A DNA stretch of 64,000 bases from Cytophagaceae bacterium. GTDB lineage: Bacteria > Bacteroidota > Bacteroidia > Cytophagales > Spirosomataceae. A model generated the notes under the pieces. It worked only from the letters and a program-made list of their open reading frames with translations, searched no databases and was not told the origin of the DNA. The stretch covers positions 62,001 through 126,000 of the forward strand of contig JAIXOL010000053.1 of the NCBI GenBank assembly GCA_027486845.1, in the 5' to 3' direction. The position numbers and the translations under genes are program-made. Below, one piece after another: positions 1 to 64,000 of this stretch (positions are counted from its first letter, which is position 1; every line of letters starts with the position of its first letter).

Positions 1-401
1 AGTTTAGCTACAAAGTAAACAACAGTAAAGGAGCATTATCAAAAATGATAATCGACGAAGAATTTTCGAATACGCTTGAGAGTACACTTATTAATCTACA
101 AACGAGTTCTGATGAATTTGCTAAGTTTACCACAAAAATGAATAATAGAAAAGGGGCTTTGTCAAAGATGATTAATGATGAAAAATTTAGTAAATCGCTC
201 GATTCTACGATGTCGAATCTTCAGTCTGGAACTAAAGGATTAAGTGAAAATATGGAAGCGGCCAAGAGTAGTTTCTTGTTGAAAGGTTATTTTAACAAGA
301 AAGAAAAAGCCGATGACTTAAAAAAGACAAATGTCAAGCGACAAGCTATATTAAAGCAAAAAAAGGATTCAATCAATCGGATTATATTAAAAAAGAATTA
401 A
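1..401 (+). CDS. MlaD/MCE-family lipid-transport protein, C-terminal part only
   Basis: The frame is open from the first bases of the window, so the gene begins upstream; the ATG at 45 is internal. The visible tail repeats the motif KGALSKMI-DE-F twice (about 45 residues apart), each followed by a helix rich in Leu, Asn and Ser, and ends in a stretch with KGYFNKKEK and a basic tail. Short repeats of the form GxLxKLLxDExF followed by KGxF are typical of the C-terminal region of Bacteroidota MlaD (mammalian-cell-entry) proteins, which sit in the inner membrane and bind phospholipid for transport across the periplasm. The MCE domain itself is outside the window, so the assignment rests on the repeat pattern only. 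Confidence 0.6.
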   Translation, partial: FSYKVNNSKGALSKMIIDEEFSNTLESTLINLQTSSDEFAKFTTKMNNRKGALSKMINDEKFSKSLDSTMSNLQSGTKGLSENMEAAKSSFLLKGYFNKKEKADDLKKTNVKRQAILKQKKDSINRIILKKN

Positions 402-413
402 AATTAGCAAATT

Positions 414-484
414 GTGTGAAACATGTAACATCTGTTTAGAATTATATAATACTTCTGAAGTTAAAAAAGTACACCTTTATACTT
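414..484 (+). promoter_or_regulatory. Shared-architecture promoter of the copper-protein operon
   Basis: GTGTGAA at 414-420, TTATATAATACTTC at 442-455 and CACCTTTAT at 472-480, with the first base of GTGTGAA exactly 58 nt before the first base of CACCTTT. The same three blocks with the same spacing occur at 4610 and 7286. CACCTTTA resembles the Bacteroidota -7 element TAnnTTTG with its first base changed, which puts the transcript start near 484 and leaves a leader of about 29 nt before the ATG at 513. Regulator unknown. Confidence 0.6.
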
Positions 485-512
485 TGAAAAATATTAAACT
501 AAAACTGACAAA

Positions 513-839
513 ATGATTCCTGAAAAATATAAAGTTTGTATTGATGCTTGTGCCGATTGCATAGTTGCTTGCAAAGATGCTGCCACCGAAAACCTTAAAG
601 AAGACGATATTGAAATGATGTCTCGCACCATAAAATTAGGTCATGATTGTGCCGCTGTATGTATTTTAGCGATGCAATCAATGGCATCTAATAGCGAGTT
701 GGTGGGTCAAATTTGCAAATTATGTATGGAAGTCTGTAATATCTGTGCCGAGGCGTGTGAAGAATATGTTTATATGGTTCAATGCAAAATATGTGCTGAG
801 GCTTGTCGAAAATGTGCCATTGAATGTGCAAAAATTTGA
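513..839 (+). CDS. Four-helix bundle copper-binding protein (DUF326/Csp type)
   Basis: A 108-residue protein with 16 cysteines in CxxxC and CxxC spacing along four predicted helices, for example CIDACADCIVAC at the N-terminus, HDCAAVC in helix 2, CKLCMEVCNICAEAC in helix 3 and CKICAEACRKCAIEC in helix 4. This is the pattern of DUF326 and the Csp copper-storage proteins, which hold many Cu(I) ions through thiols lining the core of the bundle. There is no signal peptide, so a cytosolic Csp3-like form is expected. It is the first gene after the stress-type promoter at 414 and is probably co-transcribed with the Lys-rich peptide and GH130/GT4 genes that follow closely. Confidence 0.85.
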   Translation: MIPEKYKVCIDACADCIVACKDAATENLKEDDIEMMSRTIKLGHDCAAVCILAMQSMASNSELVGQICKLCMEVCNICAEACEEYVYMVQCKICAEACRKCAIECAKI

Positions 840-865
840 TTTTTTACAATTAAATACTTATCCCA

Positions 866-988
866 ATGTCGAACGATAAAGATACTAAAGACAAATCAGG
901 CAAGAAAGCCCCTGCTAAAAGTCTAAAGGAAAAACGAAATGCCAAAGCAGCCAAACGTAATGAAAAAGGTAGTCCGAGTATAACTTAA
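866..988 (+). CDS. Small Lys-rich cytoplasmic peptide (40 aa)
   Basis: ATG at 866 to TAA at 988 encodes 40 residues, about one third of them Lys or Arg, with an Ala/Lys/Gly-rich middle and no hydrophobic segment. Very small basic proteins of this composition are common next to stress genes in Bacteroidota. It lies 26 nt after the copper protein and 37 nt before the GH130 start, which suggests one transcript. Nucleic-acid binding is only a guess from composition. Confidence 0.55.
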   Translation: MSNDKDTKDKSGKKAPAKSLKEKRNAKAAKRNEKGSPSIT

Positions 989-1025
989 TACTTCATAAAA
1001 TAAATTGGGGTTTAATCCAAAAGCT

Positions 1026-2066
1026 ATGATACAAGTAAAGAAAGAAGGGATTTTGCTGGAAAAAACTACACAAAGTTTTGAGGAGATGGGAGTTTTAAAT
1101 CCTGCGGTTATAAAAGAAGGTGAATTTGTTCATGTGTTTTATAGAGCAGTGAGCAATGGCAACTTTTCAACTATAGGATACTGCAAACTCAGTGGGCCTT
1201 CAAAGGTGGTCGAACGCTTCGCTGAACCACTCATTTTAGTAGAATTTGATTACGAATCTCACGGCATTGAAGATCCCCGAATCGTTAAGATAGATGATTT
1301 ATATTATCTTACTTATACAGCCTACGATGGCGTTAATGCACTCGGAGCTTTAGCTACTTCAACTGATTTGAAACATTGGAAAAAACATGGTTTACTTGTG
1401 CCAAAAATAACTTTCGATGAGTTTAATTACATGGCGAAGTTTAAAACTAAGCTCAATGAAAAATATTTCAGATATAACGAACACGACCATATTTTGAAGA
1501 AAAATGGCAAAGAAATGTTTCTTTGGGACAAAAACGTAATTCTTTTCCCCAAAAAAATTAAAGGAAAACTTTATTTCTTACATCGTATAAAACCTGATAT
1601 TCAAATTGTTGTAGGCATCGAAAAACTGGAAGAATTGACCGACAATTTTTGGCAAAAATACTTTCTAAATTTCGATAAAAATATAGTTCTTGCTCCAAAA
1701 TACGATCACGAGGTGAGTTATGTTGGCGGCGGCTGTCCACCAATCGAGACTGACAAAGGTTGGTTGGTCATTTATCATGGAGTTAGAGATTCTATCAAAG
1801 GCTATGTCTATTCTGCTTGTGCGGCATTGCTTGATTTAGATAATCCACAAAATGAAATTGCCCGATTGCCATATCCATTATTTGAACCCGAAAAAACTTG
1901 GGAGCTGAAAGGTGAAGTAAACAATGTTTGTTTCCCAACAGGTACGGCTTTGTTTGATGATACACTTTATATTTATTATGGAGCGGCTGACGAAAGAATT
2001 GCTTACGCTTCAGTAAGTTTATCGGCTCTTTTGCTTGAATTAACACTAAATCCCTCAAAAAAATGA
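1026..2066 (+). CDS. GH130-family glycoside phosphorylase (mannoside phosphorylase-like)
   Basis: About 346 residues in a five-bladed propeller pattern. GH130 hallmarks are the opening NPAVI block, GIEDPRI with the conserved Asp thought to act as proton donor, a HRIKPDIQ block, the glycine-rich VGGGCPPIETDKGW strand, and the final blade with YYGAADERIAYA. GH130 enzymes cleave beta-mannosides with phosphate (or, in some subgroups, by hydrolysis), giving mannose-1-phosphate. No signal peptide, so it acts in the cytoplasm. The ATG at 1026 is preferred over an upstream in-frame TTG at 1005 because family members start a few residues before the first strand. Its stop overlaps the next gene's ATG by 4 bp, so this enzyme and the glycosyltransferase are translationally coupled. 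Exact substrate cannot be read from sequence. Confidence 0.85.
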   Translation: MIQVKKEGILLEKTTQSFEEMGVLNPAVIKEGEFVHVFYRAVSNGNFSTIGYCKLSGPSKVVERFAEPLILVEFDYESHGIEDPRIVKIDDLYYLTYTAYDGVNALGALATSTDLKHWKKHGLLVPKITFDEFNYMAKFKTKLNEKYFRYNEHDHILKKNGKEMFLWDKNVILFPKKIKGKLYFLHRIKPDIQIVVGIEKLEELTDNFWQKYFLNFDKNIVLAPKYDHEVSYVGGGCPPIETDKGWLVIYHGVRDSIKGYVYSACAALLDLDNPQNEIARLPYPLFEPEKTWELKGEVNNVCFPTGTALFDDTLYIYYGAADERIAYASVSLSALLLELTLNPSKK

Positions 2067-4435
2067 ACGATGAAAACTCACATGGTCGTATCAATGTTTT
2101 GCCTTTGAAAACAAAAAAATGTAATGATGGAAGCCAAACAAATAAGTTGGATACTAGGAGTCCACTACCCGAAATTTTATTTATTACTTCATTCCCTCCT
2201 CGTGAATGTGGTATAGCCACCTATTCGCAAGATTTAATCAAGGCTCTTAAAAATAAATTTAATCACTCCTTTAAAATCAGTATTTGCCCTTTAGAATCAG
2301 ACAGCGAAAAACATATTTATCAAGAGCCCATTAGATATGTGTTAAATGCTGATGTTTCGACTGATTTTATAAACCTTGCCGAAACTATCAATCTTGATGA
2401 AAATATTAAAATGGTGATGATTCAGCATGAATTTGGGCTTTTTAAAAAAAACTTTTATTTCGAACATTTCCTAAAACTAGTCATTAAACCTGTCATAATT
2501 GCCTTCCATACTGTTTTACCTAAACCTAACGAAGTACTTAAAACTTCGGTTAGAAATATTGTAAACTTATGTGAATCGGTTATAGTAATGACCAATACTT
2601 CAGCAAAAATTCTGACTGAGGATTACGAAGTATCTGCCGAACAAATAAGTGTAATTCCTCACGGTACACATCTAGTATCTCATTCTGACAAAAGTTCCTT
2701 AAAAACAAAATATAGCGTTTCCGGTCGAAGAGTACTTTCTACTTTCGGCTTATTGAGTTCTGGGAAAAGTATCGAAACAACATTAGATTCTATGCCCGAA
2801 ATCATTAAAAATAATGATGACGTGCTATTTTTGATTATAGGAAAAACGCATCCTTCGGTTGTGAAAGAAGATGGTGAAAAATACCGTATTTTTCTTGAAA
2901 ATAAGGTCGAGGCTTTGCAACTAAAAAATCATGTTAGGTTTATCAATCATTACTTAACTTTGCCAGATTTGCTTGAGTATTTACAATTAACCGATATTTA
3001 TTTGTTTACCTCAAAAGACCCTCATCAGGCTGTAAGTGGCACATTTTCGTATGCAATTAGTTGCGGTTGTCCGATAATTTCTACGCCAATTCCGCATGCT
3101 CGTGAGGTTTTAAAAAATGGTGAAGGAATTATAGTTGATTTCGAAAATTCGACTCAATTATCTGCGGCGGTTATTGACTTGTTGGCTGACGAAACTTTAT
3201 TAAAAGATATCAGTTCAAATGGCTTGCATAGCATGGCACCCACCGCTTGGGAAAATGCCGCTATTGCTCATGCTCTTTTGTTTGAAAATATCGGAGAAGG
3301 GCAAATTCGATTAAATTATAAAATACCAGCAATCAATCTTGATTATGTAAAAAAACTGACGACTCACTTCGGTATGATTCAGTTTTCAATTATTAATAAA
3401 CCTGATATAGATTCAGGTTATACACTCGATGACAACGCTCGGGCAATGGTTTCGATGTGTCAACATTATGAACTAACTCAAGAAAATACCGACTTAGAAT
3501 ATATTGGTATTTACCTCAATTTTATCAAATATTGCTTACAAGAAGATGGAAGTTTCTTGAATTATGTGGATGAAGACGGGATTTTTACGCAGCAAAACTA
3601 CGAAACAAACCTCGCCGACTCAAATGGTCGAGCGATTTGGGCTTTAGGATATTTGATTTCATTGAGTGATTCGTTGCCAAATGAGTTGGTTTTTGAGGCA
3701 GGGAAAATTATTGATTGTGCCATGCCCAATTTGCTCAAAACACATTCTACAAGAGCCATGGCCTTTATAATCAAGGGTTTGTATTATCGAAGTAGCAAGC
3801 AACATTCGGTGCAAGATATGCTCTTTATCACTCGACTGAGTAATCGATTAGTGCAAATGTACAAGCACGAAGCCGAACCTGATTGGTCTTGGTTTGAAAG
3901 TTACTTGACTTATGGAAACAGTATTTTGCCCGAAGCAATGCTTTGTGCGTGGCTGGCAACTGGCGAGACAATATATAAACAAATCGCCAAGACTTCTTTT
4001 GATTTTCTATTAACAAAAATTTTCACCGAAAAGAATATTAAAGTGATTTCAAACAAAGGTTGGCTGCACAAAGGAGAGGAAGAAAATCGGGTAAATTTAG
4101 GTGGCGAACAACCTATTGATATTACTTATACTATTTTGGCTTTGCATAAATTTTATGCAGTTTACATGGATGAAAGCTATAAAATCAAAACTAAAATCGC
4201 CTTTGATTGGTTTTTAGGTAATAATCACCTGCATCAAATTATTTATAATCCATGTACAGGCGGTTGCTATGATGGTTTAGAAGAAAATTACATCAATCTT
4301 AATCAGGGAGCTGAATCTACCGTAAGTTATTTAATGGCTAGACTAACCCTCGAAAAAGCTTCGAGGGGCATTCAAAAAATAGAAAGCACTAAAAAAAATA
4401 ATTTAAAATTCAATCGCCAAATCCATTTAGTATAA
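2063..4435 (+). CDS. GT4-type glycosyltransferase fused to a helical (alpha/alpha toroid-like) domain
   Basis: 790 residues. The N-terminal 400 or so form a GT-B glycosyltransferase of family 4: an opening strand with FPPRECGIATYS, a second-domain start FGLLSSGKSIETTL, and the donor-binding region DPHQAVSGTFSYAISCG followed by STPIPHAREVL and a Gly-rich EGIIV end. GT4 enzymes transfer sugar from a nucleotide sugar with retention. The C-terminal 350 residues have repeated helical hairpins with a DDNARAMVSM block, NLADSNGRAIWALGY, and WFESYLTYGNSILPEAML, resembling the six-hairpin toroid of glycoside hydrolases and epimerases. The gene overlaps GH130 by 4 bp (ATGA). Together they may make and recycle a mannose-containing glycan in response to stress; that role is inference. 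Confidence 0.75.
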   Translation: MNDENSHGRINVLPLKTKKCNDGSQTNKLDTRSPLPEILFITSFPPRECGIATYSQDLIKALKNKFNHSFKISICPLESDSEKHIYQEPIRYVLNADVSTDFINLAETINLDENIKMVMIQHEFGLFKKNFYFEHFLKLVIKPVIIAFHTVLPKPNEVLKTSVRNIVNLCESVIVMTNTSAKILTEDYEVSAEQISVIPHGTHLVSHSDKSSLKTKYSVSGRRVLSTFGLLSSGKSIETTLDSMPEIIKNNDDVLFLIIGKTHPSVVKEDGEKYRIFLENKVEALQLKNHVRFINHYLTLPDLLEYLQLTDIYLFTSKDPHQAVSGTFSYAISCGCPIISTPIPHAREVLKNGEGIIVDFENSTQLSAAVIDLLADETLLKDISSNGLHSMAPTAWENAAIAHALLFENIGEGQIRLNYKIPAINLDYVKKLTTHFGMIQFSIINKPDIDSGYTLDDNARAMVSMCQHYELTQENTDLEYIGIYLNFIKYCLQEDGSFLNYVDEDGIFTQQNYETNLADSNGRAIWALGYLISLSDSLPNELVFEAGKIIDCAMPNLLKTHSTRAMAFIIKGLYYRSSKQHSVQDMLFITRLSNRLVQMYKHEAEPDWSWFESYLTYGNSILPEAMLCAWLATGETIYKQIAKTSFDFLLTKIFTEKNIKVISNKGWLHKGEEENRVNLGGEQPIDITYTILALHKFYAVYMDESYKIKTKIAFDWFLGNNHLHQIIYNPCTGGCYDGLEENYINLNQGAESTVSYLMARLTLEKASRGIQKIESTKKNNLKFNRQIHLV

Positions 4436-4467
4436 ATTGGATTTAAGTAATAAAAAAAATACTCAAC

Positions 4468-4550
4468 AAATTTGCAAAACAGCTAAATGTCTGTCTATAA
4501 GATTTTTATCTTAATTTGGACTTGTCGACTATTGACAGTAGATTACTTTT
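4468..4550. repeat. Copy A of a ~80-bp intergenic element (copy B at 11777)
   Basis: This stretch aligns in the same orientation with 11777-11853. Shared blocks in order are AAATTTG, CTGTCTAT, CTTAA, ACTT-nn-CGACTATTGAC and TACTT. It lies in the gap between the glycosyltransferase stop and the promoter at 4610. The reverse strand of copy B is directly upstream of a Cys-rich gene, so a regulatory role is possible. Confidence 0.5.
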
Positions 4551-4609
4551 GTTTCTATCTGATAGTCAAATTAGTCAATGATGAAAAGTGTCAAGTTTTC
4601 AAAGCAAAT

Positions 4610-4680
4610 GTGTGAATCTTGTAATTTTTTTCAAATATTATGTAACATATCTAAATCTAAAAATACGCACCTTTGTAAGG
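4610..4680 (+). promoter_or_regulatory. Shared-architecture stress promoter, second copy
   Basis: GTGTGAATC at 4610-4618, TTATGTAACATATC at 4638-4651 and CACCTTTGTA at 4668-4677, again exactly 58 nt from GTGTGAA to CACCTTT. The predicted start near 4680 leads into a short GTG-started reading frame and then the lipoprotein gene at 4806. Together with the copies at 414 and 7286 it defines a small regulon. Confidence 0.65.
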
Positions 4681-4696
4681 TAAAACAAGCCAAATA

Positions 4697-4783
4697 GTGA
4701 AAACATTATTAGTAGAACACCTCGATTATATCATCATTCTATTTGTTTTTGTAAGTATTGTATTCTTGAACGCTTGCTCATAA
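4697..4783 (+). CDS. Possible 28-aa hydrophobic peptide ending in a lipobox
   Basis: GTG at 4697, about 17 nt after the predicted transcript start, to TAA at 4783. The peptide has an acidic/polar start, then a long hydrophobic run (IIILFVFVSIVFL) and ends NACS. LNAC is a usable lipobox, but it is the last thing in the peptide. No ATG lies between the promoter and the next gene, so this could be a tiny membrane peptide, a translated leader or chance. Low confidence. Confidence 0.25.
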   Translation: MKTLLVEHLDYIIILFVFVSIVFLNACS

Positions 4784-4805
4784 TTCACAAATAAAAAATT
4801 AAACC

Positions 4806-5258
4806 ATGAAAAATAATATGGCTATGTCCACACAACTCAATAAAGTCCATTTGGGATTTCTTATGCTTATTATTGCATTTTCGCTATCAGCATGCACAAA
4901 GAAAATCGCTTTTCTTACATCATCAGTAGTACCAGCTGCCCGAGGCTATGTTTACATTAAAACCGATAAAAATAAGAATAATGTAATTGATGTTCACCTC
5001 ACAGAGTTGGCAGAAGTACAAAGATTGCAACCAGCCCGACAAACATACGTAGTTTGGATGCTAACTGACCATGATATTACAAAAAATATCGGCCAAATTA
5101 AAAGTTCAACAGGTATGATGTCTAAGCAATTAAAGGCATCTTTCGAGACTGTTTCTTCATTTAAGCCTGTGAAAATATTTATCACTGCCGAAGATAATGC
5201 AGATATTCAGTACCCAGGAAGTCAGATAGTCTTAGAAACTGATAAGTTTTATAGATAA
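4806..5258 (+). CDS. Lipoprotein of unknown function (RskA-C-like)
   Basis: 150 residues with a hydrophobic segment (LGFLMLIIAFSLSAC) ending in a lipobox with Cys30, so it should be anchored to a membrane facing the periplasm. The mature part is a single all-beta-looking domain: an N-terminal strand pair with RGYVYIKTDKN, then YVVWMLTDHD, a Gly/Ser loop, and a final block with KIFITAEDNAD and YPGSQIVLET. The order (a YxxW strand, then a late strand of the form ITxE, then PG near the end) recalls the C-terminal domain of RskA-type anti-sigma factors, but the similarity is weak. It is the first full gene behind the promoter at 4610. Methionines at 4818 and 4824 are alternative starts. Confidence 0.6.
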   Translation: MKNNMAMSTQLNKVHLGFLMLIIAFSLSACTKKIAFLTSSVVPAARGYVYIKTDKNKNNVIDVHLTELAEVQRLQPARQTYVVWMLTDHDITKNIGQIKSSTGMMSKQLKASFETVSSFKPVKIFITAEDNADIQYPGSQIVLETDKFYR

Positions 5259-5553
5259 ACAGTTTCAAGGATAAAAAAGCACCTTTTATAGTAATTAACT
5301 TGATTGGTAGTTTTTCTTAAACTATTCCAAAAAAAGTCCGAATAAATCTCATTTGTAAGTACTCCACGCATTTCGGGGGAATATTATTAGTTGTCTCGCA
5401 ATGAAGGAATGCTGACCAAAAAGCAAAGTTAAGACTTAAGGAATTTTGAAAGCAACACCCCGAACATGGTCAACAGCAAAAAGAGATTAAAATGCCAAAT
5501 TAAAACAATAAATCATCAAAAAAGCGTTATTATTGATGCTTTTCTTAAAGATA

Positions 5554-5580
5554 CATTATCAGCGTAAACATCTGATAATG
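5554..5580. promoter_or_regulatory. Perfect 9-bp inverted repeat upstream of the lmo0937-type gene
   Basis: CATTATCAG, a 9-nt spacer, then CTGATAATG. It ends 40 bp before the ATG at 5621. The 18-bp centre-to-centre spacing of the arms suits a dimeric regulator, and no T-run follows, so an operator is more likely than a terminator. The rest of the 5259-5620 gap shows no convincing gene. Confidence 0.45.
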
Positions 5581-5620
5581 AGTTACTAAAGACACATAAC
5601 TTTATAAAAAAACAAAAATC

Positions 5621-5779
5621 ATGAGCAATCTTCTTTATATCGTCGCCGTTATTTTAATTATATTTTGGGCAATTGGTTTCTTTGCTTATGGTGTTGGGGC
5701 AATCATTCATGTATTGTTGGTGATAGCGGTTATTTCCATTCTTTTGAGAGTTATTCAGGGCGATCGAATCATTAAGTAA
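5621..5779 (+). CDS. lmo0937-family small membrane protein (52 aa)
   Basis: ATG at 5621 to TAA at 5779 encodes 52 residues: MSNLLYIVAVILIIFWAIGF, then a Gly/Ala turn, a second hydrophobic helix and a short charged tail RVIQGDRIIK. Two closely packed transmembrane helices with this start and tail are the signature of the lmo0937 family, tiny inner-membrane proteins commonly found with YtxH, CsbD and other general-stress genes. It is followed 88 nt later by a YtxH gene, which fits that association. No biochemical function is known for the family. Confidence 0.75.
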   Translation: MSNLLYIVAVILIIFWAIGFFAYGVGAIIHVLLVIAVISILLRVIQGDRIIK

Positions 5780-5867
5780 AAAAACAATGTAGAATACCTT
5801 CAATAGATATAAGTAGGTGTGAAACGCTTAATCAGATTTAGTAAATAATCATTCAAAAAACACAAAA

Positions 5868-6182
5868 ATGAAATCAGGAAAAGTGTTGTTAGGCATATTA
5901 GCAGGTGTTGCCGCTGGAGCAGTGGTCGGAATTTTGTACGCACCTGAAAAAGGTTCAAGAACCCGTAGAAAAATTATGGATAAGAGCGATGACTATGCCG
6001 ACGGTCTTAAAGACAAATTCGATGAATTCGTCGATTCTTTAAACAAAAAATATCAAAGCACCGTGCATGATGTCGAAAACATTGTGTCAAAAGGAAAGTC
6101 TAAATACGAAAGTGCAATGTTGGAAGTAAATGAATTGGTTGCGAAAGACAAATCAAAGTTTGATGGAGTAATCAAAGATTAA
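5868..6182 (+). CDS. YtxH-domain protein
   Basis: 104 residues. The first 30 form one Gly/Ala-rich membrane helix with LLGILAGVAAGAVVGILYAP followed at once by EKGSRTRRKI; this short helix with APxxGxxxR is the YtxH domain. The remainder is a charged amphipathic helix with Lys/Asp repeats, likely coiled coil. YtxH proteins belong to general-stress regulons; their biochemical role is unknown. It heads the cluster ytxH, holin-X-like gene and partner gene, an arrangement common in Bacteroidota. Confidence 0.8.
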   Translation: MKSGKVLLGILAGVAAGAVVGILYAPEKGSRTRRKIMDKSDDYADGLKDKFDEFVDSLNKKYQSTVHDVENIVSKGKSKYESAMLEVNELVAKDKSKFDGVIKD

Positions 6183-6206
6183 ATGCACAAGCAATACAGT
6201 AAAATT

Positions 6207-6234
6207 CTCATGGTATGGATTTCTATACCATGAG
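6207..6234 (+). other. Perfect 10-bp mRNA hairpin between ytxH and the holin-X-like gene
   Basis: CTCATGGTAT, 8-nt loop, ATACCATGAG, ending 21 nt before the next ATG at 6256. There is no T-run, so it is not a standard terminator. It could protect the ytxH message or control translation of the next gene. Confidence 0.45.
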
Positions 6235-6255
6235 TCCTTCAAAACACTGCCAAAT

Positions 6256-6609
6256 ATGAAAAACTACGAAGTTCACATCGAATCGCTTTTTGGAAAAGCA
6301 GAAGATTTTACCAAAACAACCTTAGAACTTTTGAAACTAAAAGCCATTGACTCATCGGCTGATTTTGTCTCATTTTTAGTGGTAAAACTTGTACTTTTTT
6401 CGTTTATTTGTCTTTTTATAATCATCGCTAATATAGGTGTTGCTTTATGGATTGGTGATTTACTTGGTAAATCTTATTATGGCTTTTTTTTATTAGCGGC
6501 TTGCTATGCTTTAATTTTATCTTTGCTTCCTTCCTATTTGTATCAATGGGTAAAAGTGCCAATCAGTAATTTTATTATTGCCCAATTGCTTAAAAAATCA
6601 AGCTCATGA
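6256..6609 (+). CDS. Holin-X-like (phage holin family) inner-membrane protein
   Basis: 117 residues: an N-terminal amphipathic helix (KTTLELLKLKAIDSSADF), then two long hydrophobic helices, VVKLVLFSFICLFIIIANIG with VALWIGDLLG, and YYGFFLLAACYALILSLLP, then a short basic tail. This is the layout of the Holin-X/DUF1469 group, which despite the name is chromosomal and usually sits between a YtxH gene and a small soluble protein gene. It likely works at the inner membrane under stress. Its last four bases (ATGA) overlap the next start. Confidence 0.7.
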   Translation: MKNYEVHIESLFGKAEDFTKTTLELLKLKAIDSSADFVSFLVVKLVLFSFICLFIIIANIGVALWIGDLLGKSYYGFFLLAACYALILSLLPSYLYQWVKVPISNFIIAQLLKKSSS

Positions 6610-6998
6610 CCGATAATTCTTTACTTTTAAAAGAAAGAATCTCTTTCTTAGCAGACCGTCAAAGTCAACAAATTGTCTTGCTAAAGGAGCAAGTTCACAT
6701 TACTTTTGAAAGTCTAAAGCCAATTAATTTCCTAAAAGATACCATAATAGATTTTACCTCTCAATCTGATTTAAAAGAGAATATTTTTGATGGAATTGCT
6801 GGTGTAACAACTGGTTTCTTATCAAAAAAACTCATAGTCGGCACCACAAACAGTCCTGTCAAAAAACTCGCGGGAACGCTTCTTCAAGTCGGTATTACTG
6901 CACTTGTAACAAAAAATTCAAGCAAAATTAAGGCAATTGGTGAAGTATTTTGGAAGCATCTTTTTAATCGTGAAACTGCGATTAATGCCCAAGAATGA
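6606..6998 (+). CDS. Conserved partner of YtxH/holin-X (unknown function)
   Basis: 130 residues starting at the ATGA overlap with the upstream gene, so the two are translationally coupled. A charged N-terminal helix (residues 5-40) is followed by an amphipathic stretch with GIAGVTTGFLSKKLIVG and a weakly hydrophobic segment LAGTLLQVGITALVTKNSSK. Peripheral or single-pass membrane association is likely. A third small protein in this position is usual in ytxH/holin-X clusters, but I know no function for it. Confidence 0.6.
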   Translation: MTDNSLLLKERISFLADRQSQQIVLLKEQVHITFESLKPINFLKDTIIDFTSQSDLKENIFDGIAGVTTGFLSKKLIVGTTNSPVKKLAGTLLQVGITALVTKNSSKIKAIGEVFWKHLFNRETAINAQE

Positions 6999-7161
6999 TT
7001 TGTTTGTCTTTAATTTAAAGTAATCAAGCAACATTCGACACAGACAAAAATCTACATTTAAGCCAACGATAGGATTAATTAATCCATAAATCAATTGCTC
7101 CAAACGCACCTGGGTTTTTAATTAAATTTGTAGGTTTATAAGTACAAAAAGGCACTCTAAG

Positions 7162-7266
7162 TATGAGACAATATAAATCGACAAACTGATATGATGTAAC
7201 CTGTCGATTTTAGCATTTTGTTGCTCTAGCGAATAGTCTCGAATCTCAGCGGCGAACCGTCTCATA
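7162..7266. repeat. Nested inverted repeats in the gap before the CsbD operon
   Basis: Outer arms TATGAGAC (7162-7169) and GTCTCATA (7259-7266); inner arms AATCGACA (7176-7183) and TGTCGATT (7202-7209). The 3' part includes GGCGAACCGTC (7251-7261), also found in the 36-bp repeats at 12754. The remaining sequence of the 6999-7386 gap holds only the promoter described next. Confidence 0.45.
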
Positions 7267-7285
7267 TCTTTTGTCTGACTTAAAT

Positions 7286-7356
7286 GTGTGAATCATATAA
7301 ATTATTTGAAATATTTTATAACACTTCTTGATGCAAGAAACCTCACCTTTGTAGAG
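7286..7356 (+). promoter_or_regulatory. Shared-architecture stress promoter, third copy, for the CsbD operon
   Basis: GTGTGAATC at 7286-7294, TTTTATAACACTTC at 7314-7327, CACCTTTGTA at 7344-7353; GTGTGAA to CACCTTT is again exactly 58 nt. The predicted transcript start near 7356 gives a leader of about 30 nt before the CsbD ATG at 7387. Confidence 0.65.
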
Positions 7357-7386
7357 TAATTAGTGATAAACTTATATAAAAAAATC

Positions 7387-7575
7387 ATGACAAATCTAAC
7401 ACAATTAAAAGGAAATTGGAATGCCACCAAAGGCAAACTAAAGCAACAATTTGCGATGCTTACCGACGATGATTTATTGCTGGTAGAAGGAAAGCAAGAT
7501 GAAATGCTTGGTCGTCTTCAAACCAAACTTGGCAAGACAAAGGAGGAACTGCAGACGCTCATAACTAGTCTTTAA
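7387..7575 (+). CDS. CsbD-family stress protein
   Basis: 62 residues. [18 protein letters not shown], then a Leu/Asp turn, then [21 protein letters not shown] matches the CsbD signature almost completely. CsbD proteins are small, highly charged, mostly helical proteins induced by general stress; they have no known enzyme activity. The start at 7387 is chosen over the in-frame GTG at 7363 because family members begin two or three residues before xLKGNWN and because 7363 lies only a few bases after the predicted transcript start. First gene of an operon running to the terminator at 9334. Confidence 0.9.
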
Positions 7576-7621
7576 AATCCAGTTTTTTAACAATTTTTTA
7601 AAAACATTTAAATATAAAAAA

Positions 7622-8056
7622 ATGAAAAAATCAATCTTAGTGACCACTCTTTTTGTTTCTGCATTAATTGTTGGTGCTTGTAGTTCGCCTACCAAAAAGG
7701 TAGAAGATGCAAAAACCGATGTTGTGGAAGCCAACAAAGAATTGGTTGATGCACAAGCAGAGTATATGGCTGATATGGCAAAATATAAGACTGAGACAGC
7801 CGAAAAAATAGCCGCAAATGAACTAATTATAAAAGATTTCAATGCCCGAATTGCCAGTCAGAAAAAAGATGCTCAGGTAGAATACAAGCAAAAAGTAGCT
7901 TCTCTAGAGCAAAAAAATACTGATATGAAAAAGAAAATTGATGATTATAAATTGGATGGAAAAGAAAATTGGGAAAAATTCAAAACTGAATTTAATCACG
8001 ATATGGACGAACTCGGTGAGGCATTTAAAGACTTAACGGTTAAAAATGTAAAATAA
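7622..8056 (+). CDS. Coiled-coil lipoprotein
   Basis: 144 residues. A short signal sequence ends in a lipobox (LIVGAC) with Cys20. The mature chain is almost entirely helical with heptad-like Lys/Glu/Asp/Gln patterning from about residue 30 to 135, so a long periplasmic coiled coil is expected. It lies 46 nt after csbD in the same operon, which points to an envelope-stress role. Coiled-coil lipoproteins of this sort can tether the outer membrane, but nothing in the sequence shows that directly. Confidence 0.65.
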   Translation: MKKSILVTTLFVSALIVGACSSPTKKVEDAKTDVVEANKELVDAQAEYMADMAKYKTETAEKIAANELIIKDFNARIASQKKDAQVEYKQKVASLEQKNTDMKKKIDDYKLDGKENWEKFKTEFNHDMDELGEAFKDLTVKNVK

Positions 8057-8116
8057 AGCCCAACACAACTTTTGTAATGAAAAACATTAAATACACACAA
8101 TTTTAATTTTTAAAAA

Positions 8117-8755
8117 ATGAGAAAGTTACTTTTAATTTTAACTCTTGCTATTATCGGCATCAACCTTTGCCAAGCACAAGTATCAGATGATTCACGCAAA
8201 AAGTTTCAATTTGGACTAAAAATTGGTTCAAATTATTCAAATATTTATGATTCTAATGGCGAAAATTTTGAAGCTGAAGGGAAGTTTGGCTTAGCCGGTG
8301 GCGTTTTTATGGCAATTCCAATCGGTAAATTTTTGGGTGTTCAACCCGAAGTACTGTTTTCACAGAAAGGCTATAAACAAACAGGTACTTTTTTAGGAAG
8401 TACTTATGATTTGACTCGTACTACCGACTATATAGATATTCCATTGTTACTTTCTATCAAACCTGTCAATTTTTTGACTATTCAACTTGGACCACAATTC
8501 TCTTTTTTGACAAAACAAAAAGATGTTTTCAAAAATGCTCTTGCAACCGTAGAGCAGCAAGACGAATTTAAGAATACTAACATTCGTAAAAACATATTGT
8601 GTGCCGTTGGTGGTATTGACATCAATATAAAACGTATAGTAATTGGTGCTAGAGCAGGTTGGGATATTCAAAATAATAATGGTGACGGCACATCGACCAA
8701 TCCTCGCTACAAGAACGCTTGGGTACAAGCAACTTTAGGATTCAGAATTTTATAA
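8117..8755 (+). CDS. Outer-membrane beta-barrel protein (OMP_b-brl_2 type)
   Basis: 212 residues with a signal peptide ending near CQAQ. Then FQFGLKIGSNYSNIYDS, GLAGGVFMAIPIGKFLGVQPEVLFSQKG, DYIDIPLLL and KPVNFLTIQLGPQFSFL are alternating amphipathic strands typical of the small porin-like barrels of Bacteroidota (PF13568). The final strand (WVQATLGFRIL) ends in a hydrophobic residue, as needed for barrel assembly. Third gene of the CsbD operon, so probably made under stress. Ligand unknown. Confidence 0.8.
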   Translation: MRKLLLILTLAIIGINLCQAQVSDDSRKKFQFGLKIGSNYSNIYDSNGENFEAEGKFGLAGGVFMAIPIGKFLGVQPEVLFSQKGYKQTGTFLGSTYDLTRTTDYIDIPLLLSIKPVNFLTIQLGPQFSFLTKQKDVFKNALATVEQQDEFKNTNIRKNILCAVGGIDINIKRIVIGARAGWDIQNNNGDGTSTNPRYKNAWVQATLGFRIL

Positions 8756-8765
8756 TTTTAATCTT

Positions 8766-9065
8766 ATGAAAGCAGAAATAAAACAAATTAGCGAAGGTAT
8801 TTCGGCAACTTTGATTGAATTTATCTCAATCGATAAAATCAGTAAAAACCTCGGAAAGACTATAAAAAATTCAGCAAAGAAAATTGCTAAGAAAGTAGCC
8901 AAACTTCAAATGAAGGAAAACAAAATGGCTAAAAAAGTGGCAAAACAGGCAGATTTTAAAGAGCTTTTAAGTGCTACAAAACGTAAAACATCAATAAAAA
9001 AGGCAGTTGTAAAAAAACTACCTGTGGTTCCTAAATCTAAAGCTGTGAAGCTAAGCGTAACTTAA
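8766..9065 (+). CDS. Lys-rich small protein (99 aa)
   Basis: The N-terminal 35 residues look like an ordinary helix pair; residues 36 to the end are Lys/Ala-rich (KKIAKKVAKLQMKENKMAKK and similar) with valine-proline runs near the end, resembling the tails of H1-like proteins. No signal or membrane segment. It sits 10 nt after the barrel gene in the CsbD operon. Nucleic-acid binding is plausible from charge alone; not shown. Confidence 0.5.
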   Translation: MKAEIKQISEGISATLIEFISIDKISKNLGKTIKNSAKKIAKKVAKLQMKENKMAKKVAKQADFKELLSATKRKTSIKKAVVKKLPVVPKSKAVKLSVT

Positions 9066-9094
9066 AAATTTCAAAACAGATAAATAGCAAACCT

Positions 9095-9280
9095 ATGTTT
9101 TATAAACTTGAAATTTCATTAATTATCATTTTATTTATACTTGGTAGCTACGAAGTCTTGCAACTTACTAATTTAGGAAACAGATGGTCTTGTTTCTCGA
9201 GACTTTCAATTAAGTGGTTGTATGGTTTGATTTTGACAAAAAAGATGATGAGAAACATGTATAAATATCAACAGCAATAA
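9095..9280 (+). CDS. Small single-pass membrane protein
   Basis: 61 residues with one N-terminal transmembrane helix (LEISLIIILFILGSYEVL) and a basic C-terminal half with many Lys, Arg and Tyr, so an N-out/C-in inner-membrane protein by the positive-inside rule. Last gene of the CsbD operon, 29 nt after the Lys-rich gene and 54 nt before a strong terminator. No family recognised. Confidence 0.45.
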   Translation: MFYKLEISLIIILFILGSYEVLQLTNLGNRWSCFSRLSIKWLYGLILTKKMMRNMYKYQQQ

Positions 9281-9333
9281 TTTTAAAAAGTTAAGAAGAT
9301 AATTTAATAGGTAATAGTGGTTAGGGTTGATTC

Positions 9334-9363
9334 AAAAAGCCATCTTTTTAAGGTGGCTTTTTT
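9334..9363 (+). terminator. Rho-independent terminator of the CsbD operon
   Basis: AAAAAGCCATCTT, short loop, AAGGTGGCTTTTTT: a 13-bp stem with one G-T pair followed by a T-run. Confidence 0.85.
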
Positions 9364-10037
9364 GTGTTTTAAAAGGAACCGAGTGTATTAGGATTTATAA
9401 ATTTCTAAAAGCCTTCGATTTGAATTTTTTGTAAGGTTGCACTAAAATTAATAACATGCAACAATTTTGAATTTCTATCTATTAAAAACGGTTTTTTTTA
9501 AAAATAATGGATTAAATCAAACAAGTATTTATATAATTTGTTACTTTTTAAAAATCAATGTAAAATTCCGAGTAAATAATACAATAAACTGACAGGCTAT
9601 GGCGTGAAATAAAATTGCTAATACATTTTTTGTTATTTTCATGATTTATAGGTTATTTTTAATAGTATTTATAGTAATAATTGTTGAAATGTTAATAAAT
9701 TTTAGTTCTGTAGCCAACTTTTTGGATTGTATAATTTTGAATTACAAGGACATGTAAAGTACTTTATTTGCTCTTTTTTTAAGTATTTCGTCTTTTCTCG
9801 GATTATTTACTCGAAAAGTTTCAGAAAGGGTAGGCCGAGTTTCATAGATTAGTTTTAGTGTTTTTTTATTACAATATTAATACAAAATATAGCATTGATT
9901 TGTCATTTTTTTTGGTAGATGGATTATCCCTGTAAAGTTTATTACTGACGTGTTTTTTTAATTTATTGGCATTTTGCATTTTATGTTCAAAAATGTGTAT
10001 AAATTTACTTTACCAACTCAACGATTCCAATTATACC
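9364..10037. other. AT-rich intergenic stretch, no gene seen
   Basis: About 670 bp with stops in every frame and no recognisable RNA family. It ends at a strong hairpin (10038-10073) oriented so that it could terminate a plus-strand transcript arising here, which leaves room for an unannotated small RNA. Confidence 0.4.
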
Positions 10038-10073
10038 AAAACTGCCACTCTTCGGTAAAGAGCGGCAGTTTTT
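10038..10073. terminator. Bidirectional terminator
   Basis: AAAACTGCCACTC, 9-nt loop, GAGCGGCAGTTTTTT. It has A and T tracts on both sides, so it can serve the minus-strand gene ending at 10240 and any plus-strand transcript from the upstream gap. Confidence 0.7.
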
Positions 10074-10239
10074 TGTGATTCAATTAAAATGCTTGTAAAT
10101 CAGTCTCATGAATTTGTTACCTATATATTTATTCACCAAACATATTTAAGCTATTGCAACTGAGGCTTTTTACGCTAAATTTTTCGCTTTGTTTTGACTT
10201 TTATCATTTGATGATAGCTTAGAACTTAACAAGCGTCAA

Positions 10240-10896
10240 TCAAAATCTCCACCCTAAAGCTATATCAAATTTTAGGTTTACACTTGCACCAATAGCTTGG
10301 TCATAAAACTGATTGGATGCGGATTTTTTTGCGACTGTTTTTGATTTTGATAAACCAATTCCGCCATTGACATCTACTGTAAAGTGTTTACCCATCAATT
10401 TTTGAGTTCCAATATGAATACCACCAATTACTTTGGTTGAAGAAACTTTTAAGTCTGGAGTACTCAATTTATTCTTTATGACGTCTTTTGAAGAAAATAA
10501 AGACTCCCACTTTGATGACCGTATTGAATTATAAAAACCGAAGTAAAATCCATCCATAACTTTATCAGATTGTGCATACCATCTAAGCTCCGGATCAATT
10601 GCAAACCCTCCCTTGAATTTGTCAGGTGGAAATGCCAACGTACCAATTAATGGTCCAAATAATATAGGAGTTACACCTAAAGAAGCAGTAAGATTTTTAT
10701 AAATAACCCTTTCATAATGAATCATTGGAATCTGACCTTTCAGAAAAGTAAATGGTGAAAGTTTAATTATGTTGGGCATTGGGGTACGATCACTCATAGA
10801 ATTAGTCTCATAAGCCATAACCTGCAAACTTGTCAATGTTATAAGAATAGAAATTAGTAAAGTTTTTTTTGTGATTTTTTTTAGGAATGATTTCAT
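10240..10896 (-). CDS. Outer-membrane beta-barrel protein (DUF3575-like)
   Basis: 218 residues with a signal peptide ending after about residue 28 (QVMA-YE). Strand-rich: IIKLSPFTFLKGQIPMIHYE and then YKNLTASLGVTPI at the start of the barrel, FAIDPELRWYAQSDKVMDGF in the middle (the xIDPExRWY block is typical of DUF3575-type proteins), a Gly-rich HFTVDVNGGIGLS strand, and a last strand FDIALGWRF ending in Phe as outer-membrane barrels do. It stands alone, 108 bp from the next feature. Function unknown. Confidence 0.7.
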   Translation of the reverse strand: MKSFLKKITKKTLLISILITLTSLQVMAYETNSMSDRTPMPNIIKLSPFTFLKGQIPMIHYERVIYKNLTASLGVTPILFGPLIGTLAFPPDKFKGGFAIDPELRWYAQSDKVMDGFYFGFYNSIRSSKWESLFSSKDVIKNKLSTPDLKVSSTKVIGGIHIGTQKLMGKHFTVDVNGGIGLSKSKTVAKKSASNQFYDQAIGASVNLKFDIALGWRF

Positions 10897-11004
10897 GTTA
10901 AGTAGTTTTTAATTTAATTGTGGCACTGATTTGTTATTAATTTTTCGATTTAAGCTTTTGTTTTAATCTTTTCTTTCTTTATCACGACAATTGACTGCTC
11001 GTGA

Positions 11005-11196
11005 TTACCTAAGAAGCATTGTTAGTAGGTTGCCTGAACCTATTCTATTTCCACTAGTGTCAAAAGTCACGTTTATATCTGGGTTATATTGTCCCAAACG
11101 ATTGCCCTTTGCATCAAATATTCATAATTTACCCCCGAATTCAGAGATCTTACCTGTATGGTTTCCACTTCTATCTCTTAAGAATTGATTTGCCAT
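11005..11196 (-). pseudogene. Small Gly/Asn-repeat protein broken by an in-frame TGA
   Basis: Read on the minus strand, the frame from ATG at 11196 runs 64 codons to TAA at 11005 with one internal TGA (codon 25, 11122-11124). The product would be a string of short repeats of the form DxSGNxxGxI: LRDRSGNHTGKISE, then FDAKGNRLGQYNPD, then FDTSGNRIGSGN. This is the pattern of small Bacteroidota proteins often mis-named 3-oxoacyl-ACP synthase. The position of the stop, between KL and IFD, is where relatives have an aromatic or polar residue, so TGG to TGA is a likely cause. Could be read through only if TGA were recoded, which nothing else in the window suggests. Confidence 0.6.
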
Positions 11197-11447
11197 AATT
11201 TTTTTGTTAAAGTGTTAATGATAAATTTGAGTCATTCAATCAAATGAAAAAAGGCATGTCTTATCCTAAAATAAATTCTCCGTTTTTCACGGCACCCCGA
11301 ATCATTGGTCTATGATTTTGGGTAAATATTTTTCACTCCTTTCTTGGAAAGCCCATCGCTCTCGGAAGGGAATGTGACAAAGACCAGAATTTGATTAAAC
11401 CAATGCATGAGGGTCTAATGCCGACGAACTTGATAGAACGATAAGTA

Positions 11448-11729
11448 TTATTTTTTTTTGGGGTGCCGCAATTTTACTTCAGCGATAACTTTATCATAAT
11501 CTAATGCAGCAATCTCCTTCTGTAATTCCAAGTCCTTCTCTACATAAGCTTGTTTTACAGCGTATTCAAACAAATCACATGAATGAAGTTTACTAGGAAT
11601 TAATGGTGGCCTTTCTCCTTCCACTCTTTTAGATGCATGGCTACATCTTAAACCTAGACCTACGCCTATTAACCAAGCAATATATTTACAGTTTGCACAA
11701 ATTTTTTCTTTTTCTTTCGTGTTTTTCAT
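11448..11729 (-). CDS. Small four-Cys protein, possible zinc binder
   Basis: 93 residues from the ATG at 11729 (an upstream in-frame ATG at 11789 would add 20 residues of low-complexity Leu/Lys/Asn sequence and is not preferred). CANCKY at residues 11-16, RCSH around 28, and HSCDLFE around 49 give four Cys and two His in a compact segment, as in a zinc-ribbon-like fold; the rest is a charged helix. The reverse strand of element B (11777-11853) forms its upstream region. Function unknown. Confidence 0.6.
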   Translation of the reverse strand: MKNTKEKEKICANCKYIAWLIGVGLGLRCSHASKRVEGERPPLIPSKLHSCDLFEYAVKQAYVEKDLELQKEIAALDYDKVIAEVKLRHPKKK

Positions 11730-11776
11730 GATTAAAGTGTTTTTTCTTTTAAGTAATAGAAGAATATTGATTTGCA

Positions 11777-11853
11777 AATTTGACAACAACCAAATAGCTG
11801 TCTATCAGCTTATTAACTTAAAGTGTACTTCCCGACTATTGACCTTGAACTAC
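11777..11853. repeat. Copy B of the ~80-bp element seen at 4468
   Basis: Same orientation as copy A, with blocks AAATTTG, CTGTCTAT, CTTAA, ACTT-nn-CGACTATTGAC and TACTT conserved in order. It lies about 50-125 bp upstream of the minus-strand Cys-rich gene. A CACCTTTACA sequence resembling the stress -7 element follows at 11870 on the plus strand, with no plus-strand gene behind it. Confidence 0.5.
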
Positions 11854-11880
11854 TTATCTGTCGGGTTGCACCTTTACAAA

Positions 11881-12381
11881 CTAATTTTTAAAAACAAATC
11901 TATTCCTTTCTAGCTGACTAGGTTTATTCCTGTTTTTGTAAACATCTGCAATGCTCATAAATACACCTTGAACAGAAGATAAAATCTGAAATTGTAAGTT
12001 TTCTGCCGTGTAAACAAAGAAGTTGTCTTGTATATCAAGGTTTACTTTTTTATTGATTAATACATTATTTCCCATTCCGCCATAATAAAAGTCGAAGTAT
12101 GATTCCTCTTTTTCATTGGTTTTAAAGGTCATATCAACATATTTTAACAAGATTTTTTCAGCCAACAAATAGGTTTCTTCGTCTTCAAATATATTAGTCC
12201 TATAACATATAAGTTCATTGGTCTGACTGTCATTTTGTGTAGTGTAAATAATAATGCCACCTGAATTTCCCATAGCTCCTGGAGGTGTTACTTCTGCATA
12301 AATTATTTTATCAACTTCAATACTGTCCAGCATTGATTTGGATAATTTTTTTGAAACTGGATTGGTCATATTTTTTATCAT
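11881..12381 (-). CDS. Hypothetical cytoplasmic protein (166 aa)
   Basis: No signal or membrane segment. The sequence alternates short strands and helices: IIYAEVTPPGAMGNSGGIII, then ELICYRTNIFEDEETYLLAE, then DFYYGGMGNNVLINK, and a C-terminal FQILSSVQGVFMSIADVYKN. The glycine-rich GAMGNSGGI and YGGMGN turns stand out, but I do not recognise a family. It is the first gene downstream of the palindrome-bearing promoter at 12555-12604, which it shares in design with the one at 18696. The ATG at 12369 is an equally possible start. Confidence 0.55.
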   Translation of the reverse strand: MIKNMTNPVSKKLSKSMLDSIEVDKIIYAEVTPPGAMGNSGGIIIYTTQNDSQTNELICYRTNIFEDEETYLLAEKILLKYVDMTFKTNEKEESYFDFYYGGMGNNVLINKKVNLDIQDNFFVYTAENLQFQILSSVQGVFMSIADVYKNRNKPSQLERNRFVFKN

Positions 12382-12554
12382 TTTTCTATGTTAAACAAGA
12401 CTTCTAATGGCTTCGGACTTTAATTTGTGTTGATTTAGTAGCATTAATTAAGCTGCATTTTTTTACCAGATGTGATAAATGTTTTTTAAAACTCCATCTT
12501 CTGGATGTGCATTTGCAACTTTTTCATTCGCAACATTTATTTAGTTTGATGGTA

Positions 12555-12604
12555 CAAAAGTAGTATTTGAAAATACGTGTAGACGAATTTTTGCAAGCTT
12601 GCAA
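12555..12604 (-). promoter_or_regulatory. Palindrome-controlled promoter 1
   Basis: The 14-bp perfect palindrome TTGCAAGCTTGCAA at 12591-12604, followed on the minus strand 28 nt later by TACTTTTG (12562-12555), a full match to the Bacteroidota -7 element TAnnTTTG. The 65 bp from palindrome to initially transcribed region align with the promoter at 18696-18764. The palindrome is centred roughly 45-50 bp before the expected start, where an activator would sit. It should drive the 166-aa gene. Confidence 0.6.
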
Positions 12605-12717
12605 TAGGCATTATTTAAACTGAATTAATTCTGAAAAGGTACCGAGTTGCAAAGTTGAAGAGGCGACCGTAGATTGGCACAAAGTACTGATAATGAGCTA
12701 GTTATATCATAACAAAG

Positions 12718-12826
12718 GGCAAACCATCGCTCCGATTGTTATTTTAAATCAGAGGCGAACCGTCGCTCCGATTGTTATTTTAAATCAGAGGCGAACCGTC
12801 GCTCCGATTGTTATCTTATAATCAAA
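12718..12826. repeat. Three tandem copies of a 36-bp hairpin repeat
   Basis: Units start at 12718, 12754 and 12790. Each includes GGCGAACCGTCGCTCCGATT and, with the preceding AATCAGA, folds as AATCAGAGGCGA / TCGCTCCGATT with a 4-nt ACCG loop, one mismatch and one bulge. The third unit changes at its end into the 21-bp array that follows, so the two repeat types are joined. Confidence 0.8.
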
Positions 12827-12994
12827 GTGTGTTATCTTATAATCAAGGTGTATTATCTTATAATCAAGGTGTGTTATCTTATAATCAAGGTGTATTATCT
12901 TATAATCAAGGTTTGTTATCTTATAATCAAGGTGTGTTATCTTATAATCAGGGTGTGTTATCTTATAATCAGAGTGTTTTATAAGATAATCAGA
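12811..12994. repeat. Eight-copy 21-bp tandem array with an inverted terminal copy
   Basis: TTATCTTATAATCA recurs at 12811, 12832, 12853, 12874, 12895, 12916, 12937 and 12958, exactly 21 bp apart, with GTGTG or GTGTA between. The last unit (about 12980-12992) has TTATAAGATAATCA, in which the 11-bp core is the reverse complement of TTATCTTATAA. The 21-bp period is two turns of B-DNA. It is open in one plus frame as a 7-residue repeat, but that frame has no proper start or codon use. Confidence 0.85.
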
Positions 12995-13086
12995 ATCATA
13001 ATAGTATCATTAAATTTAAAGGAAGAATTCTTATATCTTATCTACATTTATTTAACTTTGCAAATAAAATTTATTACAAGTTTAGA

Positions 13087-13451
13087 TGGTTCAAATAGAA
13101 AATAAACGATTTTCCTTTTCAGGGCACGAATCCTTTCAATGTCGTAGTTTATGGTTGAAAAAAGGGTATGATTTTATAAATAGTGGCAAATCATTTAATG
13201 ACGAAGACGCTGTTGTAAGATTGTGAGTTGGGAAGAATATGGTAGCTTCCATAAGATATTGGATGAAAGCTTTTGATTTGTTACATTGAAGTGTTACAAT
13301 AACAAGGATTTACTCATTTATCCTATTCATAAATCAACCAAAGTAGTCAATCAAGTGGCCAATGATTTTAAAAAAGTACTTCGTTCTTTCAATATTATAG
13401 GTATTTATGGTTTGGAAGTTCTAAAAAATTTGTTAGCCTTTCAACAGTAAC
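13087..13451 (+). pseudogene. Decayed DUF4007 gene
   Basis: From ATG at 13087 the frame reads FSFSGHESFQCRSLWLKKGY, then FNDEDAVVRL, a TGA stop (13225-13227), then VGKNMVASIRYWMKAFDLLH and a second stop. FSGHExFxxRxxWLKKG with LGVGKNMVxSIRYWxxAF is the clear start of a DUF4007 protein, here with Gly changed to a stop. A further open piece in another frame (13295-13450) reads DLLIYPIHKSTKVVNQ to LLAFQQ and looks like the C-terminal end of a different or internally deleted gene. DUF4007 is, to my knowledge, found with phosphoadenosine-phosphosulfate-reductase-like and DNA-modification defence genes. Only about 120 codons of the original remain. Confidence 0.7.
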
Positions 13452-13475
13452 AATTCAAATAAAACTAATAATTCT

Positions 13476-14603
13476 ATGAAACTACCTGAAAATGATGGCT
13501 TAGAAATATCAAAACTATCCTCTGTGTTTTCAGATACTACAAATTCATATAAATTTTATTGGTTTCTGTCAATTTTAGATAGTTTACAAGAAAACAACGA
13601 GGCAATTGTTTCTTTAAATGATATTGTCATTAGAATGGTTGCAAATGTTTGGTATCCTTTGGATTATTACAAACTTTCATTTGGAAAACAAGATAGCTTT
13701 AAGAAAATTGCCGAATTCTTAACAAGCAAAATAACGATTGATAATAGTATTAACTCTCCCTCTCTTTTTAATCAGATCAATAGCAAACTTAACCTTGATG
13801 ATAACTATTTACTAAGTCAGAAAACATCTAAGCTCAAAACATATGTACCGTCTAGGTTTCTCAGTCCTTTTTTTTCGGATGAAATAAGGGGTTTATTAGA
13901 CTCTCAAGGAATTTCAGAGTCTCAAGTAAATAGTAAAATCAAAGAATTAGCTAACAATAATTTTAAAAATAATCCGCAAAAGGTAATTTATAGATTTGTG
14001 GGAGATTGCATTGAAATAAATGAGGTTTGGATTGACTATTTTCAAAAACATCAAGGAATATTGAGAGGATTTATTTATTGGCACCTAATTAAATTTTTGC
14101 AAAAAAATAACCCAAACGTAATTGGACTTTCTGAAAAACTCAATAAACCAACTCAGAGAGATTTAAAACAGGCTAATCTTTTTTGGAAAGAATATCTAAA
14201 AGAAACGCCACAAGTTAATTGTATTTATTCTGGACAAGAAATAACTCTTCAAAATTTAAGTTTAGACCATTTTTTGCCCTGGTCGTTTGTTGCACACGAC
14301 CAACTTTGGAATATTATTCCCACACCTAAAAGCGTTAATTCATCAAAAAGTGATTGGTTGCCTTCGATAGAATTATACATTAACGATTATGTGTACACGC
14401 AATTTAAAGTTTATGAATTTTACTTTAAAAAAGATAAATCTAAAATTATAGAAGATTATAGTATCTTGTTTTCTCAAAGTTCCGAATTCAATAAACTGAT
14501 TGCTTTTGATGATTTTAAAGAGAACCTAAAAAAACTTATTTTACCACAAATTCAAACTGCACGAAATATGGGTTTTTCTTATCCATTTATTTATAAAAAA
14601 TGA
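13476..14603 (+). CDS. HNH endonuclease-domain protein
   Basis: 375 residues, intact. The C-terminal half has the HNH core: CIYSGQEI, then LSLDHFLPWSFVAHDQLWNI at about residue 262 (the Asp-His pair is catalytic), then IPTPKSVNSSKSDWLP (the Asn and Lys of the motif). The N-terminal 250 residues are mostly helical, with no recognised domain, and may handle DNA recognition. The stop overlaps the next gene's ATG by 4 bp, so the nuclease and the methyltransferase-HIT protein are made together. Position behind a DUF4007 remnant suggests it is what is left of a DNA-modification or restriction locus. Confidence 0.8.
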   Translation: MKLPENDGLEISKLSSVFSDTTNSYKFYWFLSILDSLQENNEAIVSLNDIVIRMVANVWYPLDYYKLSFGKQDSFKKIAEFLTSKITIDNSINSPSLFNQINSKLNLDDNYLLSQKTSKLKTYVPSRFLSPFFSDEIRGLLDSQGISESQVNSKIKELANNNFKNNPQKVIYRFVGDCIEINEVWIDYFQKHQGILRGFIYWHLIKFLQKNNPNVIGLSEKLNKPTQRDLKQANLFWKEYLKETPQVNCIYSGQEITLQNLSLDHFLPWSFVAHDQLWNIIPTPKSVNSSKSDWLPSIELYINDYVYTQFKVYEFYFKKDKSKIIEDYSILFSQSSEFNKLIAFDDFKENLKKLILPQIQTARNMGFSYPFIYKK

Positions 14604-15439
14604 TTGAAACTTTAAATCAATATAGCCATCTGACTGCAAAAGAGAGAGATAATCCATCTTTACCGGTTCGTATGTTGTTAGAAAAAAAACTAATAATTGG
14701 CAAAGTCTTAGATTTTGGCTGTGGATTTGGAAAAGATGTTGAATTTTTGAAAAGTAAAAATATTGACTGTCAAGGATTTGACCCTTATTATTTTCCTGAT
14801 GAACCTAAAGAGAAATTTGATACGATTCTCTGTTTTTATGTATTGAATGTTCTTTTTCCGGAGGAACAAAATAAAGTAATTATGGAAGTTTCTCGATTTT
14901 TAAAACCTACTGGAAAAGCATATTTTGTTGTTAGACGTGATATTCAAAAGGATGGTTTTAGACTTCATCATCTTCATGGAAAGCAAACGTATCAATGTTT
15001 TGTTAAACTACCTTTCAAGTCTATTTTTCTGAATGAAAATACTGAATTTTATGAGTACCAACATTTTAACCAAATACTTGATAATCAAGGTAAATGCCCT
15101 TTTTGTAAACCTAAATCAAGTCTAACATTAATAACAGAAACCGTTTTAAGTTATGCAATCTTAGATGCTTATCCTGTTTCAAAAGGTCATGCTTTGGTAA
15201 TACCAAAACGCCATATTTCTAATTATTTTGAATTGTCTTTTGAAGAACAGAAAGATTGTTGGCAACTTTCAAACTTTGTTCAAAGTGTTGTAAATAAGGC
15301 ATTTAGCCCTGATGGATTTAATGTAGGCATAAATATTGGAAAAAGTGCAGGACAGAAAATGAATCATGTAGGAATTCATATTATTCCAAGATATTTAAAT
15401 GATGGGTCAAAAAAAACTGGAATTCGACACATTTTATAA
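14600..15439 (+). CDS. SAM-dependent methyltransferase fused to a HIT-like domain lacking the nucleophile
   Basis: 279 residues. Residues 1-140: class I methyltransferase with motif I LDFGCGFGKDVEFL (about 36) and an acidic motif II (CQGFDPYY), then FDTILCFYVLNVLF. Residues 160-279: HIT domain opening with CPFCKP, HALVIPKRHISNYFEL, then DGFNVGINIGKSAGQKMNH. HIT enzymes carry HxHxHxx, the middle His being the nucleophile; here the residues are H256-V-G258-I-H260, so the middle His is Gly. The rest of the domain, including IIPRY, is intact. It may be catalytically dead or use the fold only for nucleotide binding. Start overlaps the HNH gene by 4 bp. Bifunctional methyltransferase/HIT proteins exist as a family; their substrate is not known to me. 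Confidence 0.75.
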   Translation: MIETLNQYSHLTAKERDNPSLPVRMLLEKKLIIGKVLDFGCGFGKDVEFLKSKNIDCQGFDPYYFPDEPKEKFDTILCFYVLNVLFPEEQNKVIMEVSRFLKPTGKAYFVVRRDIQKDGFRLHHLHGKQTYQCFVKLPFKSIFLNENTEFYEYQHFNQILDNQGKCPFCKPKSSLTLITETVLSYAILDAYPVSKGHALVIPKRHISNYFELSFEEQKDCWQLSNFVQSVVNKAFSPDGFNVGINIGKSAGQKMNHVGIHIIPRYLNDGSKKTGIRHIL

Positions 15440-15611
15440 TCAAGCAATACACTTTCCATTTTGAATTTGAATATTGCCCAAAATATGTAAAAGCAAATCA
15501 TAAGAGGCTCCAATTGCAAACAAAATATCATTCAATTTTACATTTGCAACGGCTTTACCAACATTATTATTTGAAGGCCTTACTACAATTTGGGCAGATA
15601 ATTTCGTTCAT
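15440..15611 (-). pseudogene. Gene remnant with a zinc-ribbon start
   Basis: On the minus strand the ATG at 15611 reads MNEIICPNCSKAFK and then hits two stops; a following open piece in the same frame reads VGKAVANVKLNDILFAIGAS and continues LLLHILGNIQIQ to a stop. MNEIICPxCxKAFK is the way DUF2130 proteins begin (two Cys of a zinc ribbon), but the second piece does not look like DUF2130, so this may be two gene ends joined by a deletion. Confidence 0.45.
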
Positions 15612-15665
15612 ATTTTTGTGATTTTGGGTTTTCTAAAATGAGTGCTAAAGGGTATTTGGATAGGC

Positions 15666-15762
15666 GTTCGGGTGGGGGTTAAGCATGCAAAACCGTCTAA
15701 CGGCAGGAAAATTTGATAGAAGCTCAAAGTTCCAAGTTTGCATTAAACCACGCCACCCGAGC
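15666..15762. repeat. Long imperfect palindromic element
   Basis: Two 26-bp arms, 15666-15691 (with TTCGGGTGGGGGTTAA and GCATGCAAA) and 15737-15762 (with TTTGCATTAAACC and CCACCCGAGC), are imperfect reverse complements around a 45-nt centre that contains GTCTAACGGCAGG and GTTCCAAG. Palindromes of this size and style sit between accessory genes in many Bacteroidota. No transposase is nearby. Confidence 0.55.
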
Positions 15763-15784
15763 AAACGATTATTTAGGGCTGTAA

Positions 15785-16243
15785 TTAGTCATTTTCTTCT
15801 ACGTCTTTATTCAAATCGCCTGATTCTTTCGCTCGTTTTGCAATAAATGAAATCAAGAGGCTAATATTTACAGACCTATTGTTTATTGAATTCCTAATTG
15901 TTTCGATTTCACTAATTATGTTTGATAAATCAACATTTAAATTAAATGTTTTGTGTAAACCAACTTTTTGTTTCAATTCATGCTGAAATTCTGGCTCCCA
16001 ATTAAACTTATGGTATTCATTAGTTCGCAAAAATCCAATTAAATGATCAAGCAATTCATAATCTAATGCATTATCAATTAATTTTTTTAACTCAACGCTT
16101 GTTTCGGTGTCCATGTTATCATTGTCATAAAAGCTGCATAATGAAATAATATAATTTACTTTAAGAGATTGGCCTATATTATTATTGTTGAATAAAACAT
16201 TTTGTAATACACGTTGTAAATTTTTTAATACCTTAGCATGCAT
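15785..16243 (-). CDS. Hypothetical protein, tandem paralogue 1
   Basis: 152 residues, mostly helical, no signal peptide. It aligns over its whole length with the next gene: LQ-LQNVLF near the start, NYI-SLC--Y, DYELL--L-G-LR, and F-WEP-F. The last 40 residues are nearly identical in both (ISEIE-IRNSINNRSVN and then FIAKRAKESGDLNKDVEEN). The pattern looks like a small cytoplasmic helical protein; I recognise no family. Placement beside a WapI-like immunity gene suggests the accessory immunity/defence pool, but function is unknown. Confidence 0.6.
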   Translation of the reverse strand: MHAKVLKNLQRVLQNVLFNNNNIGQSLKVNYIISLCSFYDNDNMDTETSVELKKLIDNALDYELLDHLIGFLRTNEYHKFNWEPEFQHELKQKVGLHKTFNLNVDLSNIISEIETIRNSINNRSVNISLLISFIAKRAKESGDLNKDVEEND

Positions 16244-16380
16244 GATTTCTCTGAGTTAAAATTTATAATTTAGGTTTATTAATTCGGTCTTAATGATTTA
16301 AAAAATATTAGTCAACAAATTGAAAATACTGTAAATGTTACTAAAGAATATTTTATCGTTGAGGCGAACCTCTTGATAAA

Positions 16381-16845
16381 TTACTTATTTTCTTCTACGT
16401 CTTTATTCAAATCGCCTGATTCTTTCGCTCGTTTTGCAATAAATGCAATCAAGAGGTTCATATTTACAGACCTATTATTTATTGAATTCCTGATGTTTTC
16501 AATTTCAGAAATTATGTCTGAAGCATCAATATTTCCAAAATTAAATGTTGGAGATAAGCTAATGTTTTGAGACATTTTTTCACGATGAAAACGGGGCTCC
16601 CAACTAAAATCTTTGTCTGAAATGCTTCGTAAAACTCCAGTTAATTTTCCAAGCAATTCATAATCCAATAATTGATCATTCAATTTTTTCAACTCATCAT
16701 CTATTTCTGTGTTATTGCCATCACTATTATAATAGTTGCACAATGAAACAATATAATTGGCTTTTCCTGATTGGTCTGGATAATAGCCATGAAATAAAAC
16801 GTTTTGTAAGGCTGTTTGTAATTTTTCTAATGCATTTGCATTCAT
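16381..16845 (-). CDS. Hypothetical protein, tandem paralogue 2
   Basis: 154 residues, paralogue of the gene at 15785. The first 110 residues have diverged to roughly half identity, while the last 40 residues and about 60 bp of DNA at the 3' end are almost unchanged. The upstream DNA is duplicated too: both have a GAGTTAAA leader and, about 75 bp up, an ACAAATT-CAAAATACT-like block. The non-uniform divergence suggests gene conversion at the 3' ends, or selection for different N-terminal regions on a fixed C-terminal helix. Confidence 0.6.
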   Translation of the reverse strand: MNANALEKLQTALQNVLFHGYYPDQSGKANYIVSLCNYYNSDGNNTEIDDELKKLNDQLLDYELLGKLTGVLRSISDKDFSWEPRFHREKMSQNISLSPTFNFGNIDASDIISEIENIRNSINNRSVNMNLLIAFIAKRAKESGDLNKDVEENK

Positions 16846-16941
16846 GAGTTTTTTGAGTTAAAGTTTAAAAATTCTTTTTTAGTGATTGTGACAATATGAA
16901 TCGACAAATTCAAAATACTATAATTGTTCCCTAAGGAATAA

Positions 16942-17418
16942 TCAAATTCCTAATGGCTTTCTATCAGGATATTTGTCCAATTCTTTTTTTAGTTCTATGG
17001 CAATTTTTTTCAATTCAAGATTGTCTGGACGGATGTCAACGTAATATTCCTTGTCGAGGTCTATTAAGGTTACGTATGGAGGGCGAAATTCAAGGTCGAA
17101 GTTTATCCTAATCATTTTTTTGTCTGAATCAAACTCGTTAAAAAGTTCAAAGAATAAATTAGGTTCAATAAAACTCAAGCAAGTTCGGGCAGGTTGAACA
17201 TTCTTTGAGAGTGTATCAAACCAATTGATCAATTTTTCAACATCAGAAGTTGTCAATGATGGATAAACAGTACTCCAATTTCCAAAATTGCTTTTAACAT
17301 TTAGAGAAATATTTAGCCAATTGTCATCTGATTCGAATTCAGCAACAGTTATCTCAGGAAACTGATAGCCGGTTATTTCTAATTCAACAGTTTGATTGTC
17401 AATTCCAAAAAAAATCAT
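16942..17418 (-). CDS. WapI-like immunity-family protein
   Basis: 158 residues, cytoplasmic, alpha/beta. VELEITGYQFPEI, then DDNWLNISLNVKSNFGNWS and YPSLTTSDVEKLINWFDTL match the WapI-type pattern (xYxFP, NWL, and a TxxExxxLxxWL helix) seen in small proteins encoded beside contact-dependent toxins. Such proteins bind and neutralise a specific toxin domain. No toxin gene is visible next to it, so it would be an orphan immunity protein or a protein of other function in the same fold. Spaced by 150 bp from the downstream amidohydrolase. Confidence 0.55.
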   Translation of the reverse strand: MIFFGIDNQTVELEITGYQFPEITVAEFESDDNWLNISLNVKSNFGNWSTVYPSLTTSDVEKLINWFDTLSKNVQPARTCLSFIEPNLFFELFNEFDSDKKMIRINFDLEFRPPYVTLIDLDKEYYVDIRPDNLELKKIAIELKKELDKYPDRKPLGI

Positions 17419-17564
17419 GTTTTAATGTAAGTTTATTATGGTTTTAAGTGCTGAAACAGAGCCGCATCGAGAAATACATTACATCATACAGCTTTTTAGT
17501 GAAATTTTGCAACGCATTCAAATGTGTTTTCAATTATTGCCATTTATGCTAAAAAATGAATTTT

Positions 17565-18338
17565 TTAAAATGAATTTTCAAAGATTTCGGTCATTATTTT
17601 ATTTAATTCTAACACCTTTTCAGGAATCACTTGATTATTTTCCATGTAGAGATTTCTATTTATTTCTATCATAACAGATTGCACAGAATCATTTTTTTTG
17701 TAAAATTTTAGGGGAACTATTGTTCCGCTGTATGGACTATTTACTTTTGATGAAAATCCATATCTATCAAATGAGCTAATTAAGGTATTCGTTAGCCAAT
17801 TAGGTGTATGAAAATCGTCAGTTCCTATGCAAATATCTGGTCTATCTAAAGATTGATCTACATCCGTTTTAAATGGTGTGTTCGTAAACGAATGACAATC
17901 AATAATTATCGAGAAATTATTTGTGTCAAGTGTCTCTTGTACCATATTTTCAAAAGTTTCATGATGTTTTTTATAATACTTTTCAAAAACATTTTTTTTT
18001 GAATCTTGAATATCTTCTCTAAGTATTTCACCAGTATCGGTATGGGTATAAAAAAAGCCTCTTCCCACTTTATACAGTTCTTCAAAATCGTCTTCAAATC
18101 TTTCAATGTCACAAAATATTCTACAGAAAGGTGCTATCAGTTGTTTTGTGCCTGCTACATCAAAAATTTTGTCAGTTGCCCAATCTGTTAGCAGATTAAT
18201 TTCATTCTCAACCAAATCCATATTATACCCATTTATGAAAGGTAAATATGTACTTGCATGTGGAATATGAAATATTAATGAATCTTTAAAAATATCACCA
18301 AATAATGCTTTTGAATACTCATTTCTTTCTTTTAACAT
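17565..18338 (-). CDS. N-formylglutamate amidohydrolase family protein
   Basis: 257 residues. FHIPHASTYLPF near the start (the His is a metal ligand), then DIERFEDDFEELYKVGRG, IIDCHSFTNTPF, ICIGTDDFHTPNWL and MIEINRNLYM are the conserved blocks of the PF05013 family. Classic members hydrolyse N-formyl-L-glutamate to formate and glutamate at the end of one histidine-degradation route; others act on N-formylated or N-succinylated amino acids. No other hut gene is nearby, so the substrate is uncertain. Possibly transcribed from the promoter at 18696-18764, with a short reading frame in between. Confidence 0.8.
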   Translation of the reverse strand: MLKERNEYSKALFGDIFKDSLIFHIPHASTYLPFINGYNMDLVENEINLLTDWATDKIFDVAGTKQLIAPFCRIFCDIERFEDDFEELYKVGRGFFYTHTDTGEILREDIQDSKKNVFEKYYKKHHETFENMVQETLDTNNFSIIIDCHSFTNTPFKTDVDQSLDRPDICIGTDDFHTPNWLTNTLISSFDRYGFSSKVNSPYSGTIVPLKFYKKNDSVQSVMIEINRNLYMENNQVIPEKVLELNKIMTEIFENSF

Positions 18339-18536
18339 AGGTTTTACTTGGATTTTCGTTTGAAGGTTCTGAAAAAAAAGATTTTGTAGCAGCGTAAATT
18401 TTCCTTATCAATTTTGGTGAAACGCTTACTTATGATTAATAAATACTTGCGTAAATTACTAAAGTGAATAATAGCGTATTCAGCCAAATAACAAGATTAG
18501 TTGTGCAGCTGTGTCTTAAATTTTGATTAAATTACC

Positions 18537-18659
18537 TCATTCGAGATAGTATTTGGAACCGGCATCAGAAGAGTGGCGGTCTGCAGTTTTTTCAATTAAT
18601 GATTTGGTGTTGAGCTTAGTAGTAAAATCCGTATAATCATTTCTAATTGACATATCCAT
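18537..18659 (-). CDS. Possible 40-aa peptide behind palindrome promoter 2
   Basis: The ATG at 18659 lies about 30 nt after the expected transcript start of the promoter at 18696. The product is hydrophilic (MDMSIRNDYTDFTTKLNTKS, then IEKTADRHSSDAGSKYYLE) with no family match. A longer version starting at 18764 would begin upstream of the promoter and is unlikely. The remaining 18339-18536 stretch shows no other gene. Confidence 0.35.
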   Translation of the reverse strand: MDMSIRNDYTDFTTKLNTKSLIEKTADRHSSDAGSKYYLE

Positions 18660-18695
18660 CTTTTTTTGGTTAATTCTCGATTTAGATTGATGCCA

Positions 18696-18764
18696 CAAAA
18701 GTAGTGATTGAATAAATGATAGAAGATTTTTTGCAAGCTTGCAACGAATATTGCAAGCTTGCAA
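18696..18764 (-). promoter_or_regulatory. Palindrome-controlled promoter 2
   Basis: Two tandem copies of the 14-bp palindrome TTGCAAGCTTGCAA (18731-18744 and 18751-18764, 20-bp period), then 27 nt to TACTTTTG on the minus strand (18703-18696). From the nearer palindrome through CTAAAT after the -7 element it aligns with promoter 1. The array of two operators begins 4 bp after the stop of the upstream CxxC gene. Confidence 0.65.
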
Positions 18765-18767
18765 TTT

Positions 18768-19871
18768 TTATTGCTGAAACTTTATTAAATCGTTGGAAAT
18801 ATTGATTTTTGATGGTTCATTTCTTCCACCACTAAGTATGTAATCTTTTGCTATATTTTTGCCAAGTGTATCAGAAATTATTGAATTAATCCTTGACTTT
18901 TCCTGACTAAATCTATCTTCTACTGGATTTACCAAAGCATTAATTCGAGTTTTAAGAATATCCATTTCACCTTCTACTGCTAACTTTCTGTAAATATTCA
19001 TTAGTTCAATTTTAAAATCACCTAAATCGTTAAATAGAATACCATGATTATTAATTAATTTGTTTTCAAGAAAGAATAAATAAAGCGTTTTACGTAATGG
19101 GGTTAATCTTATTTCGAGATTGCCAATGAATATTTCATTCTTTTTTGTGACAGTAATTGCTAACTTAATGTCTGCGTTTTGTTCGATTGTTCGGTTTTTA
19201 TAAACTAATTCATTTCGTACACCGTCAAAAATTTTAAAAACTTGTTGTACAATTTTATCGTCAATGTTTTCATGTCGTATTTTCGCAATACAAGTTTCGC
19301 AGATGTTTGCGTTTTGTAACTTAAGAATCACTTCTTGTTTATTCTGACAAAAATCATTCATACATCCTGTTGGTTGAAAATGTATGTAAGGATTATAAGG
19401 GGATTGAGATTCAAGTTTCATGAGAAATTGCATAACATTCTCTACAATCTGATAGGCAATTGGATATTTAGGATTTGCGTTTGTAAATGCATCCCAATCA
19501 CTTGTATGTACAAATATGTTTCTCTTTTCATCAAATTTACTAAACCAATTTAGTTCATTTCTTCTATCAGTCAAGACAATAACAAAATCGTTTTTATTTA
19601 TTTTAACTGTATCACGATAATAGGTGGAAAGAGAAAATATCTCTTTCCACCTTAATATTGTTCCTATTTCTTGTTTAAAATTGCCTTTTTTACCATCAGA
19701 TTTATAATCGGTATTAATATAAGGATAGAATAGAAAAGGAAATTTCTCTTTGTCAAAATCTAAATTTATTTTTGAAAACTTCAAAGGCCCCTTAAAAGTC
19801 TTAAGGAAATTATAGACATTTTGAAACTGTTCTTCTGAAAATTCTGGTGTTTTGAGTAAATAAATTCTCAT
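18768..19871 (-). CDS. CxxC protein of unknown function (367 aa)
   Basis: Three parts are visible. Residues 1-170: a mixed alpha/beta domain with DFVIVLTDRRNELNWFSKFD, NIFVHTSDWDAFTN and YPIAYQIVENVMQFLM, which has a regular pattern of conserved-looking acidic and aromatic residues. Residues 170-205: GCMNDFCQNKQEVILKLQNA followed by ICETCIAKI, a likely zinc-binding cluster with two C-x(4)-C / CxxC pairs. Residues 230-367: RLTPLRKTLYLFFLENK, and a helical region ending in a Ser/Gly-rich tail; the xPLxKTLYLFFL motif recalls a domain recurring in uncharacterised Bacteroidota proteins that looks like a winged helix. I know no experimentally described homologue. Located 4 bp upstream of a palindromic operator pair. 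Confidence 0.6.
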   Translation of the reverse strand: MRIYLLKTPEFSEEQFQNVYNFLKTFKGPLKFSKINLDFDKEKFPFLFYPYINTDYKSDGKKGNFKQEIGTILRWKEIFSLSTYYRDTVKINKNDFVIVLTDRRNELNWFSKFDEKRNIFVHTSDWDAFTNANPKYPIAYQIVENVMQFLMKLESQSPYNPYIHFQPTGCMNDFCQNKQEVILKLQNANICETCIAKIRHENIDDKIVQQVFKIFDGVRNELVYKNRTIEQNADIKLAITVTKKNEIFIGNLEIRLTPLRKTLYLFFLENKLINNHGILFNDLGDFKIELMNIYRKLAVEGEMDILKTRINALVNPVEDRFSQEKSRINSIISDTLGKNIAKDYILSGGRNEPSKINISNDLIKFQQ

Positions 19872-20064
19872 AATTTTCTTTTAATTGATGAAATATTAGG
19901 GTTTTTATGGTCTATTTGGGTTTGTTCAAAAATAATACATGGCTTGATTATAAAAATAAAATTACCCAATTATATTTTTAATCTAAAAAAGTTGTTTTTG
20001 TTATTTGAATTCTGCCTTTTTGATTTTGTATACAATTAAAATTAGAGGTAAAGTGCTTGTTGAC

Positions 20065-20445
20065 CGATGATAATTATGCTCAAATAATTGCCGATTTGCC
20101 CCAGTTTTTAGATAATGCTGATGACACGATTCACGAAATTGCAAATAAGATTGAGATTTCATTTTCGACACTGAGCAATAAAAACACGGTCGCCGAGACT
20201 GGAAATACGAAGAAGTCAATAAACTGATGCAATTGCTAGGGAGTGAAAAGCAGAAAGAAGTAATCAAAAACTATATTTTAATCGTCAATGATATTTTGCC
20301 AATCATTCAAGAAAATGGCATTCGTTTCAGTTTCATTTTTGAAAAGGCAGGAATGACTGTAGGAAATTACCAAGTTAGAAGTCGCTCAATCTCAGCTTGG
20401 GATGTTTCTGAGGTTCGACGAATCATTGATGCTTTGAAGTTTTAA
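20065..20445 (+). pseudogene. Broken copy of the double-HTH gene found at 33328
   Basis: DNA from 20065 to 20445 is about 95% identical to 33364-33741. The first 13 codons are missing, and a 1-nt deletion in an A-run near 20180 shifts the frame; the 72-residue 3' part (20227-20445) remains open. With the intact copy it brackets the fructan locus as a direct repeat. Confidence 0.8.
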
Positions 20446-20460
20446 ATAGAATAACAAATA

Positions 20461-20499
20461 AAAAGCCTGATATTCTACAATAAGATTATCAGGTTTTTT
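20461..20499 (+). terminator. Terminator after the broken HTH copy
   Basis: AAAAGCCTGATA, 15-nt loop, TATCAGGTTTTTT. The same hairpin theme (GCCTGATA) recurs after the intact copy at 33762, so the duplicated unit included its terminator. Confidence 0.65.
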
Positions 20500-20587
20500 C
20501 TAATAAATATCAACTTACTTTACATATTCAGCAACTCATTTTGTTTTAATGAAAGTCTTTTTTTTATATCCTCCAAAAGAGTTTTTT

Positions 20588-20851
20588 TTAGCTTATCTCT
20601 TTTACCTTTATTAAATTATGAATAATCAAAAAAAGTCTTTTTATATATGATACAACATTACCTCCTAATTCTAATCCCATTGATGATAATTGCTTGTTAA
20701 GGCGTTCAAATCTTCTTCCATAAGAGTTGAGATGGTGTTTGAATCTCTCGTTAAAAATTTTACGAATATAATTCGTACTTTCACAAAAAAACTTTCTTAC
20801 ATGATGTTTTAGCTTTACAGTTTTATCTGAAATAGGTAAGTCTCCATTCAT
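20588..20851 (-). CDS. Small basic protein, family not recognised
   Basis: 87 residues with many Lys, Arg, His and Asn: HHVRKFFCESTNYIRKIFNE, then RFERLNKQLSSMGLELGGN and a hydrophobic tail KRLFLIIHNLI. The middle segment is reminiscent of small relaxosome (MobC-like) or transposase-associated proteins, but the match is too short to rely on. It stands alone at the edge of the fructan locus. Confidence 0.35.
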   Translation of the reverse strand: MNGDLPISDKTVKLKHHVRKFFCESTNYIRKIFNERFKHHLNSYGRRFERLNKQLSSMGLELGGNVVSYIKRLFLIIHNLIKVKEIS

Positions 20852-21336
20852 TCTTATTTACTTACTATGTACTTTTGTTATAATAAAAAGACATAAAGGG
20901 CAATGACTTGAGAGCTGATTACTTATTGCATGGAAATCAACATAAGTCGAATTATGGTCAAGGTTGAGTAGTGTAAAATTCAACTCATTTGGAATAAACA
21001 GGGTTTGATTCATTCATCAAAATTAAAACAAAAATACACCTTTCATAAAATTAACGAAGCATCACTTTTTCTTCATTATATACAATTTATCAAAAAGTTG
21101 AAATAACAAAAACAGCTTTAGGTTTTTGGATGTCGTTTAGATGAACGATATACAGAACTTTAAATAGTTATATTCTCAATATAAGTTTAAGAAAAAAATA
21201 GTAGCAAAAAAATAAATTATTCAAACTCAACTTTAAAAATGAGGATGGATAATCTATAAATAAATTAAAAGCTAATTATATCCAACCTCTAAGTGTTATA
21301 AATGACAAAAAAGGCTGGATACAAGCATAAATAGAA
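20852..21336. other. AT-rich gap with one weak hairpin
   Basis: No gene seen in about 480 bp. A hairpin at 21279-21321 (TATCCAACCT / AGGCTGGATA, one mismatch) just past the GH32 stop probably ends the fructan operon transcript. Confidence 0.4.
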
Positions 21337-22812
21337 TTATTTTAAAGCTGAAATGCTAATTTTTCCACCAGATATAGTCGGAAAAACTAAATCAGTTAAA
21401 ACAAATCTTCCATCATTAGCGAAAATTTCGACAATTGAATTATCTACAAAAATATCAAGTTTCAAGATTCCATTTTGTGGTATAACTTTCATGCTTTCAA
21501 TGCTTGGAAATGTTTTATTAAAATCAACTTTCCCAGATTTTGTGCGGTCAAAAGATAACTTTTGAGTCGCTTTATCATAGTTTAATACACTTTTTTCCTC
21601 CCCATTTTTTAGTAAATCAATCGAAAAGCCCTTTGAATTTGTCAAATCAATCGAAAGAGTCAGTCTATAAGAATTACTTTTCATTTCAAGCGTTTTTGCT
21701 TCTGACAATTCGCTTGCTTTTAAAGTCAATGTCTCGGTATGAATATTATCGGCATAAACTGGTTTTTGAACTAAACTAAATTTGCCATTTTCATTAATAA
21801 ACGATAGTTTTCGGGGCATTGAAAACATTCCTCTTCTGCCTTCTGATGGAATATCGCCCGCATAAGCCCAGTTGTTCGCCCAAGCCATAATCATAGGGTT
21901 CTTCTCTTTTGTAGGAAGATTGTTGAATGGAACTGCCGCATAAAAATCTTTGCCATAGTCAATTCGTAAAACACCTATTTGGGCATCGGGTGTGAATTTT
22001 TTGCCGTCAAAATCACCCACAAAATATTGCATTCCAACGTAATCGGTATCTTCGTGAGCACTCGAAATCATAGAAACCCACTTGAATTTATCACTGTTTT
22101 CAACTGGAACTTTAAAAAGCGATGGGCATTCCCAGATTTTTGCGTAGTCTCCAATTTTACCAAATTCGCTCAATAATTCCCAGTTTTTCAAGTCTGTTGA
22201 TTCATAGATTTGGGCAGTATATTCCAAAGCTTTTACGACAATCATTCTCCATTTTCCTTCATGCCAAAATACTGATGGGTCTCTGAAATCTTTCAAACCA
22301 ATGTCCAAAACAGGATTTTTGTCATAAAATTTCCAAGTTCTGCCCTTGTCAGAGCTATACGCTAGACTTTGATGCTGTGCTAAACCTGTGCCTTTTTTTT
22401 CAATGTGTGAGGTATAAATGGCCACCAAGCCTTTCTTAAAACCTTTTTCAAAGAATCCCGAAGTATTTAAACTATCAACTACGGCAGAACCCGAAAAAAC
22501 CATTGTGGTTGAACTATCAGCATTCATCGTTTCGGGAATGGCAAGTGGTAATTCTTCCCAAACTTTTAGGTCTTTGCTCACGGCGTGTGCCCAGCTCATA
22601 TGTCCCCATTTATCACCAAAAGGATTATATTGGTAAAATAAATGATATTCGCCATCCAAATAAACCATTCCGTTTGGGTCGTTTACCCAATTTTTTTTTG
22701 GTGTATAATGATAAGCTGGTCGATAAGTTGCTGACTCGTTTTTTACTGTTTTATTTGATGAACAAGCATTTAGCATGGCCGCAATTGCTAAAAAAGTAAA
22801 TGTTTTTTTCAT
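21337..22812 (-). CDS. GH32 family lipoprotein (levanase / beta-fructosidase)
   Basis: 491 residues. Lipobox LNAC with Cys17, so it is a surface or periplasmic lipoprotein. GH32 hallmarks: NWVNDPNGMVY with the nucleophile Asp45, QYNPFGDKWGHMSWAHAVS, FRDPSVFW with the transition-state Asp, and WECPSLF with the acid/base Glu. A C-terminal beta-sandwich follows, with DNSIVEIFANDGRFVLTD, as usual in the family. These enzymes release fructose from fructans such as levan or inulin, or from sucrose. Last gene of the operon (transporter, kinase, SusC, SusD, GH32). A single GH32 suggests import of small products or simple fructans. Confidence 0.9.
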   Translation of the reverse strand: MKKTFTFLAIAAMLNACSSNKTVKNESATYRPAYHYTPKKNWVNDPNGMVYLDGEYHLFYQYNPFGDKWGHMSWAHAVSKDLKVWEELPLAIPETMNADSSTTMVFSGSAVVDSLNTSGFFEKGFKKGLVAIYTSHIEKKGTGLAQHQSLAYSSDKGRTWKFYDKNPVLDIGLKDFRDPSVFWHEGKWRMIVVKALEYTAQIYESTDLKNWELLSEFGKIGDYAKIWECPSLFKVPVENSDKFKWVSMISSAHEDTDYVGMQYFVGDFDGKKFTPDAQIGVLRIDYGKDFYAAVPFNNLPTKEKNPMIMAWANNWAYAGDIPSEGRRGMFSMPRKLSFINENGKFSLVQKPVYADNIHTETLTLKASELSEAKTLEMKSNSYRLTLSIDLTNSKGFSIDLLKNGEEKSVLNYDKATQKLSFDRTKSGKVDFNKTFPSIESMKVIPQNGILKLDIFVDNSIVEIFANDGRFVLTDLVFPTISGGKISISALK

Positions 22813-22921
22813 TGATATTTGTGTTTAAAATGAAGAAAGTGAATAAAAAATGGTAGTAGTAAAAAAACTACTACCATTCAAACTCTTACTTAATCTATTA
22901 TTTAATCTACTTTAACTTTGC

Positions 22922-24628
22922 TTAAAACCCTGGATTTTGCTTATATAAGCCATTTGTAAAAGTGATTTCAGCTTGTGGAATCGGTAAGTATTCATCTCTC
23001 CCTGCTGTAAATTTGGCCGTTGCTAAGAACGGTCTTCTTACTTTTTCCTTTGCTATATACCCATTAAGAGTTTGCTCGGCAATTCCCCAACGTACTAAGT
23101 CAAAGAATCTTGAGCCTTCGGTTGCAAACTCTAAGCGACGTTCCCACATCAAGGCTTTCCATGCAAAATCTTGTGTCCAACCTGTTGCTGAGTAAGGTTT
23201 TACATTGTATTTTGATGCAAAAGTTCCGTCCAGTTTCTTGAGTTTTCCTGTACTTGCGGCAGCTCTATTTCTGATTTGATTGATTAATGGCAAAGCACTC
23301 GCTTGTTGTCCTAATTGAATATAGGCTTCAGCTTGCATCAACAAAACATCGTCATAGCGTAGAATATCATAGTTTTTCGCAGTACCCATAAATGGTCCAA
23401 GTTTGAAATATGAGCCACTCGATGCCAATTGTTGAAAACGCATTGTGTGAAAATTGCCATAAACACCTGCATCACGTACCCAACTATTGCTAAACAATTT
23501 TGTATTGTCATACTTATAAACGTGTCCGTCGATACCCACAGTGTGGTCGAGGCGTGGGTCAACGGTTTGAACTGATAAGTCTGCAATTTTATCGTTGAAA
23601 GTATCAAAATTCGGTAAGCCACCTGCATCAGTTGTGTGGGCATTTACCAAGTTTTGGCTACTCGCATGAAAACCGCAACAGCCGTATTGAGGAGCTCCAT
23701 GTGGGTAATTTAAACCATCTTCGTAGCTCATACGTCCTGCTGTTGTACCGTCATTAACTGTAAATTGAATCGCAAAAATTGACTCTAAGCCATTTTCTGT
23801 TTCAGGAACAAAATTATCGGCAATGTCTGGACTTAAACTGTATTTTCCTGAAGAAATAACCGCTTGCGTAAGTGTAACTACTTCCTGCAATCTTGTTTTG
23901 TTGATATTTATCACTTTGTGGTTAACATCTTGCTCATAAGCCTGATACAAACGCACTTTTGCCAAATACGCCTGAGCCGACAATTTATTTGCTCTTGCAA
24001 GTTGTAGTTGAGAAGCCGGTAAATTGTCAATCGCAAATTGAAAATCAGCCGCAATTTTATTCCAAGATTCGTCGTTGCTGAGCGTGTTCGAAACTTTTAA
24101 AATATCTTCTTCTGAGGCTGTTTCATCAAAAATTGGTATATTCTTGTACAATTTTTTCATGATGAAATAACTATGACCTCTCAAAAAACGCAACTCAGCC
24201 AAACGTACTTTTTTTGTAGGATAATTTGCTTCATTAAGAGTATTTACTGCACGAAGAGCTACATTCGCTCTTGAAATTGACTTAAAAAGGTTTTGCCAAG
24301 ATTTCGTTACGAATGCACCAATGGTAGGCGTTGTTAGGTTATAATGTTCTAAGGCATCGATTTCGCCAACGTCGCCAGTTCCGCCACCGCCTTTGTAGGC
24401 ATCGTCAGAACGAACACTTCCATAAACCCAATCGCTATAAATTGGTCCAATCATATCGCCGTTGCCGATAGCAGCATAGGCAGACGTTACAAGACCATCA
24501 ATTGCAGTTGGTGAAGTCAAATCTGATGAAGACAATACACCCGTTGGCGTATACTCGAGGGCATCATTACATGAGCCAAAAAAGAGTAGCCCTGAAATTA
24601 ATATAGTTGATAATATCTTATTTTTCAT
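22922..24628 (-). CDS. SusD-like surface glycan-binding lipoprotein
   Basis: 568 residues. Lipobox LFFGSC with Cys20; then N-terminal TPR-like helices, with RAELRFLRGHSYFIMKKLYK, characteristic of the RagB/SusD fold. The C-terminal part has PLINQIRNRA, FAWKALMWERRLEFATEGSRFFDLVRWG (read in sections) and a closing LPIPQAEI with NPGF, all usual for SusD. It caps the SusC channel and binds oligosaccharide at the cell surface. Gene order SusC then SusD, 105 bp apart, in the fructan operon. Confidence 0.92.
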   Translation of the reverse strand: MKNKILSTILISGLLFFGSCNDALEYTPTGVLSSSDLTSPTAIDGLVTSAYAAIGNGDMIGPIYSDWVYGSVRSDDAYKGGGGTGDVGEIDALEHYNLTTPTIGAFVTKSWQNLFKSISRANVALRAVNTLNEANYPTKKVRLAELRFLRGHSYFIMKKLYKNIPIFDETASEEDILKVSNTLSNDESWNKIAADFQFAIDNLPASQLQLARANKLSAQAYLAKVRLYQAYEQDVNHKVININKTRLQEVVTLTQAVISSGKYSLSPDIADNFVPETENGLESIFAIQFTVNDGTTAGRMSYEDGLNYPHGAPQYGCCGFHASSQNLVNAHTTDAGGLPNFDTFNDKIADLSVQTVDPRLDHTVGIDGHVYKYDNTKLFSNSWVRDAGVYGNFHTMRFQQLASSGSYFKLGPFMGTAKNYDILRYDDVLLMQAEAYIQLGQQASALPLINQIRNRAAASTGKLKKLDGTFASKYNVKPYSATGWTQDFAWKALMWERRLEFATEGSRFFDLVRWGIAEQTLNGYIAKEKVRRPFLATAKFTAGRDEYLPIPQAEITFTNGLYKQNPGF

Positions 24629-24733
24629 TTTTTTTGAATTTGTTTATGCTGTACACTATATGCTTTACGCAATAATCTTTTTACAGAGTTGATTTATTAG
24701 CCTAAAACCTATTGCTCACAGCCTGTTACCTAA

Positions 24734-27700
24734 TTAAAACGATGCGTTAATTCCGAAAGTAAAAGTTTTTGGAATCGGAACTGGGTCAAGGTCAATACGC
24801 TCAGGGTCTGGGCTTAAATAGCTCTTGCTTTTGAACCAAAATAAGTTTTCTGCCATTGCATAAACACGTACTCTAGAAAACACCGATTTAGGTGTGATTG
24901 AATACCCTAATTGTAAATTACGTATTTTGAAATACGAAGTATTGACGATAAAATAGTCAGAAGTACGACCTTCGCCATTATTGTCTTTTAAGGTCAATGC
25001 AGGAACATTTGTATCAGTATTTTGTGGAGTCCAAGCATTGAATACGCCAGGCCCTACGTTTTCTCTACTTTTCATCAAATTATTGAATAAAGTATAAACA
25101 TCAAAACCTTCTCTACCCGCTACACCAGAACCAAAAATCGAAGCATCAAATTTCTTGTAAGTTAAATCAACTCTTACGCCATATTCGAGTGCTGGCAATG
25201 TTGTACCAATCCAAGTTCTATCTAAATCGTCAATTCTTTTATCGCCATTTACATCCACATAACGGATTCTACCTGGGCCTGCACCAATTTGTGTTGGAGC
25301 AGCATCAACTTCTGCTTGAGACTGGAAAAGACCATTTGTTTTGTAACCAAAAATATCAAATTGTGAACGTCCAATAATTGTATTTACTAAGTTTCCTGCA
25401 TAAGCTGGACGCACATTTTCTGGTAATTCGGTGATTTTATCTCTAAAACGAGCAAAGTTTGTTACAATATTGTATTTTAAATCGCTGCCTGCAGTTCCAC
25501 GATAACCCAATACAAACTCAAAACCTTTATTAGATTTTGCTGCACCATTTACTGCTTTTGTTTGACCTTCGCCCAATGTAGCCGCTACTGGTGGCGTAAT
25601 CAAAATGCCCGAGGTTTTACGTGAGAAATAGTCAAATGAACCAAAGATTTTGTTATTCAAAATAGTATAATCAAGACCTACGTTTATTTCGTCAGTAGTT
25701 TCCCATTTCAAACCCGAATTAGCAGCTTGCGTTTGAACAAAACCTGACGGTAATGTGCCTGTATTTGCACCTGACAATGAATAGGCTGTGCCAATATTCA
25801 TGTATTGCTCCCAAAAACCACCAACCAATTGTGCCTGTGTTGTACCGTATCTTGTATCGAAAAGTCCAAAACGAGCTAAATCGCCAATTTGCTGATTTCC
25901 TACACGACCAACACCAATTCTTGCTTTCAATTCTGAGAAAATTTTGTTATTTTTCATGAAATCTTCTTGGTCAATTCTCCAACCAAACGAAGCTGCTGGA
26001 AAAATACCATATTGATTGTCAGTACCAAAACGAGATGAGCCATCACGACGAACGGTTACGGCTGCCAAATATCTATCAGAAAAGTTATAATCTACACGAG
26101 CAAATTGTGAAAACAAACGATGTCCCGTTGAACCGCCCGAAACGATTGTGTTTCCTGTACCTGCATTTAAAGTGAAGTAATCTTCGGTTTGTAGAGCAAA
26201 ACCTTCTTTTCTGGTATTTTGAAAATCTAAATCAGTTTTAATGTATTCAGTTCCTACCAAAAACTTGAATTGATTCTTGGCGTTCAAATCCAAATTATAA
26301 CGTAAAGTGTTTGACCAAGTAGTGCTTAAATAATGATTTTGGTCAAAATTTAGGCTATTTGTAGTACGGTTAAAGGCACCTTCTGAAAACGTTGGTGTGA
26401 TTACTTTATTCAAAAATCTTGCATTATCAGCACCCAAATTTGATTTGAAAAATAGGTTTTTGACTGGTTGTATTTCTACAAAAACATTGCCGAATATACT
26501 CAAACGATTGGCATTATTCCATTTTGCAACATCTTGCATGTGCAATGGATTGTTTCTATCTGAATAGCCACCGCCCAATGCACCAGCATAAGTTGAACCA
26601 TCTTTTTGATAAACTGGGATTGTTGGAGCCAAAGTAACTGCCAAAAACGTAGTTGAAGCACCACCTAAATCACGAGCAGTTAAGGTTTCATTTGAGTTGG
26701 CAACTCTTAGATTGACACCAAATTTGGCTTTGTCGTTAAATGCACGAGTCAAGGCGTTGATACTACCGCTCAAACGATCATAGCCTGTAAACTTGAGCAT
26801 ACCCGTATTTTTGAGTTGGCCTAAATTAATTTCTACCGATGAATGCTTATTGCCATAAGAAGCTGTGAAGTCATTTTGGTTAACAATACCAGTTTTGTAC
26901 AACACATCTTGCCAATCGGTATTACCAGCTGGTGTGTTTTGGTCGCCGCCAACAAGTGGCTTAACTGTTACACCAGTTAATTGTGGATTTGTGAAGTTTT
27001 TGTTCCAGTTAAAATCATAAATATCACCGTATCCAGCGGCAGGGTCTTGTCCATCGTTTACCGAGGCTTGCCATAAAGCTCTTCCTCTATCAACTGAGTT
27101 TAACATATCAAAACGCATTGATTTTTCAGATTGTGCAGAAACGCTACTATTGAACTGAAATTCAACTTTTCCATTGGTATCGCCACCATTTTTTGTAGTT
27201 ACGATGATAACACCATTCGATGCTCTTGCTCCATAAATAGATACTGCTGAAGCATCTTTCAATACTTGTATAGATTCGATATTGGAAGGGCTCATGTTTT
27301 GAAATACTTCTGGACGAGTAGTTGGGATACCATCAATGATGTAAAGAGGATCGTTGTTGCCTAAAGTATTTGCTCCACGAATCAAAATTCGACTGTTTGA
27401 ACCATTTGGCGAACCGTCTCTTTCGATATACAAACCAGGTACACGGCCTTGCAACGACTGCATGACATTTCCCGTACTGTTGTTTTTGATAGGTTTTAGG
27501 TCAACTACCACCACAGAACCCGTTAAATCTTCTTTACGTTGCGAGGTATAACCAACCACAACTACCTCGCTCAATTCTTTACCAAGAGCTAAGGTAACTT
27601 GTACATCGCTCTCACCTTTAACCGAAACTTTTTGCGAAGTATAGCCAATAAAAGATATTTGTAATGTTGAAGAATTTTCGGGAACTGCAATCGAAAACTT

Positions 27701-27874
27701 GCCACCTACATTAGTGATAGCTCCGATTTTTGTTCCAGTTACAAGCACACTTGCACCGATGAGCGGCTCATTGTTGTCGCCTCCTCGGACAGTGCCAGTA
27801 ACTTGACGTTGGGCAAACGCTAATTGCAATGACAGAATCATCACAATAAAGGATAATAGAGTTTTTTTCATCAT
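24734..27874 (-). CDS. SusC-like TonB-dependent transporter
   Basis: 1,046 residues. Signal peptide ending LAFAQ, then a carboxypeptidase-like domain (VTGTVRGGDNNEPLIGASVL), a TonB-box region around VVVGYTSQRKEDLTGSV, the plug domain with VPGLYIERDGSPNGSNSRIL, IRGANTLGNNDPLYIIDGIP and DASAVSIYGARASNGVIIVT, then a 22-strand barrel closing with TFGINASF. It brings oligosaccharide across the outer membrane with energy from TonB/ExbBD. Expected to import fructo-oligosaccharides, from its neighbours GH32, fructokinase and a fructose-type regulator. Met at 27871 is an alternative start. Confidence 0.95.
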   Translation of the reverse strand: MMKKTLLSFIVMILSLQLAFAQRQVTGTVRGGDNNEPLIGASVLVTGTKIGAITNVGGKFSIAVPENSSTLQISFIGYTSQKVSVKGESDVQVTLALGKELSEVVVVGYTSQRKEDLTGSVVVVDLKPIKNNSTGNVMQSLQGRVPGLYIERDGSPNGSNSRILIRGANTLGNNDPLYIIDGIPTTRPEVFQNMSPSNIESIQVLKDASAVSIYGARASNGVIIVTTKNGGDTNGKVEFQFNSSVSAQSEKSMRFDMLNSVDRGRALWQASVNDGQDPAAGYGDIYDFNWNKNFTNPQLTGVTVKPLVGGDQNTPAGNTDWQDVLYKTGIVNQNDFTASYGNKHSSVEINLGQLKNTGMLKFTGYDRLSGSINALTRAFNDKAKFGVNLRVANSNETLTARDLGGASTTFLAVTLAPTIPVYQKDGSTYAGALGGGYSDRNNPLHMQDVAKWNNANRLSIFGNVFVEIQPVKNLFFKSNLGADNARFLNKVITPTFSEGAFNRTTNSLNFDQNHYLSTTWSNTLRYNLDLNAKNQFKFLVGTEYIKTDLDFQNTRKEGFALQTEDYFTLNAGTGNTIVSGGSTGHRLFSQFARVDYNFSDRYLAAVTVRRDGSSRFGTDNQYGIFPAASFGWRIDQEDFMKNNKIFSELKARIGVGRVGNQQIGDLARFGLFDTRYGTTQAQLVGGFWEQYMNIGTAYSLSGANTGTLPSGFVQTQAANSGLKWETTDEINVGLDYTILNNKIFGSFDYFSRKTSGILITPPVAATLGEGQTKAVNGAAKSNKGFEFVLGYRGTAGSDLKYNIVTNFARFRDKITELPENVRPAYAGNLVNTIIGRSQFDIFGYKTNGLFQSQAEVDAAPTQIGAGPGRIRYVDVNGDKRIDDLDRTWIGTTLPALEYGVRVDLTYKKFDASIFGSGVAGREGFDVYTLFNNLMKSRENVGPGVFNAWTPQNTDTNVPALTLKDNNGEGRTSDYFIVNTSYFKIRNLQLGYSITPKSVFSRVRVYAMAENLFWFKSKSYLSPDPERIDLDPVPIPKTFTFGINASF

Positions 27875-27918
27875 TTGAATTGTTTTTTTAATTAAACATA
27901 AGTTAAAAATTTACTGCA

Positions 27919-28830
27919 CTAAACATTACTTGAACTAAGTGATTTATTCAATAAAAACTGAATTTCTTCTTTTGAAATGACAGGAGTTGCTCCATGATGC
28001 GTAGCCACCAAAGCACCCATAGCACAGGCCTCGACAAGGGCGTGCTCGACTGGTGTGTCTTTCAAGAAATTGGAAATAAATGATGCTAAAAATGAATCAC
28101 CACTGCCAATAGTATCAACTACCTCTACTTCAAATCCTTCGCTTTTAAAAAACTCATTGTTATGAAATAAAATCGCTCCATCTTCGCCGAGTGTTACACA
28201 TATTGTCTTGATTTTAAATAGTTCGGACAAACGATTTAGATTTTCTTGAATCGTTCCTGATTGGAAAAACCAAGCTGAAATTTCGTCTAATTCTAAATGA
28301 TTGAGTTTGAGTAAATCGGTATTTTTCAATAAAAACTCAATCGTTTCTTTGTCATAATAAGGCGGACGTAAATTAATATCCAGCACTTTGAATGGAGCGA
28401 TTTTCAAAAGTTTTTTAAGCGTTTCAAATGTTTGTTTCGACCTTGCCGAAAGACTTCCAAAAACGAAGCAGTCAGATTTTTTTACAGCCTCAAGTGCTTC
28501 TGTTTCTAACAAAATATAATCCCATGCAACAGGCTTTAAGATTTTGTAGCTCACGTTATTTTTATCATCCATATTCACTTTCACCACACCAGTCAAGTGT
28601 GTTTGTCCGTGTTGGATAAATTGGGAATTCAGTCCATTTTCTTTAATAAATGCTATCAGTTCAGTGCCTAAATCGTCAGTGCCTACTCTACTTATGATAG
28701 TGGAGTTATTGCCAAAGTTTTTTAAATGAATAGCTACATTCATTGGAGCTCCGCCTGGCATTTTACCCGATGGAAGCATATCCCAAAGCATTTCACCAAA
28801 GCATGCAATATTTTTTTGAGTATTTTCCAT
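27919..28830 (-). CDS. PfkB-family fructokinase
   Basis: 303 residues. Starts CFGEMLWDMLPSGKMPGGAP (the PfkB GG substrate motif), with a RVGTDDLGTEL block, and ends VDTIGSGDSFLASF (second PfkB signature, with catalytic Asp at about 245) and GALVATHHGATPVI. It phosphorylates fructose to fructose-6-phosphate in the cytoplasm. It lies 7 bp after the transporter gene, as in the BT1757-BT1758 pair of Bacteroides thetaiotaomicron, which supports fructose over other sugars. Confidence 0.88.
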   Translation of the reverse strand: MENTQKNIACFGEMLWDMLPSGKMPGGAPMNVAIHLKNFGNNSTIISRVGTDDLGTELIAFIKENGLNSQFIQHGQTHLTGVVKVNMDDKNNVSYKILKPVAWDYILLETEALEAVKKSDCFVFGSLSARSKQTFETLKKLLKIAPFKVLDINLRPPYYDKETIEFLLKNTDLLKLNHLELDEISAWFFQSGTIQENLNRLSELFKIKTICVTLGEDGAILFHNNEFFKSEGFEVEVVDTIGSGDSFLASFISNFLKDTPVEHALVEACAMGALVATHHGATPVISKEEIQFLLNKSLSSSNV

Positions 28831-28837
28831 GTCTTTT

Positions 28838-30160
28838 TTAATGAACTAAAACAACTGAATCCATATTTTCTAATGATTTTCCTTTGGTTTCTGGCATGAT
28901 TTTCCATGCAAAAAGTAATTGCAAAACCATCATTGAAGCAAAAAAAGCAAAGACAATTCCCCCTCCGAAAGTTTCAGCTATATAGGGAAAAGTAAAAGTG
29001 ATGATACTCGCCATCAACCAATGCGTGAAACTACCCAATGCTTGACCATTGGCACGGACTTCGTTAGGGAAAATTTCGGAGATAAAAACCCAAATAACAG
29101 CACCTTGTGAAAAGGCAAAAAAGGCAATATAAGCAAATAAATAGAAAGGAACATTCATGCCCATTCGTTGCGTAAAAAATGCTTGGGAAACTAAAAGAAG
29201 CGTAATAATAAGTCCAAACGAACCCACAATCATTAAGGCTTTACGGCCAAATTTATCAATTAATGAAATACCTAAAAGTGTAGAAATGAGATTGATTAGT
29301 CCAATACCAGCCGATGAAAGTAAAGCCGAATCTTTGCCAATTCCTGCCATTTCAAAAATACGTGGGGCGAAATAAATAATGGCATTGATGCCCGAAACTT
29401 GATTGAATACTGCAAACAAAACCGCCAACATAATAGGCTTACTATAAGCTTTTTGAAATAACGAAACTTGAACTTTTGAGGTGTTTTGCTTGATAGAAGC
29501 AATGATTTTTTCGGCAGAATTTTCGTCAATTGTATTAAGGATGGTACGAGCCGTGGAAATATCACCTCTTTTCAAAATTAACCAACGAGGACTTTCAGGA
29601 ATGAATAAAACGGCAACAATAAATATGAGTGAAGGAAAAGCCTGTACGCCCAACATCCATCTCCATTCGTTTTCTCCAATTCCAGATAATAAATAGTTGG
29701 AAAGATATGCCATCAAAATGCCAAAAACGATATTGAATTGAAACATGGCTACCAGACGTCCACGCTTATGGGCAGGAGAAATTTCTGAAATATATAAGGG
29801 AGCTACTACCGAAGAAACACCAACACCAATCCCACCCATAAATCTAAAAACCAAGAAAACTGACCAATCAACTGCGTAGGCGGTGCCAAGAGAAGAAACC
29901 AAATAAAGTAACGCAATGATAAGAAGTGATTTTTTTCTGCCTAATTTTTCGGCTGGAATACCACCGATTACTGAGCCAACAACTGTACCAATTAATGCAA
30001 TAGAAACCGTAACGCCATGCTCGAAAGCATTGAGATTCCAGAGTTTTTGGAGGGTTTGTTCCACACCTGAAATTACCGCTGTGTCAAAACCAAATAGAAA
30101 TCCACCGAGTGCGGCAGACAGGGACCAGAAGAATATTTTATAATTTTGATTCATTATCAA
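28838..30160 (-). CDS. MFS sugar porter (fructose transporter)
   Basis: 440 residues, twelve hydrophobic segments. Sugar-porter signatures are GGFLFGFDTAVISGVE near the start, an RKK cluster in the loop between TM2 and TM3 (PAEKLGRKKSL), PLYISEISPAHKRGRLV, PESPRWLILKRG, a GINAIIYFAPRIF block and PETKGKSLE at the C-terminus. It should carry a monosaccharide, here fructose, across the inner membrane with protons. First gene of the operon read from the promoter and inverted repeat in 30186-30267. Confidence 0.9.
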   Translation of the reverse strand: MIMNQNYKIFFWSLSAALGGFLFGFDTAVISGVEQTLQKLWNLNAFEHGVTVSIALIGTVVGSVIGGIPAEKLGRKKSLLIIALLYLVSSLGTAYAVDWSVFLVFRFMGGIGVGVSSVVAPLYISEISPAHKRGRLVAMFQFNIVFGILMAYLSNYLLSGIGENEWRWMLGVQAFPSLIFIVAVLFIPESPRWLILKRGDISTARTILNTIDENSAEKIIASIKQNTSKVQVSLFQKAYSKPIMLAVLFAVFNQVSGINAIIYFAPRIFEMAGIGKDSALLSSAGIGLINLISTLLGISLIDKFGRKALMIVGSFGLIITLLLVSQAFFTQRMGMNVPFYLFAYIAFFAFSQGAVIWVFISEIFPNEVRANGQALGSFTHWLMASIITFTFPYIAETFGGGIVFAFFASMMVLQLLFAWKIMPETKGKSLENMDSVVLVH

Positions 30161-30185
30161 ACTTGTTACGTTTTTTTTAATGAAC

Positions 30186-30193
30186 CAAAATTA
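30186..30193 (-). promoter_or_regulatory. -7 element of the fructan operon promoter
   Basis: TAATTTTG on the minus strand, a full match to TAnnTTTG, about 25 bp before the transporter ATG at 30160, giving a short leader. The inverted repeat at 30229-30267 lies just upstream. Confidence 0.55.
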
Positions 30194-30228
30194 GGACTAA
30201 ACTTTAAAGGCTGATTTTAGTATTCATT

Positions 30229-30267
30229 CAAATACTTATGATTTTGATACATTTTCATAAGTGTTTG
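30229..30267. promoter_or_regulatory. Likely operator of the hybrid two-component regulator
   Basis: CAAATACTTATGA, 13-nt spacer, TCATAAGTGTTTG: 13-bp arms with one mismatch, centred about 55 bp upstream of the -7 element. This is the expected place and size for the AraC-type output domain of the regulator encoded next door. Confidence 0.55.
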
Positions 30268-30346
30268 ATTATCAATAGATTAATTTAGTTTTTAAAAGTA
30301 TTTTAAATATTAGATACTATAATTGTAACACGAAATATCAATATTG

Positions 30347-33061
30347 TTACAATTGACCATTCCGCCATTCAGTAGGCGTTTGGTTGGTTTTTTGTTTAAA
30401 GAAAGTTGTAAAGTAACTTGGGGTACTGAAACCTATTTCGTAGGCGATTTCAGCAATATTTTTTTCTTGTTCATTCAATAAAATCTTTGCCTTTTGAAGT
30501 TTGTATTCTGCAATATAATCAGCGACGTTTTTATTAGTTAAAGCAGATATTTTTCTAAATAACTGCACCCTTGACATTCCCAACTCTTGACTTAATTTCT
30601 CGACAGAAAGCGTGCTATCTTTGATGTTTTTTTCAATTAAAGCTTCAAATTCCAATAAAAATCTGCGTTCGCCTTTCTGTAATTGATTAGGATTGATGAC
30701 TTCATTTGAGAACCTTCTCCTCATTCTATCTCGATTTTCTACTAAACTTTTTAGTTTTTCTTCCAATAATTGTTGGTTAAAGGGCTTCAAAATATAATCA
30801 TCTGCACCCGCTTTTGTACCTTCAATCTGACTTTCGATTTGACTTTTAGCGGTCAATAAGATTACTGGAATATGCGAGGTTCTAAAATCTGATTTTACCT
30901 TTTGAGTCAATGCAAAACCATCCATTCCCGACAGCATTACATCACAAATAATAATGTCAGGAATATATGATAGAATTTCTTGCCAGCCTTGTTCGGCATT
31001 TTCGGTGGCTACGACATTATAGCTTTTTTCTAATTTTTGATTCAAAAACAAGTTTAAGTCTCGGTTATCTTCGATAAGAATAATGGTATTCTCAAAAGTA
31101 TGTTTGTTGTTATTTTTAATCAAATTTGGTTCGATTTCTTCAAACTCGCTGGTTTTTTTAGCAAAGAAAAAGGTAGAATTTTTTTCCAAAACTTGGTTTG
31201 ATTCAAGAATAGGAAGGGTAATCTTGAAAGTTGTTCCTTTGTCTTTTTCTGAATTTATCGTTATTTTTCCCCCGTGAAGTGTTACAAACTCTTGTGAAAG
31301 TGCCAAACCCAAGCCTGTTCCCAACGAAATATTTTTGTTTCCTCTATAAAACAAATCAAAAGCGTATGCTTTTTCTTCTGCGTTCATTCCAACGCCATTA
31401 TCTGCAATGTTGATTTCGATTTTATCGGCATTCTTTAAAATAGCTACATGAATCAAACCACCATCAGGTGTAAATTTGAAGGCATTTGAAATGATATTGA
31501 ATAAAACTTTATCAAATTTATCGGCATCAAAAGCAAACAATAATTCTTTAAATGGACTAATAAACTGAAGGTCAATGTGCTTTTGCTTGGCTTTTACATT
31601 AAAATCGCCCACAATATCTTTGATAAAAGCGACCAAATCATTTTGACTTAGTTCTAACTCCATTTTTCCTGCATCCAGCTTTCTCATTTCTAAAAGTTGA
31701 TCAACAAGTCTCAAAAGGCGATTGGCATTTTTATATACCAATTGAAGTGTACTACGAGTTTCCTTTATATCAATGTTTTTTCTTTGAAGTAAATCTTCGG
31801 TAGGCGTAAGTATAAGGCTCAATGGTGTTTTGAATTCGTGTGAAATATAGGAGTAAAACCGCATCTTATCTTCCGTTGCTTTACGAGCCAAAAGTGATAC
31901 CTTTTCAATTTCATTTTTTTGTTCAAGAATCGCCAAATTTTGCTCTTCTAAAACCTTATTTGAATATTGCTTTTCCTGTAAAAGTACATACAAAAATGCC
32001 CCCAAAATAACTACTATTGTGAGTAAAGTACTAATAAAGTAGAGTCTGTTTCGCTGAGACGAAAAAGTTTTATTTAACTCTTTAATTTTTAATATTTCTC
32101 GCTCAATTTCTACTTGTTGTTCTTTTATTTTCTCAATTTGAGAAAGCATAATATCCACATTATCTGATGTTATTACATTAGTCAAAAGGGTATTTTCTTT
32201 CTTAAAAGGTTGTTTTTTAAGAATTTTCACAGCAGTTTGAATCGCTTCTGCTCCACCCGTAGGATACAATAAGCTGGCATTCAAAATACCATTTTTTACA
32301 TCTTGCATACCTTTTGTGACAGGAATGGCATCAATACCAACAAAGAATAATTTTTTGACCTTTCCCTCTTTTTGAGCTGCGTTATAGGCAGTTACTCCCA
32401 AAAAATCTGTATGAGCAAAAACAATATTGGTTTCAGGATGCTCATTTAAGATGCGTGGTATATGGGTATTTATATCAACTAAGCCATTTTTTGTTTCAAG
32501 AGCCTCTATTATTTTAAGATTTGGAGCATTAGCAATTGCATCATTGAACCCTCGATTTCGTTCAGTAGCGGGAGAAGATGTCATTTCTAATTGTACCTCA
32601 ATAATATTACCTCGACCCATAAATTGACTGGCGATGAATTTGCCTGCGGTTTTGCCAATTTCATAGTTGTCAGCCCCAATGAAAGCGGTATAATTTTCAG
32701 ATTCTGTTTTTCGATCAACAAAAATAACTGGAATACCTGACTCAAAAATTTCTTCTATGGCAGCAGTCAGAGGTTTAGCTTCGTTTGGAGTGATGATGAG
32801 TAAATCAATCTTTTGTTTAGCGAGAGCCTTAATTTGTTCAACTTGTTTTTCGGTATTACTGTAAGAATCAACGATTTCCAAATTTATTTCTGGATGAAAG
32901 GCTAACTCTCTTTTCATTTCACTATTCATCACATCTCGCCATTCGTCATGGCAGCATTGCAAAAATACAATACGATATTGATGTTCTTGTTGATAAGAAC
33001 ATGAAGTATTCACTAAAGCAAAAAAAGCAATGAATAAAACTTTGAAAACTGTTGACTTCAT
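30347..33061 (-). CDS. Hybrid two-component regulator with a periplasmic sugar-binding sensor (BT1754-like)
   Basis: 904 residues. After a signal/anchor segment, residues 30-315 form a LacI/RbsB-type sugar-binding domain (YRIVFLQCCHDEWRDVMNSE, IPVIFVDRKTESENYTAFIG). Then a transmembrane helix near 345-365, a coiled coil, HisKA (SYISHEFKTPLSLILTPTED with the phosphorylated His), HATPase (IADNGVGMN, and GTGLGLAL), a receiver (LIEDNRDLN, ICDVMLSGMDGF with the phosphorylated Asp, GADDYILKPF), and an AraC HTH pair (LSQELGMSRVQLFRKISAL, IAEIAYEIGFSTPSYFTTFF). This is the domain order of BT1754, which binds fructose and switches on the levan locus. The gene's stop lies inside an inverted repeat at 30321-30354. 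Confidence 0.92.
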   Translation of the reverse strand: MKSTVFKVLFIAFFALVNTSCSYQQEHQYRIVFLQCCHDEWRDVMNSEMKRELAFHPEINLEIVDSYSNTEKQVEQIKALAKQKIDLLIITPNEAKPLTAAIEEIFESGIPVIFVDRKTESENYTAFIGADNYEIGKTAGKFIASQFMGRGNIIEVQLEMTSSPATERNRGFNDAIANAPNLKIIEALETKNGLVDINTHIPRILNEHPETNIVFAHTDFLGVTAYNAAQKEGKVKKLFFVGIDAIPVTKGMQDVKNGILNASLLYPTGGAEAIQTAVKILKKQPFKKENTLLTNVITSDNVDIMLSQIEKIKEQQVEIEREILKIKELNKTFSSQRNRLYFISTLLTIVVILGAFLYVLLQEKQYSNKVLEEQNLAILEQKNEIEKVSLLARKATEDKMRFYSYISHEFKTPLSLILTPTEDLLQRKNIDIKETRSTLQLVYKNANRLLRLVDQLLEMRKLDAGKMELELSQNDLVAFIKDIVGDFNVKAKQKHIDLQFISPFKELLFAFDADKFDKVLFNIISNAFKFTPDGGLIHVAILKNADKIEINIADNGVGMNAEEKAYAFDLFYRGNKNISLGTGLGLALSQEFVTLHGGKITINSEKDKGTTFKITLPILESNQVLEKNSTFFFAKKTSEFEEIEPNLIKNNNKHTFENTIILIEDNRDLNLFLNQKLEKSYNVVATENAEQGWQEILSYIPDIIICDVMLSGMDGFALTQKVKSDFRTSHIPVILLTAKSQIESQIEGTKAGADDYILKPFNQQLLEEKLKSLVENRDRMRRRFSNEVINPNQLQKGERRFLLEFEALIEKNIKDSTLSVEKLSQELGMSRVQLFRKISALTNKNVADYIAEYKLQKAKILLNEQEKNIAEIAYEIGFSTPSYFTTFFKQKTNQTPTEWRNGQL

Positions 33062-33065
33062 TTAA

Positions 33066-33073
33066 CAAAAGTA
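33066..33073 (-). promoter_or_regulatory. -7 element of the regulator gene
   Basis: TACTTTTG on the minus strand ends 4 bp before the ATG at 33061. If the element works at the usual distance, the transcript starts at or within 1-2 nt of the start codon, a leaderless or nearly leaderless message. Confidence 0.5.
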
Positions 33074-33327
33074 TAAAACATTGTGAAAAATGATATAGTA
33101 ATAGGTAAAAATAAATACGCCCTAAAATAAAAGATATTGCTAAAAAAAGCAATATAAACATCGCTTATAAACGTATTTTGTTGATGATGATGATAATAAA
33201 TTTTGGGATTAAGGTCACAAAACGCATGAAAATGAAATATCATCACTTATAATATATTTGAAAATCTACAGCTGGACTGTCCCAGCCGACCTGTGACGGT
33301 TTGTGTACTTTCTTTTAATTTTACCCA

Positions 33328-33741
33328 ATGGGACGAGACAAGCAAGCATATTTAGAAACGATTGATAATTATGCTCAAATAATTGCCGATTTGCCCCAGT
33401 TTTTAGATAATGCTGATGACACGATTCACGAAATTGCAAATAAAATTGAGATTTCGTTTTCGGCACTGAGCAATAAAAAACATGGTCGTCGAGACTGGAA
33501 ATATGAGGAAGTCAATAAACTGATGCAATTACTTGGCAATGAAAAGCAAAAAGAAGTAGTCAAGAACTATATTTTAATCGTCAATGATATTTTGCCAATC
33601 ATTCAAGAAAATGGCATTCGTTTCAGTTTCATTTTTGAAAAGGCAGGAATGACCGTAGGAAATTACCAAGTTAGAAGCAAATCAATTTCTGCATGGGATG
33701 TTTCGGAAGTACGACGAATCATTGATGCTTTGAAGTTTTAA
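33328..33741 (+). CDS. Small double helix-turn-helix protein (intact copy)
   Basis: 137 residues. Two similar halves: IANKIEISFSALSNKKHGRR with DWKYEEVNKLMQLLG (residues 44-80) and FEKAGMTVGNYQVRSKSISA with WDVSEVRRIIDALKF (100-137). Each half has the shape of a compact XRE-like helix-turn-helix, with a W at the start of the last helix. The N-terminal part (LETIDNYAQIIADLPQFLD) is a helix. It could be a DNA-binding regulator or a protein adapter with degenerate HTH units. A broken direct-repeat copy lies at 20065. Genes between the copies are the fructan locus. Confidence 0.65.
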   Translation: MGRDKQAYLETIDNYAQIIADLPQFLDNADDTIHEIANKIEISFSALSNKKHGRRDWKYEEVNKLMQLLGNEKQKEVVKNYILIVNDILPIIQENGIRFSFIFEKAGMTVGNYQVRSKSISAWDVSEVRRIIDALKF

Positions 33742-33761
33742 ATTGCATTGCAGACAAAAAG

Positions 33762-33801
33762 AAAGCCTGATAATCTCTTTGAAGATTGTCAGGCTTTTTT
33801 T
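33762..33801 (+). terminator. Terminator after the double-HTH gene
   Basis: AAAGCCTGATAATCT, short loop, AGATTGTCAGGCTTTTTTT; one mismatch in a 15-bp stem, then a T-run. Confidence 0.8.
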
Positions 33802-33932
33802 AAGTATTTTGGAGTATACTTTATTTTCAACCTCAATTGTGTATTACATATTGTATTGCATGTTAGTAGTTTTATAAACAAAAAAGCACTTACGTTGTTT
33901 TGTAAGTGCTTGATTATTAGATGTTTATTGTG

Positions 33933-34006
33933 TGACCCCATTTGGATTCGAACCAAAGACCTACAGATTAGAAATCTGTTGCTCTATCCAGCTGAGCTAT
34001 AGGGCC
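33933..34006 (-). tRNA. tRNA-Arg (anticodon TCT)
   Basis: 74 nt on the minus strand. Acceptor arms GGCCCTA / TGGGGTC pair with two G-T pairs; D-arm with AGCTCAGCTGGATAGAGC; anticodon stem CAGAT/ATCTG around a loop with TCT; T-arm with TTTGGTTCGAATCCAAA. The discriminator is A and the 3' CCA is not encoded. It reads AGA codons, common in this AT-rich genome. Confidence 0.95.
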
Positions 34007-34176
34007 TAAACCATGTCACAAATATAGGGCTTTAGATTTTAAAAGTCAAATAACCTTTGGAAAAAACATTGAGAAAAACCAAAATTTGATGATTCTAAGC
34101 TAAAATGCTTTGAAACTTTAATAATTAAGCGGAACTTTGAATATCAAATTTGCAAATAGATACTTACAGGCAATCA

Positions 34177-35589
34177 ATGTTATTTAATTCGCTACAGTTT
34201 ATATTTTTCTTCATAGTTGTTACCTTAACATATTATAGTTTGCCCCACCGTGGGCGAATTTGGCTTTTGTTACTAGCGAGCTGTTATTTCTATGCAGTTT
34301 TTCAGCCAATTTATATATTGATTCTCTTCGTAACAATCGTCGTAGATTATTTTGCTGGAATCTGGATTGAAAATGCTCAAGGGAAAAAACGGACATGGCT
34401 TTTGGTACTTAGCTTAATTTCAAACATCGGATTTCTGGCTTACTTCAAATATTTTAATTTTTTTGTCGAAAACATCAATGATATTTTCTTTAATTTAGGC
34501 TCAACAACTCAACTCGAATTACTAAAAATATTATTGCCAATTGGTCTTTCATTCCATACATTTCAAGCAATGAGTTACACGATTGAGGTTTATCGTGGTA
34601 ATGAAAAAGCTGAGAAAGATTTTGCTATTTATGCTCTTTATGTGATGTTTTACCCGCAGTTAGTAGCTGGTCCAATTGAACGACCGCAAAATGTACTTTG
34701 GCAATTTCATAAATATTTTGAGTTCGATTTTGAAAACCTAAAAGCAGGATTGATGCGAATAGCTTGGGGGATGTTTAAAAAGGTAGTAATTGCTGACCGC
34801 CTTGCAATGGTAGTTGATTATTCCTTCGATAACCCTTACGAGCACAATGGTTTTACACTTTTGGTTGCTACTGTGTTTTTTACATTTCAGATTTATTGCG
34901 ATTTTTCGGGCTACTCAGATATTGCCATTGGAGCTGCCCGAGTTATGGGCTTTAAACTCATGGAAAATTTTGAAGCTCCGTATTTTTCAAAATCAATCAA
35001 TGAATTTTGGCGTCGATGGCATATTTCATTATCGGGCTGGTTCAGAGACTATCTATACATTCCACTTGGTGGTAATCGGGTAGGGGACTATCGTAAGTAT
35101 TTTAATCTTTTCTTTGTCTTTATGATGAGCGGATTGTGGCACGGTGCCGCATGGACATATATCATTTGGGGGGCTTTGCACGGAATTTATTTAGTTTTAG
35201 CTCAAATTCGCAAGAAATATAATCCATTTGATGTTAAAAAATACTTTTCCAACAATATATTAAATATTTTTAATTTAGCTTTTACCTTTATGCTCGTGAT
35301 GCTTACTTGGGTATTTTTTAGGGCAAAAGGATTAAGTAATGCCAAGTTAATTATATCAAAAATACTACATATAGAGAATTACGGTGGTATCGTTGCAACG
35401 CCATTTAGCATAAACGAAATGATTTTTTGTTGGTTTCTAATTGCGATTTTGCTGATAAAAGATAAATTTATGATGCATATAAACACTCAAAATACAACAT
35501 GGTTTTATTTGAAGTTTACGGTTTTGTTGGTGTTTTGCTACTTTTTCGGGATATTTACCTCAAATCAGTTTATATATTTTCAGTTTTAA
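34177..35589 (+). CDS. MBOAT-family O-acyltransferase (AlgI-like)
   Basis: 470 residues with about ten membrane helices. Family marks: FHTFQAMSYTIEVYRGN, PQLVAGPIERPQNVLWQF, FWRRWHISLSGWFRDYLYIP followed by LGGNR, and SGLWHGAAWTYIIWGALHG with the catalytic His. MBOAT proteins of the AlgI group move acyl (often acetyl) groups through the inner membrane for O-acylation of an exported polysaccharide. The next gene, 27 bp on, encodes an SGNH-like periplasmic partner, as expected for an AlgI/AlgJ or DltB/DltD-type pair. The ATG at 34177 is chosen because the first helix begins right after it; nine further upstream codons would start with TTG. Confidence 0.9.
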   Translation: MLFNSLQFIFFFIVVTLTYYSLPHRGRIWLLLLASCYFYAVFQPIYILILFVTIVVDYFAGIWIENAQGKKRTWLLVLSLISNIGFLAYFKYFNFFVENINDIFFNLGSTTQLELLKILLPIGLSFHTFQAMSYTIEVYRGNEKAEKDFAIYALYVMFYPQLVAGPIERPQNVLWQFHKYFEFDFENLKAGLMRIAWGMFKKVVIADRLAMVVDYSFDNPYEHNGFTLLVATVFFTFQIYCDFSGYSDIAIGAARVMGFKLMENFEAPYFSKSINEFWRRWHISLSGWFRDYLYIPLGGNRVGDYRKYFNLFFVFMMSGLWHGAAWTYIIWGALHGIYLVLAQIRKKYNPFDVKKYFSNNILNIFNLAFTFMLVMLTWVFFRAKGLSNAKLIISKILHIENYGGIVATPFSINEMIFCWFLIAILLIKDKFMMHINTQNTTWFYLKFTVLLVFCYFFGIFTSNQFIYFQF

Positions 35590-35616
35590 AATCCACTTTC
35601 TAAAAGAGACGTAAAT

Positions 35617-36600
35617 ATGAAATACTTCTTTTTAATACTTTTTTCATTCTTGTGGTTTTTAGGATTTTCGGGGTCTATATCAAAGTTTCTATTTGCAAAT
35701 GGAATCACTAAAGATGATTACCGTTATGGTGATTTATACCGAATGTCGAATTTGGCTCAGTTTAAAGCTCCGCTTGAGCCTTGCCTAGTTCCACAAAACC
35801 CTGCATTTGGTAACACTTCGTTAATGATTATGGGCGATAGTTTTACAGAAAAAGAACGCATCGAAAAGAATCATTTTAAAGGTTTAAGTAATTATAATAG
35901 ATTCTTTATTACAGATACGATAAAAGTAAAGTTGGATTCTTCAAAACGGAATGTGCTAATCATCGAGACAGTTGAACGACATTTCAGAGAGCGATTTAGA
36001 AAAACCTTTACTAATTTAGAAGTGTTGGAAAATCAACCTGTATTGAAGAAAATACAAGAGAAAAATTTGAAAGACCGGCTTATAAATTATGAAGTGCCAT
36101 ATAATGCCGAGCGTCATGAATCTATACTTTTTTCTTCGGATTTTTTCTTGACATTCAAAGAGTGGAAAGCATGGTTGAATTGGAAATTATTTAACCGAAT
36201 TGACGAAAAAGTAATGCTCTCTAAAGATAAAAAACACCTTTTATACTTTTTAGATGCCCAACCTTTAGGAATTAATTCTTGTTTTGATAAAATCTCTGAA
36301 GAAGAAATAAATTTGATAGTCGATAATCTAAATAAAACTTATCAAAACTATAAAAAAGCAGGTTTTGATGAGGTTTATTTATCAATTATTCCAAATAAAA
36401 CTTCGATTTTGGGAACAGATTTAGGAGAATATAACCATTTAATTCAGCGAATTCAGCGGGACTCTGAACTGAAAATTCCTTTTTTTGATATTTACACGCC
36501 CTATTTTCATTCAAAAAAAATACTATATGAAAAAGGCGATTCGCATTGGAATTGTGAAGGAAAACAGATTTGGTTGGATTTGGTTAATTCCAAATTATAG
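35617..36600 (+). CDS. SGNH-like periplasmic partner of the acyltransferase
   Basis: 327 residues. An N-terminal membrane anchor (FFLILFSFLWFLGFSGSISK) is followed by a periplasmic domain with IMGDSFTEKERI (GDS motif, likely nucleophile Ser), a long helical insert, and near the end FHSKKILYEKGDSHWNCEGK, giving the DxH pair of an SGNH/AlgJ-type hydrolase fold. These proteins take the acyl group delivered by MBOAT and pass it to the sugar. The acceptor polymer cannot be told from sequence. No polysaccharide synthesis genes lie directly beside it. Confidence 0.8.
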   Translation: MKYFFLILFSFLWFLGFSGSISKFLFANGITKDDYRYGDLYRMSNLAQFKAPLEPCLVPQNPAFGNTSLMIMGDSFTEKERIEKNHFKGLSNYNRFFITDTIKVKLDSSKRNVLIIETVERHFRERFRKTFTNLEVLENQPVLKKIQEKNLKDRLINYEVPYNAERHESILFSSDFFLTFKEWKAWLNWKLFNRIDEKVMLSKDKKHLLYFLDAQPLGINSCFDKISEEEINLIVDNLNKTYQNYKKAGFDEVYLSIIPNKTSILGTDLGEYNHLIQRIQRDSELKIPFFDIYTPYFHSKKILYEKGDSHWNCEGKQIWLDLVNSKL

Positions 36601-36602
36601 GA

Positions 36603-36658
36603 ATTATTTGTAGAGACGTTTTTTCAATGTAATTGCAAATTACGTCTCTACAAATAAT
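36603..36658. repeat. 17-bp perfect inverted repeat with GTAGAGACG core
   Basis: Arms ATTATTTGTAGAGACGT (36603-36619) and ACGTCTCTACAAATAAT (36642-36658), 22-nt spacer. It lies between convergent genes and may act as a two-way terminator, but the TAGAGACGT core is that of a dispersed palindromic repeat I have seen in cyanobacteria and Bacteroidota intergenic DNA. Confidence 0.75.
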
Positions 36659-36665
36659 ATTGATT

Positions 36666-37814
36666 TTATTTCACAAAACCCAATATTTCTGAAATAACAA
36701 ATTCTTGTTCTTCTTCCGTAAGTGTTGGGTATATCGGAATACTCAAGCAATGTTCATAATACTTTTCAGCATTTGGAAAATCACCAGCTTTACTTCCTAA
36801 ACCTTTATAATAAGGCATTAAATGTACAGGAATATAGTGTACTTGAGCATAAATCTGTTTCGTACGTAAAAAATCATATAGACCTTTGCGGTCTTCAATC
36901 TGAATCACATATAAGTGATATGCGTGGCTGACATTGGCAGGTGGAATGATAATTTTTACTTTCGTACCAGCAAATGCTCCATTGTAGCGTTTGGCAATTA
37001 CTTGTCTTTTTTCAAGACCTTCTTCTGCTCTTTTTAGCTGTGAAATTCCCAAATTACAGAGTACATCTGGCATTCGGTAATTATAGCCCAATTCCTGTAA
37101 TTCCATGTACCATCCTCCGTGATTTTCAATCAAGGCAGGGTCGCCTTGATAAATCATTCCATGCGAACGAAATTGTTTGAGTTTTTTATATAGTTCTTCA
37201 TCATTGGTTGTCACCATTCCACCTTCACCAGTAGCAATATGCTTTACGGGATGAAATGAAAAAATAGCTAAGTCAGCCAGCGAACCATCACCACAACGAT
37301 GATTTTTACCTATACTATCGACAAAACTTCCACCAGGAGCATGACAAGAATCTTCTAAAATCCATAAGCCAAATTCATCGGCCAGTTTTCTAAATGCTTC
37401 TAAATCAACTGGATAACCTGCAAAATCTACTGGAATAATGCCTTCAAAAGTGCCTTTTGGGTGCTGATTGAGTAAATTTCTTACTTTTTCTATATCCAAT
37501 AAAACTGTTTCTTGATTAATATCTGCAAACACAACTTCTCCTCCACAGTATCGTACACAATTGGCAGACGCCGAAAAAGTTATAGGCGTTGTAATGACTT
37601 TTGAGGAAGGTTTTACTCCCAATGCCATGCATGAAATATGTAATGCTGCCGTGCCATTGGCAACTGCAACGGCATATTTGCAACCAATATATTTGGCAAA
37701 AGCTGCTTCAAATTCAGCAACTTTTGGTCCTGATGTTAAAAACGGAGATTTGAGTGTTTCGATAACTGCCGCTATATCTTCGTCAGTAATATTTTGTTTT
37801 CCGTATGGAATCAT
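36666..37814 (-). CDS. pseC: UDP-4-amino-4,6-dideoxy-L-altrosamine transaminase PseC
   Basis: 382 residues, DegT/DnrJ/EryC1 aminotransferase fold. IPYGKQNITDEDIAAVIETL and TSGPKVAEFEAAFAKYIG at the start, VANGTAALHISCMALGV, VDFAGYPVDLEA, and ILEDSCHAPGGSF; FSFHPVKHIATGEGGM contains the Lys that binds pyridoxal phosphate. It aminates the 4-keto product of PseB with glutamate, step 2 in pseudaminic-acid synthesis. It lies 9 bp after pseB. The remaining steps (PseH, PseG, PseI, PseF) are not in the window. Confidence 0.9.
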   Translation of the reverse strand: MIPYGKQNITDEDIAAVIETLKSPFLTSGPKVAEFEAAFAKYIGCKYAVAVANGTAALHISCMALGVKPSSKVITTPITFSASANCVRYCGGEVVFADINQETVLLDIEKVRNLLNQHPKGTFEGIIPVDFAGYPVDLEAFRKLADEFGLWILEDSCHAPGGSFVDSIGKNHRCGDGSLADLAIFSFHPVKHIATGEGGMVTTNDEELYKKLKQFRSHGMIYQGDPALIENHGGWYMELQELGYNYRMPDVLCNLGISQLKRAEEGLEKRQVIAKRYNGAFAGTKVKIIIPPANVSHAYHLYVIQIEDRKGLYDFLRTKQIYAQVHYIPVHLMPYYKGLGSKAGDFPNAEKYYEHCLSIPIYPTLTEEEQEFVISEILGFVK

Positions 37815-37823
37815 TTTCCTAAA

Positions 37824-38843
37824 TTATTTCGGCTGAAAATCAGCGTCAATGTGGGTTTTTATTTCTTCACGAATTTGCTCAATTGTTAACCATTCGTCGT
37901 TAGTTCCTGAATTATATTTGAAACCTTCTGTGACAAACGAAGCACCAAAGTGCTTCAAATATTCGTTTATATTCCAAATCGGAGAAAATGGCATAATTAC
38001 ATAATATTTCTTTGTCTCGATTGTGCTTAGAGAATCCGTTTCAGTAATCATTTCTTCGTGAAGTTTTTCACCTGGGCGAATACCAACGTTCGGAAACTCA
38101 CAGTTAGGACCAATTGCTTTCGCAACATCCATAATTCTATATGAAGGAATCTTTGGTACATAAATTTCTCCACCCCACGCATTTTCGAGGGCATAAAGTA
38201 CCATTTCAACGCCATCTTCCAACGAAATATTAAATCGAGTCATTCGTTCGTCAGTTATAGGTAAAACACCAGTTTTTGCTTTTTCCAAGAAAAACGGCAT
38301 TACCGAACCACGAGAACCAATTACATTTCCATATCTTACCACTGAAAATGTAATCTGACGACTTCCTCGCATATTATTAGCGGCCACAAAAAGTTTATCC
38401 GAACACAATTTTGTTGCACCATAAAGGTTTATTGGAGCAGCAGCTTTGTCGGTTGAAAGTGCCACAACTTTTTGAATATTATTTGATAAAGCAGCGTTAA
38501 TTACATTTTCCGCCCCAAAAACATTAGTTTTTATACATTCCATCGGGTTATATTCTGCCGCAGGTACTTGCTTCAAAGCTGCAGCATGAATAATATAGTC
38601 GATACCTTCGCAGGCACGTTTTAGGCGTTCACCATCACGTACATCTCCAATGAAAAAACGTATATTAGGGTATTTATTTTGAGGATAAGTTTGTTGCATT
38701 TCAAATTGCTTCAATTCGTCACGAGAATAAATTACTACTCGACGAACATCAGGGAAGCGATTGAAAATAGTTTCGACCAATTTTTTGCCGAAAGAACCTG
38801 TCCCACCTGTAATCAGAATTGCTTTGCCGTTTAAATCAAGCAT
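37824..38843 (-). CDS. pseB: UDP-N-acetylglucosamine 4,6-dehydratase (inverting) PseB
   Basis: 339 residues, short-chain dehydrogenase fold. ILITGGTGSFGKKL at residues 9-22 is the NADP site; RDELKQFEMQQTYP, FFIGDVRDGERLKRACEGID, and HAAALKQVPAAEYNPMECIK are hallmarks of the PseB/FlaA1 group, with the catalytic Lys of the Thr-Asp-Lys triad in ALSTDKAAAPINLYGATK. It makes UDP-2-acetamido-2,6-dideoxy-L-arabino-hexos-4-ulose. First gene of a two-gene operon with pseC. Product use (flagellin is unlikely here) is probably O-glycosylation or cell-surface polysaccharide. Confidence 0.92.
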   Translation of the reverse strand: MLDLNGKAILITGGTGSFGKKLVETIFNRFPDVRRVVIYSRDELKQFEMQQTYPQNKYPNIRFFIGDVRDGERLKRACEGIDYIIHAAALKQVPAAEYNPMECIKTNVFGAENVINAALSNNIQKVVALSTDKAAAPINLYGATKLCSDKLFVAANNMRGSRQITFSVVRYGNVIGSRGSVMPFFLEKAKTGVLPITDERMTRFNISLEDGVEMVLYALENAWGGEIYVPKIPSYRIMDVAKAIGPNCEFPNVGIRPGEKLHEEMITETDSLSTIETKKYYVIMPFSPIWNINEYLKHFGASFVTEGFKYNSGTNDEWLTIEQIREEIKTHIDADFQPK

Positions 38844-39167
38844 TTGTTATTTTTATTAATTAGAATAAACATCAAAATGTAGACAGATAAAAGTTTGGCT
38901 TAAATCGTTTGCAAAGTTACGAATTAGCTACGGAATTCTTTCTATGAATGAAAAGATGATTTTAGCTAAAGCAATCGTAAATTTTTAAAAAGCTACATTA
39001 TTTGTGATAATTAACATAAATCGAGCTAAAATAACGATTTTTGAGAGCTAAAAATTTAGCAAGTTTTGCAAAACTCCTGAATGCATATTTAATTTGTTTT
39101 ACAAATGTGATTTGTTGCGGTTTTATCTTGTCTAAGTTTATTCTTTGACTTGCGGAAATTTTAAAAA
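38844..39167. other. Intergenic region with the pse promoter
   Basis: TAACTTTG on the minus strand at 38919-38912 matches the -7 consensus, about 65 bp before the PseB start. The rest is AT-rich and shows no gene. Confidence 0.45.
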
Positions 39168-39554
39168 TTATTTTGTTCCACGTTTTTCGGGTGCATAACT
39201 ATTAAAAAAGTTAAGCCAAATGGTACGTGATAGACGATAATAAACAGGCATTAAAATAGCTGTTAGTGAAACATAGATAATCATCAGTAAAGTGCCACTG
39301 ATGTATTTGTCGAGTAAAACAAAGTAGGCTACGATTGTTGTTACAAATAATGCAATATTGAGCATGTAGCTTACGTACATTGCACCAAAGAAAAAGCCCA
39401 TTTCTTTTTCATAACGAAGCCCACAGTGCGGACAAGTCTCTTTTAATGCGGTCATTTTTTTGTAAGGGTTTCGTGTTTCAAAAACGTCTCCCTCGTGGCA
39501 TCTTGGACATTTCATCGCAAAAATGCTATATAATTTCGAACCTTTACCAAACAT
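39168..39554 (-). CDS. DUF983 family protein
   Basis: 128 residues. Two zinc-ribbon half-sites, CPRC at 16-19 and CPHC at 41-44, then GFFFGAMYVSYMLNIALFV and a second hydrophobic helix around YVSLTAILMPVYYRLSRTIW, so a two-helix inner-membrane protein with a cytosolic zinc ribbon. This is the exact pattern of DUF983. Function unknown. It is a stand-alone gene. Confidence 0.9.
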   Translation of the reverse strand: MFGKGSKLYSIFAMKCPRCHEGDVFETRNPYKKMTALKETCPHCGLRYEKEMGFFFGAMYVSYMLNIALFVTTIVAYFVLLDKYISGTLLMIIYVSLTAILMPVYYRLSRTIWLNFFNSYAPEKRGTK

Positions 39555-39715
39555 ATATTTGATGTGATTTTTTACTATTATAATTTAACTTCGATGCAAA
39601 TTACGATAGAATAAATTACTTTTACATAGGCTTTTCTATTTATTGTGTAGTACTTTTTATCTATTTTGAATTTCATGAATCTATAAAAAATTAGAAAGCT
39701 GATGTTGGAAATATA

Positions 39716-39931
39716 CTATTTGCGATATTTAAGGAATAAAGCCCGAAAAAGCAAAACAAACGGAAAACCATGTTGAACTAAATCGAACCAGTCGATTGGT
39801 TTCATGCCTATGGCACCGCCCATTAGCCAACGAAGTTTGCCAATTAGATGAGGTTCGGGAACAAATGGGGCTAAACCCAAAGTTAGGCTCACAATGAGCC
39901 ACAATTTCCAATTATTAAGTGTTGGTTTCAT
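39716..39931 (-). CDS. Small two-helix membrane protein
   Basis: 71 residues with WKLWLIVSLTLGLAPFV, then KLRWLMGGAIGM and a second hydrophobic helix FPFVLLFRALF ending in a basic tail (LKYRK). Lies 5 bp after the AraC gene and is probably co-transcribed. Similar small membrane proteins are frequent in this phylum; role unknown. Confidence 0.6.
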   Translation of the reverse strand: MKPTLNNWKLWLIVSLTLGLAPFVPEPHLIGKLRWLMGGAIGMKPIDWFDLVQHGFPFVLLFRALFLKYRK

Positions 39932-39936
39932 ATTTT

Positions 39937-40815
39937 TTATCTGTTGATTAAGCGAAACTGTTCGGGTGTTGATCCGACTTCTTTTTTAAAAACTCTGATA
40001 AAATACGAACAATCGTCGTAGCCCAAATGATAGGCCATTTCACAAACCGAAATTGAAGAATGGAGCAAAAGGCGTTTTGCTTCCAAAATAACTCTATCTC
40101 TGATGTGTTCGCCCGCCGTTCGACCAATGGTTTTTGTGCAAATGGCATTCAGATAATTGGCAGTAATATTGAGTTTATCGGCAAAGTTTTTTACTGATTT
40201 GTATTCTTTAAAATGCTTTTCAATGAGCATTTCAAAATTTCTGATTTTTGATACATTCAGTTCGGTACTATCACCTCTGAAAAGTGGTTGATAAATTCTA
40301 ATTGAGTGAATCAAAATTATTTTCAGTAAAGACTTTATAAGCGTATCTCGGTGTGGTTGATTGGCCTTAAATTCAATAATAATTTCCTCAAAAAGATTTT
40401 CAATGCGTTGGCTCTCTTCTTCCGAAAAAATAACCATCGGAGCATCATTATTACTATTATTGAAAAAAGGGAGTGCTTGTAGCGAAAGCCCTTTTTCGAT
40501 GACTTCATAAAATTCTTTTTTGAAAAAAAGTGTGTAGCCGACTGTATCAGCACTCAAATTCCAGTCATGCACTTGACCATCGTTCATGAAAAACATTTGA
40601 TTCGGCTCAACTATAAATCGCTTAAAGTCAATGTCATGCGTGCCACTTCCTTGTTTAATATAAATGAGATTATAGAAATCATGTCGATGTGGAAAATCGG
40701 CCGAGGAAAGCGTTTTTAGATGGTCTTCTAATCGACGAACATCAAGTTTCATCAAGATCTTTTTATCGCATGAATTAAGTTGCTCAATAGTTATGATTGG
40801 TATCGACTTTTGCAT
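39937..40815 (-). CDS. AraC-family regulator with an N-terminal cupin
   Basis: 292 residues from the ATG at 40815. N-terminal cupin-like ligand domain (FPHRHDFYNLIYIKQGSG, VEPNQMFFMNDGQVHDW), and a C-terminal AraC HTH pair: FADKLNITANYLNAICTKTI and VCEMAYHLGYDDCSYFIRVF, ending KKEVGSTPEQFR. An in-frame ATG at 40866 would sit directly against the terminator T-tract of the upstream operon, leaving no space for a promoter, so 40815 is preferred. Target genes may include the small membrane protein after it. Confidence 0.85.
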   Translation of the reverse strand: MQKSIPIITIEQLNSCDKKILMKLDVRRLEDHLKTLSSADFPHRHDFYNLIYIKQGSGTHDIDFKRFIVEPNQMFFMNDGQVHDWNLSADTVGYTLFFKKEFYEVIEKGLSLQALPFFNNSNNDAPMVIFSEEESQRIENLFEEIIIEFKANQPHRDTLIKSLLKIILIHSIRIYQPLFRGDSTELNVSKIRNFEMLIEKHFKEYKSVKNFADKLNITANYLNAICTKTIGRTAGEHIRDRVILEAKRLLLHSSISVCEMAYHLGYDDCSYFIRVFKKEVGSTPEQFRLINR

Positions 40816-40865
40816 GATTTCGCTAAATATTTCGTTCAAAAACTTTAACTTGCTTATTAAAGGCA

Positions 40866-40903
40866 ATAAAAAAAGAGGTTAGACTAATTATTTCTCTAAC
40901 CTC
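40866..40903 (-). terminator. Terminator of the sulfur operon
   Basis: On the minus strand, GAGGTTAGA, 11-nt loop, TCTAACCTC, followed by seven T. It lies 30 bp past the stop of the last YeeE/YedE gene. Confidence 0.85.
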
Positions 40904-40933
40904 AATTTGTGCGAATATTAAAGAGTTATAAAA

Positions 40934-41428
40934 TCAATGAGGTAATTTATTTTGGAATGCCCCATAAAGCCAAGTACCAACTACTGCACTAGCAAATGTT
41001 ATCGAAATAGCCAAAAAACCACTACCAATTTGTGCAAATAATGGACCTGGACAAGCACCTGTGATTGCCCAACCAAGTCCAAAAATTAGTCCTCCGTAAA
41101 TTTGCCCTTTATCAAATGTTTTGTTAGGAATAGAAACCGTTTCACCAGCTAAAGTTTTGATATTGAAGCGTTTAATGAGTTGGACTGAAGTCAGACCAAC
41201 CACAACGGCCGTACCGATTACACCGTACATGTGAAACGATTGCAATCGGAACATTTCTTGAATTCTGAACCAAGAGATGATTTCGGCTTTTACGAAAACA
41301 ATTCCGAATATTGTTCCGACAATCAGATATTTGAGGTTACTTGCTAAACTTTCTTTTTTTACTTGGTTATTCGGTGCTTCACACACAAATTCTTCGACGG
41401 CTGTATTATCAATATTTGTTTTTGACAT
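40934..41428 (-). CDS. YeeE/YedE-family sulfur transport subunit (DUF6691 type)
   Basis: 164 residues with four or five membrane helices. FGLGWAITGACPGPLFAQIG near residue 120 carries the conserved GxxGxCPGP with its Cys, which lines the thiosulfate/sulfur path in YeeE-type channels. It is the shorter, C-terminal half of the family; the other half is encoded 2 bp upstream, so the two together make one transporter unit. Part of the sulfur operon with the persulfide dioxygenase. Confidence 0.85.
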   Translation of the reverse strand: MSKTNIDNTAVEEFVCEAPNNQVKKESLASNLKYLIVGTIFGIVFVKAEIISWFRIQEMFRLQSFHMYGVIGTAVVVGLTSVQLIKRFNIKTLAGETVSIPNKTFDKGQIYGGLIFGLGWAITGACPGPLFAQIGSGFLAISITFASAVVGTWLYGAFQNKLPH

Positions 41429-41430
41429 GA

Positions 41431-41997
41431 TTAGAATAATTTAAAAATGAAAGGCATGATTAAATGCGTCATAGCGAAACCTCCAACCATAAAGCTGATT
41501 GTCGCAATTAATGAAGGCAATTGTAGATTTGATAATCCCATGATTGCATGACCAGAAGTACAACCACCAGCATAGCGAGTTCCAAAACCCACCATTAGAC
41601 CACCTATAACGAAGAAAATTAGACCTTTAAGTGTAAAAATGTTTTCTACGCTAAAAATATCTGATGGCATCATTGCTGAAAAATCTGTCACGCCCAATAC
41701 TTTTAAGTCTTTAACCGTGTTTTCATTCACAACAAATTCATTTGGATTTGATAGAAATTGACTCGCAATTATTCCACCCAAAAGTACGCCAACCACAAAA
41801 AATAAATTCCATGCTTCTTTTTTCCAGTTATACATAAAATACTTGATATCAGCTGGGAAACAAGCAGCACATATATGGCGAAGCGACGACGAAATACCGA
41901 AGATTTTATTGCCTAGGAGTAGTAATGTTGGCACCGTTAGTCCAATCAAAATACCTGCTACTGCCCAATGCCACGGTTGTTTGATGAGTTCAATCAT
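41431..41997 (-). CDS. YeeE/YedE-family sulfur transport subunit
   Basis: 188 residues, about five membrane helices. RYAGGCTSGHAIMGLSNLQL near residue 142 is the GGCxSGH motif with the conserved Cys of this family. SSLRHICAACFPAD in the N-terminal half has further Cys residues. Believed to move thiosulfate or a related sulfur species across the inner membrane, to or from the rhodanese/dioxygenase enzyme. Immediately followed by the DUF6691-type partner. Confidence 0.85.
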   Translation of the reverse strand: MIELIKQPWHWAVAGILIGLTVPTLLLLGNKIFGISSSLRHICAACFPADIKYFMYNWKKEAWNLFFVVGVLLGGIIASQFLSNPNEFVVNENTVKDLKVLGVTDFSAMMPSDIFSVENIFTLKGLIFFVIGGLMVGFGTRYAGGCTSGHAIMGLSNLQLPSLIATISFMVGGFAMTHLIMPFIFKLF

Positions 41998-42120
41998 TTT
42001 TTTTGATGTTAATAATAATATATTTTATAATTAGAGTTTTACAGAAAGGCAAGATATAAAATTGACCTTACTTTTTTTACCTTAAGCATTACTTAAGTTC
42101 TTTTTGAAGTCTAACCGCTA

Positions 42121-43533
42121 TTAAACTTTTAATTTCGATTGGCAAATAAAATTCGAGCGTGGCACTTCAGTCATAGTAATTGCCGCAAAACCTCCAGCTA
42201 TATCGACAATATTATCAAACCCTCGAGATTTCAAGATTGATGCAGCAATCATTGAGCGATACCCACCTGCACAGTGAATAAAATTAGTTTCAGTTTTCGA
42301 GAAGGCCGACATATTATTGCTCAAATAAGCCAACGAAACACATTCTGCTTCTTCAACATGTTCGGCACGATATTCGGTTTCCTTTCTTACGTCTTTTACT
42401 AAAAGTTTTCCTTCATTTTCTGCATATATTTTTGCAAAGGCTTCTGCCGAAATAGAATCAATTACATCAGTTTCTTTGCCTGCTTCAATCCAAGCATTGA
42501 TTCCACCTTGCAAATATCCAACGATATTATCATAACCAACTCTTGAAAGGCGAGTGATTACTTCATCAATATTTTCCACATCAGCAATGAATAAAATTGG
42601 TTGCTCTATATCGGCCAAAAGGGTGCCTACCCAAGGAGCAAAGTCGCCTTTTATACCTATATTGATAGAATTCGGCACAAAGCCATCTTTAAAATTCTGA
42701 GCGGCACGAGTATCAATCATTACTGCACCTAGTTCGTTGGCGGCGGCCTCAAAAGCTTGTGGCGAAAGTGCTTGAATATTCGTTCTTACAACATCAAGGT
42801 TTTTAGCACCAGTTTTATTTATCATCACATTTTTCGGAAAATAATAGGGTGGCGGTGTAAGACCATCCGTTACTGCCGCAATAAATTTTTCTTTACTTTG
42901 TGGTTGAAGAGCGTAGTTCACCTTTTTCTGATTCCCTAAAGTGTCATATGTTTCTTTGCTCATGTTTTTGCCACATGCCGAACCCGCACCGTGAGCAGGA
43001 TAGACAATTAAATTGTCTGGCAAAGTCATGATTTTTGCGTGCAAAGAAGTATATAAATAACCTGCTAAGTCTTCGATTGTTAGATTTGATTTTTGTGCTA
43101 AATCTGGGCGTCCAACGTCTCCAATAAACAAAGTATCTCCCGTGAAAATACAATTTTCTACACCATTTTCGTCGATTAGTAAATAACACGACGACTCCAT
43201 TGTGTGTCCTGGTGTATGAAGAACCTTGATTTTGATTTTTCCAATTTCAAAAACCTGTCCGTCTTCGGCAACAATACACTCAAAAGATGGCGTGGCTTTT
43301 GGGCCATAAACTATTTTTGCACCAGTTTTTTGAGCCAATTCTACATGACCCGATACAAAATCAGCATGAAAGTGAGTCTCGAAAATGTATTTGATATTGG
43401 CGTTATTTTTTTCTGCCTTTTTCATGTAAGAATGTACTTCACGAAGTGGATCGATGATGGCTACTTCACCTGCTGACTCAATATAATATGCTCCTTGTGC
43501 GAGGCATCCAGTATAAATTTGTTCTACTATCAT
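42121..43533 (-). CDS. Persulfide dioxygenase-rhodanese fusion (CstB/ETHE1-like)
   Basis: 470 residues. N-terminal 235: metallo-beta-lactamase fold with IFETHFHADFVSGHVELAQK (HxHxDxxxGH iron ligands), VLHTPGHTMESSCYLL and FTGDTLFIGDVGRPDLAQ, as in ETHE1-type persulfide dioxygenases. Residues 255-350: a rhodanese domain (VMIDTRAAQNFKDG) whose active loop reads LFIADVEN and lacks the catalytic Cys. Residues 365-460: a second rhodanese with HCAGGYRSMIA and the reactive Cys. It oxidises glutathione- or thiol-persulfide and passes sulfane sulfur on, detoxifying sulfide. Operon with YeeE/YedE and ArsR. Confidence 0.88.
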   Translation of the reverse strand: MIVEQIYTGCLAQGAYYIESAGEVAIIDPLREVHSYMKKAEKNNANIKYIFETHFHADFVSGHVELAQKTGAKIVYGPKATPSFECIVAEDGQVFEIGKIKIKVLHTPGHTMESSCYLLIDENGVENCIFTGDTLFIGDVGRPDLAQKSNLTIEDLAGYLYTSLHAKIMTLPDNLIVYPAHGAGSACGKNMSKETYDTLGNQKKVNYALQPQSKEKFIAAVTDGLTPPPYYFPKNVMINKTGAKNLDVVRTNIQALSPQAFEAAANELGAVMIDTRAAQNFKDGFVPNSINIGIKGDFAPWVGTLLADIEQPILFIADVENIDEVITRLSRVGYDNIVGYLQGGINAWIEAGKETDVIDSISAEAFAKIYAENEGKLLVKDVRKETEYRAEHVEEAECVSLAYLSNNMSAFSKTETNFIHCAGGYRSMIAASILKSRGFDNIVDIAGGFAAITMTEVPRSNFICQSKLKV

Positions 43534-43670
43534 TTTTGTAATTTGCTTTAATTTTATTCAAAGTGTGTTAAAATTCTTGGAGTGTTTGGTGAAAATGGGC
43601 TGTAATATTGATTTACAAAAAAATATGAATAAAAAGTACCTATTTCTACTCAACATTACTTTGTCATGTT

Positions 43671-43692
43671 TATATGATAATTTATTCATGTA
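43671..43692. promoter_or_regulatory. ArsR-type operator upstream of the persulfide dioxygenase gene
   Basis: TATATG, 10-nt spacer, CATGTA. The same design (TATATG-N10-CATATA) occurs at 44046-44067 in front of the arsR gene. Confidence 0.55.
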
Positions 43693-43706
43693 GTTTGATA
43701 AAAAAG

Positions 43707-44021
43707 TTACATATTACATTCACAATTTTCGATACATTCCAAAAGTTTAGTTATTTCACGTTCTTTGAGTGAGTAATAAACATTCAAACCATCTTTATGA
43801 GACTTTAAAATTCCACGCAGTTTCATATTTATCAAATGGTGCGAAACCAAAGATTGCTCACAATTAAGTATTTCACAGATTTCGTTTACTGTGAGTTTTT
43901 CTTGAAACTCCAACAATTGAATAATTGCCAAACGAGTAGGGTGGGCTACAGCTTTTAAAATATAGGCCGCTTTTTCATATTTTTCTTTGTTGATTTTTAT
44001 TTCGTTTGCCTCTGTTACCAT
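43707..44021 (-). CDS. ArsR-family repressor, probably sulfide/persulfide-responsive
   Basis: 104 residues, winged helix. KAVAHPTRLAIIQLLEFQEK, EICEILNCEQSLVSHHLINM and LKSHKDGLNVYYSLKE are the ArsR blocks. Two Cys flank the recognition region (CEILNC) and the C-terminus ends CIENCECNM, so a thiol switch like that of BigR/SqrR/YgaV is likely. Neighbouring genes (persulfide dioxygenase, YeeE/YedE) fit such a sensor. A metal-binding ArsR is the alternative. Confidence 0.8.
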   Translation of the reverse strand: MVTEANEIKINKEKYEKAAYILKAVAHPTRLAIIQLLEFQEKLTVNEICEILNCEQSLVSHHLINMKLRGILKSHKDGLNVYYSLKEREITKLLECIENCECNM

Positions 44022-44045
44022 TTTTGTTAGTTAATACAATACAAA

Positions 44046-44067
44046 TATATGTTAATATTTTCATATA
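44046..44067. promoter_or_regulatory. ArsR-type operator upstream of arsR
   Basis: TATATG, TTAATATTTT spacer, CATATA, 25 bp upstream of the arsR ATG (minus strand). Pairs with the copy at 43671, suggesting autorepression and control of the downstream genes. Confidence 0.55.
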
Positions 44068-44148
44068 GTGCAAATGATTTTATTAAAATCAGTAAATTGT
44101 CTTATTTATTGAATAAAAAAGGGCTCAAATGGTCTTATTATAAATCAA

Positions 44149-44182
44149 AAACCTCACAGAAAGTTAAAATTCTGTGAGGTTT
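44149..44182. terminator. Terminator of the malic enzyme gene
   Basis: AAACCTCACAGAA / TTCTGTGAGGTTT with an 8-nt loop, perfect 13-bp stem, followed on the minus strand by a T-tract. It also reads well on the plus strand. Confidence 0.8.
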
Positions 44183-44203
44183 AAGCTTGACTAGTTGGAA
44201 ATC

Positions 44204-46477
44204 TTATTTGCCCTGTGCTTCTACAACGGCAATGGCCACCATATCCACGATTTCACGAACTGTGCTACCGAGTTGGAGTACATGAACTGGTTTTTTTAAA
44301 CCCAATAATATCGGCCCAATTTTATCAATATTGGCAATTTCTTTAACAATATTATAGGCAATATTTGACGAAGAAAGATTCGGGAATATTAGTGTATTTG
44401 CTCGTCCATCTACCAAATCGCTGAAAGGATGTTGTTCTTTCAATAAATCAATATCAAATGGTAAGTGAGCTTGCATTTCGCCATCCACAACTATGTTTGG
44501 GTGCTTGTCTTTCAATATTGCCACTGCTTTTTGCATTTTCAAGGCATCTTCTCCATCTGCACTGCCGAAGTTTGAGTAGGTGAGAAGAGCAATGCGTGGT
44601 TTGATATTAAATTTTTCCACTTCTTTTGCCGCTAATTCGGTAATCTCAACGATTTCCTCAACTGTTGGATTAAAGTTTACGGTTGTATCTGCTAAGAAAA
44701 GTGGGCCAAAACGGCTCATCAAAATATACATTCCCGAAACCTTTTTTACACCTTCTTGGCGACCAATAATCTGTAAAGCTGGACGGATAGTTTCTGGATA
44801 ATTTCTAGTCATTCCACCAATCATGGCATCGGCTTCGCCTGTTTCAACCATCATTGCACCAAAATAATTTCGATTACGCATCAATTGCGTTGCCTCAAAA
44901 TGATTATATCCTTTACGTTTGCGTTTTTCGTAGAAAATTGCACCGAATTTTGCCAAGTTACCTTCCTGTTCTGGAGAACGAGAATCAATGATTTCGGCAA
45001 AAGGTAAGTCAATATTATTTTCTTCTAGTAATTTCGTGATTTTGGCCACATTACCCAATAAAATTGGCGTTGCAATTTTCTCATCTTGCACTTCTTGGGC
45101 TGCTTTCAGTACGGTTAAGTTTTCGGCATCGGCAAAAACGACACGTTTAGGATGAAGTTTTGCTTTGTTTGTGATGACTTTTTTGAGCGAATTATCTTGT
45201 CCTAAACGTTTCGCCAATTGTGTATCGTACGCTTCCCAATCTGTAATCGGAAACTTCGCTACGCCACTATCCATCGCTGCTTTTGCTACTGCAGGAGCAA
45301 CGGTTGTGAGCAAACGCGGGTCAACAGGTTTAGGGATGATATACGTTCGGCTAAATGAAAGGTTAGTTTCTCCATATGCTAAATTTACGACATCTGGTAC
45401 TGGCTTTTTAGCTAAATCGGCTAAGGCTCTGACGGCTGCTAACTTCATTTCTTCGTTGATAACCTTCGAGCGAACATCTAAAGCACCACGAAAAATATAA
45501 GGAAAACCGAGTACATTATTCACTTGATTAGGATAATCCGAACGGCCAGTTGCCATAATAATGTCTTCACGAGCTTCAATTGCTTCTTCATACGAAATCT
45601 CTGGTGTCGGATTTGCCATCGCAAAAACAATCGCATCTTTTGCCATTGATTTTACCATGTCTTGGCTAAGGATATTTCCTTTTGAAAGCCCAACAAATAC
45701 ATCTGCTCCAACTAATGCATCAGTAAGTGTTGTTTCAGCAGACATATTATCGTTCGCAAATTCGATTTTCTTTCCATCCAAATTGGTGCGACTTGGGTGA
45801 ATCAAACCTTTGCTATCAAACATGAAAATGTTCTTTTTATCAGCACCCAACGAATTATACAAACGAGTACAAGAAATAGCCGAAGCTCCTGCACCATTAA
45901 TAATTATTTTTATTTGAGCAATATCTTTTTCGACTAATTCAAGAGCGTTGAGTAATGCGGCTGACGAAATAATGGCAGTACCATGCTGATCGTCGTGCAT
46001 CACTGGAATATTTAATTCAGCCTTTAAGCGTTCTTCGATTTCAAAACATTCTGGAGCAGAAATGTCTTCGAGATTTACACCGCCAAAAGTTGGTTCCAAA
46101 ATTTTTACAGTACGAACAAATTCATCAACATCTTTGGTATTTAATTCAATATCAAAAACATCAATATCTGCATAAATTTTAAACAAAAGCCCTTTGCCCT
46201 CCATAACTGGCTTGCTCGCTGCTGGACCAATATCGCCCAAACCCAAAACAGCTGTTCCGTTTGAAATTACAGCCACAAGATTTCCCTTTGCCGTGTATTT
46301 ATAAACGTCTTCTGGATTTTCAAAAATAGCCATGCATGGGTCGGCTACTCCAGGTGAATATGCCAAAGATAAATCTTTTTGGGTAGCATACTCTTTTGTC
46401 GGAATCACTTCGATTTTACCTGGACGCCCTTTTGCGTGGTAATGAAGTGCCTCTTCTTTTAAATTTTGTTTACTCAT
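44204..46477 (-). CDS. maeB: NADP-dependent malic enzyme with phosphotransacetylase-like domain
   Basis: 757 residues. Residues 1-420: malic enzyme with [34 protein letters not shown] (catalytic region), [22 protein letters not shown] and a nucleotide-binding [14 protein letters not shown]. Residues 430-757: a Pta-like domain with [38 protein letters not shown] and [17 protein letters not shown], usually regulatory (acetyl-CoA). It converts malate to pyruvate, making NADPH. The next gene upstream, a dicarboxylate symporter, would supply malate or a related acid, but they are 124 bp apart and may be separate transcripts. Confidence 0.93.
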
Positions 46478-46601
46478 TTTCGAATAAAATTAGTTTGTTG
46501 ATGCGAAGGTAAGACTGAAAGCTTTTAGAGTTATAGAAAAACCCCCTTTTTTTGCTTAATAACCTATTTTCTTAAGCAAAAATAACTTTTTGTATCGTTT
46601 C

Positions 46602-47915
46602 TTATTTGTTTTTGATGTTATCTTTTATAATATCCTCATAATCACCAATATGAGCAAATGCAGCTTCCATTTTAGATCGGTCGAATTCGTTTTCGTTGTT
46701 TGAAATCCAAATGGTAGCTACGCCATTTCCAATAAAGTTCGTGATGGCTCGAGCTTCTGACATGAATCGGTCAACACCTAAAAGTAAAGCCAAGCCCTCA
46801 ACCGGAATAACTTTTACAGCTGTAAGTGTTGAAGCAAGCACTATAAAACCACTTCCGGTAACACCTGCCGCTCCTTTTGATGTCACCATTAAGATACCAA
46901 TTATTGTCAAAATCTGTTGAATATCTAAGTGAATATTGAAAACCTGTGCTAGAAAAATAACGGCCATTGAAAGGTAAATAGTTGTTCCATCAAGATTGAA
47001 TGAATAACCTGCAGGTACAACCAATCCAACCACTGATTTTGAACAACCCATTTTTTCGAGCTTTTCCATCAATGAAGGTAAGCCAGCTTCTGAAGAAGAG
47101 GTTCCAAGAACAATTAATAATTCTTCACGAATGAATTTTAGGAATTTCCATAGACTAATTTTATAATATCTCAGTATAAAATAGAGCACTACGAAGACAA
47201 AAATCGCCATTGTAACATAAACCGTTCCCATCAGTTTGGCGAGCGGGAGTAAAGTTTGAATACCATATTTTGCAATTGTGAAGGCCATTCCTCCAAATGC
47301 TCCGATTGGGGCAAACAGCATAACTTTATGTAAAGCCCAAAATACTTTTTTTGAAATTGGAGCAAGTAAATCTACTACTTTTTGTCGACCAGAATAATTG
47401 CTCAAAGCAACACCTAAAACTATAGCAAGAGTCAACACTTGGAGTGTTACATTATCTAAGAAAAATTTCAGCCAACTAAACTCGGTTGCACTTTTGGTGT
47501 ATTTTGAAATATCACCAACTTTGATGGCATCAGTAACTACGCCGTCGCCGGGACGAATGACATTTGCAACTACAACGCCAACCAATAGTGCAACGGTTGT
47601 TACAACTTCAAAGTAAATAAGTGCTTTTGCTCCAACTTTTCCAACTTTTTTCAAATCACCCATTGAGATAATACCAAGTGTAATTGTCAGAAAAATAATT
47701 GGATTGATAAAGAGTTTTACGAAACTGATGAATATACTACTTAAAAACTCAGCGAATGTATTTTTTATTTCAAATTCGGAAATTATTAGATTTTGTTTGA
47801 AGCCTTTTTCAAAGATTTGATGTAGTGCAAATTCGGGGTTGTAATGACCAAGTAAAACACCGCAAACGATTGCAGTTAATACCCAAAATGTAAGGTTAGT
47901 AAAGAGTTTTTTCAT
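46602..47915 (-). CDS. Dicarboxylate/amino acid:cation symporter (DAACS family)
   Basis: 437 residues with eight membrane helices and re-entrant loops. Signatures: FINPIIFLTITLGIISMGDL, LGTSSSEAGLPSLMEKLEKM (Ser-rich reentrant loop HP1), VVPAGYSFNLDGTTIYLSMA, TSKGAAGVTGSGFIVLASTL (HP2) and DRFMSEARAITNFIGNGVAT. These place it in the GltP/DctA family that takes up C4-dicarboxylates or glutamate with protons or sodium. The DRFMSEARAITN form and the malic enzyme next door favour dicarboxylates (DctA-like). Confidence 0.88.
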   Translation of the reverse strand: MKKLFTNLTFWVLTAIVCGVLLGHYNPEFALHQIFEKGFKQNLIISEFEIKNTFAEFLSSIFISFVKLFINPIIFLTITLGIISMGDLKKVGKVGAKALIYFEVVTTVALLVGVVVANVIRPGDGVVTDAIKVGDISKYTKSATEFSWLKFFLDNVTLQVLTLAIVLGVALSNYSGRQKVVDLLAPISKKVFWALHKVMLFAPIGAFGGMAFTIAKYGIQTLLPLAKLMGTVYVTMAIFVFVVLYFILRYYKISLWKFLKFIREELLIVLGTSSSEAGLPSLMEKLEKMGCSKSVVGLVVPAGYSFNLDGTTIYLSMAVIFLAQVFNIHLDIQQILTIIGILMVTSKGAAGVTGSGFIVLASTLTAVKVIPVEGLALLLGVDRFMSEARAITNFIGNGVATIWISNNENEFDRSKMEAAFAHIGDYEDIIKDNIKNK

Positions 47916-47964
47916 TTTTAAATTTTATAGTTCAGAATATTTAGGGTTAATTATAAGGTGTATA

Positions 47965-48894
47965 TCAGAAAAATAATAAAAAATAGTGCCATAACATGGC
48001 TGATATCAACGATAGTGGGATGCTGATTCCAATCATTAAACTTGCTAATGTCGGATTTAGTTTATGGTTGATGGCAATGATTGATGCGGTATTCATAGAG
48101 CCCAAAGAAGCTCCAATTATGCACATTTTGCCAATCCATGCATTTTCATATAATAGTATCTTTTGTTGAAGCAATATAAGGTATAATAAAAAGATTAACA
48201 ATGGTGCAATCAATAGTTTGAAAAATAAGCCTAATAATAGTGGTTTTTGTACAAGATTTTCTTTGGATATTTTGATTTGTAAACCAACAGATAATAAAGC
48301 AAGTACAGTAAATGGACTTCCCAGTTTTTGTAAAATTTCACTGATAGAACTGGGAAAATGATAATCCATGATATTTAAATAAACAGCGATACAAAAAGCT
48401 AAAAATGGAGGAAAAATAAAAATACTTTTAATGATAGATTTTGCCGAAGGTTCGGATTCCGAATAATATGAAGCTGTCATTATACCCATAGTCCCACAAA
48501 CCACAAACGAACCCGCTTGGCTCATCAAAATTCCCATCTGCAGGCCAGCTATACCATACAATAATTCAAAAATCGGGAAGCCTACAAATGAAATGCTACT
48601 AATTCCTGCCGTTATGGTTAACGCACCTGTCGTACTTCTGTCGAGCTGAAGGATTTTGGCAACGATTTTGAAAAAAATAAATGAACTTATGAATAGGATG
48701 TAGGGTGTTAGAATAAACAGTAACTGATTTGCTTTAAAAGAAATTTGGCTTGTATAAAGAAGTGTTAGAGAAGGTAAACAAATATTAATAATTACCGCAT
48801 TTAAACCTAAATAAGCATCTTTAGGGAAGCCTTTGGTTCTTTGAAGGATTCCACCCAACGAAAGGCAAATGATTAATAATAATAGGTTGGTCAT
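47965..48894 (-). CDS. AEC-family transporter
   Basis: 309 residues with ten hydrophobic segments. LLIICLSLGGILQRTKGFP, AVIINICLPSLTLLYTSQIS, and near the end IIGASLGSMNTASIIAINHK and ATLASLMIGISIPLS-type blocks fit the auxin-efflux-carrier fold (AEC), whose bacterial members export or import small acids such as malonate or malate. 50 bp upstream of the dicarboxylate symporter on the same strand, so it may share its transcript and organic-acid theme. Substrate unknown. Confidence 0.8.
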   Translation of the reverse strand: MTNLLLLIICLSLGGILQRTKGFPKDAYLGLNAVIINICLPSLTLLYTSQISFKANQLLFILTPYILFISSFIFFKIVAKILQLDRSTTGALTITAGISSISFVGFPIFELLYGIAGLQMGILMSQAGSFVVCGTMGIMTASYYSESEPSAKSIIKSIFIFPPFLAFCIAVYLNIMDYHFPSSISEILQKLGSPFTVLALLSVGLQIKISKENLVQKPLLLGLFFKLLIAPLLIFLLYLILLQQKILLYENAWIGKMCIIGASLGSMNTASIIAINHKLNPTLASLMIGISIPLSLISAMLWHYFLLFF

Positions 48895-49054
48895 TTTGAT
48901 AAAAGCTAAGATTTAGGATACACGATTCGAGACTTTTCGGTTGAAATATCTTTAAATAAATTGTATAAAAGTCATGTATAAAAAATCTCGTGTCTTGAAG
49001 GCGTTTGTTAGGTTGCTCCGTTGGGTTTCGAAAAGTATCATCTATTCAAAACCT

Positions 49055-49126
49055 CTAAAGCCGACCATCGTCATTAGCAATTTCGGTAAGATAAGTCTTG
49101 GTTAGTATCATTTGTCGATTTTTCAT
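49055..49126 (-). CDS. Possible 23-aa leader peptide upstream of the AEC gene
   Basis: ATG at 49126 reads MKNRQMILTKTYLTEIANDD and ends GRL. A -7 element TACTTTTG (49141-49134, minus strand) ends 8 bp before the ATG, so the transcript would start almost at the codon. It could be a leaderless peptide or only the 5' part of the AEC mRNA. The rest of the 48895-49258 gap shows nothing. Confidence 0.25.
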   Translation of the reverse strand: MKNRQMILTKTYLTEIANDDGRL

Positions 49127-49258
49127 TTTGTTACAAAAGTAAAGATATATTCATAAGAAAACATAAAGTTTGATCGGCAATTTGAAGTTATAAATCTTTG
49201 AACTGAACGTTAAGCATTGGTTTAGTTGTTAATTTATTTAGTATTATCAAAAAAGTGT

Positions 49259-51091
49259 ATGGCAAGAACTCCGTTAAATTTAGAAGAAAATAAACCCAAT
49301 ATTAAAGAACGACTAAAGGCATTAGGCAATTTACCGAGTTTTTTAAGTGAGGTTTATCTTACATCCCCTTCTTTAACAATTGGCAATATTTGCTTGCGTT
49401 TATTGCGTTCGGCTATTCCCATTTCAGTTTTATATATCGGCAAACTCATCATCGATGAAGTTTTGGTACTAAGTACAAATAAATCAGAAAGCCTAAATGT
49501 TATCTATTTTTTGATAGTAGCAGAGTTTGGTTTAATGATTGTCAGTGATTTACTTTCTCGAGGTATTGCTTTGACTGATAGTCTTTTAGGAGATTTATTT
49601 GCCAATCAAACTTCGATAAAATTAATGAAACATGCTGTTTCGCTTGATTTAGCTCAGTTTGAAAACGCAACTTTCTATGATAAACTCGAACGTGCCAGGC
49701 AACAAACAAACGGCCGAACAGTGTTACTTTCACAAGTTTTGGCTCAAGGACAAGATGCCATCACAATGTGTTTATTACTTGTCGGACTTGTAACTTTTAA
49801 TCCGTGGTTAATTGGATTGCTTTTGGTTTCGGTTATTCCTTCTTTTATTGGTGAATGGCATTTCAATGCAAAAAGTTATTCGTTACAAAGAGGCTGGACA
49901 CCACAACGCCGAGAATTAGATTATTACCGTTTTATTGGTGCGAGCGATGAAACCGCCAAAGAAGTAAAACTTTTTGGGCTTTCAGATTTTATTATTGAGC
50001 GATTTCATAATTTATCTAACCTATATTTCAAGGAAAATAAAAAACTTTCTATTGAACGAGCTTCTTGGGGCAGTTTACTAGTGGCTATTGGCACATTTGG
50101 ATATTTTGGTGCTTACACCTTGATAATTATTGATACTATTAAAGGCATCGTTACGATTGGTAGTTTGACATTTTTGGCTGGTTCGTTTCGTCAGTTGAAA
50201 TCTTTGTTGGAAGGTATCCTCGGAAGATTTACAAGTATTTTACAAGGAGCATTATATCTCAATGATTTATTTGAGTTTTATCAAATCGAGCCACAGATTA
50301 TTTCACCATCACAACCCAAGCCTTTTCCCAATCCAATCAAAGAAGGTTTTCACTTTGAAAATGTTGGTTTTAAATATCCAAATTCTGAAAAATGGGCAAA
50401 TCGGAATCTGAATTTCGATTTAAAAGTAGGGGAGAAGTTAGCATTAGTTGGTGAAAATGGTTCTGGAAAAACAACTTTGGTTAAACTGCTTGCAAGATTA
50501 TATGACCCAGATGAAGGACGAATTTTACTGGATGGCGTTGATTTAAAGGATTATAATTTAGTAGAGTTACGTGAACACATTGGTGTTATTTTTCAAGATT
50601 TTCAAAAATTCAATTTCACCGCAGGCGATAATATTGCAGTCGGAGATATTGCTTCTCGTGAAGAATTACCCGATCTCGAAAGAGCTGCTCACCAAAGTTT
50701 GGCCGATACTGTTATTGAAAAATTACCATTGAAATACGACCAACCTCTGGGTCGAAAATTTGCCAAAGGAATTGAGCTTTCGGGCGGAGAATGGCAGAAA
50801 GTTGCATTAGCAAGAGCTTATTTGCGTGAAGCCGATGTACTGATTTTAGACGAGCCAACTGCTGCTCTTGATGCTCGTGCCGAATATGAGGTTTTTCGTC
50901 GTTTCGCCGAACTCACCAAAGGAAAAACGGCTATCTTGATTTCGCACAGGTTTTCAACAGTAAGAATGGCAGATAGGATTTTGGTATTAAATAATGGTCA
51001 AATGCTTGAAATAGGTACGCACGAAGAGCTTCTTGCAAAAAACGGCCGTTATGCTGAATTATTTTATTTACAAGCAGAAGGGTATAGGTAG
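49259..51091 (+). CDS. ABC exporter, fused membrane and ATPase domains
   Basis: 610 residues from the ATG at 49259 (the open frame extends to a TTG at 49226, but the coding pattern starts with MARTPLNLEENKP). Residues 30-330: six membrane helices of a type IV half-exporter. Residues 345-605: nucleotide-binding domain with Walker A GENGSGKTTLVKLL, Q-loop VIFQDFQKFNF, signature ELSGGEWQKVALARA, Walker B VLILDEPTAALDA and H-loop ISHRF. It works as a dimer, exporting lipid, peptide or drug. Cargo unknown; the gene stands alone. Confidence 0.88.
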   Translation: MARTPLNLEENKPNIKERLKALGNLPSFLSEVYLTSPSLTIGNICLRLLRSAIPISVLYIGKLIIDEVLVLSTNKSESLNVIYFLIVAEFGLMIVSDLLSRGIALTDSLLGDLFANQTSIKLMKHAVSLDLAQFENATFYDKLERARQQTNGRTVLLSQVLAQGQDAITMCLLLVGLVTFNPWLIGLLLVSVIPSFIGEWHFNAKSYSLQRGWTPQRRELDYYRFIGASDETAKEVKLFGLSDFIIERFHNLSNLYFKENKKLSIERASWGSLLVAIGTFGYFGAYTLIIIDTIKGIVTIGSLTFLAGSFRQLKSLLEGILGRFTSILQGALYLNDLFEFYQIEPQIISPSQPKPFPNPIKEGFHFENVGFKYPNSEKWANRNLNFDLKVGEKLALVGENGSGKTTLVKLLARLYDPDEGRILLDGVDLKDYNLVELREHIGVIFQDFQKFNFTAGDNIAVGDIASREELPDLERAAHQSLADTVIEKLPLKYDQPLGRKFAKGIELSGGEWQKVALARAYLREADVLILDEPTAALDARAEYEVFRRFAELTKGKTAILISHRFSTVRMADRILVLNNGQMLEIGTHEELLAKNGRYAELFYLQAEGYR

Positions 51092-51095
51092 TTTT

Positions 51096-51188
51096 GAGTG
51101 CTGTGTTTAGAGCTATGAGTTTTTAACATAATTGTAATTGATTTAATTATTCGTAAACTATGAATTCAGAACTCTAAACTCAGCACTC
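51096..51188. terminator. Long inverted repeat between convergent genes
   Basis: GAGTGCTGTGTTTAGAG (51096-51112) and CTCTAAACTCAGCACTC (51172-51188), 17-bp arms with one mismatch. It lies exactly between the ABC exporter and recQ stops and could end both transcripts. The CTCAGCACTC theme also occurs as a dispersed repeat in relatives, so it may be a repeat element that has been put to use. Confidence 0.5.
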
Positions 51189-51189
51189 T

Positions 51190-53328
51190 CTAACTTCCCC
51201 AAATTGCCAAAGCAAGTCTTATTTTTCCATAATCGTAAACACCTTCAAGGGCTTCAAACAATGGTTTTAAGGCATCACCTTTTTGCATATTAAGTTTCAT
51301 TGCTTCGGCAATAATCTGATTAATTTCATAGGTGGCAATGTATTGTTTGAGGTCAATATCCTGTCCATCTTGTTTAAGTTTCACCAAATGACTAATAATT
51401 GTTACTGGATTTAGTGCTCTTTTGGCAGCCATTTCATCAATCGATAGCCCAGCTTTATACATTTCAAAGGTTTCCAGAAATGTCATTCCTTTTTCTTGTT
51501 TGGCTCGGCCAATGCCAGGGTTTTGACCAGTAAATGATAGTATTTCATTGATAAATTCCTCTCCATATTGTCTGAATTTCTGTTCACCAACCCCCGAAAC
51601 CGCCATCATTTGAAAACGATTAATTGGACGTTTCTGTGCCATATCCGAAAGTGTTGCGTCTGAAAAAATTACAAACGGCGGAACAACTTGTTCATCAGCA
51701 ATTTTCTTGCGTAAGATTCTAAGTTTTTCAAATAAAGCATCTTTTATTACTTCTTTCTTAGTTTTTTCTTTTGGAGCGGCTTCCTCTTGTCTTGCTTTCT
51801 TAATATCGTAAGCCTCAAACCTTACTAAATTTACTTTCTTCCCTTCTTTTAAAACTTGATTTGAAACAGCATTCAATTTTAATGAATGACGTTCGTCGTA
51901 TGCAATATCAAGCACTCCCGAATTGAGCATTTGCGTAATATAATCGGCCCATTCTTCGTATTTTAGTTCTTTGCCTACGCCAAAAGTCTTTAGATTTTGA
52001 TAACCTCTATCAAAAATTGCCCTATTCTGTGAGCCTCTCAAAATATCAATAATCATACCCATTGCCGCTTTTTGTTCAGTTCGAGAAATGGCCGACAATG
52101 CTTTCTGTGCAAAAATAGTTGCATCAAATTTTTGTGGAGGATTCTTACAAACATCACAATTCCCACAATCATTTTGTGCGTCTTCATTAAAATAACTCAA
52201 TAAAATACGCCTTCTGCAAATCTCTGACTCTGCATATTGTTTCATGCGGTCGAGTTTGGCAAACTGAACCTCTTTCATTGCATCGGGTAATTCAGAGTTC
52301 TGAATCATGTCTTTGCGAGTCATTATATCAGCAAAACTATAAAAAAGTAGCGTGTCCGATTTCATGCCATCTCGTCCGGCTCGACCAATTTCTTGGTAAT
52401 AACTTTCTACATTCGATGGCAAACTATAATGAATCACAAATCGTACATTCGATTTATCGATGCCCATTCCGAAGGCAATCGTTGCCACCATTACTTGAAT
52501 CTCGTCTTTTATAAAAGCATCTTGCACTTCAGAGCGAGTTTTTGAATCTATGCCGGCGTGGTAATGCATCGCTCTAATACCAACTTTGCGTAAGCCTTCA
52601 GCAACATCTTCTGTATTTTTTCTGCTTAAACAATAAACAATTCCCGAATGATTAGGTCTTTTTCCAATAAACTCTTGCATAATTTTCAATCTGTTTCGTC
52701 CACCCAAAACATTAAGACTCAAGTTTGGTCGGTCAAAAGAAGAAATAAAAACTTGAGCTTCAGGCACGCCCAATTGAGTCAAAATGTCTTTTCTTGTTAC
52801 ACGGTCGGCTGTCGCGGTTAGGGCAACCACAGGCACATTAGGAAAAGTTTCTTTCAAAACATTTAGCTTTGTGTATTCTGGTCTAAAATCATGTCCCCAA
52901 GTAGAAACACAGTGCGATTCATCAATTGCTATTTGATTGACAGAAAGAGTTTTAACAAAATTTAAATAATTGTTATGAAAAAGTTTTTCTGGTGAAATAT
53001 AAAGAAGTTTTAATTCGCCATTTTTGCATTGTTCTTCAATAGTTCGTTGCTCAGTCGAATTCAAGGAGCTATTTAAAAACGCCGAAGGCACACCGTTGGC
53101 TTTTAGCGACTGCACTTGGTCTTGCATGAGGGCAATCAAGGGAGAAATCACTAAAGTGATACCCTCCATCACCAAAGCCGGTACTTGAAAACAAATTGAT
53201 TTTCCTCCACCAGTAGGCATTAGTACCATACAATCTTGTTTTGCCAGAATTGTATCAATTATCTCAGCTTGTAGTGGACGAAACTTGTCGTAACCGAAGT
53301 ATTTTTTTAAAACGAGCTCTTTATTCAT
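51190..53328 (-). CDS. recQ: ATP-dependent DNA helicase RecQ
   Basis: 712 residues. Helicase motifs: FGYDKFRPLQAEIIDTIL (motif 0), MPTGGGKSICFQVPAL (Walker A), IDESHCVSTWGHDFRPEY (DExH box), LTATADRVTRKD, GIVYCLSRKNTEDVAEGL, and RAGRDGMKSDTLLFYSFADI. Four Cys (CRRR, CGNCDVC) form the zinc-binding subdomain; then a winged helix and an HRDC domain (FVIFSDATLSDMAQKRPINR). It unwinds DNA 3' to 5' in recombination and fork repair. Confidence 0.95.
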   Translation of the reverse strand: MNKELVLKKYFGYDKFRPLQAEIIDTILAKQDCMVLMPTGGGKSICFQVPALVMEGITLVISPLIALMQDQVQSLKANGVPSAFLNSSLNSTEQRTIEEQCKNGELKLLYISPEKLFHNNYLNFVKTLSVNQIAIDESHCVSTWGHDFRPEYTKLNVLKETFPNVPVVALTATADRVTRKDILTQLGVPEAQVFISSFDRPNLSLNVLGGRNRLKIMQEFIGKRPNHSGIVYCLSRKNTEDVAEGLRKVGIRAMHYHAGIDSKTRSEVQDAFIKDEIQVMVATIAFGMGIDKSNVRFVIHYSLPSNVESYYQEIGRAGRDGMKSDTLLFYSFADIMTRKDMIQNSELPDAMKEVQFAKLDRMKQYAESEICRRRILLSYFNEDAQNDCGNCDVCKNPPQKFDATIFAQKALSAISRTEQKAAMGMIIDILRGSQNRAIFDRGYQNLKTFGVGKELKYEEWADYITQMLNSGVLDIAYDERHSLKLNAVSNQVLKEGKKVNLVRFEAYDIKKARQEEAAPKEKTKKEVIKDALFEKLRILRKKIADEQVVPPFVIFSDATLSDMAQKRPINRFQMMAVSGVGEQKFRQYGEEFINEILSFTGQNPGIGRAKQEKGMTFLETFEMYKAGLSIDEMAAKRALNPVTIISHLVKLKQDGQDIDLKQYIATYEINQIIAEAMKLNMQKGDALKPLFEALEGVYDYGKIRLALAIWGS

Positions 53329-53433
53329 TTAATAAGAAAAAGTAATTTAAGCAAAATTATAAGTAAAATATGAATCTAAATTGAAAATCATTTATTTTTA
53401 CTAAATTTATTTTCAACAAACCATTCATTATTC

Positions 53434-55041
53434 ATGAAAAAAACGCTGATTTTATCATTACTTTTTTCCACAAGTCTGTTTGCACAAGACAACAAATCTG
53501 CCGAATTTGCTGCTACAATTTCAGCTCAAGATTTAAAGAAACACCTTACTTATATTGCATCGGATAGCCTCGAAGGTCGTGATACAGGCTCAGAAGGTCA
53601 GCGAAAAGCAGCGGCTTATATCTCAAAGCATTTTGCCGATTTGGGTTTGCAAGCTATTGCACCTCAAAAAGATGGTAGTAAAGGCTATTATCAAAAGTTT
53701 AATCTTTATCAGAAAGGTTGGAAGGATGCCTACATAAAAATAGGTAATAAAAAGAAAGAATTCTTTAAAGATTATTACCCAAATGGTCTTACGAGTATTC
53801 CAGATGAACAATCTATTTCAGTGGCTTTTGTAGGTTACGGAATTGAGAATACTTCAGGGTCTGGCTACAATGATTATGAAGATATAAATGTAGAAGGCAA
53901 AGCCGTGGTTTTCTTTGATGGTGAACCAAAGGATAAAGAAGGAATGTATTTATTTACAAAGGCTGATGAAAAATCAGATTGGACAGATAGAGCAGGACTT
54001 CAAAAGAAAATAAATATTGCCTTGAATCATGGAGCAAAAATGTTTTTCGTTATTTCAGCTTCTGATGCTAAGAAATTTACATCTTTGGCTGCTGAACGTA
54101 AAGCAGTACTTTCAAGATTCAATCAATTGAGTTTTAATGCTTCCTCAACTGCCGAGAAGGCATCCTCAAACCCAACTTTTTTTGTTTCTCAGGAAATTGC
54201 TGCTGAAATGCTTGATGTGAAGTCGAGTAAATTGACTAAAGTTATTGAAGAAATTAGTGCGAAAAGAGAGAGTTCGGCAAGGAAAATAAAACCTTCAACG
54301 ATTTCGGTAAAAGCCGAAAGAGGGGAAGTGCCAGTTGAAACAGCAAATATTTTAGGTTATTTAGAAGGAACAGATAAAAAAGATGAAGTAGTGCTAATTA
54401 CTGCACACTACGACCATGTTGGAATCCAAAATGGACAGATTCACAATGGTGCTGATGATGATGGCTCAGGCACCTGTGCAGTTCTCGAAATAGCTGAAGC
54501 ATTTGCCAAAGCCAAACAAGCAGGAAATGGTCCACGTCGAAGTATTTTGTTTATGACCGTTACGGGTGAAGAAAAAGGTTTACTTGGTTCGCAATACTAT
54601 GCTGACAAAGATCCAATAATTCCTTTATCAAAAACAGTTTGCGATTTAAACATCGATATGATTGGTAGAATTGATAAGCAACACGAACCCAAAGAAGAAT
54701 ACGTTTATTTGATAGGATCGGATAAATTGTCGTCTGAATTACATCAAATAAGTGAAGATGTAAATAAAAAATACATCAAATATGACCTAGATTATACATT
54801 TAATGACCCTAAAGACCCAAACCGTTTTTACTATCGATCTGACCATTATAACTTTGCCAAAAACAAGATTCCTGTCATATTTTATTTCACAGGTGTACAC
54901 GAGGATTATCACCGACCCGGAGATGATGTTGAGAAAATTCTTTTCCCAAAATATCAGCAAATTACACGCTTAGTTTTTCAAACAGCTTGGGAATTAGTAA
55001 ATCGTGAAGGGCGTATTAAGGTAGATAGTAATAAGCAATAG
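53434..55041 (+). CDS. Secreted M28-family metallopeptidase
   Basis: 535 residues. Signal peptide ending LFAQ. Peptidase M28 marks: LITAHYDHVGIQNGQIHNGA (zinc His and DD region GADDDGSG), FMTVTGEEKGLLGSQYYADK (catalytic Glu pair), LNIDMIGR, and HEDYHRPGD with a last zinc His. A PA-type insert (VAFVGYGIENTSGSGYNDYE, GKAVVFFDGEP) lies before the catalytic part, as in many M28 aminopeptidases. It removes N-terminal residues from peptides in the periplasm or outside. Divergent from recQ. Confidence 0.92.
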   Translation: MKKTLILSLLFSTSLFAQDNKSAEFAATISAQDLKKHLTYIASDSLEGRDTGSEGQRKAAAYISKHFADLGLQAIAPQKDGSKGYYQKFNLYQKGWKDAYIKIGNKKKEFFKDYYPNGLTSIPDEQSISVAFVGYGIENTSGSGYNDYEDINVEGKAVVFFDGEPKDKEGMYLFTKADEKSDWTDRAGLQKKINIALNHGAKMFFVISASDAKKFTSLAAERKAVLSRFNQLSFNASSTAEKASSNPTFFVSQEIAAEMLDVKSSKLTKVIEEISAKRESSARKIKPSTISVKAERGEVPVETANILGYLEGTDKKDEVVLITAHYDHVGIQNGQIHNGADDDGSGTCAVLEIAEAFAKAKQAGNGPRRSILFMTVTGEEKGLLGSQYYADKDPIIPLSKTVCDLNIDMIGRIDKQHEPKEEYVYLIGSDKLSSELHQISEDVNKKYIKYDLDYTFNDPKDPNRFYYRSDHYNFAKNKIPVIFYFTGVHEDYHRPGDDVEKILFPKYQQITRLVFQTAWELVNREGRIKVDSNKQ

Positions 55042-55427
55042 TTCATTTGAGCACATTTCAAGTTAATAACTTTCAATTCGGTGTAAAAAATAATATCAAC
55101 GAAAACTTTAGTTTTGATGATATTTAAACATTATTCAAAATACGTCTAAATACCTGATAACTAAAATGTTAAGACTACCTATTGTATCAAATTTATGATA
55201 GGAAAATCTTGAAAAAGTTCAATAAATCATTTTTTGCCTAAAAATTAATTGTATTTATACTTTTTTGTTTCGCTGTTTTTCTATAAAATTGTCAAAAAAT
55301 TAAAAATAACACTTTAACTGGATTGACAGTATTTTCTTTTGAAATAGCTCGATTTTTTAATTTTTTTAACTTTTATTTAACACAAAAACATTTTTAACTT
55401 TTTAAAACCCTAAAATTTTCTAATCTA
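55042..55427. other. Gap before exbB with a hairpin
   Basis: A hairpin at 55092-55124 (AATATCA...AAAAC / GTTTT...TGATATT) 50 bp after the peptidase stop probably marks its 3' end. The rest is AT-rich and presumably holds the exbB promoter, but I see no clear TAnnTTTG element. Confidence 0.4.
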
Positions 55428-56258
55428 ATGGAAAAAAAGACAGCAACCCCTGCAGCTAAACCAGCCGCAAATCAGTCAACAGGTGGTGGATTAAATCCAG
55501 CTTTAACAATCCCAGTGCTTATTGCTATTTCAGTATTATCTTACATTTTCATCTTAGGTGATGCAAGTCACTTCCTTGATGCAGAAAAACACAAACCAAA
55601 ACCAGGTGATTTCTTTGGTCTAATTCACAGTGGTGGTGTAGTTGTACCTATTTTAATGACTTGTTTCCTTTGTGTACTAGTATTCTCAATCGAGCGTTTT
55701 TTCACAATCAACAAGGCAACTGGTACTGGTAACATTGATGCTTTCGTTCGTAAAGTTCGTGCGTTATTAGATTCAAATAACATCACAGACGCAATCAAAG
55801 AATGTGACAAACAAAAAGGTTCAGTAGGAAATGTTGTAAAAACAGCTCTAGGTAAATACAGCTTGTTATCAACGGATGCTTCAATGGACAAAGAGCAAAA
55901 ATTAGCAGCTCTACAAAAAGAAGTTGAAGAAGCTACTTCATTAGAACTTCCAATGTTAGAGAAAAATCTTACAATCCTTTCTACACTCGCAACGGTATCA
56001 ACTTTGATTGCCTTGTTAGGAACGGTACTTGGTATGATTCGTGCGTTCTCAGCGTTAGGTGCTGGTGGTGGAGCTCCAGACGCAGCTGCTTTGGCAACTG
56101 GTATCTCTGAGGCCTTGATTAACACAGCCTTAGGAATCGGTACTTCAGCAATTTCAATCATTATGTATAACTTCTTTACATCTAAGATTGATGAGTTGAC
56201 ATACAAAATTGACGAAATTGGAATGAGCATCCAACAAAATTTTGCTGCTCATAACTAA
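55428..56258 (+). CDS. exbB: ExbB/TolQ/MotA-family proton channel subunit
   Basis: 276 residues. N-terminal Ala/Pro-rich stretch, a first helix (PVLIAISVLSYIFILGDA), a second (GVVVPILMTCFLCVLVFSIE), and the conserved core NLTILSTLATVSTLIALLGT with VLGMIRAFSALGAGGGAPDA and LINTALGIGTSAISIIMYNF. It forms the pentamer that channels protons and, with ExbD, powers TonB. First of four genes (exbB, exbD, exbD, tonB) arranged as in other Cytophagales. It supplies energy for SusC-type transporters such as the one at 24734. Confidence 0.93.
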   Translation: MEKKTATPAAKPAANQSTGGGLNPALTIPVLIAISVLSYIFILGDASHFLDAEKHKPKPGDFFGLIHSGGVVVPILMTCFLCVLVFSIERFFTINKATGTGNIDAFVRKVRALLDSNNITDAIKECDKQKGSVGNVVKTALGKYSLLSTDASMDKEQKLAALQKEVEEATSLELPMLEKNLTILSTLATVSTLIALLGTVLGMIRAFSALGAGGGAPDAAALATGISEALINTALGIGTSAISIIMYNFFTSKIDELTYKIDEIGMSIQQNFAAHN

Positions 56259-56360
56259 TTTTTTTACCGAAATAGATTATTTCAAAAATGTGTTATATAT
56301 TTAGACAATAATCTAAATCAGTAAGCGTTAATTTTATAAAATCTAAATTATCAAGGAGTT

Positions 56361-56963
56361 ATGCCAGCAATAAAACCAAAACGAAAAGGTCCTGTCATGG
56401 ATATGACAGCGATGTGCGACGTGGCATTTTTGTTATTGTCTTTCTTTATCATGACCACCCAGTTTAAAGGTCAAGAATCAGTAACAATTGAGACCCCTTC
56501 GTCAATTTCGCAAACAAAAATTCCCGAAACAGGCGTGGCAACGATTAGTATTGACCCAACAGGTAAATATTATTTCGGTATTTCAAACGCAAAAGAACGT
56601 GGAGAATTGTTTCAAAGAATGGCTCAAAAATATGGAGTTTCTGTTAATAATGGAGACCTTCAAAGTTTTGAGAAATTAGCAGATTTCGGAATTAGTATTG
56701 CAGGTTTAAAGCAATATTTAAATTTGCCTCCAGAAGACCAATTAAATGTAAAAATGGCAGGTATCCCGAATGATAGTACTAAAAGTGAATTAGGTGATTG
56801 GGTTTCTACTTATCTTAAAGAAGTAAACACATCAGCAAAATTAGCCATCAGAGGCGATGCTGCTACCAGCTACCCAGCGGTAAAGCAAGTACTTAATGAA
56901 CTTGGTAAGAGAGACATCAATAAGTTTCAGTTAATCACTGGTGTTGAAGGTGCCCCTAATTGA
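56361..56963 (+). CDS. exbD: ExbD-family biopolymer transport protein 1
   Basis: 200 residues. N-terminal basic segment, then one helix with MDMTAMCDVAFLLLSFFIMT; the Asp in CDVAFLLL is the conserved proton-carrying residue of ExbD/TolR. The periplasmic part ends TSYPAVKQVLNELGKRDINKFQLIT, the typical dimerisation domain. Longer than classical ExbD (about 140 residues), as usual in Bacteroidota. Confidence 0.9.
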   Translation: MPAIKPKRKGPVMDMTAMCDVAFLLLSFFIMTTQFKGQESVTIETPSSISQTKIPETGVATISIDPTGKYYFGISNAKERGELFQRMAQKYGVSVNNGDLQSFEKLADFGISIAGLKQYLNLPPEDQLNVKMAGIPNDSTKSELGDWVSTYLKEVNTSAKLAIRGDAATSYPAVKQVLNELGKRDINKFQLITGVEGAPN

Positions 56964-57007
56964 GTTCAAACAAAATTTAGTTAAAACAATCTAAACATTG
57001 TAATGCA

Positions 57008-57559
57008 ATGGCAGAAATAGACACCTCCAGTGGTGGTGGCAAAGGTGATGGTAAAGTCCGGGCAAAAAAACAATCTGCAAGAGTCGATATGACTCCAATG
57101 GTTGACTTGGGTTTCCTACTGATTACATTCTTTGTTTTCACCACAACGTTTAGTAAGCCCAACATGATGAAGTTGAATATGCCCGAAAAACCTAAGGATG
57201 ACGAGCCTGTTGAAACTTCTGAAATGAAGGAGTCTAATACTATCTCTATCTTAATGGGTAAGGACAATCGCATTTTCTACCATCAGAAATCTGCGAAAAC
57301 GCTCACACCAGAGTTAATGATAGAATCAGATTATTCAAAAGAAGGTATTCGTACAGCAATTTTAAAAGGTAAGGTAAATGCAACTTCTCCAGAGAAGTTT
57401 ACCATTGTTATCAAGCCTACCGATGATGCGACTTATAAGAATACTGTAGATATTTTGGATGAAATGTCAATCACAAAATCAGAGCTTTATGCAATTGTTG
57501 ACCCAACTACAGGTGAGTTGGATATTTACAAGCAGAAAATCGCTGTTCCAAAAAAATAA
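57008..57559 (+). CDS. exbD: ExbD-family biopolymer transport protein 2
   Basis: 183 residues. MTPMVDLGFLLITFFVFTTT is the membrane helix with its Asp; a periplasmic domain with TISILMGKDNRIFYHQ and AIVDPTTGELDIYK follows. The two ExbD copies differ and may form a heterodimer in the ExbB pentamer, as proposed for other Bacteroidota with paired exbD genes. Confidence 0.9.
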   Translation: MAEIDTSSGGGKGDGKVRAKKQSARVDMTPMVDLGFLLITFFVFTTTFSKPNMMKLNMPEKPKDDEPVETSEMKESNTISILMGKDNRIFYHQKSAKTLTPELMIESDYSKEGIRTAILKGKVNATSPEKFTIVIKPTDDATYKNTVDILDEMSITKSELYAIVDPTTGELDIYKQKIAVPKK

Positions 57560-57619
57560 TTAAGCGTATTCATTAGTCTGTGTTTTATAACATAAACTAA
57601 TGATTAAAATTAAATAAAC

Positions 57620-58441
57620 ATGGACCCTAAAAATAATGTCGAAGTTACCTTAGATGATATGGTGTTCGAGACCCGTAACAAGGCCTATGGAGCGTATGAT
57701 CTAAGAAAGGCATACAAAAAAACGGTAAATCGTTCTCTTTTGTATGGGACTGTGGCGTTTTTGGGGGCAATAGGTGCTCCGATGCTTTATGCGTCAATCC
57801 AACCAAAAGCAAAAAAAGAAGTTGCGGTTGAAATTGACTTAACAAAGTTGAAAGAGGAGAAAGTAGAAGATAAGCCTTTAGAACTTCCACCACCACCGCC
57901 ACCAGAGCAAAAACCACCAGAAGTCCAAACAATCAAGTTCCTACCACCTGAGCCAAAGCCAGATGAAGAGGTTAAAAATGAAGAGCCACCACCGCCAGCC
58001 GAACAAATCGAAAAAGCGGTAATCTCAAACGAAACTAAGGAAGGAATCGAATCTGATGAGGTAGCAGCCGCTCCTCCAGTTGTAGAAGCTCCGAAAGCCG
58101 TTGAGATTGAGCAACCAAAAGAAGATGAAATCTTTACAACTGTTGAGCAACAACCTGAGTTTCCAGGTGGAATCAAAGAAATGTATGGTTTTATTGGTAA
58201 AAACTTGAAATACCCATCCGCTGCTCAAAGAGCCAACGTTTCAGGTAAAGTTTTTGCAAAATTCGTTGTTGAGAAAGATGGTAGTTTAGGTGATGTTCAG
58301 ATTTTGAAAGGAATCGGTTTTGGTTGTGACGAAGAAGCACAACGTGTATTGAAATCAATGCCAAAATGGAATCCTGGTAAACAAAATGGACGTAACGTAA
58401 GGGTATTCTTTACAATGCCAATCTCATTCGTTCTTGAATAA
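57620..58441 (+). CDS. tonB: Energy transducer TonB
   Basis: 273 residues. Residues 1-60: cytosolic start with MVFETRNKAYGAYDLRKAY and one membrane helix. Residues 70-165: Pro/Glu/Lys-rich linker (ELPPPPPPEQKPPE, EEPPPPAEQ). Residues 180-273: TonB C-terminal domain, with QPEFPGGIKEMYGFIGKNLK, YPSAAQRANVSGKVFAKFVV, ILKGIGFGCDEEAQRVLKSM and WNPGKQNGRNVRVFFTMPIS. It transmits the proton-driven force to TonB-dependent receptors. The stop overlaps the next gene by 1 bp (TAATG). Confidence 0.93.
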   Translation: MDPKNNVEVTLDDMVFETRNKAYGAYDLRKAYKKTVNRSLLYGTVAFLGAIGAPMLYASIQPKAKKEVAVEIDLTKLKEEKVEDKPLELPPPPPPEQKPPEVQTIKFLPPEPKPDEEVKNEEPPPPAEQIEKAVISNETKEGIESDEVAAAPPVVEAPKAVEIEQPKEDEIFTTVEQQPEFPGGIKEMYGFIGKNLKYPSAAQRANVSGKVFAKFVVEKDGSLGDVQILKGIGFGCDEEAQRVLKSMPKWNPGKQNGRNVRVFFTMPISFVLE

Positions 58442-58659
58442 TGTTACAGAATCAAAGACCAAAAGGCTTTAGTCAAATCACAATTTATATTAGGGCATTT
58501 ACTGCCATTTCATATATTGTAATGGGAATTTATGTTTTTATGAGGCGTTCAGTGTTGCCAGTTTCTGATGGAGTTGCCATGATAATGAGTTTTTTAATTA
58601 TTATTTATGGGATTTTTAGAGGATGGGGTGCATACAATGCCTACAAAAGTAATTCTTAG
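58441..58659 (+). CDS. Small two-helix membrane protein of the TonB cluster
   Basis: 72 residues starting at the TAATG overlap with tonB, so co-translated. Two hydrophobic helices, FTAISYIVMGIYVFM and VAMIMSFLIIIYGIFRGW, with short polar ends. A small membrane protein in this position is common in Cytophagales tonB clusters. Function unknown. Confidence 0.7.
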   Translation: MLQNQRPKGFSQITIYIRAFTAISYIVMGIYVFMRRSVLPVSDGVAMIMSFLIIIYGIFRGWGAYNAYKSNS

Positions 58660-58680
58660 ATTTAGACCGAGTCTTATATT

Positions 58681-58713
58681 AAAGGCCACTTCCGAGTTTG
58701 GAAGTGGCTTTTC
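58681..58713 (+). terminator. Terminator after the tonB operon
   Basis: AAAGGCCACTTCC, GAGTTT loop, GGAAGTGGCTTTT: 13-bp stem and T-run, 20 bp past the small membrane protein stop. Confidence 0.85.
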
Positions 58714-58892
58714 TATTTGTAGCTTGGTAGCAGATTTTTTAATTCATATATTGCAGTTTAAAAAGTTTTTTTGTGCAAAATGGAATTATTTGAATAAATA
58801 TATGTTTATATATTTAGCAAATAGTCTAAATGAATTTTTGCAAAAAAATTATCTGCATTTTTATGCCTTTTATTTTAAAACTGTAATTTATA

Positions 58893-59789
58893 ATGAAAAT
58901 GATATTTATGGCAGTATTTACTGCAATCGTTTTATCTCAATGTATTTCACATGAAAAGCAAGATTTACCGAATGAAGGTGAAATTACAATTGCCGCCGAT
59001 GAATCATTACAACCAATTGTTGATGCCGAAATTATGGCCTACAATGCACATTACCCAAAGGCGAAGATTAACGTAATTTATATGCCTGAACAAAAAGCAA
59101 TGAGATTAATGATGAATGATTCGGTAAATATTGCAATCGTAACTCGTGAAGCAACTGCGGGTGAAAAAGTAGTTTACACCAATAATAATATACCCTATTT
59201 GCCAGCAAAAATGGCCTTAGATGGAGTAGCAATTATTAGTAATTTGGAAAGCTCAATCAAAAATCTTTCATCTATTGAATTAAAGGCAATGTTTGAAGGC
59301 AAGAAAAATACAGAAATAAAGCTAGTATTTGATAATAGCAGTTCAAGTAACTTAAATTATATGATTCAAAAACTGGGTTTAAAGGATGTCAATAATGCTA
59401 ATATTTTTGCTGCAGAAGGAAATAAAGATGTAGTCGAATACATAAAGAAAAATAAAAATGCCATAGGTTTTATTGGAGGTAACTGGATTAGTGATATTGA
59501 TGATTCAAAAAGTCAGAATTTCATCAATAGTATTCATGTAGTTGGAATTTCTGATATAAAAACTCCCAATAATTACTTTAAACCAACAACTGCAAGTTTA
59601 AAGGCTCGTAAATATCCATTTGAAAGAAAAGTGATTCTTCATACCAAGAAAGGATACGGCTTAACAAGTGCTTTTATAAGATTTTGTTGTGCATATATTG
59701 GTCAGTTGGTAGTCGAAAAGTCTGGTTTGTTGCCATATTACATTTATAATCGAGAAATAATTATTGAGAAAAAACCAATAGGTAAATAG
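58893..59789 (+). CDS. PstS-like substrate-binding lipoprotein
   Basis: 298 residues. Lipobox VLSQC with Cys17. The mature part is a two-lobe binding protein: ITIAADESLQPIVDAEIMAY, VNIAIVTREATAGE, and SSSNLNYMIQKLGLKD with NKDVVEYIKKNKNAIGFIGG, which are the PstS-like phosphate-binding blocks. The typical phosphate-loop Ser/Arg/Asp set is only partly recognisable. No pstCAB genes are near, so its role may be signalling or ligand sensing. The same gene follows tonB in other Bacteroidota. Confidence 0.8.
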   Translation: MKMIFMAVFTAIVLSQCISHEKQDLPNEGEITIAADESLQPIVDAEIMAYNAHYPKAKINVIYMPEQKAMRLMMNDSVNIAIVTREATAGEKVVYTNNNIPYLPAKMALDGVAIISNLESSIKNLSSIELKAMFEGKKNTEIKLVFDNSSSSNLNYMIQKLGLKDVNNANIFAAEGNKDVVEYIKKNKNAIGFIGGNWISDIDDSKSQNFINSIHVVGISDIKTPNNYFKPTTASLKARKYPFERKVILHTKKGYGLTSAFIRFCCAYIGQLVVEKSGLLPYYIYNREIIIEKKPIGK

Positions 59790-59952
59790 CCTTAGTCGTT
59801 ACTGTTCAATAAAATATTCAATATTGGATATTTAACGAATTATTAACACTTTTTTGAAAAACTTTCAATACAATAAACTGTCTAATCAACAATTAGCAAA
59901 AGAATAAAAATCAGAAGTTTAAAATATTTTTTTATCTAAACTACATTTTTTA

Positions 59953-59960
59953 TAACTTTG
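59953..59960 (+). promoter_or_regulatory. -7 element before the TPR gene
   Basis: TAACTTTG, full match to TAnnTTTG, 52 bp before the ATG at 60012. It suggests a separate promoter for the TPR gene. Confidence 0.5.
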
Positions 59961-60011
59961 CTTACTTTTAATTAATACTAAGAATCTGTAAACCTAACTT
60001 TTAGAGTGAAA

Positions 60012-61748
60012 ATGAATAAGATTTTAAAATCTTTGGCAGTAACAGCAATGGCTGTTCTGACGATGTCGTTCCAAACAATGGCACAAACTGTGCAGGACGG
60101 ACTGAAAAATTTGGAGGCTGAACGTTACAATGCTGCTGAAACCATTTTCAAGCAATTGGCATCTTCTGCACCTACTGCAGAGAATTACTACAATTTAGGT
60201 TATTTCTACCTTAATTTACAAGACGATCAGTTTGATTTAGTGAAAGCAACAGACGCATTTACTAAAGGTGCTGCAACTAATGAAAAGAAACCTGACCCTC
60301 TGAATCGTGTAGGTTTGGCAACTGTAAAGTTATTGTCAGGTGATAGAGTTGGTGCGAAAGCGGATTTTGATTTGATTAAAAAAGACACCAAAAACAAAAA
60401 TGCAGACGTACTTTTTCGTATTGGTGAAGCTTATGCCTTGAATGCGAAGATAAATGACCCTGCTGAGGCTGTTTTGAATATTCAAGCTGCTTTGGATTTA
60501 CAGAAAGTTAAAAATAATCCTGATTTTTATATTGCAATGGCGAAAGCCTACCTTATCAAAAATGATGGTGGGGCTGCAATGACAGCATTGGAAAATGCCG
60601 CTAATATGGGTCAAAAGTTGGCTGTTATCAAAACATTGATGGGAAAGGTGTGGTATCAAGGTAAGCAATATCAAAAAGCTCAAGGCTTTATAAATGAAGC
60701 AATTACTGCTGATCCAACTTATTCACCTGGCTATTTCCTATTGAGTAATTTGTTTACGACTTTTGGTAAGTATAAACAGGCTGCTGAGAATGCAAAATTA
60801 GGTTTGGATAATAGTGAAGCTACACCTGCAGCAAAATTACGCTATATTAAATTGGCCACAGCAAGTAAAGATTACGATGGTGCTTTGAATGTTTTGAACC
60901 AAATCTTTGATGCGGAAAAAGATCCAATCAAATTTCGTTTGAAAGGCTATATTCAGACTGAGAAGGGAGAATGTGCAGAAGGTGTAAAAAATATTACTCA
61001 GTTCTTGACTCAGGCTGCTAAAGAACGTCACTTGGCTTCAGATTGGGGCATGTTAGGCCGTGCGTATGCTTGTATTAAAGATGATGCAAACAAGAAATTG
61101 AATGATTCATTGGCTATTATTAATATGGATATTGCAGTAGAAAAAGGTGATTCAACTTTTGACTACAATGGTGCCATTATAAATACCTATAAGGTGGCTA
61201 AAAACTGGCCAAAAGTAGCAGAACGTTACGAAAAGAATATTGCTACATCTAAAAAGCCAGCAGATGCAACAGTCTATTATAACTTAGCAGATTCTTACAT
61301 GCGTGCTAGAAATTTTGTAAAAGCTGATACTGTTTACTCAAAAGCAATTGAATTGTATAAAGATATTTGGATGTTCCCTCATATTCAAAAGGCTCGCGCG
61401 AAACAATATGCCCTTGGCACAACTGTTGATAGTACATTTTTGGCTGCAGCATTGTATGAAAGATATATTAATGTTTCAACCGATGCGATGAAGGCAGATG
61501 TAAAAAATGCAAAATATTTTTCAGAAGCCTACGGCTATTTAGGATATAAAGCATTATTAGTTGAGAAAAACCCAGCAAAAGCATCAGAGTTTATGAATTT
61601 TGCTTTGAAGTATGACCCAACCAATACTAAAGCAACTCAAGTATTGCAAAGTATTAGTGGAACTACTCCACCAGCGGGCACAACAACTCCTCCGAATAAT
61701 GCTACTCCGAACGGAGGGACTAGTGGCGGAACTCAACCGAAAAATTAA
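60012..61748 (+). CDS. Periplasmic tetratricopeptide-repeat protein
   Basis: 578 residues from the ATG at 60012 (a GTG two codons earlier is possible). Signal peptide ending MAQT. Many helical repeats of about 34 residues: ENYYNLGYFYLNLQ, DVLFRIGEAYALNA, DFYIAMAKAYLIKN, KTLMGKVWYQGKQYQKAQGF, PGYFLLSNLFTTFGKYKQAA, TVYYNLADSYMRARNFVKAD, YFSEAYGYLGYKALLVEKNP. The C-terminal 30 residues are Pro/Thr/Gly/Asn-rich. TPR arrays scaffold protein complexes; here presumably in the TonB cluster, whose PstS-like gene is 222 bp upstream. Confidence 0.88.
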   Translation: MNKILKSLAVTAMAVLTMSFQTMAQTVQDGLKNLEAERYNAAETIFKQLASSAPTAENYYNLGYFYLNLQDDQFDLVKATDAFTKGAATNEKKPDPLNRVGLATVKLLSGDRVGAKADFDLIKKDTKNKNADVLFRIGEAYALNAKINDPAEAVLNIQAALDLQKVKNNPDFYIAMAKAYLIKNDGGAAMTALENAANMGQKLAVIKTLMGKVWYQGKQYQKAQGFINEAITADPTYSPGYFLLSNLFTTFGKYKQAAENAKLGLDNSEATPAAKLRYIKLATASKDYDGALNVLNQIFDAEKDPIKFRLKGYIQTEKGECAEGVKNITQFLTQAAKERHLASDWGMLGRAYACIKDDANKKLNDSLAIINMDIAVEKGDSTFDYNGAIINTYKVAKNWPKVAERYEKNIATSKKPADATVYYNLADSYMRARNFVKADTVYSKAIELYKDIWMFPHIQKARAKQYALGTTVDSTFLAAALYERYINVSTDAMKADVKNAKYFSEAYGYLGYKALLVEKNPAKASEFMNFALKYDPTNTKATQVLQSISGTTPPAGTTTPPNNATPNGGTSGGTQPKN

Positions 61749-61771
61749 CGTATTAAGTACATTATCAAACG

Positions 61772-61803
61772 AGCCTAACTGATTTGAAGTTAGGCTTTTT
61801 TGT
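61772..61803 (+). terminator. Terminator of the TPR gene
   Basis: AGCCTAAC, 9-nt loop, GTTAGGCT, then TTTTT. 24 bp after the stop. Confidence 0.85.
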
Positions 61804-61855
61804 TGTTGAACAATAATTTATTTCTACTAAAAGATACATTTTCTAAAAAATGCTT

Positions 61856-61863
61856 TATTTTTG
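61856..61863 (+). promoter_or_regulatory. -7 element of the adk promoter
   Basis: TATTTTTG matches TAnnTTTG, 68 bp upstream of the adk ATG at 61932. Confidence 0.45.
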
Positions 61864-61931
61864 TCATTTATACATAAATTGAAATATTTTTAGAAAAACT
61901 AATCATTGTAATTGATAAAGAACCAATAAAT

Positions 61932-62504
61932 ATGTTTAACTTAGTAATATTCGGACCTCCAGGAGCAGGAAAAGGTACACAGTCGGCAAAGATTATTGAT
62001 AAATATAGGTTAGCCCATATTTCAACTGGAGATATGTTCAGAATGCATATTAGTCAGAATACTGTTTTGGGCCAAAAAGTAAAACAAATTTTAGCAGATG
62101 GACTTTTGGTTCCAGATTCTATTACAATTGATATGTTGGAAGAAGAAGTTCAAAATAATCCAGGGGCAACTGGCTTTATTTTCGATGGTTTTCCTCGTAC
62201 AGTTGCTCAAGCTCAAGCCTTGGACAGGTTTTTGGAAGGAAAGAATGAAAAAATTGATTTAGTTTTACAATTAGATGTGACCGAATCAGAAATTAAGAGT
62301 CGAATAGCTGAAAGAAAAAAAGTTAGCGGAAGGGCTGACGACGACGAAGATAAGTTAATTAAGCGTATCGACGAGTATTTTACTAAAACTATTCATGTTT
62401 TACCGTTTTACCAAGAACAAAATAAAGTCGTCAAGATAAACGGAATAGGTGAAGTAGCAGCAATATTCGGTATGATTTGTGACGCAATTGATGAAGTAAA
62501 ATAA
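61932..62504 (+). CDS. adk: Adenylate kinase
   Basis: 190 residues, short form without the zinc LID. P-loop FGPPGAGKGTQS at 7-18, LAHISTGDMFR (NMP site), GFIFDGFPRTVAQAQALD, and the LID start RIAERKKVSGRADD. It interconverts ATP, AMP and ADP. Next to obgE, as in many Bacteroidota. Confidence 0.96.
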   Translation: MFNLVIFGPPGAGKGTQSAKIIDKYRLAHISTGDMFRMHISQNTVLGQKVKQILADGLLVPDSITIDMLEEEVQNNPGATGFIFDGFPRTVAQAQALDRFLEGKNEKIDLVLQLDVTESEIKSRIAERKKVSGRADDDEDKLIKRIDEYFTKTIHVLPFYQEQNKVVKINGIGEVAAIFGMICDAIDEVK

Positions 62505-62601
62505 TTGAATTATTCCTCGTAAGAGGATTTTTAGAGTATTTTAAAGTAATAATATCATTTAAAATACACTTATATTGTACATTGAGATATTGAATTAAGG
62601 T

Positions 62602-63591
62602 ATGACGAGTAACTTTATTGATTACGTAAAAATAAATTGTGTTTCAGGTAATGGTGGTGCAGGTTCAAGGCACTTTAGGCGTGAAAAACACGTACCTAAC
62701 GGAGGACCAGATGGTGGTGATGGTGGAAGAGGTGGACACATTGTTTTACGTGGAAATTCTCAATACTGGACTCTTCTGCACCTAAAGTATCAAAAACACA
62801 TAAAAGCACAACATGGTGCTGGCGGAGAAGGTGCGAAACGCACTGGTCGGCAAGGTGAAGATGAATTTATTGAAGTTCCGCTCGGAACAATCGCAAGAGA
62901 TGCAGAAACAGGTGAAGTAATCGGTGAAGTTACCGAGGATGGTCAACAAATAATTATGCTTTCAGGCGGAAGAGGTGGCTTAGGTAATTGGAATTTCAGA
63001 AATTCCACCAATCAAGCTCCTGAATACCATCAAACGGGTGATGCTGGTAAAGAGTTATGGATAATTTTAGAATTAAAAGTTTTGGCAGATGTGGGTCTTG
63101 TTGGCTTTCCAAATGCTGGTAAATCAACATTGCTTTCTGCGGTATCTGCGGCTAAACCTGAAATTGCCGATTACCCATTTACAACTCTTACCCCAAACCT
63201 TGGTGTTGTTGCCTATCGTAATTTTAAATCGTTCGTAATGGCCGATATTCCTGGAATTATTGAAGGTGCATCCGAAGGTAAAGGTCTTGGGCTTCGCTTT
63301 TTAAGACACATCGAACGAAACTCAATTTTGCTTTTTGTAGTTTCCGCAGATGCCGAAAATCCGTTAAAAGAATATAAAACTCTTCTTAAAGAATTAAAAC
63401 TGTATAACCCCGAATTGCTCGACAAAAAAAGAGTATTAAGTATTTCAAAAATTGATTTGATTGACGAAAAACATAAGAAAAAAATAAAAGCCAAAATTCC
63501 TGTAGATTTGCCTTATGTGTTTTTTTCGGCCGTAACAACCCAAGGAATTGATGATTTGAAAGACTTAATTTGGGAAAATTTAGAAAGATAA
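62602..63591 (+). CDS. obgE: GTPase Obg
   Basis: 329 residues. Residues 1-158: the Obg fold, rich in Gly ([36 protein letters not shown]). Residues 160-329: G domain with [12 protein letters not shown] (G1), the switch region [27 protein letters not shown] (G3), SKIDLID (G4) and SAVTTQG (G5). It binds the 50S ribosomal subunit in assembly and in nutrient signalling. The C-terminal OCT domain present in E. coli is missing, which is normal here. Confidence 0.96.
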
Positions 63592-63688
63592 TTGTTGTTT
63601 TTACCTACATATTTGCTTTCGATTTACTTTTTTGATGAACGCATAACTCTGGTTAATAATCTGAGTGTGCATTTATTTTCATTACACC

Positions 63689-64000
63689 ATGAAAAAAACT
63701 TTTTTAAGTTTATTTCTTTTGGTGCACACAATTACTTTTGCTCAAATAACAATTTCATTTCCTGTCAATAGGGCAGTTTTTCAACGAAACTTCTCAAATA
63801 CTGGGATGATTCCTATTGCGGGTACGTTTCAAACCCGAGTCGAAAGAATTGATGCACGACTTACACCAATTAAAGGCGGAAATGCAATTGATTGGGTAAC
63901 AATTTCTGTAAACCCTAATTTTGGTACTTTTATAGGAGGTGTTTTTGCTCAAGCCGGTTGGTACAAACTTGAGGTTCGTGCTTTATTAGGCAAAACTTTA
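63689..64000 (+). CDS. Secreted protein, 5' part only
   Basis: 104 codons from ATG at 63689 to the window end, no stop. Signal peptide MKKTFLSLFLLVHTITFAQ, then a beta-rich start ISFPVNRAVFQRNFSNTGMI, PIAGTFQTRVERIDARLTPI and FIGGVFAQAGWYKLEVRALL. The PVNRAVFQRN block followed by a repeated strand pattern is typical of large secreted Cytophagales proteins carrying a carbohydrate-esterase (sialate O-acetylesterase-like) domain and a C-terminal secretion tag. Only the first domain is visible, so the activity is not assigned. Confidence 0.7.
   Translation, partial: MKKTFLSLFLLVHTITFAQITISFPVNRAVFQRNFSNTGMIPIAGTFQTRVERIDARLTPIKGGNAIDWVTISVNPNFGTFIGGVFAQAGWYKLEVRALLGKTL

Follow-up and report, generated by a model that had tools for sequence, protein, structure and literature searches.

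A conserved and often autoregulated activator of the AraC family appears to drive a stress regulon through tandem half-sites set on sigma-A promoters, a reading to which we assign a probability of about 0.83. Three of these promoters lie in the window, the 64,000-nucleotide stretch of a Cytophagaceae genome analysed here. They belong to a larger set that probably turns on a block of stress genes by way of a small DNA-binding protein whose gene stands at the head of that block. The same promoter design is found beside the same AraC protein in many other Bacteroidota.

The repeated promoter and its gene block

In the window, GTGTGAA at 414, 4610 and 7286 is paired with CACCTTTRTA at 472, 4668 and 7344, each pair spanning 58 nt, and a middle block begins at +28 in all three promoters. 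All coordinates that a sequence-only reading of this DNA had given for three shared promoters were thus reproduced. The sites and the genes behind them are as follows.

414..428, + strand: upstream half-site GTGTGAAACATGTAA, predicted -70 to -56 (motif scan, matrix)
441..452, + strand: promoter-proximal half-site ATTATATAATAC, predicted -43 to -32 (matrix, direct-repeat test)
472..479, + strand: CACCTTTA, putative variant of the sigma-A -7 box, at a predicted -12 to -5 (motif scan; box definition from PMC9723704)
513..839, + strand: Cys-rich four-helix copper-storage (Csp1-like) protein, first gene after the 414 promoter (NCBIfam TIGR04401 2.3e-10, below family cut-off; no Pfam family)
1026..2066, + strand: GH130 mannooligosaccharide phosphorylase-like protein (Pfam PF04041)
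2063..4435, + strand: glycosyltransferase group 1 (Pfam PF00534)
4610..4624, + strand: upstream half-site GTGTGAATCTTGTAA (motif scan, matrix)
4637..4648, + strand: promoter-proximal half-site ATTATGTAACAT (matrix, direct-repeat test)
4668..4675, + strand: -7 box variant CACCTTTG (motif scan)
4806..5258, + strand: small lipoprotein-like protein (no Pfam or NCBIfam family)
5621..5779, + strand: lmo0937-family small membrane protein (NCBIfam NF033488 4.6e-16, above cut-off)
5868..6182, + strand: YtxH-like protein (Pfam PF12732 3.5e-19)
7286..7300, + strand: upstream half-site GTGTGAATCATATAA (motif scan, matrix)
7313..7324, + strand: promoter-proximal half-site ATTTTATAACAC (matrix, direct-repeat test)
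7344..7351, + strand: -7 box variant CACCTTTG (motif scan)
7387..7575, + strand: CsbD-like stress protein (Pfam PF05532 1.7e-14)
7622..8056, + strand: sll1863-family stress-response protein, lipoprotein-like (NCBIfam NF052504, above cut-off; no Pfam family)
8117..8755, + strand: outer-membrane beta-barrel protein (Pfam PF13568)

Each block alone is about as frequent in the window as chance predicts (GTGTGAA, 9 against 7.8 expected; CACCTTTRTA with one mismatch, 14 against 9.4), whereas the spaced pair is not near chance. A scan of the 5.36-Mb genome for the pair with a gap of 49-53 nt revealed no random scatter: the pair occurs at exactly three places, the 414, 4610 and 7286 promoters, and the backward pattern at none. 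Allowing up to two mismatches gives 12 places genome-wide (backward pattern, again 0). In eight of them, all on the + strand of contig C3, the middle block is present and in register; in the other four it is not.

The set of promoters is larger than the three first recognized. A weight matrix was built from 23 sites, 8 from this genome and 15 from relatives. Its matches are 15 sites that share a strand and lie at C3:18993-69286, with scores of 16.8 to 78.4, while the next best score on both strands of the 126 kb is -10.2. A -7 box accompanies 13 of the 15: 11 have it at offset 62 (one of them reading TTCG) and two at offset 61; no -7 box was found at the two weak sites, 34255 and 49821. Hence the spacing, described earlier as an invariant 58 nt, is real and holds at the three window sites, but a deviation of 1 nt is tolerated, and the promoters number 13-15 rather than three. 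The corresponding gene block spans about 52 kb (C3:18993-71280), its last fifth lying in the window. Domain scans, which covered 59 of the block's 66 called ORFs, identified CsbD, YtxH, Dps-like ferritin and Usp types, and on this gene content we judge it to be a block of stress genes.

The geometry recurs in relatives. A scan of 150 genomes of the family that let the gap vary from 46 to 56 nt listed 20 places in 13 genomes (the backward pattern matched 2 genomes). Eighteen of these, the window's three included, carry the full motif, and every one of the 18 has the 58-nt spacing; the other two look like chance matches. Because the spacing is held across the phylum while the spacer sequence changes, it is selected rather than copied, as had been proposed.

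Half-sites and core promoter

GTGTGAATNATRTAA and RTTATRTAACAC are predicted to form a tandem pair of half-sites with a spacing of 21 bp. RTTATRTAACAC lies over the -33 region, an arrangement known from class II sites of AraC-type regulators. A shift of 21 was the only positive one of those listed in a direct-repeat test, whereas all listed palindrome scores were negative (best, -0.12), and we therefore rejected a palindromic, CRP/FNR-like operator. Counted from the -7 box at offsets 58-65, offsets 27-38 correspond to -43 to -32. The arrangement fits an AraC-type class II tandem site, with a direct repeat of about two helical turns and the proximal copy over the -35/-33 region.

PMC9723704 gives the sigma-A -7 box of Bacteroidota as TAnnTTTG. 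CACCTTTG agrees with this box except at the first base, and the most plausible reading of CACCTTTRTA is that it is a variant form of the usual sigma-A -7 box. Among 181 sites across phylum loci, 117 have TTTG at offset 62 and 23 have it at offset 61 (together 140); the second base of the box is A in 160, and at the first position C (91 sites) is far commoner than T (29). The first ORF starts 20-39 nt beyond offset 72 in 83 of 159 site-gene pairs, a census that comprises 158 different first genes.

Candidate regulators and rival explanations

The regulator had been predicted to lie outside the window, and indeed two candidate AraC genes are located 39-43 kb upstream of it on the same contig. 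Both encode 186-aa proteins, at the head of the block, in which an HMA-like N-terminal fold is joined to an AraC helix-turn-helix (Pfam HTH_18 4.5e-16 and 1.6e-15; HTH_AraC on both). Foldseek matches the C-terminal double helix-turn-helix to AraC, MarA and SoxS domains (7w5w SoxS, 1bl0 MarA). The N-terminal domain of about 62 residues is arranged beta-alpha-beta-beta-alpha-beta, and residues 1-62 give a weak fold match to the HMA metallochaperones GolB, HAH1 and TTHA1718 (E 0.09-0.14; TM 0.58-0.69 by target), with a slightly better fold score for the designed binder 9dia. At the position of the CxxC metal motif the block AraC subfamily reads MVSxRC, with Ser10 and Cys13 invariant in 50 aligned proteins; a third paralogue in this genome keeps MVCDRC. 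Given S10-x-x-C13 in place of the CxxC ligands, and no Pfam HMA match on either block protein, we do not class the domain as a metal-binding HMA domain.

The repeated promoter would comprise the predicted binding site and the core promoter of this small activator. Probably as a dimer, the protein would occupy the two half-sites at -70 to -56 and -43 to -32; the promoter-proximal one would stand in for the missing -33 TTG, and the activator bound there would contact sigma-A RNA polymerase on the -7 box (class II activation). It would turn on its own gene and/or a neighbouring gene, together with a set of stress operons that form a single block in the Emticicia-like genome studied. The stress signal may arrive via a hybrid PAS histidine kinase and a receiver protein, both encoded between the two AraC genes, or alternatively via the invariant Cys13.

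Association of the motif with this AraC family extends across the phylum. In 80 loci fetched with one of the two block proteins as query, the activator half of the motif has 224 matches, distributed over 75 loci, against 5 for the reversed control and 2-6 for permuted controls. The site lies at most 400 nt upstream of the regulator gene in 24 loci, and in another 26 it lies from -2 to +99 nt of the regulator coding end, 18 of these starting in the last codon. Of the 150 family genomes, 45 have a close AraC protein and 105 do not; the motif occurs in 26 of the former and 4 of the latter (p 3.7e-13; backward pattern 0/150), and within the genus the counts are 5/5 and 0/6. A sample of 296 phylum genomes gives 11/21 and 7/275 (p 2.8e-10; backward pattern 2/296). 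Such co-occurrence would also be expected from co-inheritance of the whole block. When a family genome has a single detected site (n=9), that site is at the AraC gene end in seven.

The association has exceptions in both directions. A close AraC protein occurs with no site matching the strict 36-base pattern, which misses variant sites, in 19/45 family and 10/21 phylum genomes; one family of the phylum sample contributes 7 genomes with a 64-67% identical AraC protein and no strict match. Conversely, 4/30 family and 7/18 phylum genomes with the motif have no close AraC protein, and in one genome (G340), which has two sites, a search at E 1e-20 gave no AraC match. AraC residue 120 (E or Q) corresponds to the motif variant in 45 of 47 loci (Fisher 1.9e-10; 3 of 50 adjacent-site loci left out, two of class 'other' and one with residue A). 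On the tree, however, there are only 3 and 4 changes, and an independent-pairs test is not significant. As this correlation is phylogenetically confounded, we use it only as a sign that motif variant and AraC clade appear to have diverged together. Similarly, a matrix from 16 Q-type sites matches Q loci (95 matches, 37/38 loci) and E loci (127 matches, 37/41) alike and so speaks to presence, not specificity.

Target genes were compared by regular expressions for sites 60-400 nt upstream, against a background of 131/1254 ORFs of at least 100 aa. Sites precede 8 of 11 CsbD-like ORFs (p 2e-6), 4 of 6 BON ORFs and 4 of 11 lmo0937 ORFs (p 0.02); the result for cupins (2/4, p 0.058) is not significant, and the universal-stress expression yielded no row in this comparison. 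Receiver proteins account for 8 of the 133 first genes that remain after 23 AraC genes and two very long ORFs are left out.

This recurrence, together with the kinase and receiver protein between the AraC genes, would suit a different arrangement, in which another regulator, such as an unseen response regulator ending the PAS kinase relay, binds the site and the AraC genes are mere targets; direct repeats with a spacing of about 21 bp are a feature of LytTR-type regulator sites as well. We consider this unlikely. No output domain was found in the block receiver protein and no DNA-binding domain besides the two AraC proteins among the 59 block ORFs scanned, while in seven of the nine single-site genomes the site lies right at the AraC gene, and the motif variant follows the AraC clade.

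The original proposal of an alternative sigma factor or activator regulon is supported in its activator half only. For the sigma half, GTGTGAA or the middle block would be an upstream element of, for example, an ECF sigma factor, and CACCTTTRTA its -10. The fixed spacing, the stress-gene set and the scarcity of T at the first base of the -7 box are compatible with this idea, as is AAC in the middle block, which we take to resemble ECF -35 elements. Nevertheless, two 21-bp direct repeats reaching -70 would exceed a sigma footprint, the core retains A..TTTG from the sigma-A box, and scanning the same 59 of 66 ORFs, a search limited to the block, detected no sigma-factor domain; we thus rejected this very improbable reading. 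That a mobile or duplicated sequence gave rise to the repeats by copying is hardly credible, for although all 15 sites share one strand and one region, only the blocks are common to them, flanks and spacers differ, and the same geometry recurs across the phylum with other spacers.

Relation to known regulators and significance

The predicted AraC-type system combines traits of several known ones. The araI1-I2 sites of E. coli, a case of class II activation, are a 21-bp direct repeat overlapping the -35. According to PMC4760080, these are two proximal operators of araBAD, and AraC binding at araI2 recruits RNA polymerase. The block proteins share the C-terminal AraC helix-turn-helix and, by prediction, two proximal operators, but carry the HMA-like domain instead of a sugar-binding domain, and their promoters have a Bacteroidota-like -7 box and would serve one regulator family with many stress operons rather than one sugar operon. 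SoxS, MarA and Rob of E. coli, which the block proteins resemble in their DNA-binding domain, control multi-operon stress regulons; they bind as monomers, whereas the site here is a tandem pair and the block protein has an extra domain. The HMA metallochaperones are weakly similar in fold and differ in the altered CxxC motif. Finally, the gene types of the block recall the sigma-B and RpoS general stress regulons (csbD and ytxH are reportedly each named once in a paper on the B. subtilis SigB regulon, PMC7824861), but no alternative sigma factor was found among the block ORFs scanned, and control appears to lie with an AraC activator on sigma-A promoters. Our literature search, in which subscription journals were thinly covered, found no description of the regulon or its regulator.

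Bacteroidota are not known to have RpoS or sigma-B, and the predicted regulon bears on how these bacteria coordinate their general stress response. It is conceivable, although we hold it somewhat doubtful, that the AraC/HMA-fold protein is the phylum-wide master activator of that response. If so, the role that RpoS, sigma-B and EcfG fill elsewhere would here fall to an activator on sigma-A promoters, and its sensor domain would descend from a metallochaperone in which one of the metal-binding cysteines was lost. The predicted regulator, exact operator, promoter geometry and target list are directly testable, and the motif lets the regulon be read from genome sequence alone, in uncultured members as well.

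The promoter sites and the stress-gene block

The three promoters that the sequence-only reading had described at window positions 414, 4610 and 7286 are present as it gave them, and a scan of the organism's own genome (5,360,263 bases) for GTGTGAA-N49..53-CACCTTTRTA returned only these three places, with none for the backward pattern. Allowing up to two mismatches gave 12 places, with the middle block in register at eight, all on the plus strand of C3, the contig whose positions 62001-126000 are the window, from 23,263 to 69,286. A weight matrix was made from 23 sites (eight own, 15 from family relatives). In the first 126 kb of C3 it recovered 15 sites, eight from the training set and seven outside it, all on the plus strand between 18,993 and 69,286; their scores are 16.8-78.4, and the next best match scores -10.2. 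A -7 box is found in 13 of the 15 (offset 62 in 11, offset 61 in two), and in 10 of these 13 the ATG lies 89-112 nt past the site start. With one mismatch, the strict 36-base pattern occurs 14 times in the genome: 12 times on C3 and once each on contigs C22 and C48. The C22 site (C22:69908; L145:1509 in the fetched locus) has no clear gene near downstream.

Features of C3 and of the window are as follows.

C3:18993-71280: stress-gene block, 66 ORFs by simple ORF calling, 62 on the plus strand
C3:23263, plus strand: site with the stop codon TGA of an AraC gene inside the motif
C3:38268-38866 (L031:18268-18866): SOUL haem-binding protein as two adjoining ORFs in different frames, either a disrupted gene or an assembly error
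window 4697-4783, plus strand: 28-aa ORF with a GTG start and a lipobox-like LNACS at its end
window 12718-12982: directly past the block, a 36-bp unit in 2.9 tandem copies and a 21-bp unit in 8.3 tandem copies

The block opens with genes for a cupin protein, an AraC-family protein, a PAS hybrid histidine kinase, a receiver protein and a second AraC-family protein. Further genes encode an alcohol dehydrogenase, a DnaJ C-terminal domain, DUF326 and Csp1-like Cys-rich proteins, an FMN reductase, a Dps/ferritin-like protein, SOUL, rubrerythrin, L,D-transpeptidases, a cation P-type ATPase, a pyridoxamine-oxidase-like protein, lipocalin, fasciclin, BON, YceI, two Usp proteins, Mla components, GH130, a glycosyltransferase, YtxH and CsbD. 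Beyond the two AraC proteins, Pfam found no DNA-binding domain among 59 of the 66 ORFs. The 28-aa ORF begins 87 nt past the 4610 site, near the usual first-gene start of these promoters, and that operon may actually start with this ORF. The 21-bp repeat unit, TGTTATCTTATAATCAAGGTG, has ATTAT and AACAC in common with the motif and scores far below the motif sites with the matrix.

Site architecture and the AraC proteins

Aligned sites read GTGTGAATNATRTAA-N12-RTTATRTAACAC, then CACCTTTG. The matrix repeats itself directly at a shift of 21 (0.33; next best -0.35), and a search of it for a palindrome found none. Among 181 sites from 80 AraC loci, 117 have TTTG beginning at offset 62 and 23 at offset 61, and it is rare elsewhere; the -7 box begins with C in 91 sites and with T in 29, which makes this a variant -7 box. 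In Flavobacterium psychrophilum, the sigma-A -7 box, TAnnTTTG, occupies -12 to -5 (PMC9723704). With CACCTTTG set there, the first half-site is predicted at -70 to -56 and the second at -43 to -32, where it would cover the -33 region. The first downstream ORF begins 20-39 nt past offset 72 in 83 of 159 cases.

Both AraC proteins (186 aa) carry Pfam HTH_18/HTH_AraC at residues ~97-174; neither reached an NCBIfam cut-off, one having been scanned minus its last 14 residues. The Emticicia aquatica protein was modelled with AlphaFold2 from an alignment of 50 (pLDDT 87.8, pTM 0.74), and its residues 2-62 form strand-helix-strand-strand-helix-strand in the model. In Foldseek searches with this model, the C-terminal half resembles AraC-type domains (best 6swi, 5.3e-5) and the N-terminal half weakly resembles metallochaperones (E 0.09-0.14). 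Ser10 and Cys13 are invariant among the 50 aligned proteins, and a third own paralogue, on contig C68, is 48% identical and reads MVCDRC.

Association of site and proposed regulator

Genome contigs were scanned with one AraC protein, and the best 80 of 562 relatives were kept (Emticicia aquatica 83%; Arcicella, Flavobacterium, Dyadobacter, Prolixibacteraceae and others 64-78%; one Melioribacteraceae record). Scored with the activator half of the matrix, 75 of the 80 loci contain 224 matches at score 0 (reversed 5; permuted 2, 5 and 6), and 48 loci contain 137 at score 20, with none in the controls. In 24 loci a site precedes the regulator gene by at most 400 nt, in 21 of them by 74-119 nt, and in another 26 a site lies -2 to +99 nt from the regulator's coding end. 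In 18 of those 26 the site begins within the last codon, and in 17 of these the motif includes the stop codon TGA, the layout also seen at C3:23263. This overlap of operator and coding end at an identical position in 17 of the 80 loci (L034-L038 and 12 others) is conserved and unusual. Because the loci were picked by AraC, their association informs the link around AraC genes only.

Site classes GTGAATNA and GTGATNTA track two AraC groups with Glu versus Gln at residue 120 (adjacent sites, residue/class: E/AT 29, E/T 1, Q/T 16, Q/AT 1, Q/other 2, A/AT 1). A matrix from 16 Q-type sites gave 95 matches in 37 of 38 Q loci (reversed 4) and also 127 in 37 of 41 E loci. Only three to four changes are needed on the tree, so this is co-divergence of clade and motif, not replicated covariation.

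Genome samples chosen independently of AraC extend the comparison. Among 150 family genomes, the strict motif occurs in 30, a close AraC (E<=1e-60) in 45 and both in 26 (Fisher 3.7e-13; backward pattern 0), the motif standing without a close AraC in G061, G088, G117 and G122. In nine family genomes just one site was detected: it lies at the end of the AraC gene in seven (G051, G058, G091, G100, G116, G125 and G134), G061 is without a close AraC, and the G142 site position is not among the rows listed. In a genus sample of 11 genomes, the motif is present in 5/5 with a close AraC and 0/6 without, so the block seems accessory within the genus. One genome of the genus, G102, carries its AraC at contig coordinates identical to those in the Emticicia aquatica record L034, so the window probably comes from Emticicia. 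Among 296 phylum genomes, the motif occurs in 11/21 with a full-length AraC at least 64% identical versus 7/275 without (2.8e-10), the backward pattern occurring in two. Counting against the link, the strict site is absent from 19/45 family and 10/21 phylum AraC genomes, and G340, in which no AraC matched at 1e-20, carries two sites, each close to a contig end.

Targets and the proposed activator

The signal seen from sequence is real, and its description as an activator regulon with a defined upstream site was right; the other option then offered, an alternative sigma factor, is not supported. Most likely, the AraC/HMA-fold protein is a class II activator of these promoters. First genes elsewhere (n=133, AraC itself left out) include Ice_binding 18, CsbD 12, receiver domains 8, cupin 8, OmpA 6, BON 4 and DUF5670 4. 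From gene names only, we infer the signal of this regulon and that it may be a general stress response. Ice-binding-like proteins (PF11999) outnumber every other target family among first genes in L034-L113, the 80 AraC loci, which hints that one trigger may be cold or freezing.
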